Origin: Bacteroidota bacterium
Lineage (GTDB): Bacteria > Bacteroidota > Rhodothermia > Rhodothermales > Bin80
Direction: 5' to 3'
DNA: 64,000 nt
NCBI GenBank assembly: GCA_028875125.1
Contig: JAPPGC010000016.1
Span: 1 to 64,000 of the forward strand
In this document: in pieces, positions 1 to 64,000 of the stretch
Layout of the letters: every line of letters starts with the position of its first letter
Position numbering within the stretch: position 1 is the first letter of the stretch
Notes under the pieces: model-generated
The model's input: only the letters and a program-made list of their open reading frames with translations
The model's database searches: none
What the model was told of the DNA's origin: nothing
Translations under genes and position numbers: made by a program

Positions 1-50
1 TCAAAAACTTAAATTCTAATTGTCGCCGACTTAAATTCTAATTGACGCTA
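1..50. repeat. Two direct copies of CTTAAATTCTAATTG(T/A)CGC at the window edge; possibly the end of an IS21-like element
   Basis: cttaaattctaattgtcgcc and cttaaattctaattgacgct lie 22 bp apart; no transposase is in the window. Confidence 0.3.
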
Positions 51-431
51 GACATACGGAAATTAACAATTGGCGATTATATGCGTGTGTAATCAAGGCA
101 CTATATCCATTTTGGACTGCTTGTGCGCAATTTGAGGGAATCGATCAGAGCAAGTTGCTTAGAGACTGGCGAATCGTGGTGGAAGCGATTGTCGGCAGAC
201 TCGGGACTCAAGGGCGTTTTCCAATTTGAGTTGAGGTATGGTTCAGTTGACCAGCCGACTGATTCGCGTTTGTCCGGAAATACAAATACCATAGAAAAAG
301 TGCCTCAGTACTTCTTCTGTACGGGTTTTTTTTGCACCAAATGGAAATGTCAAGCACCCGAGGGGTGAGATATCCAAGAATTGTAAAGGCTAGAGGTCTA
401 ATTCTGTGCTCCTCGCAGGCATAGATACTGT

Positions 432-2399
432 CTACCGCCGAAGAACAATCTGACTGGTCTGTGCAATGGAATCAATAGTCAAACGAGCTAAATAAACCCC
501 GGAAGGAAGCCCCTCCGCGTTGAATATTACTTCATGGGTTCCTTCATTCACGGGCTCTTCAACCAGTGTGACAATCTTGCGGCCCAACAAATCCATAACC
601 TCAAGATGAACCTGCGTTCGTTCCCGAACTTCAAACTGAATATTCACTGTGTTCTGAAATGGATTAGGATAACTCCTCAGAAGCATCCCAGAAGTGGGAA
701 TCTCAGCGTTTTCGTCAACAGCGGTATCAACAGGTGGCGTACTGCGCTTTCTGCGAACAATCGCCGCGTGAATGTCACTGAGATTCCTGGTTCCCGTGTG
801 ATCGGAGAAAAATGTTCTGAACACATGGGTCAGACGACCGGTTGACCCGTCACCTTCAAGTGTGACAACACCAAACCCGGGACAGCTCCCCAAAGCAGCG
901 TGCTTCACGGTAATCGGGTTCGGACCGCGAAACGACACGATTATCTGTCGACCGTCAGGAGTGATGTCAACGAGGTCCGGCGCGGGGTCGTCACTGTGCT
1001 GATATCCCTCGCCGTCCTGATTAAGAAACGGTTCTCCCTCCCCCTCGCAGTACCCTGACCCGGTGAGGTCGGTCGTGCCGACATGCGCGGCATGTTGCTC
1101 TGAAGCCGAGAGAGAAGGATCGTTTATGATTTTGGTCACGTCAAACACTTCCGCGTTATTCTGAATACGGTCGAACTGGTAGAGGAACTGTTCTGAAGGA
1201 GAAATCGTCATGCCATGAGCGTCGCGACGGTTGGCCAGCTGGGTCTCGTCAGTAATATCCAAGGACTTTTCCCTGTAAAACTCAACCGGCCGGGGCTCAT
1301 TGGCAACCGTACTGGGATTAGTGCCGTCTGGGTAGTCAACTGGTAGCTGATACATGAGAAAAATCGAGTCATCCGCACCGGCCGGACTTGCAGAGACACC
1401 GGCGTTGAGATACATGAAGTCCCCACCCCTGATTCCTCCGCAACCGGCACCACTGATTACGTCATTGGTATATTCCGCAACGATTGCCATCGGTTCGGTC
1501 GTGATATCAACAACAAAAAGACCTCCTCCTCCGAACGTGACGTACGTATGTTTGTTGGTAACGATGGGACAAACCACGACATTGTTCGGCCTCCCCGGTC
1601 CTTCCTTTGGTACTCCGCTCGGCGTCAACGTCGTCTGGGGACTTGTGTATTCGCCGCTTACACGCCCCGCCGGCAAGGTAGCATCGGCCATAGCCGGCTG
1701 ATATCTCAAGTCACGCCCGCCAACCAGATCAAGCGTGGCCGCCCTGTTGAAAGTGAGAGTGCCTGTCGACTGATCGTAGTCGATTCGTTCCAGAAGCTTT
1801 GCGCCGAGATTCGCTATGATGATCTTGGTGCCGTCTGGGCTCCAGTACGACATGTGGTTTGACGGCGAGGAACCTTCCGGTCCGGTAGTACGGAACAGGG
1901 CTTTCGCGAGGAGGACGGCTCTTTCGGGCTCGGCGCTGATCCTATCGCACCGCCTATGCCCTTCTGCCGTGTCGACGCACTGTCCTTCCGCATCTATAAT
2001 GCCCACGAGGCCCGTGCCCGGACCGAAGAAATTCAAGTTCATGAACCGGTTCGACGGCGGGTCCGGCAGCATGCCATGAAGACGTCTCACGTGCACCCCC
2101 AGTTCGCTTAAGGCATTGGGGAACACGTCTTTGGCCTCAATAACTACCGGTCCAAAGCTAGTGTCAGCTTCGTAATAAGTTCCAGGCGGAGCAGCCGCAA
2201 TGTCGCTGCCTTCGTAGATCACTATCCTGCTTCCGTAAGTTCCCGAGGGATTCTCAGCCGTAATGCCTCCGCTATCCGATTGGTCAGACAACCAGACCTC
2301 CCACTCGACCGTGTTATTGTCGTCATCTTCACCTAGATACGCACTGAAACTAACGAGTGCCATTACAATAAGCAAACCTACAGTATGTTTTTTCATCAT
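432..2399 (-). CDS. Secreted beta-propeller-like protein with C-terminal T9SS type A sorting domain
   Basis: Start moved to MMKKHTVG at 2399 because of a perfect AAGGAGGT Shine-Dalgarno upstream; C-terminus SYPNPFQNTVNIQFEV...DLLGRKI...GVYLARL. Confidence 0.8.
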   Translation of the reverse strand: MMKKHTVGLLIVMALVSFSAYLGEDDDNNTVEWEVWLSDQSDSGGITAENPSGTYGSRIVIYEGSDIAAAPPGTYYEADTSFGPVVIEAKDVFPNALSELGVHVRRLHGMLPDPPSNRFMNLNFFGPGTGLVGIIDAEGQCVDTAEGHRRCDRISAEPERAVLLAKALFRTTGPEGSSPSNHMSYWSPDGTKIIIANLGAKLLERIDYDQSTGTLTFNRAATLDLVGGRDLRYQPAMADATLPAGRVSGEYTSPQTTLTPSGVPKEGPGRPNNVVVCPIVTNKHTYVTFGGGGLFVVDITTEPMAIVAEYTNDVISGAGCGGIRGGDFMYLNAGVSASPAGADDSIFLMYQLPVDYPDGTNPSTVANEPRPVEFYREKSLDITDETQLANRRDAHGMTISPSEQFLYQFDRIQNNAEVFDVTKIINDPSLSASEQHAAHVGTTDLTGSGYCEGEGEPFLNQDGEGYQHSDDPAPDLVDITPDGRQIIVSFRGPNPITVKHAALGSCPGFGVVTLEGDGSTGRLTHVFRTFFSDHTGTRNLSDIHAAIVRRKRSTPPVDTAVDENAEIPTSGMLLRSYPNPFQNTVNIQFEVRERTQVHLEVMDLLGRKIVTLVEEPVNEGTHEVIFNAEGLPSGVYLARLTIDSIAQTSQIVLRR

Positions 2400-2683
2400 A
2401 GATACCTCCTTGGCAAACGAGAAAGGTCTTTCCATAACTCCCTAAGGCCACTACTCCTATAACTTAGCCTAGCTAATGTTACTGAGAAAGCACCCATTTT
2501 CATTGGGAATAATATACAATGGAGCCTCCTGCAAAATTCCAAAATCTAAAACCGGGGGGAGATCACAAATAGAGCTCCCGTGAACTTCGCAGCAATGATA
2601 GTAAATCTTCAAGTATTTTCCAAAGTATTTTTCAGCATCGATGTTCTTTGTCTGTTACATAATGGGTAATAATTGTTATATGA

Positions 2684-2735
2684 GGTCTAATGAAAAAGCT
2701 GGGCACTATCTTCCGCTCGGCTTTTTCATTAGACC
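2684..2735. repeat. Perfect 16-bp inverted repeat with 20-nt loop
   Basis: GGTCTAATGAAAAAGC (2684-2699) and GCTTTTTCATTAGACC (2720-2735). Confidence 0.85.
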
Positions 2736-2914
2736 CCGCTATTCTGATTTTATGGAATTTTCAAATGGATAGTGATCTGTGCCTGATGTTGTGATAGGTC
2801 CTAGGCTTTTCATTAATAAACAAACAGTTCCAAATTTTGTAAACCGGCAGACACCGTGCATCACAAGTATTGGTGTGGCGGTAGACACGGGATTGGACGG
2901 CTATTCGGACCAGC

Positions 2915-3778
2915 GTGTCCGCAGATACCCCTAACCGAAAAACCATGGATGATTCTGCTCAGAGCAGTGAGGTCATTCAGCTAAATGTAGCAACATCAGT
3001 TTATCATGATGTGTGTGTGGCTGATGTAATGAATCTGTTGAATGTGGCTGCCGCAACAGCAATGGAGTTCTTTGGGTGTGTTACACCCCGATGGAAGGAT
3101 TCAATGTCCTATGTTACGGACGCGGATCTTGCAATACAGCATCTGATCGTTGAATGGCTCAACCAGCATTATCCTGATGATGGCATCATTGCAGAGGAAG
3201 AAGATCTAAGGAAAGAGCCGACGACAGGTAGCCGGTACTGGTCAATTGATCCAATTGACGGGACGGCAGCCTTTGTGGGTGGTCTGCCTGTATGGGGCAC
3301 AGGATTGGCGTTGTTGGAGGATTATGAGCCCATAGTTGCTTTTTTTTCTGCACCCGTGACACGGGATCAATACTGGGCACTGAAAGGGAACGGAGCATAC
3401 AGGGGAGAGCAACGCCTGTCAGTTCGCCCGCCAAGTCCCCTGCATCGTGAATCTGTACTGCTCAGCTACTCAAAACTGCATCGCCAAAAAGTTCTCAGCT
3501 CCAAGTACCCCGGGAAAGTGCGGAGCCTTGGGTCAACAATTGCTCACCTCTGCTACGCAGCAGCAGGCAATTGCGACGCGACACTTTTGACTCGTGTAAG
3601 CTTGTGGGATGTAGCCCCGGGGCTGTTAATGCTACGAGAGAGCGGAGGAGAGTTGCGGTACGTTAACGGGGATCAGGTTAGCCTGAAAGATATGCTCACC
3701 AGCAGAGCCCCCGCATTAATGATAGGAGGGCATCCCGAGATGGTCAGGAGCTTTGACGCACTACTTTCTGTCGACTAA
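2915..3778 (+). CDS. Inositol monophosphatase family protein (histidinol-phosphatase-like)
   Basis: VTDADLAIQ, IAEEE, SIDPIDGTAAFVGGLP and the C-terminal WDVAPGLLMLRESGG motif. Confidence 0.9.
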   Translation: MSADTPNRKTMDDSAQSSEVIQLNVATSVYHDVCVADVMNLLNVAAATAMEFFGCVTPRWKDSMSYVTDADLAIQHLIVEWLNQHYPDDGIIAEEEDLRKEPTTGSRYWSIDPIDGTAAFVGGLPVWGTGLALLEDYEPIVAFFSAPVTRDQYWALKGNGAYRGEQRLSVRPPSPLHRESVLLSYSKLHRQKVLSSKYPGKVRSLGSTIAHLCYAAAGNCDATLLTRVSLWDVAPGLLMLRESGGELRYVNGDQVSLKDMLTSRAPALMIGGHPEMVRSFDALLSVD

Positions 3779-5298
3779 TCTACTAGGATCCGGCGGGCCC
3801 GCTGACCGGCATGTGCAAGAACACCGTCAGCCACAATTCGGTTCTCACTCATTCGTGGTACCTTTGCCTGACTGTTAATGTCCCCCCGGCTGGACTTAAG
3901 CCATGCATTGAAAGTGCCATCCGGTAGAATTACAATTTCTGGTGGGCCAAAGGCCTTGGCCTCACGCCGTATTTGGTAGTGTCGATTAATATCGCAGAGT
4001 ATGGAGTCCAGTGATCTTACAAATGCTTCACAGTCTCCTGGGAGGCGGCTAAACTCAAACAGCCATTCATGCGCAGGAACCTGTGCGCCGTTGGGGGGAA
4101 TAGCCGAAACGTGGTAGTCACGTACGTGACTGTTTGTGGCTTTGCATGACCTATCAATTGCGGTCCGAGCATCCTCACCAAAGACAGCTTCTCCGTACTT
4201 GTCGATCATTTCAGAGGTGCGGCCGGCAATTACAATCTTGTGTGGGTCAGTGCTTGTGAAGCGCACGACATCCCCCAGCAAGTAGGACCAAAGTCCGCTG
4301 CAGGTTGTGAGAATCATGGCGTACCGTACGCCAGGTTCCACATTGCTAATCGTTCGTCGTTCAGGAATCTCGGAATTCAGTTCATCCAGGCGGATGAACT
4401 CGTAGAAGACTCCGTTATTCAGATGTAACCGCATGGCCGGATCGCTTAGATCCGTCTGATAGGAGAAAAATCCCTCCGATGCACCGTAAGCTTCAAGGAA
4501 ATGCATCTTCGGTAGACCTATCTGCTCCTCAAGTACTGCGCGGTACGAGCTCAGAGCTACGCCGCCGGAGATGTATAGCTGCAAGTTGGGCCAGATTTCT
4601 CCGACAGTTCGTACGCTGGTTCCGTTTATTTCGTTATACCTTTCGATCAACAACCCAAAAAGCACCAGGGCCCAGGTTGGGGCCATGGCTACCATACGCA
4701 CATCCTGATTCAGCGTCTGGTCGACAATGGCCTGGATCTTTGAATCCCAGTTGGGTGCAAAAGCGATAGAAATTGGAACCGCCTGCAGAAAGGCCCTAAA
4801 GAATCCAGGCGCGAACAGAATCTGTAGGCCGCTCACTTCTCCAACTAGTGTTCCCGGATAATTGGGATCATCCTCAACACGTCCAGGAAGGGTCAGGTGC
4901 TTGCCAAGGAAAGTTTTGAAGGCGCCCGTACGAACCAGATAGCTAAACCCTAGACCAACCGAAAAGCCACGGTTCAGGCGGAGCATATCTTTACTCAGAG
5001 GAATGACCTTGCCCTCGGAGGCGGTACCGCTCGAAACGGCGAAATGCTTAACATCACCTGGCCAGAGCAGGTCATGCTCCCCCGCTCTTATTCGGTCTAT
5101 GTAAGGCTTAAGGTCTGTGTAGGTGTGTATTGGAACGCGCGACTGGTATGCATCAATCACGTCCGATTGCTGCGCAATCTCTGCGAACTCAAACCTGCGA
5201 CCCCACTCAGTCTTTGAGGCTCGTCGCAGCATTCGCCGCAGGAGATACGCCTGCATTTCAGCCGGTGTCCGCGTACGTATATGGGAGACGATTCGCAA
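3775..5298 (-). CDS. GH3 auxin-responsive promoter family protein (adenylate-forming acyl-amido synthetase-like)
   Basis: FAVSSGTASEGKVIPLS, YGASEGFF and YLLGDVVRFTS motifs; ~507 aa. Confidence 0.88.
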   Translation of the reverse strand: MRIVSHIRTRTPAEMQAYLLRRMLRRASKTEWGRRFEFAEIAQQSDVIDAYQSRVPIHTYTDLKPYIDRIRAGEHDLLWPGDVKHFAVSSGTASEGKVIPLSKDMLRLNRGFSVGLGFSYLVRTGAFKTFLGKHLTLPGRVEDDPNYPGTLVGEVSGLQILFAPGFFRAFLQAVPISIAFAPNWDSKIQAIVDQTLNQDVRMVAMAPTWALVLFGLLIERYNEINGTSVRTVGEIWPNLQLYISGGVALSSYRAVLEEQIGLPKMHFLEAYGASEGFFSYQTDLSDPAMRLHLNNGVFYEFIRLDELNSEIPERRTISNVEPGVRYAMILTTCSGLWSYLLGDVVRFTSTDPHKIVIAGRTSEMIDKYGEAVFGEDARTAIDRSCKATNSHVRDYHVSAIPPNGAQVPAHEWLFEFSRLPGDCEAFVRSLDSILCDINRHYQIRREAKAFGPPEIVILPDGTFNAWLKSSRGDINSQAKVPRMSENRIVADGVLAHAGQRARRILVD

Positions 5299-5392
5299 CA
5301 GATAGAAGCTTTTATGTGCCGAATAATGCGTCAGGAGACGTTATGAGCATTGTCACTGTCGCTGGCGCACGTAAACCCCCAACATACGGTGC

Positions 5393-6313
5393 ATGATCCC
5401 CATGTCGTATAATCAGTTAAGTAGGAGTGAAAATATAAATGTAACAATGAAATTGGTCTGTCGCGAACACCATCTTAATTTGTCTGACGGGGCAGTGGTG
5501 ATGGGTATCCTGAATGTGACCCCAGATTCCTTTTATGATGGTGGCAGATATTTGAATCCCTCCGAAGCACTTCAACGCGTTGAGGTGATGTTAGATGAGG
5601 GAGCACGCATCATTGATGTTGGGGGCGCCTCGTCGAGGCCACAAGGTCAGGTTTATGGCGCAGGTGCGGCACCAGTTTCGACGGAACGTGAGATAGATCG
5701 AATTCTGCCGGTCGTAAAGGCTATCAGGCAATCGTTCCCTGAGGCGATCATTTCTGTTGATACATTTAACGCTGAAGTCGCAACAGTCGCGCTCAAGGCG
5801 GGCGTGCACATGATTAATGATATATCTGGTTTGCAGGAGGGCGTCGCTTCAGCAGAGAGAGCAGGCCGCTTCGGTGCGGCGTATGTTGTTATGCATTCAA
5901 TCAAACGCCGGGGTAGTCTAGTACATGAGGCAACCTACAATGGAGTAGTTGCAGCAGTTTGTCAAGCACTTTCGGATTCTGCTGATCGGGCTCGTTCTGC
6001 GGGTGTAACCGGCATTGTGGTAGATCCTGGATTCGGTTTTGGAAAAGGACACTCAGACAATTTGCACTTGATTCAACATCTGGATATACTTGCTGAACTA
6101 GGTTATCCTGTATTGGTTGGAATCTCCAGAAAGAGTACGGTTGGTCGAGCACTCAGCGGGGATGGCGAACCGGCACCGGTATCCGACCGTCTGTTTGGAT
6201 CACTGGGGATGACTGCTGCCGCTGTGCTTCGGGGAGCGAATATTATTAGAACGCACGATGTTCGTGCGACCTGTGAAATGATCAAAGGTCTAGAAGCTGT
6301 TCTGCACGCCTGA
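5393..6313 (+). CDS. folP: Dihydropteroate synthase
   Basis: MGILNVTPDSFYDGGRY, INDISG and VGISRKS motifs. Confidence 0.95.
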   Translation: MIPMSYNQLSRSENINVTMKLVCREHHLNLSDGAVVMGILNVTPDSFYDGGRYLNPSEALQRVEVMLDEGARIIDVGGASSRPQGQVYGAGAAPVSTEREIDRILPVVKAIRQSFPEAIISVDTFNAEVATVALKAGVHMINDISGLQEGVASAERAGRFGAAYVVMHSIKRRGSLVHEATYNGVVAAVCQALSDSADRARSAGVTGIVVDPGFGFGKGHSDNLHLIQHLDILAELGYPVLVGISRKSTVGRALSGDGEPAPVSDRLFGSLGMTAAAVLRGANIIRTHDVRATCEMIKGLEAVLHA

Positions 6314-6315
6314 GG

Positions 6316-7113
6316 ATGAATCTGTTTGGCGTCGTACCTGTGCGAGTAATTGATCTCTTCGAGATCGTCCTCGTAGCGATTGTGTTCTATCGTCTATATA
6401 TGATGATGCGTGGTACGCTCGCCGTTTCGCTTTTTGCGGGGCTAATCGGACTCTTGCTGGTTCAGTTTGTGGTGGAGGTGACGGACATGAAAATCCTACA
6501 ATCCATGTTCGCCGCGCTCAGTGACATATATGTAGTGGCAGCTATCATTGTGTTTCAGCCGGAAATTCGTCGAGTATTGATTTTACTTGGACAAACCCCA
6601 TTCCTGCGGCGTCTTCTTACATCTGGGGATCAAAGCGAGATCATCATAGAAATCGTTACCGCGGTCAGTATCATGAGTCGACGAAAGTCCGGAGCCCTTA
6701 TTGTATTCAAAAGGAAGAATGGTCTGCGGAGCTACGTGGAAACCGGTGAATCTTTACAGGCAGCTATCAGGAGCAACCTCCTGATCTCTATTTTTCACGA
6801 AATGAGCCCGCTGCATGACGGAGCGGTTATCATTTATGGTAATCGCATCGAAGCCGCACGGTGTTTATTGCCCGTGTCCAGCAGCAAGCGCCTGGGAGCT
6901 CAGTTCGGTACGCGGCACAGGGCAGCTGTAGGTATTACCGAGGAAACAGATGCGTTTGTGGTCGTAGTTTCAGAGGAAACGGGGAGGATTTCAGTTGCGG
7001 AGCAGGGCGTGATTGTTTCAGGACTTACACCTGAGGAATTGCACCACCGGTTATCTGAAGTATTGAGTGATCAAACTGTGCCTGCAGGCGGGTTTACCCA
7101 ACCGAATAAGTAA
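6316..7113 (+). CDS. cdaA: Diadenylate cyclase CdaA (DAC domain)
   Basis: N-terminal transmembrane helices; SPLHDGAVII and GTRHRAAVGITEE catalytic motifs; directly downstream of folP. Confidence 0.93.
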   Translation: MNLFGVVPVRVIDLFEIVLVAIVFYRLYMMMRGTLAVSLFAGLIGLLLVQFVVEVTDMKILQSMFAALSDIYVVAAIIVFQPEIRRVLILLGQTPFLRRLLTSGDQSEIIIEIVTAVSIMSRRKSGALIVFKRKNGLRSYVETGESLQAAIRSNLLISIFHEMSPLHDGAVIIYGNRIEAARCLLPVSSSKRLGAQFGTRHRAAVGITEETDAFVVVVSEETGRISVAEQGVIVSGLTPEELHHRLSEVLSDQTVPAGGFTQPNK

Positions 7114-7116
7114 TCA

Positions 7117-7773
7117 ATGCTGAGATCTGGAGGACAGTATGTTCAAAGGCGGGCGAAGCTGGTCGAGACAGTCAGAAGCAACGGTGTAAAAGATGAACGA
7201 GTGCTTGCCGCTGTTGGGCGCGTAAAGCGGGAATGCTTTGTTGATCAGGCCTTGCAGCACCGGGCGTACGAGGACCAGGCTTTACCAATTGGACTGCGCC
7301 AAACGATATCGCAGCCCACTACCGTGGCCTTCCAGACTTGGATGTTGGACACGCAACCGGGCGATTCGGTGCTTGAAGTAGGAACAGGCAGCGGATATCA
7401 GGCTGCCGTGCTTTGCGAAATGGGAGTACGCGTTTATTCCATTGAACGGCATCGGTTACTGCATGAGCGTGCAAAGGCAATATTAAATGAACTTGATTAT
7501 CGCGTACTGTTGCGTGTTGGAGACGGATCTTTGGGGTGGCCGGGGCTGGCCCCATTTGACGCGGTTGTGGTGACGGCCGGAGCCATGGAGATCCCGAAAC
7601 GACTTCTTGAACAGCTTCGTGAGCCAAGTGAACGGAAACCTGGAGGACGACTAGTTGTCCCTATTGGAGACCGAGGTGGTCAACGAATGACGAAAATTGT
7701 TCGCACTGGACCAGATTCGTACGAATCCGAAGAGCGGGGCATGTTCATGTTTGTGCCGCTGGTGCAAAGCTAA
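7117..7773 (+). CDS. pcm: Protein-L-isoaspartate O-methyltransferase
   Basis: VLEVGTGSGYQAAVL and YSIERH motifs; RLVVPIGDRGGQ C-terminus. Confidence 0.93.
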   Translation: MLRSGGQYVQRRAKLVETVRSNGVKDERVLAAVGRVKRECFVDQALQHRAYEDQALPIGLRQTISQPTTVAFQTWMLDTQPGDSVLEVGTGSGYQAAVLCEMGVRVYSIERHRLLHERAKAILNELDYRVLLRVGDGSLGWPGLAPFDAVVVTAGAMEIPKRLLEQLREPSERKPGGRLVVPIGDRGGQRMTKIVRTGPDSYESEERGMFMFVPLVQS

Positions 7774-8978
7774 ATGATGACCGTTTCCGCAGGTCCCTCG
7801 TGGGCCCTAATCAAGGCACGGGTAGCCTCATCACGCAAATCGTCCGGGCTTTTATGCTTTTCGGTCATCCGCGCAATCCCTACATAGATTCCGCCAGTCA
7901 GCAATCCACCCTGATTCTTGACAGCGGACTGAATGTCTTTGTGCCAAGCTTCCAGTTGTTTTTTCCGTCCGTCAATGAATACGCCGTACGTTATTTCGCC
8001 GAATTTGACCACACGGCTGTTTGGGGCTGCATTTTGTAGGCATTCCGAGAACAATTGCTCCGTCTTGCTGAGAACATCTTCGTATGATCTAGTGAGTATT
8101 TCGGCTTTTTGGGGCACTGTGATAGCCAGCGCAAGTTCGGTTCCTTGTCGTCTTGCACGTGCCATTTCTTCGGTAATGATTTCGCGTCGGGGACGATGGG
8201 GGTCCTCTCTGTAGAGCATCAGGCTCAGAGTTTTCCCGAATGCCTCAAGTAGTTCTTTTGCACGCGGATGTGACAATCCAGATTCATTAGCGGCATCTGC
8301 CAGCAATAGGTAGGGTGTTTGTCCAACAGCGGCAATCCCGAGACTGGTGAGATTCGCTGGTGTTCTGCTGTATTTCAGTTGAGTGGTAGGCACTCCGTTT
8401 TCGCCGACTGTATGGATTGCTACGGTTTCGGATGCCTTCAACAAGTTGTGTCTCAGTATAAAGGACTCTCCGCGAAGGCAGCTCCAGTCCAATCCTACGG
8501 TTCCCCATACCTTGTAATTGTATTCCTCTGTTTGTTGAATGAGCCCGACAGCATGTGCGTCGAGTGCTGCCTGCATCCCTCGTAACACTGGAATGAGTAT
8601 GTGCTTTTCTAAGGGGTTTCGTGGTTTCTTTTGGGGTTGCACAGCAGGTTTTTCGACTTTTGGGGTATTCACAAACAAATCTGGAGCGGCTTCGGCCTCT
8701 GAAGGGTCACCTTCGGGTGGAAGGTCATTCTTTTTGGTTATAGGACGTATATCAATAATTCCATCCTCTTTCAGTGAAGGTGGTTCGGGCGGTCTACTTG
8801 ACGAGGTTTGTTCATCATTACGCTCAGCACGTTCCGACATGGGAACGTAAATCAACAAAATAATTGTGATAATGATCAGACCGGCCATTGGGGTATATTC
8901 CCACCATTCGGTGACCCCGATGAGGAATGTAACGGCTGTGGCCACAATCGCTAAAATGATAAAAGTTACTCGTAGCAT
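7770..8978 (-). CDS. Membrane protein with GAF-like region and degenerate GGDEF-like C-terminal domain
   Basis: Two N-terminal transmembrane helices; C-terminal EMARARRQGTELALAITVPQ...GGIYVGIA...DEATRALIRAHE layout resembles GGDEF without the active-site motif. Confidence 0.6.
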   Translation of the reverse strand: MLRVTFIILAIVATAVTFLIGVTEWWEYTPMAGLIIITIILLIYVPMSERAERNDEQTSSSRPPEPPSLKEDGIIDIRPITKKNDLPPEGDPSEAEAAPDLFVNTPKVEKPAVQPQKKPRNPLEKHILIPVLRGMQAALDAHAVGLIQQTEEYNYKVWGTVGLDWSCLRGESFILRHNLLKASETVAIHTVGENGVPTTQLKYSRTPANLTSLGIAAVGQTPYLLLADAANESGLSHPRAKELLEAFGKTLSLMLYREDPHRPRREIITEEMARARRQGTELALAITVPQKAEILTRSYEDVLSKTEQLFSECLQNAAPNSRVVKFGEITYGVFIDGRKKQLEAWHKDIQSAVKNQGGLLTGGIYVGIARMTEKHKSPDDLRDEATRALIRAHEGPAETVII

Positions 8979-9195
8979 GAGTGAAATTGTAAGGACAACA
9001 CTAGTTTAGAGCGGAAAATAACAAGAGTTGGGCGACTTAACAAATTCAAGTCTTGTGAGCTTATTTCGGTCGCTTGTTCAAGTCCTTTAGTCACAAACAC
9101 GTCAGCTAAATCGAGGACGACTCCCGAGTCGACCAAACTCAGAACAAGCATGTTGCACGACTGATTCTATGATAAAAAGTAATTATAAAAAGTGC

Positions 9196-9675
9196 TTACG
9201 CAATAGCTAGTGAATCCGGGATGTCATTTCGTTGTGTATCGGGATTGACAAGCGGACCAGTAAGGGGCAGATCGAAGCTTGTCAGAAAGGGGGCAATGGC
9301 AGAGAACCAGAATTCTTGTTGAAACTCGATCATTTCGTCATTGAAAGTGTGGTCTGTGCTACCGTGTTCCCCAACATCCAGGTAGAAGATGCGCGGCCAG
9401 TCGGGAAATCGAGTCTGTGCATCCCTGACCATAGAGAATGCCTGCTGCGCGGCCTCTACAAAGCTCATTTCCCCGGTTATGATCAGATAGATCGCCACCG
9501 TATTGTCGAAATTCATCCATACCCCAGGAGAGTCCGGTTTATTGTACTCTGGAATGAAAGGAAGTGAAGACTGAGAAGCGTCCATTTGGACCGTCAGCGG
9601 GATATTGGACTGATACAGAGTCAAGCGATGCAGGTTGCCGACATGCGAGTGGCATGAGCAAAATCTGCTGGTCAA
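9196..9675 (-). CDS. Hypothetical protein
   Basis: Plausible globular sequence in an otherwise empty interval; true start uncertain, possibly an internal ATG. Confidence 0.4.
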   Translation of the reverse strand: MTSRFCSCHSHVGNLHRLTLYQSNIPLTVQMDASQSSLPFIPEYNKPDSPGVWMNFDNTVAIYLIITGEMSFVEAAQQAFSMVRDAQTRFPDWPRIFYLDVGEHGSTDHTFNDEMIEFQQEFWFSAIAPFLTSFDLPLTGPLVNPDTQRNDIPDSLAIA

Positions 9676-9903
9676 TTTGCCGTGCTATCGTCTATATCAA
9701 GCATGCACAATATGGGGAGATGTAATGTCGTTGTTTCGTGTGGCAACTGCCTCATTCGGCGAACAGTAATATCGTGCTTGTCAAATCGACTGTGGATGTA
9801 ATGGTATGTGGTGGCTTGCTTATTGATAAATGTACTATGCATGCGTATATTACGCGGTGTTCTAGTCTGTGAACGATCAACCAAACCATCCTTATTTGTC
9901 TCT

Positions 9904-10980
9904 ATGAAAATCTCCACACTACACACGACAATTGTTTCCGGGATGCTGGTTTGTCTGGTCGTTGGCTGCAACTCTAGACCTGCGGTAGATCAGATTCTGA
10001 CTCCAACTCATATGGAATTCGAAGATCTCTTTGTGCAAGAGAGCGAAATCCGGCTCGACAATTCGGTGCTGCTTGGTTTGAGATGGAATCTGGATGTGAA
10101 TTCTAAAGGTGAACTCCTGGTGCTTGATACCCAGAGTCAGGGCGTACACCTGTTTTCACCAGATGGAATATTGGCTTGGACGAAGGCAATCGGAGACTGC
10201 TATCCTGGGGCAGAATTCAATTTCAATGCGCAGGCCTCATTTCTGGACGATTCTCATGTTGCCGTATTGATTAACAGCGGAGCAATCGTTTTAGGCCAGA
10301 ATGGGGAGTGCGTCCAGACTGTCACTGATTCAGATTTGGCGACCAATACGTGGGCGCTATGTTCGCATCGGGATACCATATTTACCATGCCACGTGATAT
10401 CTGGGACAGCACTTTCATCCGAGCCTACAGTCCAGATTTTACACTCATTGACCAATTTCTACTCCCTACACCTAAATTCCAAAGACGGGCATCTGTAATG
10501 CTGACAAACTCGGGATCCGCTATGGCATGTTTTAATGACGACGTTTGGTGGGTGTATACCGAAAACTTTGATGCTACTCCTCGACTATCCCGTGCAGGAC
10601 TGACCCGATTTATGCCGGACTTTTTCGTGGAGCGGACTCAGGATTATCCAGATTTTGAAGTAGTTACTCCGTCCAATTTTCGGGAGATTACTGAAATGCT
10701 TGATAAGGCTGAAGCCGAGGCAACAGGCGTGGAGGGAATCTTCGCGCTTGATAGCGAAACACGTGTGATTGTTTATAACAACGGGACAATAGGTAGAGGA
10801 GCAGTCATTGCCAACCACAGTGATCGTTTTCCAGCTGTCAGTACACCGATTGAGAAGACTCCAAAGGCTGTAGGGAGCGGAGGACTGTATATCCTGGGTG
10901 ACCTGGAAGATGAGGCCATCGAAGAAGCCGTCAACCCTCCAATCGTCCGCTACCGATTCGTCCCGCCGTCAGGAGAGTAA
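9904..10980 (+). CDS. 6-bladed beta-propeller-like lipoprotein
   Basis: MKISTLHTTIVSGMLVCLVVGCNS lipobox; GELLVLDTQSQGVHLFSPDG blade-like repeats. Confidence 0.75.
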   Translation: MKISTLHTTIVSGMLVCLVVGCNSRPAVDQILTPTHMEFEDLFVQESEIRLDNSVLLGLRWNLDVNSKGELLVLDTQSQGVHLFSPDGILAWTKAIGDCYPGAEFNFNAQASFLDDSHVAVLINSGAIVLGQNGECVQTVTDSDLATNTWALCSHRDTIFTMPRDIWDSTFIRAYSPDFTLIDQFLLPTPKFQRRASVMLTNSGSAMACFNDDVWWVYTENFDATPRLSRAGLTRFMPDFFVERTQDYPDFEVVTPSNFREITEMLDKAEAEATGVEGIFALDSETRVIVYNNGTIGRGAVIANHSDRFPAVSTPIEKTPKAVGSGGLYILGDLEDEAIEEAVNPPIVRYRFVPPSGE

Positions 10981-11229
10981 TACAGGGCCGGCGCATAAGA
11001 GGGTTGATTGAACGCTTCGGCGCCACAGAATTTGGCTAATCTACTCCAAGTAGGCTCGTCAATGATAAGCTGGCGAAGCCCTGCAATGGCACGCTGTTGC
11101 AAGCTGGCCTTGTAATCCTCGTTGCGGTTTTTTCACCAACAGACAGTTTCTACTTCTGGTGTGAAATAGGGCAGTGCGTCTTTGACGCGTCTAGTCAGTA
11201 AAAACTGTGCAACACACGGGCCAGTCGGC

Positions 11230-11820
11230 ATGAAAATCATCTTCTGGGGGATAATCCTGACAACTCTGGGCATCGGCTGTAATTCCCAAACAGAGTCCGA
11301 GCATGCAACAATTCTGAAGGAGCAGAACGGGCGTTACCCGGCAATGGAAGCCGAGGACTGGTATAAACTGGTCCATCAGTCGGTTTTTGGTGCCGGTCAT
11401 GCGATACAGAACGTCGAAACTGCTCATGATTGGCTAATCCGTGAATGGGAGGACCTTGACACGGTCAGCAATGAGCCTCTGGTAGAAATACTTGGACCGG
11501 ATTCTATGTATGCACGAATAAACTTGCGCCCGTACAAGTCTGCAGGTGGTAGATCTGACGAACTTTTCCAGGCTTTTCTGCAGACGGCGAACCAGGGGGC
11601 GGAACCTGGCGATGGGTTTGAACGATACTGGCAATCTCTGCGGGACGCTGCCAAGAAACGTACGATTACGGTCAGCTTGGATGCACTGGACTCGCTATAC
11701 AGCATCATGTCAGCGGAAGGGCTTCCCGCGATCCACCATTCGGAGCGATACTCGGGGCTGTATGATCCTGCTTACCGAGTAGTGAGTCGCGAACTGTTGC
11801 AAGAGATGCAGCACCTGTAG
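11230..11820 (+). CDS. Hypothetical lipoprotein
   Basis: MKIIFWGIILTTLGIGCNS signal and lipobox; start adjusted to the internal ATG. Confidence 0.7.
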   Translation: MKIIFWGIILTTLGIGCNSQTESEHATILKEQNGRYPAMEAEDWYKLVHQSVFGAGHAIQNVETAHDWLIREWEDLDTVSNEPLVEILGPDSMYARINLRPYKSAGGRSDELFQAFLQTANQGAEPGDGFERYWQSLRDAAKKRTITVSLDALDSLYSIMSAEGLPAIHHSERYSGLYDPAYRVVSRELLQEMQHL

Positions 11821-11864
11821 ACCACCGGTAGGTTCGCGGTCTATAAGGCCTCCGTTGGAAATGG

Positions 11865-11951
11865 TGGTGCCCGGGACTGGAATCGAACCAGCACGCCCGT
11901 AAGGGCACTGCCCCCTCAAGACAGCGCGTCTACCTATTCCGCCACCCGGGC
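11865..11951 (-). tRNA. tRNA-Leu(GAG), CCA encoded, uninterrupted
   Basis: Reverse strand GCCCGGG...CTGTC TTGAGGG GGCAG...GGTTCGATTCC...CCCGGGCACCA; class II variable arm TGCCCTTACGGGCGT. Confidence 0.95.
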
Positions 11952-11958
11952 CTGGAAG

Positions 11959-12375
11959 TGATCCCGCCAGGGCTCGAACCTGGGACCCTCTGATTAACCT
12001 ACCACACCGGCTTTCGCCGGCCTCCTGACGGCGTTGTGGTCTGGACCATCTCTTCACCCTTCCGTGTTACGGTGTCGGGTGGGCTGCGTATGGCCTCTGA
12101 GGGCTCTCTTGATTCCGCATACTGCGGAGTTGTGGAGTGATAGTTATTCAGTCATTGTCCCATGAGATTGTCACTTCCTCGAGGGAGGGACTGACTGTAT
12201 CAGGCCACAGATCAAGGTTGCCTGCTGATTACCCACATATCCAATGCATTTTTACGCGTGACAGCGTAGCAGTGGTTTTAGGGCGTCCCAGCATACAGCA
12301 GCCTCCACTCTAGCAGTTCCCTGCATGAGGCTCCATTATTAAAGTCAGATGCTCTTCCAACTGAGCTACGGGATC
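11959..12375 (-). tRNA. tRNA-Lys(UUU) interrupted by a group I intron (exons 12375-12342 and 11997-11959)
   Basis: Joined exons GATCCCGTAGCTCAGTTGGAAGAGCATCTGACTT + TTAATCAGAGGGTCCCAGGTTCGAGCCCTGGCGGGATCA give a 73-nt cloverleaf with all arms paired and loop CUUUUAA. Confidence 0.93.
11998..12341 (-). ncRNA. Group I intron, 344 nt, no ORF, inserted between U34 and U35 of tRNA-Lys
   Basis: Exon CUU pairs with GAG with U.G at the 5' splice site (P1); P3 GGCTGC/GCAGCC; P4 TGCTG/CAGCA; P7 GGCCAT/ATGGTC; P8 CACCC/GGGTG; P9 CCGGC-GAAA-GCCGG; terminal G. Confidence 0.92.
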
Positions 12376-12423
12376 AATATGTACGAGAACTGGCGCCGGG
12401 CAATTACGGCTATCTCCCGGAGT

Positions 12424-12834
12424 TTAATGTTTTACTGGCTGCATGTTCCAGAGTGTCTTCATTGGATACCGCATCACCAATCGTCCCTTTAACTTTGAAG
12501 TATCAAAATTGATGAAGCCAAGTGCCATATATACTTCTGAGGGACAACAGCGCCAAAGCAGCTTGATCTCTCGGTCGCCTTGGCGATAGTCAGTGGTTGC
12601 AATCAATCCAACCAATTGATCTACCCCTGAACCCATGAATACATCTACTTCGGCCCCGTCAGAACTTGTGGTATTGCGGATAAATCCATAGTCCAAAGGG
12701 TAGATGATTTCTGGGTATTTGGGGTGTGCCGTACGTCGAGGACGATCCAATGTTACACCCTCAATGCGAATCAACTGCTCCCACAGATCCCAAGAAAAAC
12801 GCTTTTTTAGAATTGACAGGTATGCGTCCGTCAT
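12424..12834 (-). CDS. Inorganic pyrophosphatase-like protein
   Basis: [16 protein letters not shown] and GAEVDVFMG motifs. Confidence 0.75.
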
Positions 12835-14660
12835 TTGGCTTTAGGGACATACCGAACATGCAATTCATTCAGCCTCTCGGGGGCAACTGTGGTGGGCGTT
12901 CCAGACATGGGCTCCTGAGCGCTTTGTGTTTTCGGGAATGCGATTACTTCACGAAGTGAAGTTGATCCTGAAAGCAGCATAACAATGCGGTCCAGCCCCA
13001 TAGCAATCCCTCCGTGAGGAGGTGCGCCATAGCGCAATGCTTCCAGTAGAAACCCGAATCGCTCTTGGCTTTCTTCGGGGTCTATACCCAGAACATTAAA
13101 CATTTGCTCCTGAATGCTTCGATCGTGAATACGAATAGATCCGCCACCAATCTCCATACCGTTGAGCACGATGTCATACGCACGCGCTTGAACGTGACCT
13201 GGATCACTTGAAAGAAGCTGCAAATCCTCTGTTCGGGGTGAAGTAAACGGGTGGTGCATTGCCGAATAGCGCTTTTCCTGGGCATCCCATTCCAAAAGAG
13301 GGAAATTGGTGATCCACACGAACTGCCACGCGTCTTCTGCAATGCAGTCAAGCTCCTGCGCCATATGCAGGCGAAGGCTGCCCATCTGCTCCTGAACAGT
13401 AGGCCATTGACCACAAAGAATAAGCAGTAGATCTCCTGTTTGGGCTCCCGAAGCCTCAATGGCACTGCTCACGAACTCATCCGGGAGGACATGCGTCTTA
13501 ACAGAACAGTTTGGGCGAGATCCATCGGAAGGGATCCGTACATAAATCAGTCCGCCAGCCCCAATTTGTTTGCGAACGACAGTTTTATCCAGGCGGTCCA
13601 TATACCCGCGCCCTCGATCCCCCTGTCCGGGAGCAACGAGTCCCAACACAGATCCACCTGCGGAAAGTGCTTGATCAAACACACGGAATCCCGAATTATT
13701 GAAAACGGAACTGAGATCGCAGATTTCGAGATCAAAACGCAGATCAGGTTTGTCGGAGCCATACCGGCGCAGGGCATCCTCGTAAGACAATCTAGGGAAG
13801 GGGATAGGAAGGTCTACGTTGAGGATATCTTTCCAAAGCGCCACCAAGAGCCCTTCGGTTACAGAATAAACCATATCCTCTGTCGCGAAGGTCATTTCAA
13901 TATCAATCTGCGTGAACTCCGGTTGTCGGTCCGCCCGTAAATCTTCGTCTCTGAAGCATTTCACGATCTGCACGTACCGATCCAGACCTCCGACCATGAG
14001 GAGCTGCTTGTACGTCTGTGGGCTTTGAGGCAGCGCATAGAATGATCCGGGATGCACTCGACTCGGAACGAGATAATCGCGGGCTCCTTCTGGGGTGGAC
14101 TTCATGAGCGTCGGCGTTTCGACCTCGAGGAAGTTCTGTGCGTCAAAATAGCGGTGGATCGTCTGATAGGCTCGGTGTCTCAGCACAATTTTATTTTGCA
14201 GATCCGGTCTTCGAAGATCTAGGTAACGGTATTTAAGCCGTAGATCCTCGGATGCCAGTTTAATCTTTTGTGTATGTGCAGACACGGGGAAGGGCATAGG
14301 TTCTGATTCAGCAAGAATGATCAGACTCTCTACACGAACCTCAATCGTTCCAGTTGAGAGGTTTGGATTAATGGTCTCGCTTGACCTTGGTGCGACGATC
14401 CCGATTACTGACACGACATATTCACTTCGCAGACGATCAGCTAGATCGTGTGCAGCGACATTGTCCTGAGGGGAGAAAACAACCTGGGTTAAACCGTAGC
14501 GATCTCGAAGATCTACAAAGATCACCCCGCCCAGATCACGGCGTGTGTCCACCCAACCTTTGAGTACAACATTCTCTCCCAGATGTATATCGGATAGCTC
14601 TCCACAGGTATGCGTCCGGTGTGGATGCTCGGTCATTAAATCGCTTGAAGGGCCAGACAT
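12831..14660 (-). CDS. aspS: Aspartyl-tRNA synthetase
   Basis: [57 protein letters not shown]. Confidence 0.97.
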
Positions 14661-14804
14661 ATTTTCTGGTTAGATTTGCATTAATTCCTGGAAACCCGTA
14701 AATATACCGGATCTGTCCGTGCAGACAGCGGTCTATGCGGAAAATCCTATAGATATTGGCCTGACCGCTTATCTTTATCCCGTCACCATAGAGATCGTTC
14801 AAAA

Positions 14805-16307
14805 ATGCCAGTCAGTACTGAATCCCCGCATACCGTGAAATGGTTTGGCCATCCACGGGGTCTTTCCACATTATTCTTTACAGAGCTCTGGGAGCGATTC
14901 AGCTACTACGGTATGCGCGCACTGTTAGTTCTATTTATGACGGCCGCCGCTACAGAAGGCAATCCCGGATTGGCCTTGGGTGAGGGCGAGGCGGGCGCGA
15001 TATATGGTCTATACACGTTCTTCGTGTATGTATTGGCATTGCCTGGCGGCTGGATCGCAGACAATATTTGGGGGCAGCGCAAAGCTGTCTTTGTCGGTGG
15101 TTGCATCATTGCGCTTGGTCACTTCACAATGGCCGGACCACTTGTGGGATTGCCGGACAGGCCCAGTTTCTTTCTTGGCCTCATGTTCATTGTGATAGGG
15201 ACTGGACTGCTCAAGCCCAATGTTAGCACGATGGTTGGTGATTTGTACCCTGAAGGAGGTGCGACAAGAGATGCAGGTTTTTCGATCTTCTACACGGGAA
15301 TCAATTTAGGTGCGTTTGCCGGGCCAATCCTTACCGGATGGCTGGGGGAAGGCTACAATTGGCATTATGGGTTTTCCTTGGCCGGGTTGGGGATGATCCT
15401 GGGCCTAATTCAGTACAGACTAGGTACAAAGTATCTGGGCGAAGCCGGTCTGTTAAAGCTGGACAGGTCAAAAGAACAACAGAAGAAAAAGGTGCAGATC
15501 ACCTACATTGTGTTGGCGGTTTCCTTTGTAGCTGCTGCTGTAGCGGGCACATTACTCCTGCAAACCCTGTCACTGCAGACGCTCGCTATCTGGCTTGGCT
15601 ACGCGGTAATTGTTATTGCTGTGCTTTTCTTTGCATACCTGCTGATTCTTACCAATCACACTAATCTGGAGAAGAGGCGGTTAGTTGTGATTTTTTGGTT
15701 GTTCATTCTCTCCGCAGTTTTCTGGTCGGGGTTTGAGCAGGCGGGATCATCACTCAATTTGTTTGCCCGTGACTCAACCAACAGGATGATAGGCGGCTGG
15801 GAGCTACCAGCAAGTTGGTTGCAGTCGGTGAATTCCACATTCATCATCATTCTCGCGCCGGTCTTTGGCTCTCTCTGGATCACATTGGCCAGATTGAAGC
15901 GAAACCCATCTATTCCTCTCAAATTTGCCATGGGACTCCTCGGGTTGGCCGCAGGCTTTTTTGTAATTGCATGGGGAGCTGCTAATACAGAGGATGGTTC
16001 ACTGGTTTCCCCCGCATGGCTTGTTGTGATGTACTTCCTCTTCACGGTAGGGGAGTTGAGTTTGAGCCCGGTTGGATTGTCTTCAATCACAAAGTTGGCG
16101 CCTACGGGTCGTGTAGGGCAGATGATGGGGGTATGGTTTATAGGTACAGCCTTGGGTAATCTTTTTGCGGGTCTCGTTGCAGGGCAGCTCGAGACGCTTG
16201 CGCCGTCGGCGCTCTTTGGTAGTGTGGCAATGATTATAGGTGTTTCTGGGGCAGTAGCACTGGCTGCGTTCCCATTGATTAAGCGCCTGATGGGAAAAGT
16301 TGAATAA
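14805..16307 (+). CDS. POT/PTR2 family peptide MFS transporter
   Basis: FFTELWERFSYYGMRALLVLFM and GTGLLKPNVSTMVGDLY; ~12 transmembrane segments. Confidence 0.93.
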   Translation: MPVSTESPHTVKWFGHPRGLSTLFFTELWERFSYYGMRALLVLFMTAAATEGNPGLALGEGEAGAIYGLYTFFVYVLALPGGWIADNIWGQRKAVFVGGCIIALGHFTMAGPLVGLPDRPSFFLGLMFIVIGTGLLKPNVSTMVGDLYPEGGATRDAGFSIFYTGINLGAFAGPILTGWLGEGYNWHYGFSLAGLGMILGLIQYRLGTKYLGEAGLLKLDRSKEQQKKKVQITYIVLAVSFVAAAVAGTLLLQTLSLQTLAIWLGYAVIVIAVLFFAYLLILTNHTNLEKRRLVVIFWLFILSAVFWSGFEQAGSSLNLFARDSTNRMIGGWELPASWLQSVNSTFIIILAPVFGSLWITLARLKRNPSIPLKFAMGLLGLAAGFFVIAWGAANTEDGSLVSPAWLVVMYFLFTVGELSLSPVGLSSITKLAPTGRVGQMMGVWFIGTALGNLFAGLVAGQLETLAPSALFGSVAMIIGVSGAVALAAFPLIKRLMGKVE

Positions 16308-16950
16308 AAACTATCCTGACTAACTGCTACAGGTGCTGGTCAAGGGCTTGGGACACGACAGGCCAATCGTCCTGATTGTCAATCAGATTCCACGCATGCC
16401 GACCTAACTGATTGGCCTTCGCGTCCAGAGGATGATCATTGAAAATGTGATTGGTTATGCCATTTACTGCTTTCACACGGCATAGTACGCTCCGCGGCCA
16501 CGATGCGGGGCAATGCAGATCTACAGATGACGTCATGGCTATGTAATCTGCCGTTTCGTACGCGAATGCCCGGGCTGCGAAAAAGCGAGGCGCGAACCCT
16601 TTATCGAAGCTGGTGCAGACTCGGTAGGTTACACGAAGTTGGTAATGATCGTATTGTGGGTTGAACTACTGTTGACTCATTACCGTCGGCAGTGTGTTGG
16701 ATGAATGAGAAGTGTGCTCCATGGGAATGGACAATTCTATGTGATGGATGGGTTATTTTCGGAACGAGTACGGAGTGCCTAATGTGCGTGTTGTGTATAC
16801 CAATTCAATTTTCGTTTTGAGAGGATATTCGGGCATTTTTTGCTTGGTGTATCCGACGATTAAGGGGGATTAGCTCTTATTACTAGGTATCGTAGGTTGC
16901 GTATTGGGGCTTGGTAGATGATTTCATGTGTCTCGAGAGGTTGACGACTC

Positions 16951-19098
16951 ATGAATATGAGATATGGGATCTTTGCGCTTATGTTTGCATTGTCTGTGCC
17001 CGCCGTGGGGCAGACGATTTGGACGATTGGAGAGACAGGACATGCTTCGTCTGTTAATTCCGTAGTATTTTCGCCGGATGGCACACAACTGGCTTCTGGA
17101 TCGTGGGACCGTAGTATCCGTCTGTGGGATGTGTCCACGGGGCAGGAAGTGCGGCGCTTTGAAGGGCATTCGGATTGGGTTTTTTCCGTGGTATTTTCGC
17201 CGAATGGTACACATCTGGCTTCTAGGTCGCATGACAATACTATCCGTCTGTGGGATGTGTCTACAGGGCAGGAGGTGCAGCGCTTTGTAGGGCATGGAAA
17301 ACCCGTTAGTTCCGTGGTATTTTCACCGGACGGTACGCAACTGGCTTCAGGGTCATATGACAATACAATCCGTCTTTGGGATTTGGCATCTGGGCGGGAA
17401 TTACGACGCTTTCGAGGGCATACAAATCCAGTTAGTTAAGTGGTTTTTTCGCCGGACGGCGCGCAGTTGGCCTCTGGATCATATGACGATACGATCCGTC
17501 TGTGGGATGTAGCCACGGGACAGGAAGTACGACTCATCGGAGGGCATAGAGATTGGGTCAATTCTGTAGTTTTTTCGCCGGATGGCACGCGATTGGCTTC
17601 TGGGTCAGATGACGGCAAGATTCGTCTGTGGGATGCAGCCACTGGACAGGAGTTACGGCGCTTTGAAGGGCATACAGATGGAGTTCTTTCCGTAGTATTT
17701 TCGCCGGACGGCACACGGATAGTTTCTGGATCGGGGTACTATTACGGATCAGACAACACAATTCGTCTGTGGGATGTGGCTACGGGAGAGGAGTTACAGC
17801 TCTTCGAAGGGCACACTCATTGGGTTAATTCCGTAGCATTTTCACCTGACGGTACGCTGTTGGCTTCTGGATCACTCGATCGTACTATCCGTCTGTGGGA
17901 CGTATCCACGGGGCAGGAATTGCAACGAATCAGGAGAAGCACAACTCGGATAACTTCTGTGGCATTTTCTCCAGATGATACGCAGTTAGCATCTGGGTTA
18001 GAGGACACTACGATTTACCTGTGGGATGTAGCCACTGGGCAGGAGTTGCGGCGCTTTGAAGGGCATTTACAAGATGTTAATACCGTAGTATTTTCACCGG
18101 ACGGCACGCGGCTGGCGTCTGGGTCAGATGACAATACCATCCGTCTGTGGGATGTGGCCTCGAGACGAGAACTGCGGCGCTTTGAAGGGCATACGCATGA
18201 TATTAATTCAGTTGTATTTTCACCGGATGGCAAACAGCTTGCTTCTGGATCAAATGATAATACTATCCGTCTCTGGGAGGTAGCCACGGGACAGGAACTG
18301 AGGCGCCTTGATCGGCAAATTGAGAGATATAGAAAACCGGTTAACTCGGTGGTGTACTCACCGGACGGCACGTATTTGGCTTCTGGGTCAGGCGGCGTGG
18401 TTAGAAATGTCTGTCTCTGGAGAGTAGCCACGGGCCGGCCGCTAGGGTGTGCTGGTGAGCATAGCGGACCGGTTAATTCCGTAGTATTTTCACCGGACGG
18501 CACGCGCCTAGCTTCTGGGTCAGATGACGGGACGATTCGTATTCGGGAAATAGCCGTGGTAAATAGGTCGATAAGCTTTGAAGGGCGCAGTGGACCGGTT
18601 AATTCCGTAGTATTCTCACCGGACGGCACGCAGCTGGTTTCCGGGTCAGAGGACGGTAAGATCCGTTTATGGGATGTAGCTACGAGACATGAGATAGCCC
18701 AGTTGGATCATGGGTATCCCGCTCGCTCAATAGCCATTCCCAGAGACAAGAATTTCATCGCATCGGCCGGCGGAATAGCAATCAGGCTATGGGATGTTAC
18801 GGTCACTGCATTGGAAACGGTGCCTCATTCAAGTCCAGGGGTCCCGACGACCTTCACGCATTATCCGAATCCCGCTGGGGCATTCACCACGATCGAATAC
18901 GCACTTTCGAATACAAGCCGAGTCCAGTTGTCCGTCTATGATATTCTTGGACGCGAGGTAGTCAGTGTACTGGATGCGGCTCAGGCGGCCGGTTCCTATA
19001 GTCTGCAGCTGGCTACCGGTCAGCTTTCAGGAGGGATGTATTTTTTACGGCTCATCACCGATGGCAGGCGGACGACGCGACCGCTGATCATACGGTGA
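16951..19098 (+). pseudogene. Secreted WD40-repeat protein (14 repeats) with C-terminal T9SS sorting domain, split by in-frame TAA at 17437-17439
   Basis: ORFs 16951-17439 and 17440-19098 are in the same frame and continue the same repeat array; TAA replaces a Ser codon in HTNPVS[*]VVFSPDG. Confidence 0.8.
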
Positions 19099-19538
19099 CT
19101 GAGAGTTGGAGCACCGAATGTCCTTGGAATGCCACAATAGCAAGGACCCGTTGAGCTTTTCAGTTTAATAAATGATACACAACATTGCAGGCAGTGCAAT
19201 GGGTGGACAAATTCTTTTCTTGGTGAGGTGGTATGACTCAGTCGCCGCTGAGGCATCGTTTGCTGTCGGACCGCTGACGAGAAAAGCTTGGGTCTAACGG
19301 AAACCGGCGCGCTTCGAGCATTCGTCATTCTCACCAAGTCTTCGTTGCCACACCAAAATTGCCTTGATCAACGATGAAGCAGATTCTCTCGTTCGTTCGT
19401 GCGGTCCTGAGAATCAGGAGTAGTCTCTTCGCGATCTTATTGATTTTATTGCTCCATCAGAGTGACAACGCACAGATACCGGTTACAGCAACGGTGGTAT
19501 CAAATGACACTAGTGAACCGTTAGCAGGGGTTATGGTC
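18886..19538. repeat. Direct duplication copy A: sorting-domain tail, intergenic region, TonB receptor N-terminus
   Basis: Extended similarity with 20843-21496. Confidence 0.85.
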
Positions 19539-19610
19539 ACACCACTGGAACCGGTGTCTCGCGTAGCGCTCGCGACCTCCGCTCCGGTCAAAACGGATAC
19601 TCCCCCATGA
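19374..19610 (+). pseudogene. Truncated N-terminus of a TonB-dependent receptor (signal peptide plus start of CarboxypepD_reg-like domain)
   Basis: LLHQSDNAQIPVTATVVSNDTSEPLAGV parallels LLHQGASAQIPVTGTVVSDDTGEPLAGV of the full-length gene at 21332; unrelated sequence follows. Confidence 0.75.
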
Positions 19611-20842
19611 ACTCAACGTCGTCGTCACTGCACGCTACACCAGTCACCGCGCCGGAGCGCATCGCCTCAATCGATGTGCTCCGTGGGTTCGCGGTCTTGG
19701 GCATCCTCATCGTCAACATGCAAGGGTTTGCGCGCGTGTCGTCCGCGTACATGAACCCCACGTCGGGCTCGGCGTTCGTCGGCGAGGAGGCGTGGATCTG
19801 GACGGTGGTGTACATCCTGGCGGATACCAAATTCCTCTCGATCTTCTCGATGCTGTTCGGGGCGGGGATCGCGATGATGAGCGAGCGTATGGTGGGCCGT
19901 GGGCTTTCCGGGACAAGCCTCCACTACCGCCGACAGCTCTGGCTTCTGCTGATCGGTTTGGGCCACGCGTACCTGATCTGGCACGGCGACGTCCTTGTGG
20001 CTTACGCCCTCTGCGGCTTCCTGCTGTATCCGCTACGCAAACTCAACGCTCGCACGCTGCTGTGGATGGGCGGGTGTGTGGTCGCGTTCGTCGTTCCGTT
20101 CTGGCTCTTGGCCGGCCTGTCGATCCCGTACTGGCCAGAGGCGGATCAGCTGGAACTCGTCGCGCAATGGGCGCCGCCACAGGAGGTGCTCGACTCCGAG
20201 ATCACAGCCTTTCGAGGCGACCTGAGCGAGCAGCTGGCGGTCCGTGCGCCAATAGCTCTCGAACTGCAGACGAGTGCGTTCTTGGGCCTCTTCCTGTGGC
20301 GCGCGGGGGGGCTCATGCTCGTCGGCATGGGCCTGTACAAGCTCGGCGTCCTGGCCGCGGCACGTTCGGTCGTGTTCTACCGGCGTATGGCAGTCATCGG
20401 AATCGGTACCGGACTCCCCCTGGCTGTGGCCGGAGCCTGGTACAAGGTCGACCAGGGCTTCGCCTTTGAGACCGTGATGTTCCAGGGTGCCCTGTTCAAC
20501 TATGTGGGGTCGGTCGGTGTCTTCCTGGGGTACATCGGTCTCGTCATGCTCATGGTTCAGTTTAGCTGGCTTCCTGAACTAACGGCCCGACTCGCCGCAA
20601 CCGGGCGCATGGCGCTGACCAACTACGTCACCCAAAGTCTCATCTGTACTCTCGTCTTCTATGGACACGGACTGGGCCTCTTCGAACGCGTCGCGGCGCC
20701 CGGCCGCATGGGTATCGTGTTTGTGATCTGGGCGTTGCAGCTACTCTGGTCGCCCTGGTGGCTCAAACGCTTCCGCTTCGGGCCGCTGGAATGGGTTTGG
20801 CGCTCCGCGACGTACATGAAACCGCAGCCCATGAGGGTGTGA
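19607..20842 (+). CDS. DUF418 domain-containing membrane protein
   Basis: ERIASIDVLRGFAVLGILIVNMQGF N-terminus; GRMALTNYVTQSLICTLVFYGHGLGLF and GPLEWVWRSATYMK C-terminal signatures; GC-rich codon usage. Confidence 0.9.
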   Translation: MNSTSSSLHATPVTAPERIASIDVLRGFAVLGILIVNMQGFARVSSAYMNPTSGSAFVGEEAWIWTVVYILADTKFLSIFSMLFGAGIAMMSERMVGRGLSGTSLHYRRQLWLLLIGLGHAYLIWHGDVLVAYALCGFLLYPLRKLNARTLLWMGGCVVAFVVPFWLLAGLSIPYWPEADQLELVAQWAPPQEVLDSEITAFRGDLSEQLAVRAPIALELQTSAFLGLFLWRAGGLMLVGMGLYKLGVLAAARSVVFYRRMAVIGIGTGLPLAVAGAWYKVDQGFAFETVMFQGALFNYVGSVGVFLGYIGLVMLMVQFSWLPELTARLAATGRMALTNYVTQSLICTLVFYGHGLGLFERVAAPGRMGIVFVIWALQLLWSPWWLKRFRFGPLEWVWRSATYMKPQPMRV

Positions 20843-21496
20843 ACCACCGGTCGAATACGCGCTTTCGAAAGCAAGCCAGGTCAGGTCGACGGTCCACGAT
20901 CTTCTTGGACGTGAGGTAGTCCGGGTACTAGATGCGGCCCATGTGGTCGGTTTGCATAGTCAGTAGCTGGCCACCGGGCAGCTCAAGAGGGATGTATTTT
21001 TTGCGGCTCATCACCGAAGACAGGCAGGTGACACGACCGCTAATCGTGCGCTGATCTGGAGTTGGAGCATCAAGCGTCCTTGGAATGAGGCTATAGCTGG
21101 AATCCGTTGATCTTTTCGGTTAAATTAAGATACACAACGTGGCAGGCAGCACACTGGGCAGACAAGTTCTTTTCTCGTATAGGCAGGACGACTCAGTACG
21201 CTGCTGAGGCATCGTTTGCAGTTGGATCGTTGACTAGAATAGTACAGGTATAGCGAACACCGGCGTGCGGTTCGAGCAATCGTCATTCTCACCAAGCCTT
21301 CGTTGACACACAATAATTGCCTCTATCAACGATGAAACAGATTCATTTTTTTGGTCCTACGGTCCCGAAAATCAGGGGTGGCCTCTTTGTAATCTTTTTG
21401 ATTTCACTGCTTCATCAGGGTGCCAGCGCACAGATACCGGTTACGGGAACGGTGGTATCTGATGACACCGGTGAGCCGTTGGCAGGGGTTACGGTC
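20843..21496. repeat. Direct duplication copy B: decayed sorting-domain tail, intergenic region, TonB receptor N-terminus
   Basis: Similar to 18886-19538; the sorting-domain part has an in-frame TAG and a 2-bp deletion. Confidence 0.85.
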
Positions 21497-23938
21497 GTGA
21501 TTGATGGCACGTTTATCGGTACCATGACAGATCAAGATGGCATGTACGCGATCGATCTTCGGACCGAGGATGATGTATTGGTGTTTTCTTTCGTGGGATT
21601 TCGGACACAGCGCCGCACGGTGGGTCCGGGGGTCACATCGATAAATGTTCGCATGCAGCTGGATGTGGTCAAGATGGAGGAAATCAGCGTTGTCGGCGAA
21701 GAACTAAAGATCTTTGCGAGCAACGTGGTAGCTGCTCCAATGATACGTCAGCAGTCTTCAGTTACCAGTGTGGCATCGGTTATAGACAATCTTCCCGGTG
21801 TAAGTGTTCAGGAAGGTGATTCGTACGGTATGGAAGATTGGTCAAGCAACGTCGCCATGCGAGGTTTTCAAGTCACCATCAATGAATCGCAAATTGGGAC
21901 CACGATTGACGGATTCTCGAACGGTACATCTGACTACTGGAGCGGCGCGAAGGCGAATCGGTTTGTTGATATAATCAATTTGGGTGGCATTGAAGTATCG
22001 CAAGGAACCGCCGACATTGCCTCACAGTCAGTGGAGGCACTGGGTGGAACATTTAACTATATCACGGACGATCCTGCACTAGAGCGACGTTACAAGATAT
22101 CGGCTGCAGTGGGTGAGCATGATGCGAGGCGGATCGCGATGCGTATTGATACCGGACCGCTGTTCGGGGAAGGGGCACATGCCTGGATAACAGCTCTTCG
22201 CCAAGAAGCAACCGATTGGGTTCAGGGCTCCGCGCAAAATGAACGTGAGCACTTCGCCGCGAAACTCGCTTCAGCGCATTGGCATTTTAATCTCACCAGT
22301 TATTTCTCATACGATCGGATTAATGAGGAAAACTATCAGCGGATCTACAGCGAAGCGGATTTTAGGGCTAACCCACGGTGGGACCGTTTGATCGGTGATT
22401 GGCCTGGTATACCATACCTGAACCAATTCTATAGACGTGGTTGGAAGACAGTACGGAGCAACACCTTTGGTTACGTCAAAGCTGATTGGGATACTGGATT
22501 GGCCCTCTCAATCACTACAGGAGCCTATTTCCATCGGAATAGAGGCCGAGGTGACTGGTTGCCTCCGTACATTGTTGACGTTTCTGACGATCAAGGCGGG
22601 CCGGAGTCGGAACTGCAGGGTGGCCCCCCAATTCGCGGCGGACAGCAACTCGGTCTGATACGATTTGTTGATCGGAATGGCTCAGCCGTATCGCCCGAGC
22701 CAGGGTGTACATCGTCATTTATTTTCAATTATTATGGAGCAGGTGGGCCGGAGGTTGACCCTGCTTGTCATCCAGGAGCGACGGCTGTTCAGTCGTATCG
22801 TCACAGCCACTATGGGAAGGATCGTACCGGCGTCACGGCTGAGGGCACGTGGACTGCGTTGATTGGTGCGGCTGGGAGTTCGCTGCGCACCGGAATTTGG
22901 TATGAGCGTTCACGACGCCTCCTAGGCCGGGACTGGCACCGTATGCTGGATCCTTCGGTCAGCCAAATGTGGGATGAGCGACCTTATTGGCACCAGTACG
23001 AATGGGAATTTCCACAGCACGTATTCAGATGGTACCTTGAAGAGACGCTTTATGTGGGCCCGTTGACCGCCAGCGTCGGTGCCAGACAGTTTCTTGTTGG
23101 ATTATCGCGCACAGACGACTTTAATGTGGATCCAGAGTTGGCTGTAGATTCCAACTCGGATCTGCTCTTCTCCGGCGGTGTTACGTATGAATCGCCGATA
23201 GAAGGCTTGCGTCTGTTTGCTGGCTACTCCGAAAACTTCCGGGCATTCAGTTCGGCGCTGCTGGAGGTCCCCGGCCGGAGCCTCGATGCACTTGAACCGG
23301 AAACCTCTTCAAATATTGACTTAGGTGTTCAATATTCAGGTGGCAGGGTTGCTTTGAGCGGTACTTGGTATTCCGTGGATTTCGAGAATCGTATTGTATT
23401 TCTTGGCCCGCAAACAGTAGCTGGACCGAATTATCTAATTCCAGGTGGGGGAGCATACTTCAATGCAGGAGGTTTAGACACGCGAGGGTTCGAGTTCTCG
23501 GCCACTGTGCAGCTACCACGCCAAGTATCCCTATATTCGTCCTACACGCGCAACAACTCAGAGTATATTGGCAGCGGAAATTCTGTTGTGGATGCGGACC
23601 AAGGAACGCAGCCGGGTACGGACGTTACGGGCGTGCCTGATCAACTCTGGGTTGTTTCCGTTGATCGCCCCGGCCCGCTAAGTGCTGGGCTATCAGCAAA
23701 GTATACGGCTACGAGGCGTGTAAGTCTGACAACTGATTGGTACGCGGATGCCTACTGGATCGTGGATGCTTATGTCAGTTTGTTGGGAGAAACCCTAGGT
23801 CAACTGTTTCGGTCAATGGAGTTCTCGCTTGTTGCAAACAACTTGTTCGACGAAGCATATCTGTCTGCCATTACTGAGAACGCCGCTTGGCTTGGCGCAC
23901 CGCGGACGATCTCAATGACCACTACGATTACGTTCTAA
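21332..23938 (+). CDS. TonB-dependent receptor with N-terminal carboxypeptidase-like regulatory domain
   Basis: Signal peptide; GTVVSDDTGEPLAGVTVVIDGTFIGTMTDQDG; plug region; C-terminal NNLFDEAYLS...TISMTTTITF. Confidence 0.92.
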   Translation: MKQIHFFGPTVPKIRGGLFVIFLISLLHQGASAQIPVTGTVVSDDTGEPLAGVTVVIDGTFIGTMTDQDGMYAIDLRTEDDVLVFSFVGFRTQRRTVGPGVTSINVRMQLDVVKMEEISVVGEELKIFASNVVAAPMIRQQSSVTSVASVIDNLPGVSVQEGDSYGMEDWSSNVAMRGFQVTINESQIGTTIDGFSNGTSDYWSGAKANRFVDIINLGGIEVSQGTADIASQSVEALGGTFNYITDDPALERRYKISAAVGEHDARRIAMRIDTGPLFGEGAHAWITALRQEATDWVQGSAQNEREHFAAKLASAHWHFNLTSYFSYDRINEENYQRIYSEADFRANPRWDRLIGDWPGIPYLNQFYRRGWKTVRSNTFGYVKADWDTGLALSITTGAYFHRNRGRGDWLPPYIVDVSDDQGGPESELQGGPPIRGGQQLGLIRFVDRNGSAVSPEPGCTSSFIFNYYGAGGPEVDPACHPGATAVQSYRHSHYGKDRTGVTAEGTWTALIGAAGSSLRTGIWYERSRRLLGRDWHRMLDPSVSQMWDERPYWHQYEWEFPQHVFRWYLEETLYVGPLTASVGARQFLVGLSRTDDFNVDPELAVDSNSDLLFSGGVTYESPIEGLRLFAGYSENFRAFSSALLEVPGRSLDALEPETSSNIDLGVQYSGGRVALSGTWYSVDFENRIVFLGPQTVAGPNYLIPGGGAYFNAGGLDTRGFEFSATVQLPRQVSLYSSYTRNNSEYIGSGNSVVDADQGTQPGTDVTGVPDQLWVVSVDRPGPLSAGLSAKYTATRRVSLTTDWYADAYWIVDAYVSLLGETLGQLFRSMEFSLVANNLFDEAYLSAITENAAWLGAPRTISMTTTITF

Positions 23939-24038
23939 TCGTACGATACTGCTGAAAAAGGCAATTTTCAGCCCTCGACGTAGGATTATCCGTAGAAACG
24001 CGCTTTGCTCAAGTATTGCGGGATTCAGGCTGGGAGGG

Positions 24039-25205
24039 TTATTCCATTGCCAGCGTGCGTTCTTCTGCATACTGAATTGCCTCGACCAAGCCGTCCATCA
24101 TGCTTTCCAGTTTCAGGTTCGCTTGTGCATATGCAAGCGCATTTGCTGAGAAATAGTCGTGGTTATCCAAGACAGCGCGGACTGCCTGAACAAGCTCATC
24201 TAGATCGCCATACCGGGCTTGCATGCCGTTCACATTGGGTTGCAGGTAGGCGATTTCGGGGCTGTGGTAGCGGATTTTCGGATCGGGACTTGTGCAGGTT
24301 ACAATCGGGAGGCCCAGGCAAAATGCATGATTAACATTCAGACCGACGTATCCCGGGCAAACCATCACGTCCGCCGCATATATCCATGGAGCAGAATCTT
24401 CAAATCGCGGGATTGCACCTAGGAGGAATACATTTTTCAAGCCTTCATTTTCAACTCTGGCCAGTAGTTTGGCATATTCTGGTCCGTCACCAATGAGAAC
24501 GAGGGCAGTCTGCTCCGTTATTCCCATGGCTTTATGCAGGTTCAGGAGGATTTCCGGTCGCTTGTCTGCCACTAGGCGTCCAACAAAGACCACGATCCGT
24601 CCATGCTCAGGCAGGCCCAGGCGGTTCCGAATGTGTGTCTTACCCTCTTCTTCCAACGCGCTGTACAGCATGAACAGTTGGGGAGTGTCCAATGTGTTGC
24701 GAGCGACAAAGCAGCGCTCACCTGGTACATATGGGGCGATCAGCCCGGCGATCTGGTCAGTGTAGCAGACGCAGCCATCCACTCTTTTTGCAAGTGCTAT
24801 GCGGTAGCGGTCCAACGGATGAAGCTTCGATAAGGCACGTCTATTGGATGAAAAATGTCCCCAGAGCAACGTGCCGATGCCCGTCCTTTTCGCAGAAGCC
24901 AGTAAGCAGGGTAATGAGAGCGTACGGGGAGATTCCTCAGCCAGTAAGACTGTGGGGTTACAGGCAAAAACGGGCTGAGTATTTTGGATTAATGCTCTTT
25001 GTCCGCCGATCCAGGTGTTGCGTAGCCGGATGCGTTTATAAGTTGGTGCCGGTCCACTGGAAAGTGCTTTAAAGGAAGCTTCTGGAGGATTACCCGCACA
25101 CACGACAAGACGTCCATTCAAACGGTCATTGAGTTCCTCAAGAACAGGTTGACGATATCCCGGCACAAAGCGAGCGACGTAGGCAATTGGATCCTTCATG
25201 AACAC
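24039..25205 (-). CDS. Glycosyltransferase family 4 protein
   Basis: RIVVFVGRLVADKRPEILL, GDGPEYAKL, VCPGYVGLNVNHAFCLGLPIV. Confidence 0.85.
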   Translation of the reverse strand: MFMKDPIAYVARFVPGYRQPVLEELNDRLNGRLVVCAGNPPEASFKALSSGPAPTYKRIRLRNTWIGGQRALIQNTQPVFACNPTVLLAEESPRTLSLPCLLASAKRTGIGTLLWGHFSSNRRALSKLHPLDRYRIALAKRVDGCVCYTDQIAGLIAPYVPGERCFVARNTLDTPQLFMLYSALEEEGKTHIRNRLGLPEHGRIVVFVGRLVADKRPEILLNLHKAMGITEQTALVLIGDGPEYAKLLARVENEGLKNVFLLGAIPRFEDSAPWIYAADVMVCPGYVGLNVNHAFCLGLPIVTCTSPDPKIRYHSPEIAYLQPNVNGMQARYGDLDELVQAVRAVLDNHDYFSANALAYAQANLKLESMMDGLVEAIQYAEERTLAME

Positions 25206-26371
25206 GCCTGTTGAATTACGTGCTCAAACCGATCCGTTATCCTCCCGATCTCAAAATTTGCTGCTGCCCAGGCTTCTGCTTTTTTCCCCATGGTTTTGCA
25301 CAGCTCAGGTGCGCTAAGGAGAATCTCGGCCTTCTGGATAAAATCTGTGTGGTCGTTGGGCGCAGTGACGAAACCGGCCCGTGATGCTTCGAGGATACGA
25401 GCAGCAAGATTTTCCGCGGGTATAGCCGCAAGAACCGGGCGTTTTGCACATAGGTAGGTCAGGATCTTGGAAGGCACAGAGAATTGCCCCGCATCATCCG
25501 TGAGTAGAACAAGGAGCACCTCGGCGCTGGAATACATTGCCGGAAGCTGATCCGAATCTTGATAAGGCAGCACTATCAGATTGGTTAGATTTTGTGTTTC
25601 TATGGCCTGAGTAAGCCAGACTGCCCCTGCTCCCTGGGAGACAACTACGACCTGTGCACGCTCCTCAAACTTTTCCGCGAGGCGCACGAGTATAGCCGGG
25701 TTATGCTTCATACTCAAGGTACCTGCGTAGAGCAGGATGGGACGATCACCAAGATTATGCTGACGTGCCCATGTCTTAAGCTCGTCAGTAGATTTTTCCA
25801 GAACTCCCCAATTCTCAATTACATGACAGCGATCGGGGGCAACTCCAAATTCCAGGAGGGCAGGGCGGAAGTCTTCAGTAATTGCAACAACTGCGTCACT
25901 CTCACGCAATAGTCTACCTTCCATGGATCGAAAATAACGACCGATAACCGGAGCGAGCAGCGGCAGCTTCGATCTCAGTACTTTCGATGCAGCTAACCCA
26001 ATGAGATCCTGCAGCCAGAACACGAACGGTATGTCGTGTTGCTTGCATGTTCGCAGTATACGGTCTTGTGCGCTCAGGGGGGCGTTTGCGGAAATAACAA
26101 TGTCTGGATTGAATTCTAATATGACCCTTGCCGCCAACTGTCCATATTCACGTTCCTGCCCCCAGCGTCGGACGAGGTTGTATTTGTTGAATGTTTGTGC
26201 TGTCTGTATAGGGAGAAGTGTAAGATTTGATTTGCTCTCATGCACATTGCGAGGGGTTGTGACAAGGCTGTCACAGTACGCGTGCGCCACTTCATGTCCA
26301 CGATTTTGCAGAGAATGACTTAGTGTGACTGGGAAAGCATACGCTCCAAAATCGTGAATTAAAATTCGCAT
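25196..26371 (-). CDS. Glycosyltransferase family 4 protein
   Basis: PILLYAGTLSMKHNPAILVRLAEKF, PSKILTYLCAKRPVLA. Confidence 0.88.
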   Translation of the reverse strand: MRILIHDFGAYAFPVTLSHSLQNRGHEVAHAYCDSLVTTPRNVHESKSNLTLLPIQTAQTFNKYNLVRRWGQEREYGQLAARVILEFNPDIVISANAPLSAQDRILRTCKQHDIPFVFWLQDLIGLAASKVLRSKLPLLAPVIGRYFRSMEGRLLRESDAVVAITEDFRPALLEFGVAPDRCHVIENWGVLEKSTDELKTWARQHNLGDRPILLYAGTLSMKHNPAILVRLAEKFEERAQVVVVSQGAGAVWLTQAIETQNLTNLIVLPYQDSDQLPAMYSSAEVLLVLLTDDAGQFSVPSKILTYLCAKRPVLAAIPAENLAARILEASRAGFVTAPNDHTDFIQKAEILLSAPELCKTMGKKAEAWAAANFEIGRITDRFEHVIQQACS

Positions 26372-26486
26372 TCACCAATCGTGTGTTCAATCTGAAAATG
26401 AAGAATGGGTAGAATGTGGGAAATCTGTCAGCTATTACAGGGCGACCCGGCCTATGATGGACACGGCTTTTTGAAGACTGAAGCAG

Positions 26487-27959
26487 TTACTCAACCTGAC
26501 GGTTTGAATTATGATTATCCAGATGCACCTGGTCAGTATCTGACTGTTCCCGCATGATTCGGTGCCCGGCACCGGCTGCCAGTCCGGCAGCGATGGCAAT
26601 AATGAAGAGGTAGTTTTTGAGAAAAAAAGGATTTTGTGTTAACGTCGAAATCGTTAATGCAATCAGGGGCACGGCACCCGCCAAGCCCGCCAACCGCGTC
26701 CAGCGTTCGGCAGTGTCACTACGAAATGCCCGCAAGCCCAGCCTAACCACGGAATACCAGAAATACATCACCAACCCGAGCCCCCAGAGCCCGTACTTGT
26801 ACCACAGTCCGATGTATCCATTATGCACAAATGAGTCCGTGTCGGTTGATTGATGAACAATGTCGAAAAACAAATAGGACACGCCAGGGCCGTGCCCAAT
26901 AAGTGGATTAACTGCAATTTTTTCAAGCACGGCAGCGGTTTCCCTGAATCGGTTCACGAGAGATAAGTCCTGTGTAAAAGCTGTGGCAATTGAGCTAAAG
27001 CGCTCAGTGATTCCTTCAAGGATCACCACTAGGAATGGTCCGATCAACACGTAGCCTATCCCCAGAATCACGACGCTGACAATCGTTCCGGTCGTCAGCA
27101 TTTTGATACGCTCGGGAGTGCGAACGAGAAAAACAAGTATAATTGCACCGAAGGCAAAGGCAAGCCAGAACCCGCGGGCCTGCGTCATGATCAAGCCGGC
27201 AAATGTGAGCGCCAGTGCGACCGCAGAAAGGAGAATCGGTAAAAAGCCCTTGGCATAAACCAGTAAAACCAGACTCATGAGTGCACCAACCATGAGTAAA
27301 CAGTCATTAACAACCACCCGTGAACCAGCCACCTGCCACAGCTGAGTCGCCCCAGCCAGGTCAGATGCATAGTTGAATGTGTTCAACAATGCGACGCCTG
27401 CACTCATAAGCACCACGGTTGTAAGCATGATCCTTGGTCCGAGCCTGTGATGGACCACAGTATGCTTAACCGGAAAGTATATCAGCAACATTGATAGCGA
27501 AATCAACTCGCTGAACGCAACCCTGAAATCCCCCTGAAATAACGTGGTGAGGATCAGGGTGGCGGGAAGCAAAAACAGAAATAAGGCGAGGGACCAATCT
27601 GCTTTTTCGGTCAGAATATTTTCTGATCCAAAAATGACATGTTGCAGGAACCACATGCCTAGTACGGCGAATAGGTACGCGGCATAGGCAACCTCTACCA
27701 CCTGAAAGCCGCTCTCATTAGAGGCGATCAATACGAAGCCAACGACGGTGGCTACTAGGTTGATCAGGGGGTTAGCAAATAAAAAGCAGATGGCTACTAT
27801 CCCGAGCAGTGCCACAGGAAGCACAGCTGTGTAGATCACAGATCCAGTGAAGGCAAGCGCAAGTGCTAGTGCCAGTGCAAAAACGAATCCGGCAATGATC
27901 AGTCCATTTCCTATTCGGTACAGACTTAAAGGAGTTGATAGGGCGCCAACCTGTCCCAT
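26487..27959 (-). CDS. O-antigen ligase/polymerase-like membrane protein
   Basis: Many transmembrane helices; GLIMTQARGFWLAFAFG and NPLIGHGPGVSYLF...FVHNGYIGLWYKYGLWGL. Confidence 0.85.
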   Translation of the reverse strand: MGQVGALSTPLSLYRIGNGLIIAGFVFALALALALAFTGSVIYTAVLPVALLGIVAICFLFANPLINLVATVVGFVLIASNESGFQVVEVAYAAYLFAVLGMWFLQHVIFGSENILTEKADWSLALFLFLLPATLILTTLFQGDFRVAFSELISLSMLLIYFPVKHTVVHHRLGPRIMLTTVVLMSAGVALLNTFNYASDLAGATQLWQVAGSRVVVNDCLLMVGALMSLVLLVYAKGFLPILLSAVALALTFAGLIMTQARGFWLAFAFGAIILVFLVRTPERIKMLTTGTIVSVVILGIGYVLIGPFLVVILEGITERFSSIATAFTQDLSLVNRFRETAAVLEKIAVNPLIGHGPGVSYLFFDIVHQSTDTDSFVHNGYIGLWYKYGLWGLGLVMYFWYSVVRLGLRAFRSDTAERWTRLAGLAGAVPLIALTISTLTQNPFFLKNYLFIIAIAAGLAAGAGHRIMREQSDTDQVHLDNHNSNRQVE

Positions 27960-28004
27960 GTCGTGCTTTTATTGAGCGTTGCCTCAATAGCAATGCATCT
28001 CCGG

Positions 28005-29165
28005 TTATCCAGAACTCAGGCGTTCGGCAATCAGGGTATAATTATTTTTCCACCAGCTACTGATGAGTACGTAGAGTATGGAGAGCAGGAAGCCTGAGAA
28101 AGTACTGACAACGCAGATCGCCGCACGCCAAGGGCGTGCCTTCTCAACAGGAGGTATAGCGGGATCCAGAATCTGGACCGATTCTGATGCGCGCTCCTCT
28201 TCCAGTCTGGCCTCTTCCAGTACCGGTCGTGTAAATTCAAGAAGCGTGCCGAGGATAAGCGCATCCGTCTGTAATTCCAAGAACCTGTGGGCAACTTCCG
28301 GCAGGATATCCTGGGCCACCGGCATGACCCGTTCCTGTCCCTCCAGCGCCTGATTATAGGATTGCCAGGCCTGATCAACTGCCCGTTGTACTGCACGCGT
28401 TTGTGAGTGACTGTCGCCGTACAGAAAGCGCAGGTTATCAAGTTCAAGTTCTGACACGAAGATCTGCGTCCTCCACTCCGCAAGTGCTTCTGCAAACGCC
28501 GCTCCCTGGGTAGGTAAATCCAACACACCAGTCTCTTCTTGGAGTATTCGCGTGGTCAGCATTACAGCAGCCAAACTATCTTCAAACGATTGATAACGCT
28601 TTTCTACAGTACGGCGATACTCACGGGCAGTTTGTGTTGACAGTTCTATTCCGATCCGGTTCAGCTCCGAGACAAAGAAGTTGGCCATATCGGCTGCCCG
28701 CTGTGGATCTTTGTCATAGGCCTGCACAGACAGGTAGTTGTATTCATTATCCACAACAAATTCGACATTTCCTTCCAGTTCCTCAATAGCATACTTCATA
28801 GGGGCGTCACTGTCAGCAAGATCATACACCTCTATGAGATTGAACTCTTCCACAACGCTTTCTTTTACCGTGCGGCTATCCAGTATGGCAAGCTGTTGCT
28901 GGTAATCGCTGACCAATCCTCCAAGCAGCGATGAAGCGCTGCTCCCGAGACGCCCACTGATGACTCCCGAAAGTAAACCCGAGGACGTTTGTCCAGGGGG
29001 CAGGAGGCGCGTCTCGGCCATATACCAGTTCGACAGAAGGAGGCTGATCACTACCGAAGCAACTCCGAAGAATCCAGTGATCCCGATGATCAGCCAGCGC
29101 TTTTTCAGTAAAGCGCGCAATAATGCCCAGAATATCTCGGTCGGGGACCTTGAGGGTTCAGTCAT
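28005..29165 (-). CDS. Polysaccharide chain-length determinant (Wzz-like)
   Basis: Terminal transmembrane helices, coiled-coil centre, ILDPAIPPVEKARPWRA; ATGA overlap with upstream gene supports the start at 29165. Confidence 0.88.
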   Translation of the reverse strand: MTEPSRSPTEIFWALLRALLKKRWLIIGITGFFGVASVVISLLLSNWYMAETRLLPPGQTSSGLLSGVISGRLGSSASSLLGGLVSDYQQQLAILDSRTVKESVVEEFNLIEVYDLADSDAPMKYAIEELEGNVEFVVDNEYNYLSVQAYDKDPQRAADMANFFVSELNRIGIELSTQTAREYRRTVEKRYQSFEDSLAAVMLTTRILQEETGVLDLPTQGAAFAEALAEWRTQIFVSELELDNLRFLYGDSHSQTRAVQRAVDQAWQSYNQALEGQERVMPVAQDILPEVAHRFLELQTDALILGTLLEFTRPVLEEARLEEERASESVQILDPAIPPVEKARPWRAAICVVSTFSGFLLSILYVLISSWWKNNYTLIAERLSSG

Positions 29166-30880
29166 CGGAGCGCGTTCCATAGAACAAGAGTTACTGTGGC
29201 TGCTGCAGAGAGGACCCCAACTAGGCCTTGAACCTGCTGTGCACGTGCTTGGCGGGAAGTCACGGTTAGCTGTTCCAGTCGAGAAACGAAAATGGTATCG
29301 CCTGGACGTACAGGTTCATTCGATCCTTGGCGCACAGTAGAGCTACTCCCGTTATAGATATAAACTTTATTCGCCTCCGGCCCCGATCCCCCGACACGAT
29401 CAACATAGTACCTAGCAGTCATTCCCGACACAAAAGTCACATAACCTGGCTGAGGAACGTTTCCAGTTACCAGGACTGTGCCTTCGTCACGCGGAAGGAT
29501 CAGCCGGTCTCCGTCGTAGAGTACAATATCTTCGCTACTGCCAGACAATGCTCCGGCAATGTCCGCAGCAACATGGCTGCCGAGTTCACCGGAAAAAGGT
29601 CTCCGAAAGCTCTCAGAAAACAATCGGCCTGTGGGATCACTAGTTGAGGTAGGTACTAATTCAGATTCTGCAAGGATTTGAGGAGTATCTATGAGATTGT
29701 TTTGGCTCGTACGCTCCAACGTGGCCGAATTAGTACTTGCACCGTCCCTGAGCCCGCCGGCCAGTTCAACCAACTGTGTCAGCGTCGTTTTCCCTCCCTC
29801 TATGCGATATTCTCCGGGGTATTCGACCCACCCCTCAATTTTTGCTGTAGCTGTTTTCTGTTCATAGATAGTGAGATGGTCACCGGCTATGAGAGGCTGT
29901 TCCCCCATTGAATTCTGCTCCAACCCCTCAATGCCCTGATCAATTACCGTGTGATAGGCGCCATCACGCCATCGCATGAGGCGGAATTGCGTTGCGCTAT
30001 TTAGCGGGCGGCCCCCCGTTGCAAGGTCAAGTAGGCTGGCAATCGTATCATCGGGGCGCCAGTCGTACAGTCCAGGCCAGGCGACATCACCGGAGATACG
30101 TATACTTTCCCGGATTTCGTGATAGGCGGGAACATTGATCCGATCGCCATCCCGCAGAAGTGGGTTGTAAGCTGTATTGCCTGTAGTCTGGTATCGGGGC
30201 AGATCAATCAACTCTTCTGTTCCGTCTCTACGCTGTACCTGGATGTTTCTCAGTGCAGGTTTGTATGCCTCGTTGGTTTCCGGTCGAAACAACTGTTCAG
30301 GAGCCACAAAATCAACTTCCACATCTTCATTGGTCTGCCTAGTGGTTATTACACCGGAGGAGAGCGCCTGGAGTACAACATCACTTACACGCGAGGCGGG
30401 GAGCATCGGGAAACGTCCAGTTTTAATAACTGAGCCCGTAACGTGAACATAGAAGCTTCGCGCCTGTGCCAGAGAGAGACTAATGGGGGCATTGACATAT
30501 CTGGATTCGAGCAGCTCCATAGCACTGCTTACAACCTGTGCCAATGTCTTGCCACCGGCATTTAGGTCGCCGGCCTCCGGTAGGGGTAGCACGCCAGAAG
30601 CTGAGACGGTAAGCGGGATCTCGCGTGGGTTCAGTCCTCCAATCATTAAACGGAAGACATCGCCAGGACCAATGAGATATTCATTGGGATCAACGGCCCC
30701 CTCCAGTATCAGGGAGCCTGATTGCCCAACCTGTGTAAGCATGGCTCTCCTGAATTCCTCTTGAGGGTCATCCGGGGTTGCACTGACCGAGGACACGCGG
30801 TTGGGAGCGATTTGAGCACTGGCTGGTATCGTTAGAGCCAAAAAAAAGGCAGCAACCCAGCAGATAGTGAGCTTGCGCAT
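29162..30880 (-). CDS. SLBB-domain polysaccharide export protein (Wza-like)
   Basis: YLIGPGDVFRLMIGG, several SLBB-type repeats, signal peptide MRKLTICWVAAFFLALTIPASAQ. Confidence 0.88.
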   Translation of the reverse strand: MRKLTICWVAAFFLALTIPASAQIAPNRVSSVSATPDDPQEEFRRAMLTQVGQSGSLILEGAVDPNEYLIGPGDVFRLMIGGLNPREIPLTVSASGVLPLPEAGDLNAGGKTLAQVVSSAMELLESRYVNAPISLSLAQARSFYVHVTGSVIKTGRFPMLPASRVSDVVLQALSSGVITTRQTNEDVEVDFVAPEQLFRPETNEAYKPALRNIQVQRRDGTEELIDLPRYQTTGNTAYNPLLRDGDRINVPAYHEIRESIRISGDVAWPGLYDWRPDDTIASLLDLATGGRPLNSATQFRLMRWRDGAYHTVIDQGIEGLEQNSMGEQPLIAGDHLTIYEQKTATAKIEGWVEYPGEYRIEGGKTTLTQLVELAGGLRDGASTNSATLERTSQNNLIDTPQILAESELVPTSTSDPTGRLFSESFRRPFSGELGSHVAADIAGALSGSSEDIVLYDGDRLILPRDEGTVLVTGNVPQPGYVTFVSGMTARYYVDRVGGSGPEANKVYIYNGSSSTVRQGSNEPVRPGDTIFVSRLEQLTVTSRQARAQQVQGLVGVLSAAATVTLVLWNALR

Positions 30881-31133
30881 CGGCGAAGAAAGTTTCACGA
30901 ACAAAGAGACGACGGAGTAGCCGATGTAGCGATGTGTGTAACTGAAGCTGAGCAGAAAACGGGGCATACAACGATATGGGGCAACGCATGTTTCGGCGGT
31001 GAATTTTAAAGTGCGTGATATTGTGCTTGTATTCTTAGGTTGAAGCATGACAAAAGTGGGTTAATGTACATTATTAGTGCGGACAGCGACTCGACTGATT
31101 GACCGCGTTTGTCGTTAACCATGCTGTGTACCC

Positions 31134-32027
31134 ATGGAACGGCATGTATCAACACGGGTACCTGCGTTTTCCAACTTTATTGCCAGCTCAAACGTGTTAT
31201 CTGCAACCGCCCCGGCCAAGATTAATCTGGGATTGTGTGTACTACGCAAGCGAACAGACGGGTATCATGATCTGGCTACAGTGTTTCATCCGATAGGCTG
31301 GGCCGACACACTTACAGCTGATCACGCGGATACGGTTAGACTCACCTGCACGGAAGCAACGTTACCCAGTGGGGAGGATAATTTGGTTGTACGCGCCGCC
31401 AGACTCTTAAAGGCCTCCTTTGGGGTCGATCGAGGCGCAATAATGAATCTGACGAAGGTCTTGCCACACGGTGCGGGGCTTGGTGGCGGATCAAGCGATG
31501 CGGCAACCGCATTGCAAATCCTGTGTAGACTTTGGCGCCTGGATTGCACAACTACGTCGCTTGCGTCGCTTGCGCTGGACCTTGGATCAGACGTGCCGTT
31601 CTTCTTACGGCGGTGCACAGCCTTTGCGCAAGGCAGAGGCGAAATGCTGTCTCCTCTGGAAGACTACCGTTTTCCCTTCAGCCTGGCAGTTGTGGTGAAT
31701 CCTGTTCGCATTTCAACGGCGTGGGCTTTTCGGCATGTCGAGGTACGTGAGACTGGTCGCGCAGACTTGACTGAAGTGGTTCGTTCCAATGACCTGGATC
31801 GCTGGAAGCGTGAATTGACCAATGACTTTGAGGAAGCTGTATTTTCTAAGTGGCCGGTACTTCGCAGGACTAAATCTGCGTTATTGTGTGCAGGTGCGTC
31901 TTTCGCATCCCTAACTGGGACGGGTTCGGGGGTTTATGGCGTATTTGAGAGCCACAAGTTTGCAGAGGATGCTGTTCAGGAAGCGGCAGCAAGAGGCTGC
32001 GCGACTTGGTGTGAGGCTCCGTCGTAG
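31134..32027 (+). CDS. ispE: 4-diphosphocytidyl-2-C-methyl-D-erythritol kinase
   Basis: APAKINLGLCVLRKRTDGYHDL, LPHGAGLGGGSSDAATAL, GSDVPFFL. Confidence 0.93.
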   Translation: MERHVSTRVPAFSNFIASSNVLSATAPAKINLGLCVLRKRTDGYHDLATVFHPIGWADTLTADHADTVRLTCTEATLPSGEDNLVVRAARLLKASFGVDRGAIMNLTKVLPHGAGLGGGSSDAATALQILCRLWRLDCTTTSLASLALDLGSDVPFFLRRCTAFAQGRGEMLSPLEDYRFPFSLAVVVNPVRISTAWAFRHVEVRETGRADLTEVVRSNDLDRWKRELTNDFEEAVFSKWPVLRRTKSALLCAGASFASLTGTGSGVYGVFESHKFAEDAVQEAAARGCATWCEAPS

Positions 32028-32080
32028 CTATTAATTAGCGATCTTACGGCTCGCAATTATCGCACAGTTGATTTTTTCTC

Positions 32081-33826
32081 ATGTCTCGTAGCTCACTCTT
32101 GCTATCGGTCATAATCTTTCTTTCTGCCTGTAACGGCACAGAGCGTCAGCCCAATGTGATAATCATTTTGGCCGATGATCAGGGATGGGGAGATTTATCC
32201 ATTAACGGCAACACTAGCATCAAAACATCAAACCTCGATCGGATGGCTGTCTCAGGGGTCATGTTCGATCGCTTTTATGTAAGTCCGGTTTGCTCTCCGA
32301 CCCGCGCTGAGCTTTTGACAGGGCGGTATCATACACGGTCGGGAGTGCATGGGACCAGTGCAGGTTCAGAGCGCATGAATGCAGACGAGACTACGCTCGC
32401 CGAAGTGTTCCAGGAAGCGGGCTATGTAACGGGCGTATTTGGCAAGTGGCATAACGGGCAACAGCCTCCCTATCATCCGAATAGTCGGGGGTTCGACCAT
32501 TTTTATGGTTTTGCCTCTGGACATTGGGGGCATTATTTCTCTCCACCTCTCGAGTTGAATAATGAGCTCGTTCAAGGAGAGGGGTATCTGCCGGATGACC
32601 TGACACAGGCAGCTATGACGTTCATTACCGAAAACAGGGCATCTCCATTCCTGGTTTTTCTGCCTTACAATACTCCCCATTCTCCTATGCAGGTACCGGA
32701 TCAATGGTGGGACAGTGTACCGGGGAGATTTCAGTATCATCCTAACGCTGAGTGGGAGGACACCCTGCACACACGGGCAGCACTTGCGATGACGCTTAAT
32801 ATTGACTGGAATGTGGGTCGGTTACTGGCTTTGTTGGATGAGTTGTCGCTTTCTGAGGATACCATTGTGCTTTATTTCTCGGATAATGGTCCGAATGGTG
32901 CACGCTGGAATGCAGGGGTGACAGGGAGAAAGGGATCCACTGATGAAGGGGGCGTCCGTTCGCCTCTTCTGATGCAATGGAAGGGTACCCTTGCTGCGAA
33001 CACTGCAATCACGGAGATTGCTGCTGCGATTGATTTAATGCCAACATTGACCGAGCTTACGGGCATTGAACTTAATACCCGGCATCCGCTAGATGGCGTA
33101 AGTTTGGCGCCCCTGCTTACCGGTAGTGCTGAAGCTCTTCCAGAGCGTATGATTTTTTCGCACTGGAACGGACGTACGAGTATACGTACACAAACACATC
33201 GATTGGATCATACGGGACAGCTCTTCAACATGGTTGAAGATCCGGAGCAGCGACAGAATATCGCGCCTGAGCATCCAGAGCTAGCCGATTCTCTTCGCCG
33301 AGCGCGAGAGGCCTGGATCGACGCAGCTGTCCCTGATACCTTTGAGAATAGGCCATTCACGGTGGGGCATCCAGACTACGAAGTAACCTGGTTACCTGCC
33401 CGGGATGCAGTAGGATCGGGTGGAATTCTTCGATCTAACCGGTATCCGAATGATAGCTTTCTCATGAACTGGACGCATGCGGATGATGCGATTCTTTGGG
33501 ACGTTGAGGTTCTCACGGCGGGGAATTATATGGCCACGCTCTACTACACGGCGGCATCAGGCGATGAAGGGGCGCAGATCACGCTAGATTTTGGGGAAAG
33601 TGGCGTAGGAGCAAGGATTACTGAGGCACATGATCCGCCGGAATACGGAATGGATGAAGACCGTGTACTTCGGATTGAGTCGTATGTAAAGGATTTCCGT
33701 CCGCTGCTGCTGGGGCAGATATTCCTAGAAGCAGGACGCAAACCTCTATCGTTGCGAGCAACCAATATTCCGGGCACAGCGGTCGCTGATGTCCGTCTTT
33801 TACAGCTGGAACGCACTACTGAATAG
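32081..33826 (+). CDS. Sulfatase (arylsulfatase-like) lipoprotein
   Basis: Lipobox LSAC; NVIIILADDQGWGDL; CSPTRAELLTGRY. Confidence 0.92.
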   Translation: MSRSSLLLSVIIFLSACNGTERQPNVIIILADDQGWGDLSINGNTSIKTSNLDRMAVSGVMFDRFYVSPVCSPTRAELLTGRYHTRSGVHGTSAGSERMNADETTLAEVFQEAGYVTGVFGKWHNGQQPPYHPNSRGFDHFYGFASGHWGHYFSPPLELNNELVQGEGYLPDDLTQAAMTFITENRASPFLVFLPYNTPHSPMQVPDQWWDSVPGRFQYHPNAEWEDTLHTRAALAMTLNIDWNVGRLLALLDELSLSEDTIVLYFSDNGPNGARWNAGVTGRKGSTDEGGVRSPLLMQWKGTLAANTAITEIAAAIDLMPTLTELTGIELNTRHPLDGVSLAPLLTGSAEALPERMIFSHWNGRTSIRTQTHRLDHTGQLFNMVEDPEQRQNIAPEHPELADSLRRAREAWIDAAVPDTFENRPFTVGHPDYEVTWLPARDAVGSGGILRSNRYPNDSFLMNWTHADDAILWDVEVLTAGNYMATLYYTAASGDEGAQITLDFGESGVGARITEAHDPPEYGMDEDRVLRIESYVKDFRPLLLGQIFLEAGRKPLSLRATNIPGTAVADVRLLQLERTTE

Positions 33827-34101
33827 GGATTCTGAGCGTCATACCCGTGGTCCTAGTCAGAAACCGTGCTGCCGATCATCAGCCGTAGCTGCTCGGAATG
33901 ATCTTCCGATTGGTAAGTCAATCAGACTGGTTGCGCCTTTTCGTTCTCCTGACACCGGACGTTTCCACGGCCCTTACCGGATATTAAACCGTATACGTAA
34001 GGTCACAGGTAGGCTCTTTCTCCGGACGCATATGCTACGGCTGCATTGATCTACACCAACCACGTGCTCAACTGCTCCAATGAACACGGCGCGGACTAAT
34101 G

Positions 34102-36423
34102 TTACCAGATTACGCGATCTTTCGAGTCTGCTCGATTCCCAGGTGTCCGATTCGGTGGAGGGGCGGGGAAGTAACTGTTCATGCTGATCATAGGCTCCGC
34201 ACTGTTGTCCAGATATCTCATGAATTCACCGACCACAAACAGAGCGTTGTGCGCCCCCTGACCCCAATAGCTTGAGCGGAAGGTCATGCGTCGATCATTG
34301 AAGCCAACCCAGGCACCACTAACTAACTCTGGATGCATCAGGATGAACCAGCCGTCTCCGCCCCCATTCCTGAGTCCAGTCCGTTCGTCAGTGCGCCCCT
34401 GTGTTGTTCCGGTCTTGCCCGCGAGGTCATAGCCAGAAAGGCCATAGCTTGTTCTAATGCGGATGCCCGTACCATAGTTGATTACATCACGCAGCATATC
34501 TGTGACGGTCGCAGCAGTTTGCTCGGAGAGCCTTTCTTCCCGGACAGACTGATGTTCGTACAACACGGTACTATCCTCGTCAAGTATTCGAGTAACCATT
34601 ACGGGTTCGTTCAGGAACCCCTGATTGGCAAAGGTGCTGTACGCGACCGCCAGCTCAAGAAGCGTAACTTCACTTGTTCCCAGGGCCAGTGAGCGGACCG
34701 GATTCAATTCGCTTTTGATCCCCATATTCTTGGCAAGGTTGGCCACATTTAAGGGATTAATATTTTGAATAATCTGTGCAGTTACGGTGTTTTTGGATCT
34801 TGCTAAGCCCTCCCGCATGCTGACGCTGTCCCCGGAAACCTCATTCCCATAATTACTGGGACTCCAAACTACCCCCGTAGACTCATCCACATACTGATAG
34901 ACCGAGTCTTTATACATATTCTCGGGTGAGTAGTCGTTGTCAATAGCAACTGCATAGGTGAATGGTTTAAAGGTCGAACCAGATTGTCTTTTTGCGATGT
35001 TAACCTTGTCATACCAGTCTGTTTTAAGCGTTCGACCACCAACCCAGGCTTTTACGTGCCCATTTCTGGGATCCATTGCAACAAAGCCAACTTCCAATCG
35101 ACTTTTGGTAACCTTGAGCGAGTCAATAAATTCCAGATCTTTTTTAAGCTCACGCAATGCTTCATTCGGAGACATTCCCTGATTTCGAAGGGTGTGGTAT
35201 TGCGATGTTTCTCCGATATAGGTATTCAGGTCTGAAGAGTTGTAGCGTTCCCAGAACCAAGCCCAACGATTTTCGGGGTTTGCGTGACAGGGGGCCTCCA
35301 TGTACTTTTTCAGATCTGTTCCCCAGTCCAGTCTTGGACTTCTAGGGGCGCTCCACTCACAGTCAACCACTGCCTGCAGGGAGTCCATTGTGGTTCTGGC
35401 AGCCTCCTGGGCCATAGACTGCATTCTTGAGTCGAGTGCTGTTTCGATCCTATAGCCAGCGGCATATACATCTCTGCCATTTTCCTCCCCCCATTCGTTA
35501 AGCCATTGGCGCAACTGTTCGGCGTAATGCGGAGCAAAGCTATCTGTGACTTCTGCCGTTCGGATATTGGTTATCGTGGAGGAGTCTCTGATCGCCTCAT
35601 AGTGTTCCCGGTCAAGAAAATCTACGGAGACCATGCGGTACAAGACCGTATTACGGCGCATCTGTGACTGTTCTGGGTTTCGCTTTGGATCATAGCGCCA
35701 TGTCCCCTTGAGCAATCCTATCAGTGTTGCACTTTCCAATAGATCCAGGTCAGCTGCTGATTTTCTAAAATAAGTCCGCGCGGCAGCCTCAATTCCGTAG
35801 GCATTGTAGAGGAAGGGGACTGTATTCAAGTACATCTCGGCGATCTCGTCCTTCGCATAGAGCTGTTCCAGACGTACTGCTGTAACCATCTCTTTGAGCT
35901 TGCGCTTCACACTGACTTCAAATCCGATCTGTTCGTTATAGATGTTCCGCGCCAATTGTTGTGTGATAGTTGAACCTCCTTGACGCTCGAACGGGAGCCC
36001 GAGTTCTCCGAGAATAGTTTGGGTTACTGCTGAAGCTGTGCGAAAAAGACTGATGCCCCAGTGATCGTAGAAGCGGTGATCCTCAGTTGCAACTAATGCA
36101 TTGCGCACATGTACCGAAATCGAATCATAAGTGATCCAGGTACGGTTCTCCCGTCCATAGCGTGCTAGTTCCTCACCATCTGCTGTGTAAGCTACACTTG
36201 CATAGGACAGTTCAGGGCTTTCGATCTCCCGCAAGGATGGCGTATCCAGAGAAAGAATCAGCATATAGATGAACAGAAAAATTGCCCCAAGGACGATCGG
36301 TATGGTCGGGATACTCAGAACAAAGGCAGCTTGGACAATCTCAGGTTTTCGAAAAACACGGAGAAGCAACCCTCGATATCCCTTTAGTGCAGATGAGCGC
36401 GGTTTGTGTTTTTTACGTGCCAT
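34102..36423 (-). CDS. Class A penicillin-binding protein (PBP1A-like)
   Basis: GT51 ATEDHRFYDHWGI and GGSTITQQLARN; transpeptidase SGSTFKPF, SKN, KTGTT. Confidence 0.95.
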   Translation of the reverse strand: MARKKHKPRSSALKGYRGLLLRVFRKPEIVQAAFVLSIPTIPIVLGAIFLFIYMLILSLDTPSLREIESPELSYASVAYTADGEELARYGRENRTWITYDSISVHVRNALVATEDHRFYDHWGISLFRTASAVTQTILGELGLPFERQGGSTITQQLARNIYNEQIGFEVSVKRKLKEMVTAVRLEQLYAKDEIAEMYLNTVPFLYNAYGIEAAARTYFRKSAADLDLLESATLIGLLKGTWRYDPKRNPEQSQMRRNTVLYRMVSVDFLDREHYEAIRDSSTITNIRTAEVTDSFAPHYAEQLRQWLNEWGEENGRDVYAAGYRIETALDSRMQSMAQEAARTTMDSLQAVVDCEWSAPRSPRLDWGTDLKKYMEAPCHANPENRWAWFWERYNSSDLNTYIGETSQYHTLRNQGMSPNEALRELKKDLEFIDSLKVTKSRLEVGFVAMDPRNGHVKAWVGGRTLKTDWYDKVNIAKRQSGSTFKPFTYAVAIDNDYSPENMYKDSVYQYVDESTGVVWSPSNYGNEVSGDSVSMREGLARSKNTVTAQIIQNINPLNVANLAKNMGIKSELNPVRSLALGTSEVTLLELAVAYSTFANQGFLNEPVMVTRILDEDSTVLYEHQSVREERLSEQTAATVTDMLRDVINYGTGIRIRTSYGLSGYDLAGKTGTTQGRTDERTGLRNGGGDGWFILMHPELVSGAWVGFNDRRMTFRSSYWGQGAHNALFVVGEFMRYLDNSAEPMISMNSYFPAPPPNRTPGNRADSKDRVIW

Positions 36424-36708
36424 GGGTGGGACGAATGCATGGCAGGCTATTGTGCGCCTGTCTGTTTACTGTTCGATCCATAAGCCCTTGCACCATGACA
36501 CTGCGGAAATCGTTCCATTTTCTGCCACTGTAATTCTGGGTCGCTGCCCGAAACTGCTCCACAGATCCACCAGTCTGGGTCTGTTAATTCGCAGTATGAA
36601 AGTATCGCCTTGGAGGAGGAAGTGGTTCTGAGGATAACTCAACGGTTAAGAATTGAAAACTATTGCAGCAATGCTTTGGGAACGCCAGGTCACCTCGAGA
36701 AACACTAC

Positions 36709-37932
36709 CTATACTTTCACAGAAATTGCAGTCTCATAAATGGCCATATCGGCTTTACTCATACCCAGTCGCAGTGCTATTTCGTGCCAGCTCTCTATGG
36801 CCAGCGCCACGTCGGCCACAATACTTTTCGCGGTATCCGGTTTGAGCGCAAAATAGGGGGCTGCCGCGTATGCGAGTTCCAGATCTGCATCGGGACCTTC
36901 TTCGGAAATCCACGTAGTCAACTCACGAGCTTTCTTGTACCTTGGCATTGGATTCAAATCATATGCAGGTGATAAACGCCATTGGTTATTGCCCGCATAT
37001 ATAAAGCCATGATTGCGCAGGTGATCATCCAGATTGCTAATCATTACGCCGAATACAATCCGTCGCCAGAGTTCATGCAAATCGTTTATCGGCGACGTAG
37101 AATACATGCGGATACATTGAGCAATGTCTGTGTAGGTTGCATTGTCGCCATCTTGTAATCCCAAGAGGCTCATGGCAGACAGGAAAGGGATGCGCTCTTC
37201 GCAAACTCGATCAAATCTTTGGATTAGGGCCACGGGTAGGCTCCCAACCATTTGAAGGTTGCCTTTAGCAGCATTAATTCCAGCTTTGTCGGCAAGCATC
37301 AGCGCAAGAACTTCTCCATGCGGGATGCTGTAGTCGTCATCTGGATTGGGGAACTTAGCAATGGCCAGAGATCCTTCATTGTTGATGACGGCTGTTTTTG
37401 GGCGGGCTCCTCCAAGCGGAGAACCTTCATCGAGCAGCAGTCTCAGGTCTTCTGTAGACTCCGTATTCGTCTGAACGGCCATCGCAGCATTTAACAGTGC
37501 AGGGAGCGATGCTGATGGAAGCACAGTACGTTGTCCAATGTTGCGACAAAAATCAGACTCACCACTGCGCATAAAGCGAAGAGCGCCAACTCTGGTGTAG
37601 TCGTTTGTTGCAAACAAATAGTCAAGTTCTGAGAGGCTTCTGTTGTGGCCCATACTTTGGAACGCGCGCCGAATCAGTGTTCGTCCCCAGCTGTCAGGTG
37701 CACAGTCTCGGATCGCACCTGGTAGTGCCGTTTTTTCCGAAGTCCAATAATGTTGTCGTGTGGTCAGTTGTAAGTTCGCGGGGTCAAGTGCAAAGGCCTC
37801 ACGATGTGATAGCCAGGAGTCTGTATACTTGAACAGTGCACTTGGGGGGTAGGCTTTTGATAGATAGCGGACGTGACCTACAAGATGTGTCTTCCCATCA
37901 AATTCCACATGAACTTCGATGACGTCATTCAT
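36709..37932 (-). CDS. hipA: HipA family serine/threonine kinase toxin
   Basis: SPLGGARPKTAV, NLDDHLRNHGFI, LSPAYDLNP. Confidence 0.93.
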   Translation of the reverse strand: MNDVIEVHVEFDGKTHLVGHVRYLSKAYPPSALFKYTDSWLSHREAFALDPANLQLTTRQHYWTSEKTALPGAIRDCAPDSWGRTLIRRAFQSMGHNRSLSELDYLFATNDYTRVGALRFMRSGESDFCRNIGQRTVLPSASLPALLNAAMAVQTNTESTEDLRLLLDEGSPLGGARPKTAVINNEGSLAIAKFPNPDDDYSIPHGEVLALMLADKAGINAAKGNLQMVGSLPVALIQRFDRVCEERIPFLSAMSLLGLQDGDNATYTDIAQCIRMYSTSPINDLHELWRRIVFGVMISNLDDHLRNHGFIYAGNNQWRLSPAYDLNPMPRYKKARELTTWISEEGPDADLELAYAAAPYFALKPDTAKSIVADVALAIESWHEIALRLGMSKADMAIYETAISVKV

Positions 37933-38264
37933 GGTCTTATCTTTGTTCTCCTTTCAGACCTGATGCGCATTGGGAGTCGATCTTCGTCCAGATCTAAGCC
38001 GAGCGTGTCGTTTGTGCGGTCAGCAATTTGTCCTAGGTGCCTGGCTAATCCCAGGATCGCCAACACAGAGAGATAGGCACCCATCGAAACCGACGGATCC
38101 CCCTTCTCTATCCGCGCGAGTGTGCTGCGACTCAAGAAAGCGCGCTCAGCCATGGAGACCGTCGAGATCCGTCGTTTCTTGCGTGCGACAGTTATGTCGG
38201 CGCCTAGTTTCACCAAGGCTTTTCGGGCAGCGACAGGAAGTGTTGAGGTTGAAAATGATTTCAT
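37929..38264 (-). CDS. hipB: HipB-like HTH antitoxin
   Basis: HTH region MAERAFLSRSTLARIEKGDPSVSMGAYLSVLAILGL; 4-bp overlap with hipA. Confidence 0.88.
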   Translation of the reverse strand: MKSFSTSTLPVAARKALVKLGADITVARKKRRISTVSMAERAFLSRSTLARIEKGDPSVSMGAYLSVLAILGLARHLGQIADRTNDTLGLDLDEDRLPMRIRSERRTKIRP

Positions 38265-38267
38265 ATT

Positions 38268-38306
38268 GTATTATAAATGAATTATATAATACTACAATGT
38301 ATTATA
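38268..38306. promoter_or_regulatory. Candidate HipB operator: three GTATTATA octamers, two direct and one inverted
   Basis: GTATTATA at 38268-38275 and 38299-38306, TATAATAC at 38285-38292. Confidence 0.5.
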
Positions 38307-38588
38307 CATAAATCAATAAACCCTGTTTCCAAATTATAAAGCTAACCCTGCCCGGTAACTGTAAAAAGTATATATCGATGGCTTTCGTATGGCTTAGTTT
38401 AGCAGTATGCAAGTCCATTCGGGAACTCTTACTATAAGTTCCAAAAGCGTATTTCCATTCCTGTTTCGACATCCGGGGCTGCCAGAATATCAATCCGATT
38501 TTAGTGCTTCTTACATTACTTCTATGCAGACTTCATGAAGTTCTTTCAACTTGACCTATAATTCCACAAGTAGTGGAGAGTATCCTAA

Positions 38589-38978
38589 ATGCGCAATACC
38601 AAATTCGGATCGTTCGACGACTTGCTACAGATTACAGAAGAGGCCGTTCGGCCCATTGCAATTGCCCTTCGGGAGACCGTGTTCAAAGTCGATCAGAATG
38701 CATGTGAGGTGGTTCGCCTCGGTGATCGTGCTGCGACCTATGGCGTAGGTCCGCGGAAGATGCTCGACGGCTACGTCTATATCTTGCCGTATAAGCGGTG
38801 GGTCAATCTCGGCTTCTATCAGGGTGTTGACTTGGCAGATCCGAAAGAGTTGCTGGAGGGAACAGGCACCAAGATGCGTCATGTGAAGGTTCGGTCAATT
38901 GATGACGCAAAGCGGTTGGAGGTTCAAGCACTAATCAAGGCAGCCCTAACCAGGCGCAAGGAAACGCTCCGGTCTTGA
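38589..38978 (+). CDS. DUF1801-like protein
   Basis: GYVYILPYKRWVNLGFYQGVDLADPKELLEGTGTKMRHVKV. Confidence 0.8.
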   Translation: MRNTKFGSFDDLLQITEEAVRPIAIALRETVFKVDQNACEVVRLGDRAATYGVGPRKMLDGYVYILPYKRWVNLGFYQGVDLADPKELLEGTGTKMRHVKVRSIDDAKRLEVQALIKAALTRRKETLRS

Positions 38979-39412
38979 GACTTTGACAAACTCGCTACAA
39001 AGGGGCTTGTATGCCCAAGCAGCCCGAGCTTGCCGTACCGCTCATCACGGGCACGAGTAGACGTCTAAAGACGTTCCCCAGCGTGAGCGGCTCTGCTCGG
39101 CTGGTTCTTCAGCTCGCTGCTCCGCCTCATTGAACGTGCTTTTCCTCGAGCAAATTTTCACCTGTCACCGGTGAAAAATGTAACTGTCGCTAAACATGGT
39201 CACTTATGCAGCCCAATCCGAGGGAGGAGCCAGATAGGTTAGTACGCGTGACCAGTATTTGCGCGGGAGCGCTCGAAACAGTAGCTGCTATCGCGCCAGG
39301 GCTTATCGAATCTGTCAGGTGGAAAGAGCAATTGTTGTCGGTAGATTCTTCGTGAGCATTGCAACCAAATGGTGTTACAAGTGCTATAAGGAGGCGGGTA
39401 TAGATATCTGGA

Positions 39413-40045
39413 ATGGTGTATTCCTCATATGGTGGTTTAGGTGGTTATGGCGCATTTCCGCCAGTCGTCAAGAACCTGTTAATCATAAACGGGCTGGTCT
39501 TCCTTGCCCAGCTTGCCGTCAATCTCCCACTTATAGAATGGTTTGCGTTGTGGCCACTTGGGACCAGATTCCAGGTGTATCAACTTGCAACGTATAGTTT
39601 CCTTCACGGGGGTGTCTCGCATATATTGTTCAATATGTTTGCGTTGTGGATGTTTGGCGCTCAGATTGAGAACACGTGGGGTTCCCGACGCTTTACAATC
39701 TATTATTTCGCCTGTGTTATTGGGGCCGGCTTTGTTCAACTTGCCGCTAATTATTTCTCGGGGGCTTCCTGGCACACAATCGGCGCATCAGGTGGCGTAT
39801 TTGGGATACTTCTTGCCTTTGGGATGATGTTCCCTGAGCAGCGGATTATGCTGCTTTTTCCACCGATCCCAATGAAGGCCAAGTATTTTGTGATTGGGTA
39901 TGGCTTACTGGAGCTTTTTTTTGCTACGACCCATCTTCAGCCAAGAGTGGCGAACCTAGCGCATTTGGGCGGAATGGCCGCTGGATTTCTAATGATAATG
40001 TACTGGCGTGGACGGCTACCCATAAAGCCCAGGTCTGGCTATTGA
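39413..40045 (+). CDS. Rhomboid family intramembrane serine protease
   Basis: FLHGGVSHILFNMFALWMFG, TIGASGGVFGILLAFG, LAHLGGMAAGF. Confidence 0.94.
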   Translation: MVYSSYGGLGGYGAFPPVVKNLLIINGLVFLAQLAVNLPLIEWFALWPLGTRFQVYQLATYSFLHGGVSHILFNMFALWMFGAQIENTWGSRRFTIYYFACVIGAGFVQLAANYFSGASWHTIGASGGVFGILLAFGMMFPEQRIMLLFPPIPMKAKYFVIGYGLLELFFATTHLQPRVANLAHLGGMAAGFLMIMYWRGRLPIKPRSGY

Positions 40046-40573
40046 TCACCTGCTAGGGTAGATCTCGTGTTGAAATCAAACTATTGCAAGAAGCGAAATG
40101 GGAAGTGCGCACTGACTTCTGTCACCCCCAAGGCAGATAGTCTACCTGACTTGATCATCCTGAGCCCGTCGCCTTATTCGCTGGTTGATCGCTAAGCACG
40201 CATTCCTACCTCAGGCGGTGGCGTGTTTTTTGTTTGATCCATGGACCAAGGCTGCATCGCACAAGAGACAGCCCAATGTTTCCGTGAGGGGGGAGCAGTT
40301 CCATCGAGTGCATTCAGTGTTAGGAGGACTCTGTGGTCAGTTGGCTTTCGGGTATCATCTCTATAGCCTTACAAGCCGGAAGAAGTGGTTCATTAGAAAA
40401 GCGGTCAATTGCGGTTGCGGGTTGCACTAATTGAGTTGCCGGAATTGGATTAATGAATGCTCAGAGGCTGCGGTTTATCTATCCTGATATCCCCCAAGCT
40501 AACGGGCAATCCACACCCTAAGGGAGCCAAGAGGGGGCACTTTCAGTAACAGTGCAAAAATCAGGAGTTTATC

Positions 40574-41953
40574 ATGCTTCGGGGATTCATTGTTGGACTG
40601 CTGCTTATGCTTGGCAGTGCATGCAGCTCACCAACTTCAATCACTCCACCCAATATTGTACTTATAATCGGTGATGATCACGGGTATCCATACTTTGGTT
40701 TTACGGGATCAGCCCATGTCCATACGCCATACATGGACCGTTTAGCGCATGGCGGTGCACTCTTTACACACGGACACACAACGGACAACCATTGCCGTCC
40801 AGCCCTTCAGACGCTCAGTACGGGCCTTTACCCCATACAGTATGCTGCCCAGTTGGAAGCCTTCAAGGCACGGGCGCAGTCAGGCGATCCTGAGTACAGT
40901 CAACTCGCTCCCGAAGAGCAAGCGCAGTGGGATTTTCTGTATGAAGCCAATGCCATGCGTGAATTTGAGACCCTTCCCGGTCTACTGTCTCGCGTAGGCT
41001 ATGTCAGCTTTCAGGCGGGTAAGTGGTGGGAGCAATCTTTTGCCAATGGAGGATTTACCGAGGGTATGTCGAAGGGATGGGATCCAGATGAGGTTGGTCA
41101 ACCAGGCTTCTTCGGAAAACTCATGGGAGGTGACGGTGTAGAGCTCGTCCGGGAGACATCCCAGCCGGTATTTGATTTTATTGACCGTAATCTTGATACC
41201 CCCTTCTTCCTGTGGTATGGGCCCTCTCTGCCACATGTCCCTTTGAATCCCCCCGAAGCATACTATGCCCGGTATAGGGATACCAATCTGTCCGAATCAG
41301 CCAAAGAGTACTACGGCAATTGCACATGGTTTGATGCCGGGGTTGGAGACTTGCTGAATCATCTGGAAATGCGCGGGCTACTGTCTAACACATTGATTGT
41401 ATATGTGAACGATAATGGTTGGGAGCAACCCCCATTTGAAGAATACAAGAACGTACCCATACTCTACAATAATGGCGGCCCCAATGGTAAGCTGTCGCTA
41501 CATGATCAGACTTTTCGAACCCCGATCATTTTCAACTGGCCAGGAACGATCAATGATGCCGTTTTTGATGATGTCCTTGTAAGCAGTGCGGATCTGGTAC
41601 CAACACTGTTGGACTATGCAGGTATAGAAATACCGGCGTACCTGCCAGGGGCATCCCTTCGTCCGGTGATTGAAGGCCGAGGTAGCATCCAGAGAAATGC
41701 TTTAATTGGCCGGGTCACACAAATGCGATCCGAGACTGACCCGATGGGCAAGCGTCAGACGGGGTACTATGTTCGTACGCTCCAGTGGCATTTCACGTCC
41801 ACAGAAGGGGAGGTCCAACTCTTCAATGTGGAGGAAAATCCGTTTGAAGATGTAAGCGCAGATCACCCGGAATTGATTTCAGGGTTTATGGAGCAGATTG
41901 AAGACTGGAGGAAAGAATTCAGCTCTCCGGTTCTGGATCCCAGTCTTCAATAG
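40574..41953 (+). CDS. Sulfatase-family lipoprotein with non-canonical CRPAL motif
   Basis: Lipobox GSAC; NIVLIIGDDHGYPYFGFTG; NHCRPALQTLSTGLYP; VYVNDNGWEQP. Confidence 0.88.
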   Translation: MLRGFIVGLLLMLGSACSSPTSITPPNIVLIIGDDHGYPYFGFTGSAHVHTPYMDRLAHGGALFTHGHTTDNHCRPALQTLSTGLYPIQYAAQLEAFKARAQSGDPEYSQLAPEEQAQWDFLYEANAMREFETLPGLLSRVGYVSFQAGKWWEQSFANGGFTEGMSKGWDPDEVGQPGFFGKLMGGDGVELVRETSQPVFDFIDRNLDTPFFLWYGPSLPHVPLNPPEAYYARYRDTNLSESAKEYYGNCTWFDAGVGDLLNHLEMRGLLSNTLIVYVNDNGWEQPPFEEYKNVPILYNNGGPNGKLSLHDQTFRTPIIFNWPGTINDAVFDDVLVSSADLVPTLLDYAGIEIPAYLPGASLRPVIEGRGSIQRNALIGRVTQMRSETDPMGKRQTGYYVRTLQWHFTSTEGEVQLFNVEENPFEDVSADHPELISGFMEQIEDWRKEFSSPVLDPSLQ

Positions 41954-42998
41954 CTTCCAAAACCGTCTGTACAATCTGAGATTCAGGAACCGTACCAACA
42001 ACCTTGCCTTGCTTGAAGAGGTGTGCCCTTCCACGCCCAAGTGAAATGCCGAGATCAGCTCCCTGTGCCTCACCGGGACCATTGACTGCGCAACCCATCA
42101 AGGCCACGGTCAAGTCCTTCTCAAACTTGCGGGCACTGACCGCAGTCTCTACTTCCTCAACGATCGAAAACAGGTCGCCGTTTAATCGACCGCATGTAGG
42201 GCAGGCGATGACATTGACCCCCGGACGACCTAGACGTAGCGATTTCAGGATGGCGTGTGCAGTCTCCACCTCTTTCACGGATTGGGTAGCTAAGGAAACG
42301 CGTATAGTATCCCCAATGCCGTCAGCCAGCAATGCCCCAATACCAATTGAGCTCTTGATGGTCCCTACTTTGAAAGATCCGGACTCAGTCACCCCTAGGT
42401 GAAGTGGAAAGTTTGTGTGCTTCGCCACGAGCCTGTAGGACTGAATCATATAAAACACATCAGAGTGTTTAACGGAGATTACAATGTCTTCAAAGCCGTG
42501 TCGTGCGCAGATCTCAACATGGCGCAATGCGCTTTCCAACAGGGCCTCAGGTTGCGGATAGCCATATTTATCCAGGATATCACGTTCCAATGATCCGCCG
42601 TTAACTCCGATACGAATTGGGGTACCCGCTTCTTTTGCAGCAAGAAGAACCTCCCGCTCCCATTCTTCTTTGCCAATGTTTCCGGGATTTATTCTGACTT
42701 TTGCAACGCCCGCTTCGATGGCTTTTAGAGCATACGTGTGGTTGAAGTGAATGTCGGCGACAATGGGCATGCTAGTTCCCTGCACGATGTCCGGGAGTGC
42801 TTCGGCATCTTCAGGCCGTGGCACGGCCACGCGAATGATATCGGTGCCGGCTTCTTCGAGTTGAGCGATTTCAGCGAGGGTTTCCTTAACTTTATAAGTT
42901 TTGGAAACCGTCATAGTCTGTACTGAGATTGGTGCTTTTCCACCAATCTGCACCGGACCTACCTGGACGGGGCGAGAGTCTCTCCTAGGGCGTTGCAT
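41919..42998 (-). CDS. ispG: 4-hydroxy-3-methylbut-2-en-1-yl diphosphate synthase
   Basis: RINPGNIG, VNGGSLE, ACPTCGR, GCAVNGPGEAQGADLGIS. Confidence 0.95.
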   Translation of the reverse strand: MQRPRRDSRPVQVGPVQIGGKAPISVQTMTVSKTYKVKETLAEIAQLEEAGTDIIRVAVPRPEDAEALPDIVQGTSMPIVADIHFNHTYALKAIEAGVAKVRINPGNIGKEEWEREVLLAAKEAGTPIRIGVNGGSLERDILDKYGYPQPEALLESALRHVEICARHGFEDIVISVKHSDVFYMIQSYRLVAKHTNFPLHLGVTESGSFKVGTIKSSIGIGALLADGIGDTIRVSLATQSVKEVETAHAILKSLRLGRPGVNVIACPTCGRLNGDLFSIVEEVETAVSARKFEKDLTVALMGCAVNGPGEAQGADLGISLGRGRAHLFKQGKVVGTVPESQIVQTVLEAIEDWDPEPES

Positions 42999-43097
42999 GC
43001 GGGTTATTGTGCCTGTGCGTGTGCTGACTTGTACGTATCAAAGGGGATACTGGCCCATTTGGGTCCTTCACCCTTGGTACTTTGTTGCTGATACTCA

Positions 43098-44690
43098 ATG
43101 AAAATACGTGCGCGGAGGATTGCATGCTGGAATCTCTGGCTGGTGTGCGGTCTATTGCTTTCGGGATGTAGGGCTGAATCGGACCCGGCGGTTGCTGTAT
43201 CAAGGGGAGTTACGGTTAAGCAGTCTGAATTCGCGCAGGCCTACAGAGACTGGCTCCTTCGGACGGGCGTTCAGGACACCCCGCAGCGGCGATCTGCCTT
43301 TGTCCATGACATGGCCGCGACCAGATTGGCAGTCATGGAAGCTCGTGAATTGGGGATTACAGGAACTCCCCACTTCAAAATGCGCGAACAGGCACTCGGG
43401 CGCAAGCTGCTCCTGGATCTCTACATTAAGCAGGTCGTACTGGACACCGTTAGAGTATCCGAAGCTGACATTCGCACGCTGTATACACGCGCACAGACCA
43501 CGGTCAGTGCACGTCATCTCTACGCGCGAACACTGACAGAGGCGCTGGAACTGCGCCAGCGTCTCCAGGGAGGCGAATCCTTCGCACAACTAGCGCAGGA
43601 GATCTTTAGGGATCTTGACCTATGGGAATCGGGCGGTTTGCTACCGTCATTCACCTTTGATGAAATGGATCCGGCGTTTGAAGAGGTGGCGTTCACGCTC
43701 CCGATTGGACAGATCTCTGAACCCGTACGCACAGCACAAGGGTATTCATTGATCAGAGTCGAGGAACGCTTTATCAAGCCGATCATCACGGAATCGGAGT
43801 TCCAGAGCAGAAGACCTCATTATGAAGCCTACGCATTAGAGCGGGCACGCAGGATTGCACGTCGGGATTACACTATGCGACTCGTTGATAAGAGCAAGAT
43901 AGTGTTCAACGATCAGGTGCTAGAGGCGCTGATCGTCAGGATTACACCAGAGAACGAGGCTTTTGACCAGAACCTGGATTCGCGCGAGATCCTGCGTTAT
44001 GGAGATCCTGTACGGGTCTGGACGGTATCGGATTTTCGGGAGCATGCACGGTTTGCCAGTGATCGGCAGCGTGCACAAGTTCGGACAGTAGCTGATCTAC
44101 GGGACTTTGCCCGGGGCTTAGTTGTCGCGGAGCAAGTATTGTCGACGGGGCAAACGATTCGAGATTCACAGGAATACCGGACGCAGCTCCGCAAGTCAAT
44201 GGACAGGTATATTGTTGAATACTTGCAGTCAGCAGATTCAGTGGACATAACTGATGCAGAATTGCGTGCTTACTACGACAATGCTCCTGCAAATGAGTTT
44301 ATGCGCCCGCGCCAGATTGCCCTTCGGTGGCTGTTTTTTACGACCGAAGCCGAGGCCAACGCCGCAAAAAGCAGCGGTACGGACTTTACCGGGCCCGAGG
44401 AGTTGTTTTTTGCACACCAGTTGGGTCCCCGGTCAAATGAAATATTCGATGCCTCAAAGGATGCGGTGGTCGGCCCGCTTGAAACAAATGACGGGTGGAT
44501 ATTACTAAAAACCGGTAGCCAGTACGCAGAATCACGCCAAAGCTTTCCAGAAGCCAAAAGTGTAATATATTTTGCACTTGTTGAGGAAAAACAACGGGAA
44601 ATACGTCTGGCTGGATATGCAGAGCTTATCTCGCGCTATGGACTAAAAGTTGATGAAGGAACTCTCGAGAAAACCAGCTTACTTGATTAA
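43098..44690 (+). CDS. PpiC/parvulin-type peptidylprolyl isomerase lipoprotein
   Basis: Lipobox LSGC; ARHLYARTLTEALELRQRLQGGESFAQLAQE...GGLLPSFTFDEMDPAFEEVAFTLPIGQISEPVRTAQGYSLIRV. Confidence 0.88.
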   Translation: MKIRARRIACWNLWLVCGLLLSGCRAESDPAVAVSRGVTVKQSEFAQAYRDWLLRTGVQDTPQRRSAFVHDMAATRLAVMEARELGITGTPHFKMREQALGRKLLLDLYIKQVVLDTVRVSEADIRTLYTRAQTTVSARHLYARTLTEALELRQRLQGGESFAQLAQEIFRDLDLWESGGLLPSFTFDEMDPAFEEVAFTLPIGQISEPVRTAQGYSLIRVEERFIKPIITESEFQSRRPHYEAYALERARRIARRDYTMRLVDKSKIVFNDQVLEALIVRITPENEAFDQNLDSREILRYGDPVRVWTVSDFREHARFASDRQRAQVRTVADLRDFARGLVVAEQVLSTGQTIRDSQEYRTQLRKSMDRYIVEYLQSADSVDITDAELRAYYDNAPANEFMRPRQIALRWLFFTTEAEANAAKSSGTDFTGPEELFFAHQLGPRSNEIFDASKDAVVGPLETNDGWILLKTGSQYAESRQSFPEAKSVIYFALVEEKQREIRLAGYAELISRYGLKVDEGTLEKTSLLD

Positions 44691-47511
44691 TTGTCTGGCA
44701 GGACTTGTACTCCTGATAGCCGTGCCTGTAAGCGCACAGACAACGGGTAAACTGACAGGTCTAGTTACCGATGGGACCACAGGAGAGTCGTTGCCAGGCG
44801 TGAATGTGATTATTGACGGTACATTCCAGGGCGGAGTAACAGATGCGGAAGGACGTTTCGTGATTATTGGCGTCCGTCCGGGTGTGTATGAATTGGTTGC
44901 TTCATTTGTGGGTTTTGGAACTCAGCGCCGCGAGGGTGTACGTGTGAGCGTTGATCTGACTACTGAGGTCAATTTTGTATTGCGTGAGGAGGTCATCGAA
45001 GGGGAAGAGATCGTTGTCGTTGCAGAGGCCATTCGTGTCAGGAAGGATTTGACGAGCAGTGAGGCGCGTGTGACCGCAGAAACCATTGATCGGCTGCCGG
45101 TTCAAGAGTTGGGGCAGGTACTGAGTGTGCAGGCTGGGGTAACCGAACGTGGAGGTTTCCATATACGGGGAGGGCGTAGCAGTGAGGTTGTCGTCATGGT
45201 TGATGGCGTTCCGGTGACCGACACATACGATGGCTCAACTGCACTTCAGTTAGAGAACGAAGGTATACAGGAGCTTCAGGTGATCAGCGGCACCTTCAAT
45301 GCAGAATACGGCAATGCCATGAGCGGTGTTATCAATGTGGTAACAAAAGAAGGGCGGAATGATCGAATCGGTGGTTCGGTGGAAGCCTATTCCGGTACAT
45401 ACCTGGTGCCCGGTGAAGGAGGGCATGACTTGCTCCGGGGAACCCGATCGGACGAGCTTACCACAGGATTTCCCTATGATCAGGCGGATGTTTACTCCTA
45501 TTTACCTTTTGCGCCGACGCATTACGCAAACCTGAACGCTTCCATTGACGGTCCAATCATCAAGGATCGTTTAACGCTCTATGCTAACGGTCGCTATTTC
45601 AGCAACGACGGCTGGTTGTATGGAGCTGATTTGTATGATATTGATGGTTCGGGAGGTGATTCCTCGCTTGTGCCAATGAACACATGGCAAAAGCTGAGTT
45701 GGCAAACCAATTTTCGGGTTCAACTTACCGGCAATATGATCCTAAATGTGATCGGGTTGGGGTCGCGGACCGAGGCAAACGATTTGGGTGGGCGTTACCA
45801 GTACTACCGGTGGGCGCCGCATGGAGTCCCGCAGGTTTATGATAACGGTATTGACTTGAAGCTCAAGTTTACACACTTGATTAGTGCACGCACCTTCTAT
45901 ACGTTGAACCTGGCCACTTTTGAAAAGTCAGCTGAGCGCTACCGTTTTTCGAGTGTGACGGATCCGCTGTACAACGATTTTACGCTGAGTCCGCCGGATT
46001 CAATCGAGATCACTCCGGGAGTGTGGGAGCAGGTTGAAGCCGGTAGTAATCATTTTGCGCGTGGTGGAACAGATCTCGGACGTTTCAAAAGGAGTACGCG
46101 GAGTTACTTCGTCAAGGGAGATTTTACGAGTCAGTTGTCGCGCTACCACCTCATTAAAGCCGGATTTGAGGCACGTATGGATCAGCTCCAATTTGAGGAG
46201 TATAGCCTTGTGCCGGCAATCGGCTCCACCGGCCAGGTTATTGAGCCTTTCATGCCGGCCGTTCCGCCTCCCGTCTCCTTCGGCTACCGTCAATTTGACG
46301 GTGTTGAGCCGATCTCAATAAGTGCTTACTTGCAGGACAAGATTGAGTACGAAAGCTTTATCGTGAATGCAGGAGTGCGAATGGATTTTTTTGATGCAAG
46401 GGCAAACATCCCCGCAGATCCATCGGACCCGAACATCTACAATCCATTCAAAAAAGTCAACCTGTATCGCGATACTGATGGCGACGGAATTATTACAGAC
46501 GATGAGGAGCGGGAAGACAATGCTCTGACACAGGCTGACCGGGAAGCTTATTGGTGGACAAATTCGAGTCCCAAACTCCAGTTTTCGCCCAGACTGGGGG
46601 TTGCCTATCCCATTACGGAAGAAGGCGTGATCCATTTTTCGTGGGGGCACTTCCTCCAGATTCCAACACTAAATCGACTGTTTGACAATTTTGGGTACAA
46701 GATTCCCCGCCAATCTGGCCGTCACGGTCCCTTCGGAAATCCCGACTTGGACGCACAGCGTACGGTCATGTACGAAATCGGTCTCAAGCAGGCGATCAGA
46801 GGTGTGGTGCTGAATGTAACGGCCTATAACCGGGATGTTCGGAGCTGGGTATCTACTTCCCGATTGATCGAAACTGAACTGCCTGGCGTCAACTACGTCG
46901 TGTATGCCAATCGGGATTATGCTAATACCCGAGGAGTCACCCTCTCGCTGTCGCGCCCGTACGCGAGCAATTACGGGTTTGAGTTGAACTACACCTACCA
47001 GGTGGTTGAGGGATCAAACTCAGACCCGACAGAGGAGTTTTTTGCAGCGGGTAATGAGGAAGAACCACGCTTGGCACTTCTGCCCCTTGGATGGGACCAA
47101 CGCCACAAGGTTGCCGGATCTTTCTTTGTAGGCGGACGCAATTGGGGTGCTTCTGCACTCGTTGTTTGGGCCTCCGGATTCCCGTACACGCCGAGTTTTG
47201 AGGAAGCAGCACTTGTCGGAGCAGATGTACAGCCGGAGTTTCCGACGAATGCACGCAGACAGCCTTCCACCTTCCAAGTTGACCTAGATATTTACCGCGA
47301 GTTTTCTATCGGTCCGGTGCGTCCGCGCCTGTTCCTGCATGTTTATAACGCACTTGATCGAAGGAATGCAGTGACGGTTTATGGGGATACGGGGCTTCCC
47401 GGAATTACTTTTTCCGCCCCCATTCAGTCGGCGGACCCCGGATACTTTTCCCGGCCTAATCACTATTCTGAACCCCGGCGCGTGCACGCGGGAGTGCGGC
47501 TGCAATTCTGA
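44653..47511 (+). CDS. TonB-dependent receptor with carboxypeptidase-like regulatory domain
   Basis: TGLVTDGTTGESLPGVNVIIDGTFQGGVTDAEGRF; FHIRGGRSSEVVVMVDGVPVTD plug; C-terminal VHAGVRLQF. Confidence 0.93.
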   Translation: MKELSRKPAYLINCLAGLVLLIAVPVSAQTTGKLTGLVTDGTTGESLPGVNVIIDGTFQGGVTDAEGRFVIIGVRPGVYELVASFVGFGTQRREGVRVSVDLTTEVNFVLREEVIEGEEIVVVAEAIRVRKDLTSSEARVTAETIDRLPVQELGQVLSVQAGVTERGGFHIRGGRSSEVVVMVDGVPVTDTYDGSTALQLENEGIQELQVISGTFNAEYGNAMSGVINVVTKEGRNDRIGGSVEAYSGTYLVPGEGGHDLLRGTRSDELTTGFPYDQADVYSYLPFAPTHYANLNASIDGPIIKDRLTLYANGRYFSNDGWLYGADLYDIDGSGGDSSLVPMNTWQKLSWQTNFRVQLTGNMILNVIGLGSRTEANDLGGRYQYYRWAPHGVPQVYDNGIDLKLKFTHLISARTFYTLNLATFEKSAERYRFSSVTDPLYNDFTLSPPDSIEITPGVWEQVEAGSNHFARGGTDLGRFKRSTRSYFVKGDFTSQLSRYHLIKAGFEARMDQLQFEEYSLVPAIGSTGQVIEPFMPAVPPPVSFGYRQFDGVEPISISAYLQDKIEYESFIVNAGVRMDFFDARANIPADPSDPNIYNPFKKVNLYRDTDGDGIITDDEEREDNALTQADREAYWWTNSSPKLQFSPRLGVAYPITEEGVIHFSWGHFLQIPTLNRLFDNFGYKIPRQSGRHGPFGNPDLDAQRTVMYEIGLKQAIRGVVLNVTAYNRDVRSWVSTSRLIETELPGVNYVVYANRDYANTRGVTLSLSRPYASNYGFELNYTYQVVEGSNSDPTEEFFAAGNEEEPRLALLPLGWDQRHKVAGSFFVGGRNWGASALVVWASGFPYTPSFEEAALVGADVQPEFPTNARRQPSTFQVDLDIYREFSIGPVRPRLFLHVYNALDRRNAVTVYGDTGLPGITFSAPIQSADPGYFSRPNHYSEPRRVHAGVRLQF

Positions 47512-50500
47512 TGATAGAGCTACGCAAACTTGTAATAATAGGGTGCCTGGCGATCTTTGCTGCACCAGTCTTTGCACAGGGCGTGATTGATCGCCATCAT
47601 GTGCCCAGCGACGAACGTGTGGATCCGCTCGAACGCAGACGCGACGATATAGACGGAAATAATATCCGGGCAACGATCACGAACTGGGCGCAGACTGCCA
47701 GTTCCGGCTCTCCGGGAGATTTTAATTATGAGTGGCCTAAGAACACGAATAGGCGCTACGTTGCACTAACGCAGTTGTGGGTCGGTGCAGAGACTATTGC
47801 GAATACCGGCCCAGATGCAGGCGAACCCATTTGGATTGTCAATGTGGCCGATTTTCGTGCCAATAATGCAGGAGGCAACACGTCATGGACGTTTGAACCT
47901 GTTGGGGGTTATGTGAACCCCGCCGGAAGCGAGTATGGAATTGCACAGAGCGACGAACCAGACAGCTGGCCCCCTTATTGGCCGGATAAGGTTTCGGACG
48001 TAGGGGATCCAGGCTGGAGCGGGTCATGGAACGGTTTCTTTGGAAAGGACATCTTCAACGCAGATCAGGAGTTTTTCTTTAAGGCTGGCGATGACCAGTA
48101 TGACCGGTACCGGGGAAGTTATGTGCCGGATGCCACTGATCAGTCGAGGTATGGTCTAGGCCTAATCATTGAAACGCGGATTATGGCCTGGACACAAATA
48201 TTAGTGGATGATGTGGTCTTTTTGATCTATGGTGTCAAAAATGATGGTACAGAAGACTTGGAAAAGGTGGGGATGGCAGTCTGGCTTGCTGACTGTGTTG
48301 CAGGAGATTGTGGCGATGATGTCATCTTTTTCGATTTGCTAGAGGATGTGGCATTTATGACAGACGAGGATGGGATTGGAGACCAAAACTTTGGCAGTGA
48401 TCCGGCAGGAACAGTTGGAATAGCCTTTCTGGAAACGCCGGGGAACGCGACTGATCGCATCGACAATGATGGGGATGGATCTGTGGCGGATGAATGTCCC
48501 GAAAACAAGGGCGAGTGTAACAGCCCCGTAGTACCGGAATCGTTTTTGTCGGGAGAAGTGGCAGCAAACAATATTGACGACAATGGTAATGGCCTCATTG
48601 ATGAAAACGCTGTACACGTTCCATTTGGTACGCAAAGAGGCGTAGGTTTTGCAGACTATATAGACAATGATGAAGATGGCGAGCAAGGTGCACCGGTTAT
48701 TACTGCCGAGATGGCTGCTGCCGCCTCAATAGATACTTGGCTCCGTTGGCCGCCCAACCCTCAGAACGATCCCGTGCAACAGGTGAATGGTCAGGTAAAA
48801 GTTCATTTAGTAAATGTGACCCAGGAAACAATCGGACTGCCTTTCAGGGATAATATTGACAATGACGACTCGCATATCGTTCCCACGGCTGCCTATCAAT
48901 ACTTGTCCGAACCTGGTTCTCCTGTGATTACGCAGGGCATGATAGACGCTGCTGCCTCTGATCCGTACCGACGCTATTTGGTCCCCGATGCAGGCATCCT
49001 GTTGTATGATGTGGGCCCAGAGGACCTGGGCAAGGCTTATGCCGACGGCATAGATAACGATCAGGATGGCGCCGTAGACGAGGGAATTGACGAAGGTACC
49101 GATGAAATGATTGACGAAAGCCGGGCGGATGGCATAGATAACGATCAGGATTGGATACTGCTGCAGAATGACACTGGACTTGATGGAGTCGCCTTCACGG
49201 GGGATTACGGGGATGGTGACGGGATGCCAACCAGCGGGGCGGGATCGTCCTTTCCCGGGGAAAAAAATATAGATGTAACCGATGTAAGTGAGTCGGATCA
49301 AATCGGGATCACCAATGTCCGCCTCTTCGGGGCATTCACCTTGCCGGTTGGAAGTGCCAGTGACCGATTCCTGTTCTTCAATTATTTGCTTCCAGGCGAA
49401 TTTGATACGGAACAACCGGATCCAGGGGATAATGATTTGACGATTTCCAGTGGCCTGTTCCCGCTGAAAGCGGGGCAGACGGAGCGGATTTCGCTTTCAG
49501 TTCAGTTGGGGCTCAGCGAGGAAGAGGTCTTGGCCGGAAGAGATAACGCACTGGATGCGTATGGAGAGGATTATCAGTTTGCCCAGGCGCCGATCACGCC
49601 AGAGGTTTCTGCAGTGCCAGGGGACGGTCGCGTGACACTTTATTGGGATGCCAAGGCTGAAGAGTCAGATGACGATTTCCTAAGATCTCTCGGATTGCCT
49701 TCCAAGGATTTTGAAGGATATCGTATTTACCGGGCTACTGATCCGGCTTTCCTGGATGCTTTACAGATTACTGATGGCCGAGGCAACCTGACGTTCCGAA
49801 AGCCGATTGCCCAGTTTGATCTCATAAATGGCAATGCAGGATTTCATCCCGTTGCTGTAAATGGAGTCAGCTTCTACCTAGGGGATGATCGTGTGAGTGA
49901 AGGAGAGGGGACCAATGGTCTCGCTCATTCATATGTTGACGCCACGGTAGACAATGGAGTGACCTACTACTACGCAGTAACAGCATATGATTTCGGGGCG
50001 CCCTCTGCGGATATATCTCCTACGGAGACTCCTGTCCGAATCCGGCGGCGTGCAGATGGCTCGGTAGAGACTGGCCGCAATGTAGTCGTGGTCACGCCCG
50101 CGGCGCCGGTAGCCGGTTATCAGGATGCAACATTGGAAACTGTAGATGGGTACCTGCCGCGCATTCAGGGCTCAACCTCAAGTCGAATTGCTTACGAGAT
50201 TACGGATCCCAGAGCGATCGTTGATGGCAACCGCTACCGTATCACATTTGAAGATTCACTGCATGTTGGCGGTCGCTTTTCACCGGACACATTGAAGACT
50301 AAGTATTTCACACTTACGGATGTATCCTCCGATCGTGTACTTCTAGACAGGTCGGTAGCATGGCGGCAGGGTTGGGAATTTCCGCCTTTGGACGATTTGG
50401 GCAATGCGCTGGGATTCAGTCTACAGTTCTTTGGGGAGACGCTTGTGCGCCTTAACAGTGCATTGAGTGGTTGGAATAGAGACGGTGTGTATGAGGTCAC

Positions 50501-51353
50501 TCTGGATCCATATATCTCTCCGGGTTTTACCTTGGGCCTCCGCAATCCTGCCGATTACCGCTTGGAAATTGTGGGTCCGGCCCAGGGGCAATCAACCCAA
50601 ATGCAGGCATCTTTCTTTAGAAGATTGCCGTCCAGGCCAACGAATGTTCGTGTATTTCGGGTTGAGCATGACGGTTCGGGAGGCACGCGTGACGTGGAAG
50701 TTGAATACGGATTCTGGGATTTGACGGGCGATGACTTTACCGGTGCGCAGTCAACTTCGCCGGCAACCTTCAGTGCCGACAGAGATAGACGGGAGTCGGA
50801 TCTGATCATCATTCGTGAGCCTAGGGTTGGAGATGAAGGCGGGGATCCTGTATACACTTGGCGTATGGCATTGGATTTTTCGGTTGAAAGCAATACGAAT
50901 CCATCCGAGGGAGATATAGCAACGCTCATTACCCGCAAGCCATTCCTGTCCACAGACGTGTTTGAGTTCAGTACCCGGGCCCCTCTTGCCTCAACGGAGA
51001 ATCCAGACTCGCTCCTGTCTCGCATACAGGTTGTTCCCAATCCGTATGTGGTCACCAATAGATTTGAGGAATTGAATGCTTTTTCCACAGGACGGGGAGA
51101 GCGTGTGATCAAGTTTATCAATCTACCACCCGAGTGTACGCTTAGAATTTTCAACGTGAGTGGCCGTTTGATCCGAACATTGTACCTCAATGAGGGGCAG
51201 AATCATGCATTAGCCAGCAGTCTCATGAATGGTACGATTACCTGGGATTTGCTGAGTTCTGATGCGTTAACGGTAGCATATGGTGTATACCTGTACCATG
51301 TGGAGGCTCCTGGAGTAGGTGAAAAAACAGGTACATTTGCCATCATCAAATGA
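47511..51353 (+). CDS. Large secreted protein with repeated DNDxDG motifs, FN3-like region and C-terminal sorting-like domain
   Basis: Signal peptide; DRIDNDGDGSVADE, NNIDDNGNGLIDE, DYIDNDEDGEQG, DGIDNDQDGAVDE; C-terminal LRIFNVSGRLIRTL...GVYLYHVE. Confidence 0.85.
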   Translation: MIELRKLVIIGCLAIFAAPVFAQGVIDRHHVPSDERVDPLERRRDDIDGNNIRATITNWAQTASSGSPGDFNYEWPKNTNRRYVALTQLWVGAETIANTGPDAGEPIWIVNVADFRANNAGGNTSWTFEPVGGYVNPAGSEYGIAQSDEPDSWPPYWPDKVSDVGDPGWSGSWNGFFGKDIFNADQEFFFKAGDDQYDRYRGSYVPDATDQSRYGLGLIIETRIMAWTQILVDDVVFLIYGVKNDGTEDLEKVGMAVWLADCVAGDCGDDVIFFDLLEDVAFMTDEDGIGDQNFGSDPAGTVGIAFLETPGNATDRIDNDGDGSVADECPENKGECNSPVVPESFLSGEVAANNIDDNGNGLIDENAVHVPFGTQRGVGFADYIDNDEDGEQGAPVITAEMAAAASIDTWLRWPPNPQNDPVQQVNGQVKVHLVNVTQETIGLPFRDNIDNDDSHIVPTAAYQYLSEPGSPVITQGMIDAAASDPYRRYLVPDAGILLYDVGPEDLGKAYADGIDNDQDGAVDEGIDEGTDEMIDESRADGIDNDQDWILLQNDTGLDGVAFTGDYGDGDGMPTSGAGSSFPGEKNIDVTDVSESDQIGITNVRLFGAFTLPVGSASDRFLFFNYLLPGEFDTEQPDPGDNDLTISSGLFPLKAGQTERISLSVQLGLSEEEVLAGRDNALDAYGEDYQFAQAPITPEVSAVPGDGRVTLYWDAKAEESDDDFLRSLGLPSKDFEGYRIYRATDPAFLDALQITDGRGNLTFRKPIAQFDLINGNAGFHPVAVNGVSFYLGDDRVSEGEGTNGLAHSYVDATVDNGVTYYYAVTAYDFGAPSADISPTETPVRIRRRADGSVETGRNVVVVTPAAPVAGYQDATLETVDGYLPRIQGSTSSRIAYEITDPRAIVDGNRYRITFEDSLHVGGRFSPDTLKTKYFTLTDVSSDRVLLDRSVAWRQGWEFPPLDDLGNALGFSLQFFGETLVRLNSALSGWNRDGVYEVTLDPYISPGFTLGLRNPADYRLEIVGPAQGQSTQMQASFFRRLPSRPTNVRVFRVEHDGSGGTRDVEVEYGFWDLTGDDFTGAQSTSPATFSADRDRRESDLIIIREPRVGDEGGDPVYTWRMALDFSVESNTNPSEGDIATLITRKPFLSTDVFEFSTRAPLASTENPDSLLSRIQVVPNPYVVTNRFEELNAFSTGRGERVIKFINLPPECTLRIFNVSGRLIRTLYLNEGQNHALASSLMNGTITWDLLSSDALTVAYGVYLYHVEAPGVGEKTGTFAIIK

Positions 51354-52405
51354 TACTGCATCGGCCTCCATATTCGGTAGCTTGTTTTTTGGTTGTGATA
51401 CTGACATTAATCAGTTCACAGGATGTGTTGGGCCAGTTTGCGAACGAGACTCGTGATGTTACCCGCAAGGGCACGACCGCTGCGGAATTTCTCAGTATCC
51501 CCATAGGGGCGCGAGCGACCGGCATGGGAAGTGCAATCACAGCTAGCGTTGACGATCCAACCGCGCTTTATTGGAATCCGGCAGGTTTGGGCTTGCTTTC
51601 CAAGGCTTCTGTGTCTATTGAGCATGCATCCTGGCTGGCAGGCATAAACTTCAACTATGCAGCCGTAGCTTTGCCAAGCAGCCTGGGCGCTTTTGGCGCA
51701 GCGGTCACTGCCATGGGGACACCGGATATGCGGGTAACCACGGTTGAGGAACAGGAGGGCACAGGGGAAACCTTCAGGGCCTCCAGTTACGCTTTTGCAC
51801 TTGCGTGGGGGCGACAGCTCACGGACCGATTTACCTTTGGAGCAACCGTAAAAGTGATCACTGAGCAGATATGGCACTCCACTGCAAGGGGAGTGGCACT
51901 TGATATCGGTACTGTATTTGTGACACCGTTCAGAGGAATCCGGTTGGGGGCGGCCATCTCCAATTTTGGCACAAAGATGGAGATGACGGGAGACGATCTG
52001 CTGGTGACAGCAGATATTGATCCTCGCAATCGCGGCAACAATGAAAGTAATCGGGCCTACCTGAGAACAGATCAGTTTGATCTGCCACTGATCATGCGCA
52101 TTGGGCTCGCTGGAGAAGTACTGGAAACGGAAACCGCACGCGTAACTTTTGCGCTGGACGTTCTGAGTCCCAACAACAGTGACCAGTATGTCAATGTGGG
52201 AGTAGAGGCTGGACTACTTGGCGATCTGTTAATGGTGCGGGGTGGCCACAGTGAACTGTTTCTGCAAGACAGTGTGCGTTCTTTTTCTATTGGAGCGGGG
52301 CTGCGCTATGACTTTTCTGTGGTCGGATTGGCTATTGACTATGCGTACGAGCAGCAGCGCTACTTTGATAATGTAAGTCGAATATCAGTGTCCCTCAGTT
52401 TCTAA
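51350..52405 (+). CDS. PorV/PorQ family outer-membrane protein
   Basis: AAEFLSIPIGARATGMGSAITASVDDPTALYWNPAGL signature; beta-barrel C-terminus. Confidence 0.88.
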   Translation: MILHRPPYSVACFLVVILTLISSQDVLGQFANETRDVTRKGTTAAEFLSIPIGARATGMGSAITASVDDPTALYWNPAGLGLLSKASVSIEHASWLAGINFNYAAVALPSSLGAFGAAVTAMGTPDMRVTTVEEQEGTGETFRASSYAFALAWGRQLTDRFTFGATVKVITEQIWHSTARGVALDIGTVFVTPFRGIRLGAAISNFGTKMEMTGDDLLVTADIDPRNRGNNESNRAYLRTDQFDLPLIMRIGLAGEVLETETARVTFALDVLSPNNSDQYVNVGVEAGLLGDLLMVRGGHSELFLQDSVRSFSIGAGLRYDFSVVGLAIDYAYEQQRYFDNVSRISVSLSF

Positions 52406-52471
52406 TGCACAGGTGTAATTCGGGAGAGTTTTTGTATATTCGGCGTTTGGTCTAGCTTAAAACAAAATTTC

Positions 52472-54556
52472 ATGAAGACAAAAAACATTTTACGACTTGG
52501 GTTGCTACTCTGCTGCATGTTTGCGGTGGCCGACGCACATGCTCAACGTACCGTCACGATGCGGCTAAATATGGCCTCAGTTCCAGACACAGTCAACGGG
52601 ATGGGGCTGGTTGAGGTGCGTGGCGCGGGCGGAGTAGAGGGTAATGTTGCACCGTATACGTTGGTAGATGGCAACATAATTGACTGGGGTTCTGACAGCA
52701 CGCTTGAGCCCGTTAACGAAAAGGGGCCTAACGGCGAAGACAGCGACTACTGGAACATTACGTTTCAGATTGCCGATACGGTCCGTCTCCAGCATAAGTT
52801 TTACTCGGATCAACTCAATCTTTCACTGAACGCTGGTTGGGAGGCTGATCCCAATCCGTACATTGAGCCGGGGTCCGGGGATGTTGATCTCGGTCTGCAC
52901 TTTTTTGAGGCGCAGATTCCGTGGCACGGTGCTTCGGGGAGGCGCGGAGATTACAATTGGCTGCCTTGGGAGCCCAAGATGGATTCAGTTGCAGTATGGT
53001 ATCGCGTAGCCATGTTCGGACTACATTCCGAGGATAGAGGCTATGATGCAACTATGATGGCCCCGGACCAGATTGTTGGTGTACGCGGAGGCCCGATGAT
53101 GGATGCCACTGACACAACGCTCGTAGGTCCCTTGGATTGGGGAACCTCACAGGTGGTGTTAGACCGTGAGTCAATGGATGAATCGACTGCGGGTTACAGT
53201 ATCTACTCGGGAGTTGCCTACTATCCGGCCTCGCTAGCGGGAATGGAGCAACAATACAAATTTGTCCTTGAACATGGGGCCACTGTTGGATGGGAGGAAG
53301 GAAATCTTGCTGGCAACCGTAGTTTCACTGTGCCGGCATCTGATACTACGCTGCACTGGATGTATTTCGGTAACACAGCACCCAGTAAGGTCGTGCCTGT
53401 GGAAGGACAGGTGGTCTTTGGAGTGGACATGAGTGCGTTTGAGACTATTGGTCTTTTTGATACTGCCCGCAATGACACGTTGTGGGTCTTTGGGGATTTC
53501 AACGGCTGGGGAGGCTGTCGGGATGAACAAAGGCTTGACGAATGTTACATGTTTAAAGAGCCAGGAGGCACCAACTTTGCGGCAGCCGTTCCGCTGACAC
53601 GTCCCCCCGGCTGGAGTTCCGGCTATAAGTATTTCCTTGACTTTAACGATGCAGAGTTTGAGACCCAATTCGGTGTGCCTCCTCCAAGTGGATGGGAAGA
53701 GGGTCACAGGACCGGTGTCAATCGCGAGTTTGAATTTGCGGGAGACCCAAGCGGCCCGCAGATTTTGTCTCTGTCCTACTTCAATGATGCAACACCGATG
53801 AATGTGATGATGGATGGAGATGAAACTGAGGTGATGTTTTCGGTCACCATGCAGCAGGCAATAGATAATCAGGCACAGCCATTCAATCCGGCGACGGACT
53901 CTGTAAGCATTCATCTAGGGGATCCGATTTGGGCGCATACCCAGGGAGTGGACGGGACGGACCATGACATTCCGCTCTGGGATGAAGTATTGCTTACGGA
54001 TTCTGATGGAGATGGTACGTACACTGGAAGCTACACTGTTAGTGGCCCCAGCTACAACATCCTCACGTACAGATACATGTACGGGGGCAAGAGTACGAGT
54101 GCTCAGGAGATGGGATCAGATACGAGGGTGCCCGGGCGTAACAGGGTTCATTTCATTCCCAAGAATGCGGATGGCTCCTTCGTAGCGCAATATGAGTTGC
54201 CGGCTCACGAGTTCGATCTCATGGCCGGTCCACTCCCGTTTGATGTTAATCCTTACATCAGCACGGCGATTGAGCAATCTGAGGAGATCCCTTCCAACAT
54301 TTGGTTAGGGGAGAACTACCCCAACCCATTCAACCCAACAACGACGATCGAGTATGGCCTCGAGCAACAGGCACACGTACGACTTCATGTTTATGATATG
54401 CTTGGACGTCGGGTAGCCACACTCGTTGACGGACTACAGCAGGCTGCTACCTATACCGTTACGTTTGATGCTTCCAGGTTAGCGAGCGGTATTTACCTGT
54501 ATCGCCTCGAAACACCGCATCAATCGTTCACGAAACAGATGATGTTGATCAAGTAA
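52472..54556 (+). CDS. Secreted carbohydrate-binding-like protein with C-terminal T9SS type A sorting domain
   Basis: Signal peptide; VFGDFNGWGGC E-set-like motif; NYPNPFNPTTTIEYGL...DMLGRRVATL...GIYLYRLE. Confidence 0.88.
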   Translation: MKTKNILRLGLLLCCMFAVADAHAQRTVTMRLNMASVPDTVNGMGLVEVRGAGGVEGNVAPYTLVDGNIIDWGSDSTLEPVNEKGPNGEDSDYWNITFQIADTVRLQHKFYSDQLNLSLNAGWEADPNPYIEPGSGDVDLGLHFFEAQIPWHGASGRRGDYNWLPWEPKMDSVAVWYRVAMFGLHSEDRGYDATMMAPDQIVGVRGGPMMDATDTTLVGPLDWGTSQVVLDRESMDESTAGYSIYSGVAYYPASLAGMEQQYKFVLEHGATVGWEEGNLAGNRSFTVPASDTTLHWMYFGNTAPSKVVPVEGQVVFGVDMSAFETIGLFDTARNDTLWVFGDFNGWGGCRDEQRLDECYMFKEPGGTNFAAAVPLTRPPGWSSGYKYFLDFNDAEFETQFGVPPPSGWEEGHRTGVNREFEFAGDPSGPQILSLSYFNDATPMNVMMDGDETEVMFSVTMQQAIDNQAQPFNPATDSVSIHLGDPIWAHTQGVDGTDHDIPLWDEVLLTDSDGDGTYTGSYTVSGPSYNILTYRYMYGGKSTSAQEMGSDTRVPGRNRVHFIPKNADGSFVAQYELPAHEFDLMAGPLPFDVNPYISTAIEQSEEIPSNIWLGENYPNPFNPTTTIEYGLEQQAHVRLHVYDMLGRRVATLVDGLQQAATYTVTFDASRLASGIYLYRLETPHQSFTKQMMLIK

Positions 54557-54561
54557 ACAAT

Positions 54562-54600
54562 TATGGGCCGGCAGAATCATTCCTGCCGGCCCATTTTTGT
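54562..54600 (+). terminator. Rho-independent terminator
   Basis: ATGGGCCGGCAG-aatcattc-CTGCCGGCCCAT followed by T-rich tract. Confidence 0.93.
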
Positions 54601-54748
54601 TTTGGCTAATCAAGGTAGGTGACTTGGTCGCTTGGTCGGGGGGAAAAGTGTTTGTGGAATTCTAGGAGCTGCAAATTTGATGTGGGGAAAATCCCGGAGG
54701 CTGGGCTATTTGTTGAGTGGTTGCCGGTCTCGGGTGTAAGACTCCGGA

Positions 54749-55483
54749 TTGATGAGAGTCAGGACTTTTTTGAAAAAGCAGCTTCGTCGAGTTGGCTTGG
54801 AGGTGAATCGTTTCAATGTGGCGGGTTCATTTACCGCAAGGAGGCAGAGGATGCTGGAGCGTGCAGGGGTGGATCTTGTGCTTGATGCCGGAGCAAGCGA
54901 TGGCGGATTCGCTTCTGAGTTGAGGGATGCCGGCTATCAAGGGCGGATCATTTCATTTGAGCCATTAGAGAAGCCTTACCGATCCTTGTCAGCCAAGGCG
55001 AGGAAGGACGATAAGTGGGAGGTTTTTCAATACGCGTTGGGGAGTGTATCGGAGGAGGCCGTGATTAATATCGCCAGGGATGACAAATGCAGTTCACTCC
55101 TGGCTCCATTAGAGCGACAGACTCGAGTATACTCGGGCGCACAGACATCATCCTCAACGATCGTTCAGGTGCACAGGTTAAGTGATCTGTACGGTGCACA
55201 GTTTCAGCCTGGGGCGTGCACTTTTTTAAAGATAGATACGCAGGGTTATGAAGGGCGCGTAATTGAAGGGGCAGGGGATGTGCTGGACCAGATCGTGGGG
55301 ATGCAGGTTGAGTTGTCTCTGGTACCACTGTTTGACGGAGGCCAGAGCTATGCCAGGCTACTACAGGAGCTGGAACGCCGGAAATTCCAACCAGTGCTGT
55401 TGGAGCCCGTGTTCGTTGACCCGAAGACCGAACAAACACTTCAGGTGGACGCTGTTTTCTTCCGTCAGGAGTTGTGGAATTAA
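54749..55483 (+). CDS. FkbM family methyltransferase
   Basis: VLDAGASDGGFASELRDAGYQGRIISFEPLEKPY; FLKIDTQGYEGRVIEGA. Confidence 0.92.
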   Translation: MMRVRTFLKKQLRRVGLEVNRFNVAGSFTARRQRMLERAGVDLVLDAGASDGGFASELRDAGYQGRIISFEPLEKPYRSLSAKARKDDKWEVFQYALGSVSEEAVINIARDDKCSSLLAPLERQTRVYSGAQTSSSTIVQVHRLSDLYGAQFQPGACTFLKIDTQGYEGRVIEGAGDVLDQIVGMQVELSLVPLFDGGQSYARLLQELERRKFQPVLLEPVFVDPKTEQTLQVDAVFFRQELWN

Positions 55484-55804
55484 GTCGGCTATCTACGAGT
55501 CAGTGGGGTTTTTTGATTGTCGCTTCCGATGACGGAGGTTTCTCTGGGAAGCCGGATTAGGGAATCTCAAAAAATGGTATTATTCTGCCACAACCCTGAT
55601 TTACTGGAAGTACGGTAGCAGGATGGTCAAATACGATTGAGTTAAAAAGTGGTCACTACCCGTGGGTTGAACCTATATCGTCCAACTGCGAATTCATCTT
55701 CGGAGTACTCAGTACAGATTGGACATTTTGTGCAAACCCAATAAAAAAGTGGACGATTTATTGTCTGGTTTTACAGGTGTATCAACGTTGATTATGCAAG
55801 GCCA

Positions 55805-58690
55805 ATGAGATTTCCTCAACATACTGGGCGTTTGCTTGCCCTTGTTGTGCTGACTTGTTTTCTGGCTCAGGTACAGGCCCAGCAATTGGATGTCACCTTC
55901 AGGTGGATACCGGATCGAACGGTTGTGCGAGCGTTCCTGCCCGGTGAGTTCAACGGGTGGGGGCCAAACAACGGCGGACGTATAGCCCCGACAGCACCTT
56001 CATTGATGACCTTTGACAGTGCAACCGGAGAATGGCGCTACACGCGCACCTTGGAGATAGGGGAAACATACCAGTACAAAGTACATGTTCACTTAAACGA
56101 ATCAGGGTCCAGTAATGTGTGGATCACTGACCCACTGAATGATCGAACTAATCCGAGTGAGCACAATAATTCGGTGGTGACTATTGCGGATCCAATGGTT
56201 TTTCAACTGGCCCGGCATCGTAACAGCGAAGGCACAGTTACGAGCCTGAGCGCCGGAGTGTTCGCCACGAGAGACCTGGCGGAACTCACGTTTTCAATTA
56301 ATGGTCAGGAGCAGGATGGATTACCGTACTATTCGGATGGCATCTTCCATTTTGAACCGGATGTCCCGGCTGCCTGTGATCTAGCATTTACGATTACAGC
56401 TGTGGACACCGATGGAAATACAGTAAGTCACACAGTTGGTAAGATACCTCCTCCAGTGGTGGATGCTCCACGACCTGAGGGGATCATAGACGGAGTCAAT
56501 TACAATCTTCAGGATCTAACTCAGGCGACCTTAGCGGTTTTTGCACCACACAAATGTTATATGTATGCAATCGGTGAATTCACTGGATGGGAAGCCAATC
56601 AGAGTGGGCTCATGAATCGGGATGCGGTTTCCGCGGACAGTGTACACTGGTGGTTGACACTTGAGGGCTTAGGCCCAGGGAAACAAATCGGTTATCAATA
56701 CGAGACAGAAGATGGGGTGCGATTTGCCGATTTATTTTCCGAACTGATTCTTGATCCAGTTCATGATCGGTCAATTCCCTCGACGACCTATCCGCAGTTG
56801 AAAGTTTATCCATATGGTAGTACCCAAGGCCCTGTGTCTGTACTACAGACGAATCAGCAGCCGTATGAATGGAAGGTAAACGACTTTGGCCCTCCTGCTC
56901 CTGAAGAGTTGGTGATCTATGAATTGTTAGTCCGGGATTTTTTGCATGAGCATGATTGGACAACACTCACAGACACGCTAACCTACCTGCAGCGTCTAGG
57001 CATCAACGCTATTGAGTTGATGCCGGTGGCCGAGTTTGGGGGTAACATCAACTGGGGGTATCAGCCGAATTTTTATTTCGCACCGGACAAGTACTATGGT
57101 CCAGCGGAAGACCTGAAGCGATTCGTGGATACGGCCCATGAATTGGGAATGGCGGTAATCCTGGATGTCGTATACAACCATGCAGATATCCCATCCCCAC
57201 TAATAACTCTTTATGGGGCCAAGGATCCCAACCCATGGATCAATATTCCGGCGCGGCATCCGTACAATGTTTTTTTTGACCTCAATCACGAGGACCTCTA
57301 CACTCAGTACTGGCTAGATCGTGCCAATGCCTATTGGCTCACCGAATTCAAGGTAGATGGCTTTCGCTTTGATCTGTCCAAGGGATTCACGCAGCGTAAC
57401 ACGGGCTCGGACTGGGCAGCATGGGATAGGTATGATGCATCACGTGTTCGCTTGATCAAGCGTATGGCAGACAGGATGTGGTCAGTCAATCCAGATGCCT
57501 ATATAATTCTGGAGCATTGGACGCATGATCGAGAGGAGCGGGAGTTAGCCGGGTACGGCACAGATCAAGGGTTACCCGGGATGATGGTTTGGTCCAACGT
57601 GACCCACCAGTTTGCAGAAGCTGTAATGGGATATAACAATGGAAATAACAGCAACTTCTCGCGAACCTACTATGGGGATGGGGGCAGAGGATGGATACTG
57701 CCCCATGTAGTTTCGTACATGGAAAGCCACGACGAACAGTGGCTGATGTATAAGATGCGTCAATATGGGGCCTGTGAGCGCTCTCCATCAGGAGGGGATA
57801 CCTGTGATCCATCACTAGCAGCTAATTCAGGAACCTATAATATTCGGCATCTGCCGATTGCACTTGATCGTCTTAAGATGGCAGGTGCCTTTTATTTTTT
57901 ACTTCCTGGGCCACGTATGCTTTGGCAGTTCGGAGAGCTTGGGTACGGGTATGGCGATCGTGGAGAGGAGTGTCTAGAGCCCAATAATTGTCCCTCTTTT
58001 GCCCCTGCACGCACGGCTCCTAAACCCATTCGATGGGATTATTACGATGACCCGCTCCGGAAACGTCTCTATGATTCATGGTCAGCATTAATTAATCTGC
58101 GTCACAGCTATCCGGTCTTTCATAGCACCGAATCGGAAGTTGCACTTTCTTTGGCTGGATCGGTCAAACGGATACATTTGCGACACCCGGATATGGAAGC
58201 TGTAATTATTGGAAATTTTGGGGTCACTCCTGAACGCAATAGACTCGGACTGGACGTTCCTCCCGTATACTGGTATGATTTTTTTTCGGGGGATTCACTC
58301 AACGTAACTGGCAGTATTCCTTCTATGTTGCAGCCCGGTGAGTTTCATGTGTATACATCCAAACGTGTACCATCACCGCCCGAGGGCCTCATTACGGTGG
58401 GCAGGCAAACCACTGAACCGCAAGTTTTTGGGTTTACATTATTGAGCAATTATCCTAATCCTTTCAGAGATCAGACCAATATTCAATTCAGCTTGGATCG
58501 TGCACAGTCGGTCCGCATTGAAGTTTTTGATGTGCTTGGTCGCCGGATCGCTCGGTTGGTAGACGAGGTTCTTGTATCTGGAACGCATTCGGTAACACTG
58601 AATGCCGTTTCGTTACCGTCCGGGCTCTATACCGTTCTTATGTCTGGTGAATCTTCTAGAGCGTCTCTGCCGGTCTTGCTGGTTCGATAA
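55805..58690 (+). CDS. GH13 alpha-amylase/branching-enzyme-like protein with N-terminal E-set domains and C-terminal T9SS sorting domain
   Basis: FLPGEFNGWGPNNGG; DVVYNHAD, GFRFDLSKG, IILEHW, ESHDEQ catalytic regions; NYPNPFRDQTNIQFSL...DVLGRRIARL. Confidence 0.93.
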   Translation: MRFPQHTGRLLALVVLTCFLAQVQAQQLDVTFRWIPDRTVVRAFLPGEFNGWGPNNGGRIAPTAPSLMTFDSATGEWRYTRTLEIGETYQYKVHVHLNESGSSNVWITDPLNDRTNPSEHNNSVVTIADPMVFQLARHRNSEGTVTSLSAGVFATRDLAELTFSINGQEQDGLPYYSDGIFHFEPDVPAACDLAFTITAVDTDGNTVSHTVGKIPPPVVDAPRPEGIIDGVNYNLQDLTQATLAVFAPHKCYMYAIGEFTGWEANQSGLMNRDAVSADSVHWWLTLEGLGPGKQIGYQYETEDGVRFADLFSELILDPVHDRSIPSTTYPQLKVYPYGSTQGPVSVLQTNQQPYEWKVNDFGPPAPEELVIYELLVRDFLHEHDWTTLTDTLTYLQRLGINAIELMPVAEFGGNINWGYQPNFYFAPDKYYGPAEDLKRFVDTAHELGMAVILDVVYNHADIPSPLITLYGAKDPNPWINIPARHPYNVFFDLNHEDLYTQYWLDRANAYWLTEFKVDGFRFDLSKGFTQRNTGSDWAAWDRYDASRVRLIKRMADRMWSVNPDAYIILEHWTHDREERELAGYGTDQGLPGMMVWSNVTHQFAEAVMGYNNGNNSNFSRTYYGDGGRGWILPHVVSYMESHDEQWLMYKMRQYGACERSPSGGDTCDPSLAANSGTYNIRHLPIALDRLKMAGAFYFLLPGPRMLWQFGELGYGYGDRGEECLEPNNCPSFAPARTAPKPIRWDYYDDPLRKRLYDSWSALINLRHSYPVFHSTESEVALSLAGSVKRIHLRHPDMEAVIIGNFGVTPERNRLGLDVPPVYWYDFFSGDSLNVTGSIPSMLQPGEFHVYTSKRVPSPPEGLITVGRQTTEPQVFGFTLLSNYPNPFRDQTNIQFSLDRAQSVRIEVFDVLGRRIARLVDEVLVSGTHSVTLNAVSLPSGLYTVLMSGESSRASLPVLLVR

Positions 58691-58874
58691 TATTGGGGGT
58701 GCGAAAAATTGGAACCACGGATACATATTGAGTGTCACATTGGGCTGTGGAGGGTTGCTGATTCAAACTTGTTCAGCTGCGCCGCTAGGAGGTTGGGGGA
58801 TTTTTTGGCCTATTTTCGAATCCGTTGCGCCTGTATCTGGTCGGAACGTGTTGAAGCTGCTGTTAGTCTGAGCC

Positions 58875-59972
58875 ATGGTTCCATTTAAATACGTACAGTG
58901 GGATCCAGAGAGGCATGGTGCGAAGACCTCCACCTTTGAGCAACTCTTTGACCTTTTCCAGCAGTTGCTCCAGTACACCGCCGGAGATGCCAATGAGGCG
59001 TTGAATTGGCTGACTCAGTTGGATGAACGTTACAGTCTAACTGATTCAGAAATGGGTATTGGAGACTTTATTGAGGAGCTCAAAGCGCGCGGTTATCTGC
59101 GAGAGAATGATGGCAGCATAGAGATCACTGCCAAAACGGAGCGGAGTCTCCGGGCTCGTTCACTGGAGGAGGTTTTTCGGCAGCTCCGCAAGGGAGGCAC
59201 GGGTCGACATCCAACACCCTATGAAGGCAAAGGAGATGAGCTTCTGCCTGAAACGCGACCGTGGAAATTCGGGGATGATCCACACCTGCTGAATATCACC
59301 GATACACTTTCCAATTCTTACAGACGAGGTGGACTTGAAGACTGGTCACTGGAGGAAGAAGACTATGTACTTCACGAAACGGATCATCAGTCAAACCAAT
59401 CTACCGTGCTCATGATTGACCTCAGCCATTCGATGATCCTATATGGCGAGGATCGAATTACGCCTGCCCCAAAGACTGCTATGGCGTTGTCGGAACTGAT
59501 ATTGCGCCGCTACGCCAAGGATACGCTTGATATTGTAGCCTTCGGAGATGATGCGTGGGAGGTGTCAATTAAGGATCTACCATACTTGCAGGTTGGGCCG
59601 TATCACACGAACACGCGCGCGGGGTTGCAGCGGGCGCGAGAAATCCTGCGGCGGCGGAAAAATCGAAACAAACAGATATTTATGATTACCGATGGTAAGC
59701 CAAGCTGCCATTTTGATCAAGGGCGTCTCTACAAGAATGTGTTTGGATTGGACAGGAAGATCGTTAATAAAGTGTTGGATGAGGCTGTAATTTGTCGCCG
59801 TGAAGGGATAACGGTCACCACGTTTATGATTGCGCGAGATCCATACCTGCAGGGGTTTGTTCGCCAATTGACCGAAGCTAATCATGGGCGGGCTTATTAC
59901 GCGGATCTGAATAATTTGGGGGAGTTTCTGTTTGAAGACTATGTACGCAACCGGCGCAAGCGTCTACACTGA
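58875..59972 (+). CDS. VWA domain-containing protein
   Basis: VLMIDLSHSMILYG MIDAS motif, DIVAFGDDA, IFMITDGKPS. Confidence 0.85.
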   Translation: MVPFKYVQWDPERHGAKTSTFEQLFDLFQQLLQYTAGDANEALNWLTQLDERYSLTDSEMGIGDFIEELKARGYLRENDGSIEITAKTERSLRARSLEEVFRQLRKGGTGRHPTPYEGKGDELLPETRPWKFGDDPHLLNITDTLSNSYRRGGLEDWSLEEEDYVLHETDHQSNQSTVLMIDLSHSMILYGEDRITPAPKTAMALSELILRRYAKDTLDIVAFGDDAWEVSIKDLPYLQVGPYHTNTRAGLQRAREILRRRKNRNKQIFMITDGKPSCHFDQGRLYKNVFGLDRKIVNKVLDEAVICRREGITVTTFMIARDPYLQGFVRQLTEANHGRAYYADLNNLGEFLFEDYVRNRRKRLH

Positions 59973-59983
59973 GGGGAAATACA

Positions 59984-60757
59984 GTGAAGTCTCCGATTCG
60001 ACCTAAGAAGCATCTGGGGCAGCATTTTCTAACGGATCCCAACACCGCGCGTCGCATTATTTCTGCGCTTCGGGCGCCGAGTGATGCCTATGTTGTAGAG
60101 ATTGGTCCAGGGACGGGTGCACTCACAGTTTTTTTGCAGGAACGTTATTCGCAGTTTGAAGCCATTGAAGTGGATCCACAAGCGGTGGCCTATTTACGCA
60201 CCAGCTACCCGGAGTTACGTGTGCGGGAGGAGAACGTGCTGAGTATAGACTGGGAGCATGTGGGGAACCCTCCCTTACATATCATCGGCAATCTACCCTA
60301 TAACATTACCAGTCCTGTTCTTTTTGGGTTACTGGCTGCGCACGATGTAATTGCTGAGGCAGTCCTTATGGTACAAAGGGAGGTGGCTGAGCGAATTGTA
60401 GCCAAGCCTCGAACCAAGGCATATGGAATTCCAAGTATATTTGCACAGCTGTATGCACGCCCGAGTGTGTTGTTTAAGGTCAGTCGCAATATCTTCACTC
60501 CCAAGCCGGCCGTTGAGAGTACGGTAATTCGGCTGGAATTTGAAGGTGTGGAGATTCCAGATGTAGATAAGGGTCTATTGCATGCTGTGGTTCGTGCAGG
60601 GTTTAGTATGCGTCGTAAAGTGCTTCGCAACAGTCTTCGGCAGTGGGTGGGTGAACGGGATATCCCGGATTATTGGAAGCGATGTCGTGCAGAGGAATTA
60701 TCCCCTGCAGATTATGTGGAACTTGCGCGTTACCTTCAAAACCGTAGGAAGCAGTAA
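59984..60757 (+). CDS. rsmA: 16S rRNA (adenine1518-N6/adenine1519-N6)-dimethyltransferase, GTG start
   Basis: PKKHLGQHFLTDPNTARRII, VEIGPGTGALT, IIGNLPYNITSPVLF. Confidence 0.96.
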   Translation: MKSPIRPKKHLGQHFLTDPNTARRIISALRAPSDAYVVEIGPGTGALTVFLQERYSQFEAIEVDPQAVAYLRTSYPELRVREENVLSIDWEHVGNPPLHIIGNLPYNITSPVLFGLLAAHDVIAEAVLMVQREVAERIVAKPRTKAYGIPSIFAQLYARPSVLFKVSRNIFTPKPAVESTVIRLEFEGVEIPDVDKGLLHAVVRAGFSMRRKVLRNSLRQWVGERDIPDYWKRCRAEELSPADYVELARYLQNRRKQ

Positions 60758-60789
60758 CTGGCTTTTCATTCCCTAATCAATAGATCACT

Positions 60790-62220
60790 GTGCCTGATTC
60801 CGCAACCGACATAGTTAAAATTTCCCCGCTTCCTGAACTGAATGCGGAGATAGCCGAGGCGGTCGAGGAGCAGCTTGGGGAGGGTAATCTATCTGCTGCG
60901 GTAGACTTGGTACGTGAACTTCATCCGGCCGACATCGCGCGGCTGGTTACTGAATTGGGGCGCGAACCTGCTGCCAGTTTGACACTTGCACTGCCGACTA
61001 TTACCGGCGCACAGGTTCTCTCGGAATTGGATGAAACATTCTGTGCAGACCTGCTTGCCGCGACTCCTACCAAACGCGTCACCTCTCTTCTCAATGAGTT
61101 GGAATCCGATGATGCTGCTGATGTTCTGGGGCAGCTGGATGAGACAGTGCGTCAACGAGTACTGCGCGTTTTGGAAGATTCCGAAGCTGTACGCGGTCTA
61201 TTGGCCTATGACGAAGATACGGCAGGGGGTATTATGGCTGCCGAGGTTGTCACGGTTCTCGCCAACTGTACGGTCGCTGAGGCTACCGAAGAAATTCGCC
61301 GTAATGCAGAGGACACGCAAGATCTGTATGTAGTTTTTGTAATCGACTCTTCCAAACATCTGCAGGGGTTTGTGACCATTCGGCGTTTGTTGCTGTCACC
61401 CGCTAGGGCTACAATTGGTAATATTATGCGTACGGATGTGCGGTATGTGACTACGGATGTGGACCAGGAAGAGGTTGCCAGGACTATGGAACGGTACGAT
61501 CTGGTTTCTCTCGCGGTTGTGGATGATGAGCAACGCCTGGTTGGTCATGTTGCAATTGATGACGCGATGGATGTTATTCGTGAAGAAGCCGAAGAGGATT
61601 ATCAGCGTCTAAGTGGTATTACTGGTGATGAGGAGCCTACAGACTCGGTGTTCCGCATCACACGTGGTCGATTGCCTTGGTTATTTCTGGGCATGATTGG
61701 GGCTGTATTTGCCGGGAGCGTCATTGGAGTATACGAGGAAAATATCCGGCGCGCTTCGGTTCTTGCGGCATTCATTCCGGTTGTCATGGCCATGGCAGGG
61801 AATGCCGGAATTCAGAGTTCAGCCATTATTGTCCAGGGTTTGGCGTCTGGAGAAGTTTGGTCAGCTAATATGTTTCGGCGTCTTGGCAAAGAGCTTCTTG
61901 TGGCCATTGTCAATGGCTTGGCCCTGGCGATGATGATGCTGGTTGTTGTTCTTCTGCTGTTTGGTTGGGTGGCAACTGTCTGGTCTTCTGTGGTTACGCC
62001 TGCTCCAGAACCCACGCGACTTGCTGTAACAGCGGGGTTGTCACTCTTTGCAGTTATCGTGCTAGCAGCAGTAATAGGGGTTGCTACCCCACTTATGCTT
62101 GACAGAATTGGAGTGGATCCAGCATTGGCTACGGGTCCTTTCATCACCACAAGTAACGATATTATCGGGCTTATCGTGTTCTTCATGCTAGCGACAACAT
62201 TGTACCTGCCCTTTGTTTGA
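60790..62220 (+). CDS. mgtE: Magnesium transporter MgtE, GTG start
   Basis: N-domain LHPADIARLV, tandem CBS domains, MAMAGNAGIQSSAIIVQGLA and C-terminal transmembrane bundle. Confidence 0.95.
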   Translation: MPDSATDIVKISPLPELNAEIAEAVEEQLGEGNLSAAVDLVRELHPADIARLVTELGREPAASLTLALPTITGAQVLSELDETFCADLLAATPTKRVTSLLNELESDDAADVLGQLDETVRQRVLRVLEDSEAVRGLLAYDEDTAGGIMAAEVVTVLANCTVAEATEEIRRNAEDTQDLYVVFVIDSSKHLQGFVTIRRLLLSPARATIGNIMRTDVRYVTTDVDQEEVARTMERYDLVSLAVVDDEQRLVGHVAIDDAMDVIREEAEEDYQRLSGITGDEEPTDSVFRITRGRLPWLFLGMIGAVFAGSVIGVYEENIRRASVLAAFIPVVMAMAGNAGIQSSAIIVQGLASGEVWSANMFRRLGKELLVAIVNGLALAMMMLVVVLLLFGWVATVWSSVVTPAPEPTRLAVTAGLSLFAVIVLAAVIGVATPLMLDRIGVDPALATGPFITTSNDIIGLIVFFMLATTLYLPFV

Positions 62221-62417
62221 GTCAAATTACAGTGACGTTATTCTAATGCAGCGGGGAAGGACTTATGGTTATCGGGTAAATTCAAAAGTGGGATCTTCCA
62301 GATCCAGGAGGTCGCATCGTCCTCACGCCGGCAAAAAATCTAACTGTTGTTGAACAGCAAGCTACCCGCGGTTCAGGTACGCTGAAAAATAGGCAATATA
62401 GAATCGTTCCCCAAGTA

Positions 62418-62449
62418 CCCTCCGGCTTGCAGAGCTACAAGCCGAAGGG
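62418..62449. terminator. Hairpin between convergent mgtE and purE; possible bidirectional attenuator without a clear T tract
   Basis: CCCTCCGGCTTG / CAAGCCGAAGGG with one mismatch, 8-nt loop. Confidence 0.4.
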
Positions 62450-62474
62450 TCAGTTCTACTCTGAAGAACCTTAG

Positions 62475-62972
62475 TCAAGCAAACAATTGCTCTTGGGCAC
62501 GTGCATTTTTGATGTCTACCTCGTCAACCATGTTCGCTTTATAATCAAGGAAGCGCTGCTGGAGCGTAGGGTCGGATGTGGCAAGTATTTGTACTGCCAG
62601 TAGAGCAGCGTTCTTTGAGCCATCAATGGCCACTGTTCCTACAGGGATACCGCTCGGCATCTGTACGGTGGCCAAAAGGGCGTCAAGGCCCCGAAGTGCA
62701 CCGGAATTGATGGGTACGCCAAGCACAGGGAGAGGAGAATTGGCCGCGATGACGCCTGCCAGGTGTGCTGCTACGCCCGCACCAGCAATCAATACCTTGA
62801 TTCCCCGGGTATGTGCAGTAGTTGCATAATGATGCGCACGATCAGGCGTACGGTGTGCGCTCATGACATTTAATTCAAACGGAACGTCAAAAGACTTCAA
62901 AATATCTGCGGCTTTGCGCATGATGGGAAGATCAGAGTCACTCCCCATTAGGATTCCAACTAATGGCTTCAT
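62475..62972 (-). CDS. purE: 5-(carboxyamino)imidazole ribonucleotide mutase
   Basis: [34 protein letters not shown]. Confidence 0.95.
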
Positions 62973-63010
62973 GTACTAAGTGACATGTTAATGGATTTAA
63001 AGTAAAAAGA

Positions 63011-64000
63011 TCAACCGTATAGGAGACGCTCAAGAGCAACCTCGTTGGCGACGAGCACGTCACGTGGTTTTGCTCCGGCAGGTGGTCCGACGACACCGGC
63101 CTGCTCCAGTTGATCAACGATCCGAGCAGCCCGCGTATAGCCAATAGATAATTTGCGCTGAATCAGCGAAACAGAGCCCTGTTGTTCCCGCACAATGATT
63201 CGAGCAGCTTCGTCAAAGAAATGATCCGTGGCGCCATCCTGAAACGATTGGTCGTAGGAAGCACCTTTGGCGGGCTCAAGTTCGACCTTGGGTAACCGAT
63301 AAGAGCTCGGCTCCGGCTGCTTCGTGATATAAGTAATCAATCGATCAATCTCCTTACCAGAGACGAAAGGTCCCTGCAGGCGCATAACTCTGCTACTGGT
63401 CATATACAGCATATCCCCATTGCCAACCAACTGCTCAGCGCCATTCTGGTCAAGGATGGTTCTTGCATCAACCTTAGAAGCAACCTGAAAAGCGACACGA
63501 GAGGGGAAATTTGCTTTGATAAGTCCGGTTATCACATCAACAGAAGGGCGTTGAGTCGCCAAGATCAGGTGAATACCTATGGCCCTTGCCTTCTGGGCAA
63601 GTCGCGCGATCGGTGCCTCGACATCCTTTCCGGCCGTTAGCATAAGATCAGCCAGCTCATCAATGATCACCACAATGTAGGGTAGGTATTTGTGTCCATT
63701 GGCTGGGTCAAGAGCTCCCTCAGTAAATCGGGCATTGTAGCTCTTAATTCCGCGAACCGCAGCGTCTTTGAGAAGATCATAACGCGCATCCATCTCCTGT
63801 TCACAGGCTCTAAGGATGTTGAGCGCGTCTTCAACTTCCGTGACAATAGCCTCGCTCCCGTCCTCGGGCATGGCCAGAAAATGATGCTCAAGCTTCTCAT
63901 ACTGCTGAAGCTCGACTTTTTTCGGGTCAATCATCACAAACTTCAGATCCGACGGAGCACATGCATATAGAAGTCCTGTGATCAACGTATTCAGACCGAC
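63011..64000 (-). CDS. ftsK: DNA translocase FtsK, C-terminal part (truncated by window end)
   Basis: FVMIDPKKVEL, YLPYIVVIIDELADLMLTAGK, LATQRPSVDVITGLIKANFPSR, gamma-domain QRKLSIGYTRAARIVDQLE. Confidence 0.95.
   Translation of the reverse strand, partial: VGLNTLITGLLYACAPSDLKFVMIDPKKVELQQYEKLEHHFLAMPEDGSEAIVTEVEDALNILRACEQEMDARYDLLKDAAVRGIKSYNARFTEGALDPANGHKYLPYIVVIIDELADLMLTAGKDVEAPIARLAQKARAIGIHLILATQRPSVDVITGLIKANFPSRVAFQVASKVDARTILDQNGAEQLVGNGDMLYMTSSRVMRLQGPFVSGKEIDRLITYITKQPEPSSYRLPKVELEPAKGASYDQSFQDGATDHFFDEAARIIVREQQGSVSLIQRKLSIGYTRAARIVDQLEQAGVVGPPAGAKPRDVLVANEVALERLLYG

Follow-up and report, generated by a model that had tools for sequence, protein, structure and literature searches.

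The split tRNA-Lys gene and the fold of its intron

The window analysed here (64,000 nt of contig JAPPGC010000016.1 from a Rhodothermales draft genome) carries on its minus strand, from position 12375 to 11959, a tRNA-Lys(UUU) gene in which a group I intron of 344 nt is inserted directly 3' of U34 (Table 1). ARAGORN made no tRNA call before splicing and reported a clean tRNA-Lys(ttt) once positions 11998-12341 were removed; the joined exons (34 + 39 = 73 nt) then show the cloverleaf, the UUU anticodon and A73. Plain RNA folding of the 73-nt spliced tRNA gave a non-cloverleaf optimum and was uninformative. The spliced product is identical at 70 of 73 positions (three differences) to the intact tRNA-Lys(UUU) of a complete genome from a sister family (G019), indicating that the sister-family gene represents the empty site. 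The tRNA-Leu(GAG) gene located downstream probably shares one transcript with the split gene, and no match to a sigma-70-type promoter was found upstream of the latter. A short ORF at 12424-12834 (minus strand), which matches inorganic pyrophosphatase only in part and below threshold, overlaps the end of an aspartyl-tRNA synthetase-like gene (12831-14660).

Table 1. Features of the split tRNA-Lys(UUU) locus and predicted helices of its intron (window coordinates).
Feature	Position	Strand	Evidence
5' exon of tRNA-Lys(UUU), positions 1-34, ending C32 U33 U34	12342..12375	-	sequence
Group I intron, 344 nt; 5' end UAAUAAUGGAGCC, 3' end GGUAGG, terminal G at 11998	11998..12341	-	sequence, Rfam, covariation, ARAGORN
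Internal guide sequence GAG, pairing with C32 U33 U34 (12342-12344) as P1; U34.G at the 5' splice site	12331..12333	-	sequence; no variation among the 17 introns of the family or the 23 of the four-phyla set
P2 hairpin closed by a GNRA loop (GGAA); strong covariation in relatives, two mismatches in the window copy	12308..12329	-	structure check, family alignment
P3 5' strand GGCUGC, pairing with 12082-12087	12298..12303	-	5/6 pairs doubly changed across phyla
P4 5' strand UGCUG, pairing with 12223-12227	12289..12293	-	invariant across the phyla set
P5 (12281-12283 with 12232-12234) and extension	12232..12283	-	5/7 extension pairs doubly changed in the family
P4 3' strand CAGCA	12223..12227	-	family and cross-phylum alignments
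P6 extension; homologous place holds an endonuclease gene in phage intron L300 and a remnant in relative G015	12106..12218	-	sequence comparison
P7 5' strand GGCCAU, guanosine-binding site by homology, pairing with 12044-12049	12090..12095	-	compensatory changes across phyla
P3 3' strand GCAGCC	12082..12087	-	family and cross-phylum alignments
P8 hairpin (12077-12081 with 12055-12059)	12055..12081	-	family and cross-phylum alignments
P7 3' strand AUGGUC	12044..12049	-	family and cross-phylum alignments
P9 stem, inner hairpin CCGGC-GAAA-GCCGG (12007-12020)	12002..12039	-	family and cross-phylum alignments
3' exon of tRNA-Lys(UUU), U35 to discriminator A73; CCA not encoded	11959..11997	-	sequence
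Intact tRNA-Leu(GAG), 7 nt downstream of the split tRNA-Lys	11865..11951	-	ARAGORN

The intron has the hallmarks of its class, as every pair of the group I core forms, including the pseudoknotted P3-P7 core, P4-P6 and P8, with a P1 U.G wobble and a G as last base. The constancy of the terminal G among relatives is not independent evidence, because the search pattern for relatives required it. The preceding base differs among them (A, C or G), which marks the last G as the terminal intron base. ARAGORN's intron mode calls a tRNA-Asn(GUU) split after U33, with the join shifted by one base as the GG at the intron's 3' end formally allows, and we rejected this scarcely conceivable assignment given the sister-family tRNA-Lys(UUU) that nearly matches the spliced product, an intact tRNA-Asn of unlike sequence elsewhere in the genome, the P1 U.G pair on U34 conserved in all relatives, the introns ending in A or C that the shifted join would create in several of these, and the complete lack of a tRNA-Lys that it would leave in the genome.

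Covariation supports the proposed fold. In an alignment of 17 introns from family f1, to which the genome belongs, 98% of the pair cells are standard and 17 pairs are doubly changed, a count reached by none of 500 shuffles. Versions of the structure slid along the family introns were only 33-40% paired, a control that favours the tested structure because this was drawn on the window sequence. Across 23 introns from Rhodothermota, Planctomycetota, Actinomycetota, and Poribacteria, the core is 98% paired and 17 of 39 pairs are doubly changed, with compensatory changes in P3, P7, and P8. The window copy itself has one mismatch in the P5 extension in addition to those in P2. Both P2 and P9 end in GNRA loops; in subgroup IC3, such loops dock in P8 and P5. 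For P10, which is not universal among group I introns, none was evident, and only a G.U with U35 appeared possible by eye.

The original prediction, made from the sequence of the window, had placed a tRNA-Lys(UUU) split after U34 on the minus strand, 73 nt long when joined, around a 344-nt insert ending in G, and every coordinate was borne out; the P3, P4, P7, P8, and P9 GAAA helices that it had proposed are fully paired at the expected positions. It had also described the intron as free of ORFs, and no ORF longer than 58 aa lies within it, so that the homing endonuclease typical of mobile group I introns is absent. Its description as compact is only partly apt, as the P6 extension spans ~110 nt and other tRNA-Lys introns are as short as 185 nt. 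The suggested Rfam comparison did yield a match to Intron_gpI (RF00028) over the whole model length, at 32.3 bits (E-value 2e-6 in a 701-nt stretch, 2.5e-6 genome-wide), but this falls below the gathering score of 50 bits, which is a curators' threshold and not a structural criterion. A default scan reports no intron, and routine annotation would thus miss it, in line with the expectation that standard tools overlook this gene. Relatives of the same lineage score 53-80 bits; two Microbacteriaceae tRNA-Lys introns exceed the gathering score, and a phage tRNA-Lys intron reaches 79.8 bits.

Lysine tRNAs in the genome, family and order

No lysine tRNA is found among the identified tRNAs of the 3.3-Mb draft genome (98% complete; 47 tRNA matches above the cut-off), and a search for an intact tRNA-Lys(UUU or CUU) elsewhere in it gave none, which agrees with the earlier suggestion that the genome would apparently lack this tRNA. 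The split gene is present in all 17 genomes of family f1 (seven genera), one of which is a complete chromosome (G014, OX638318.1). A pattern search detected an intact tRNA-Lys(UUU) or (CUU) in none of these 17, where the pattern could miss unusual sequences and a second Lys gene split by an intron of a different type (type ii, see below) would escape it. As none was found in 17 genomes, a second Lys gene hidden in a draft gap is unlikely. In the rest of the order, 0 of 98 genomes have the split gene and 64 of 98 match the intact pattern. The remaining 34 match neither pattern (e.g. G044-G052, G062-G074, families f11 and f12), possibly because their tRNA-Lys has diverged or is interrupted in some other way.

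In the proposed mechanism, the transcript would fold so that C32-U33-U34 pairs with the guide GAG, a guanosine held in P7 would attack after U34, and the freed U34 would in turn attack behind the terminal G of the intron, so that U34 is ligated to U35 and the intron is set free. The mature tRNA-Lys(UUU) would then read both AAA and AAG. The chemistry of splicing, the need of the cell for it in growth, and the direction of the transfer considered below are what we infer from sequence. The intron is almost certainly functional, the split gene would be the main and probably the only tRNA-Lys of the cell, and lysine decoding in family f1 probably cannot do without the intron. A dead relic that no longer splices, with lysine being read by another, unassembled or unrecognised tRNA, would be compatible with the draft state of the genome, the sub-threshold Rfam score, and the P2 mismatches, but is very unlikely: in the 17 family genomes the core is invariant, peripheral helices are compensated, the exons are conserved, and no intact Lys gene was detected, even in the complete chromosome.

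The genome contains two further group I introns, both with a core type other than that of the Lys intron. A 200-nt intron splits tRNA-Arg(UCU) after U36 (G000:C79:12160-12364, L033/L042), and another splits the initiator tRNA-fMet after U33 (G000:C117:2404-2770, L034/L045); no intact copy of either tRNA was seen. Of the 17 family f1 genomes, 15 have the Arg intron, which also occurs in two family f3 genomes, and 16 have the fMet intron, nine of the fMet entries having been recognised by eye from the 3' exon. In addition, a cluster of eight tRNAs (G000:C52:30164-31199, L036) duplicates isotypes present elsewhere and includes a degenerate tRNA-like stretch (30506-30587); it has the appearance of a tRNA array from a mobile element or a phage.

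Relatives in other phyla and known tRNA introns

A scan of GTDB contigs gave at least 117 pattern matches, about 49 of which were dropped for lack of a matching 5' exon, leaving at least 68 loci, spread over several phyla, where a tRNA-Lys(UUU) is interrupted behind U34. The P7 motif divides these into two types, a grouping of our own: type i with at least 50 loci (Rhodothermales, Planctomycetota, Microbacteriaceae, and Poribacteria) and type ii with at least 17 (Microbacterium, Nesterenkonia, Rhizobiales, Sphingomonadales, and one Lachnospiraceae), with one further locus of neither clear type. Beyond family f1, the intact Lys pattern matched in G019, one Blastopirellula carrier, and alphaproteobacterial carriers, and gave no match in Singulisphaera acidiphila, Agromyces cerinus, Microbacterium yannicii, Tautonia, and two Poribacteria. 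The actinobacterial type-ii introns (L065, L067, L091, and others in Microbacterium and Nesterenkonia) occupy the same tRNA-Lys(UUU) site, in genes whose anticodon stem contains a single mismatch (4/5 pairs).

In a tree of 108 introns, which included no cyanobacterial sequence and has many weak branches, the Lys introns of type i fall into a single clade (100/99), separate from the tRNA-Leu, -Arg, -fMet, and type-ii Lys introns, and group largely by phylum within it; adding phage sequences blurred the order inside type i. The presence of two lineages behind U34 of tRNA-Lys indicates that this site was colonised at least twice, and probably three times or more.

The window intron resembles the cyanobacterial-type tRNA-Leu introns, which likewise lie after U34, in being a group I ribozyme of the anticodon loop with a CUU/GAG P1, and the Leu introns of the same order also split their host after U34. 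However, its core does not group with those of the classical tRNA-Leu-like introns tested but belongs to the separate Lys clade, the host is tRNA-Lys(UUU), and the P7 motif is CUCAGAG instead of GUGYAGAG. Both kinds occur in one Poribacteria genome, one in tRNA-Lys and the other in tRNA-Leu. Outside cyanobacteria, tRNA-Leu(UAA) introns after U34 were also observed in families f12 and f13 (L194, L197, L203-L207) and in Poribacteria (L216). A further group I intron splits tRNA-His(GUG) after U33 in family f7 (L186 in G031, about 1501-1763), a host tRNA that we have not seen listed before.

The introns of Azoarcus tRNA-Ile(CAU), located after position 36, and Agrobacterium tRNA-Arg(CCU) are, like the Lys intron, small group I introns of bacterial tRNAs, but they resemble the genome's own Arg and fMet introns rather than the Lys intron, and the Arg(UCU) intron shares the split after position 36 with that of Azoarcus. 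The anticodon-loop group I intron of Synechocystis tRNA-fMet, a subject of Bonocora and Shub (2001; cited in PMC3984707), is reportedly associated with a PD-(D/E)XK-type endonuclease, and phage relatives of the Lys intron carry PF11645 proteins, as described below. It differs from the window intron in its host tRNA and position, and such an ORF is lacking in the latter.

The bacterial tRNA hosts of group I introns named in reviews are Leu(UAA), fMet, Arg, and Ile, in cyanobacteria and proteobacteria (PMC4033280, PMC8450103, PMC3984707). Among open-licence PMC papers, the only tRNA-Lys group I intron found was one claimed for tRNA-Lys(CUU) of the cyanobacterium Gloeocapsa, an element of 37-49 nt (PMC5733544). 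That element shares the isotype with ours but differs in anticodon and length, and at 37-49 nt is too short for a core and hence not a group I intron. The original prediction that the host gene may be new or under-described therefore stands in so far as no open-access description was found, but the gene is not unique to this genome, as the at least 68 loci show. According to its authors, tRNAscan-SE was not built for the detection of genes of this kind (PMC8450103).

Phage relatives and the origin of the intron

Similarity searches with the window intron in collections of phage and plasmid records returned nothing, and all phage relatives come from IMG/VR. There, 54 pattern matches, most of them dropped for lack of a matching 5' exon, led to eight contigs with a split tRNA-Lys(UUU), a link to phages that comprises few contigs from a resource whose contigs can include host DNA. 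Contig L300 (179,902 nt) contains a 708-nt tRNA-Lys(UUU) intron after U34 with the same P7 (GGCCAU/AUGGUC) as family f1. With its P6 loop left out, this intron agrees with that of the window at 184 of 243 aligned positions; the P6 itself holds a 164-aa ORF (3567-4061, minus strand) assigned to PF11645 PDDEXK_5 (E-value 2e-18). Four other tRNAs adjoin the split tRNA-Lys, and ORFs on the contig resemble, by eye, a thymidylate synthase and a ClpP-like protease. In contig L315 (184 kb), tRNA-Lys(UUU) is split after U35, and an endonuclease gene inside this intron, near 11150-11560, also belongs to PF11645 (E-value 2e-15). Both endonuclease genes are intact, and their products are 46% identical. 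Searches with the endonuclease gave no match among PDB sequences, and a search for its relatives recovered only itself. Further type-i cores occur in phage contigs, some apparently within protein genes, so that the core motif of the window lineage is shared with phage group I introns in tRNA and apparently other genes, whereas the window copy is chromosomal and lacks an endonuclease. Small (~200 nt) type-ii introns were also seen in tRNA-Lys(UUU) on two very large, tRNA-bearing phage contigs, L299 (239 kb) and L273 (381 kb).

One family f1 member (G015, L179) retains an endonuclease remnant, MHTKQSGSLGELAQL, in P6 after an AGGAGG motif. This motif is followed by ATG, MHTKQSGSLGEL, and a stop, the peptide being identical at 8 of 12 positions to MHAKSKGLLGEL of L315, and a C-terminal endonuclease piece, NGQKKKVHVWRDYMDF, is located in another frame. 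The N-terminal match scored 21.6 bits, whereas 20 shuffled sets gave no more than 17.7. Part of the longer C-terminal tblastn match is due to conservation of the RNA core. The natural reading of this remnant is that the intron of the family once carried a PD-(D/E)XK endonuclease and then lost it.

The intron of family f1 would accordingly be a vertically inherited resident, whose ancestor would have been a mobile, phage-linked intron with a PD-(D/E)XK homing endonuclease in P6, the gene for which has since been lost. We assign a probability of about 0.9 to the mechanism, in which a group I ribozyme interrupts the tRNA-Lys gene behind U34 and splices itself out. The same gene and ribozyme might instead reflect ancient vertical inheritance across phyla, with phages having acquired the intron from their hosts. 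The largely phylum-wise grouping of type-i introns and their fixation in all 17 family genomes suit this history, but we consider it unlikely in view of the 98 other genomes of the order, in which the split gene is absent and intact genes are common, the patchy occurrence across phyla, the endonuclease-bearing forms in phage contigs together with type-i cores that apparently reside in protein genes, and the remnant in a family member.

For the preferred descent from a mobile intron, a transfer from phage to chromosome has about even odds. A wider scenario, which we regard as evenly balanced, is that phage tRNA-Lys(UUU) genes were the vehicles that brought a PD-(D/E)XK-driven group I lineage into the sole tRNA-Lys of several phyla, and that after loss of the endonuclease whole families came to depend on an ex-parasite ribozyme for every lysine codon. 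A 2014 review noted that every phage intron known at the time was in a protein gene, although phages have many tRNA genes, and that there was little evidence of bacterial introns moving horizontally (PMC3984707). Both points become directly testable with the phage tRNA-Lys introns, whose endonuclease genes are intact in two cases, and with the remnant in a chromosomal copy.

With tRNA-Lys(UUU), an element of a known kind gains a new host gene, in a distinct core lineage with mobile phage relatives. It is a fifth host beside the usual four (Leu, fMet, Arg, and Ile), widespread but overlooked by tRNA finders and often by Rfam as well, and accounts for the apparently missing tRNA-Lys genes of many genomes. 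For family f1, this would mean that the supply of all lysine tRNA hangs on a ribozyme.
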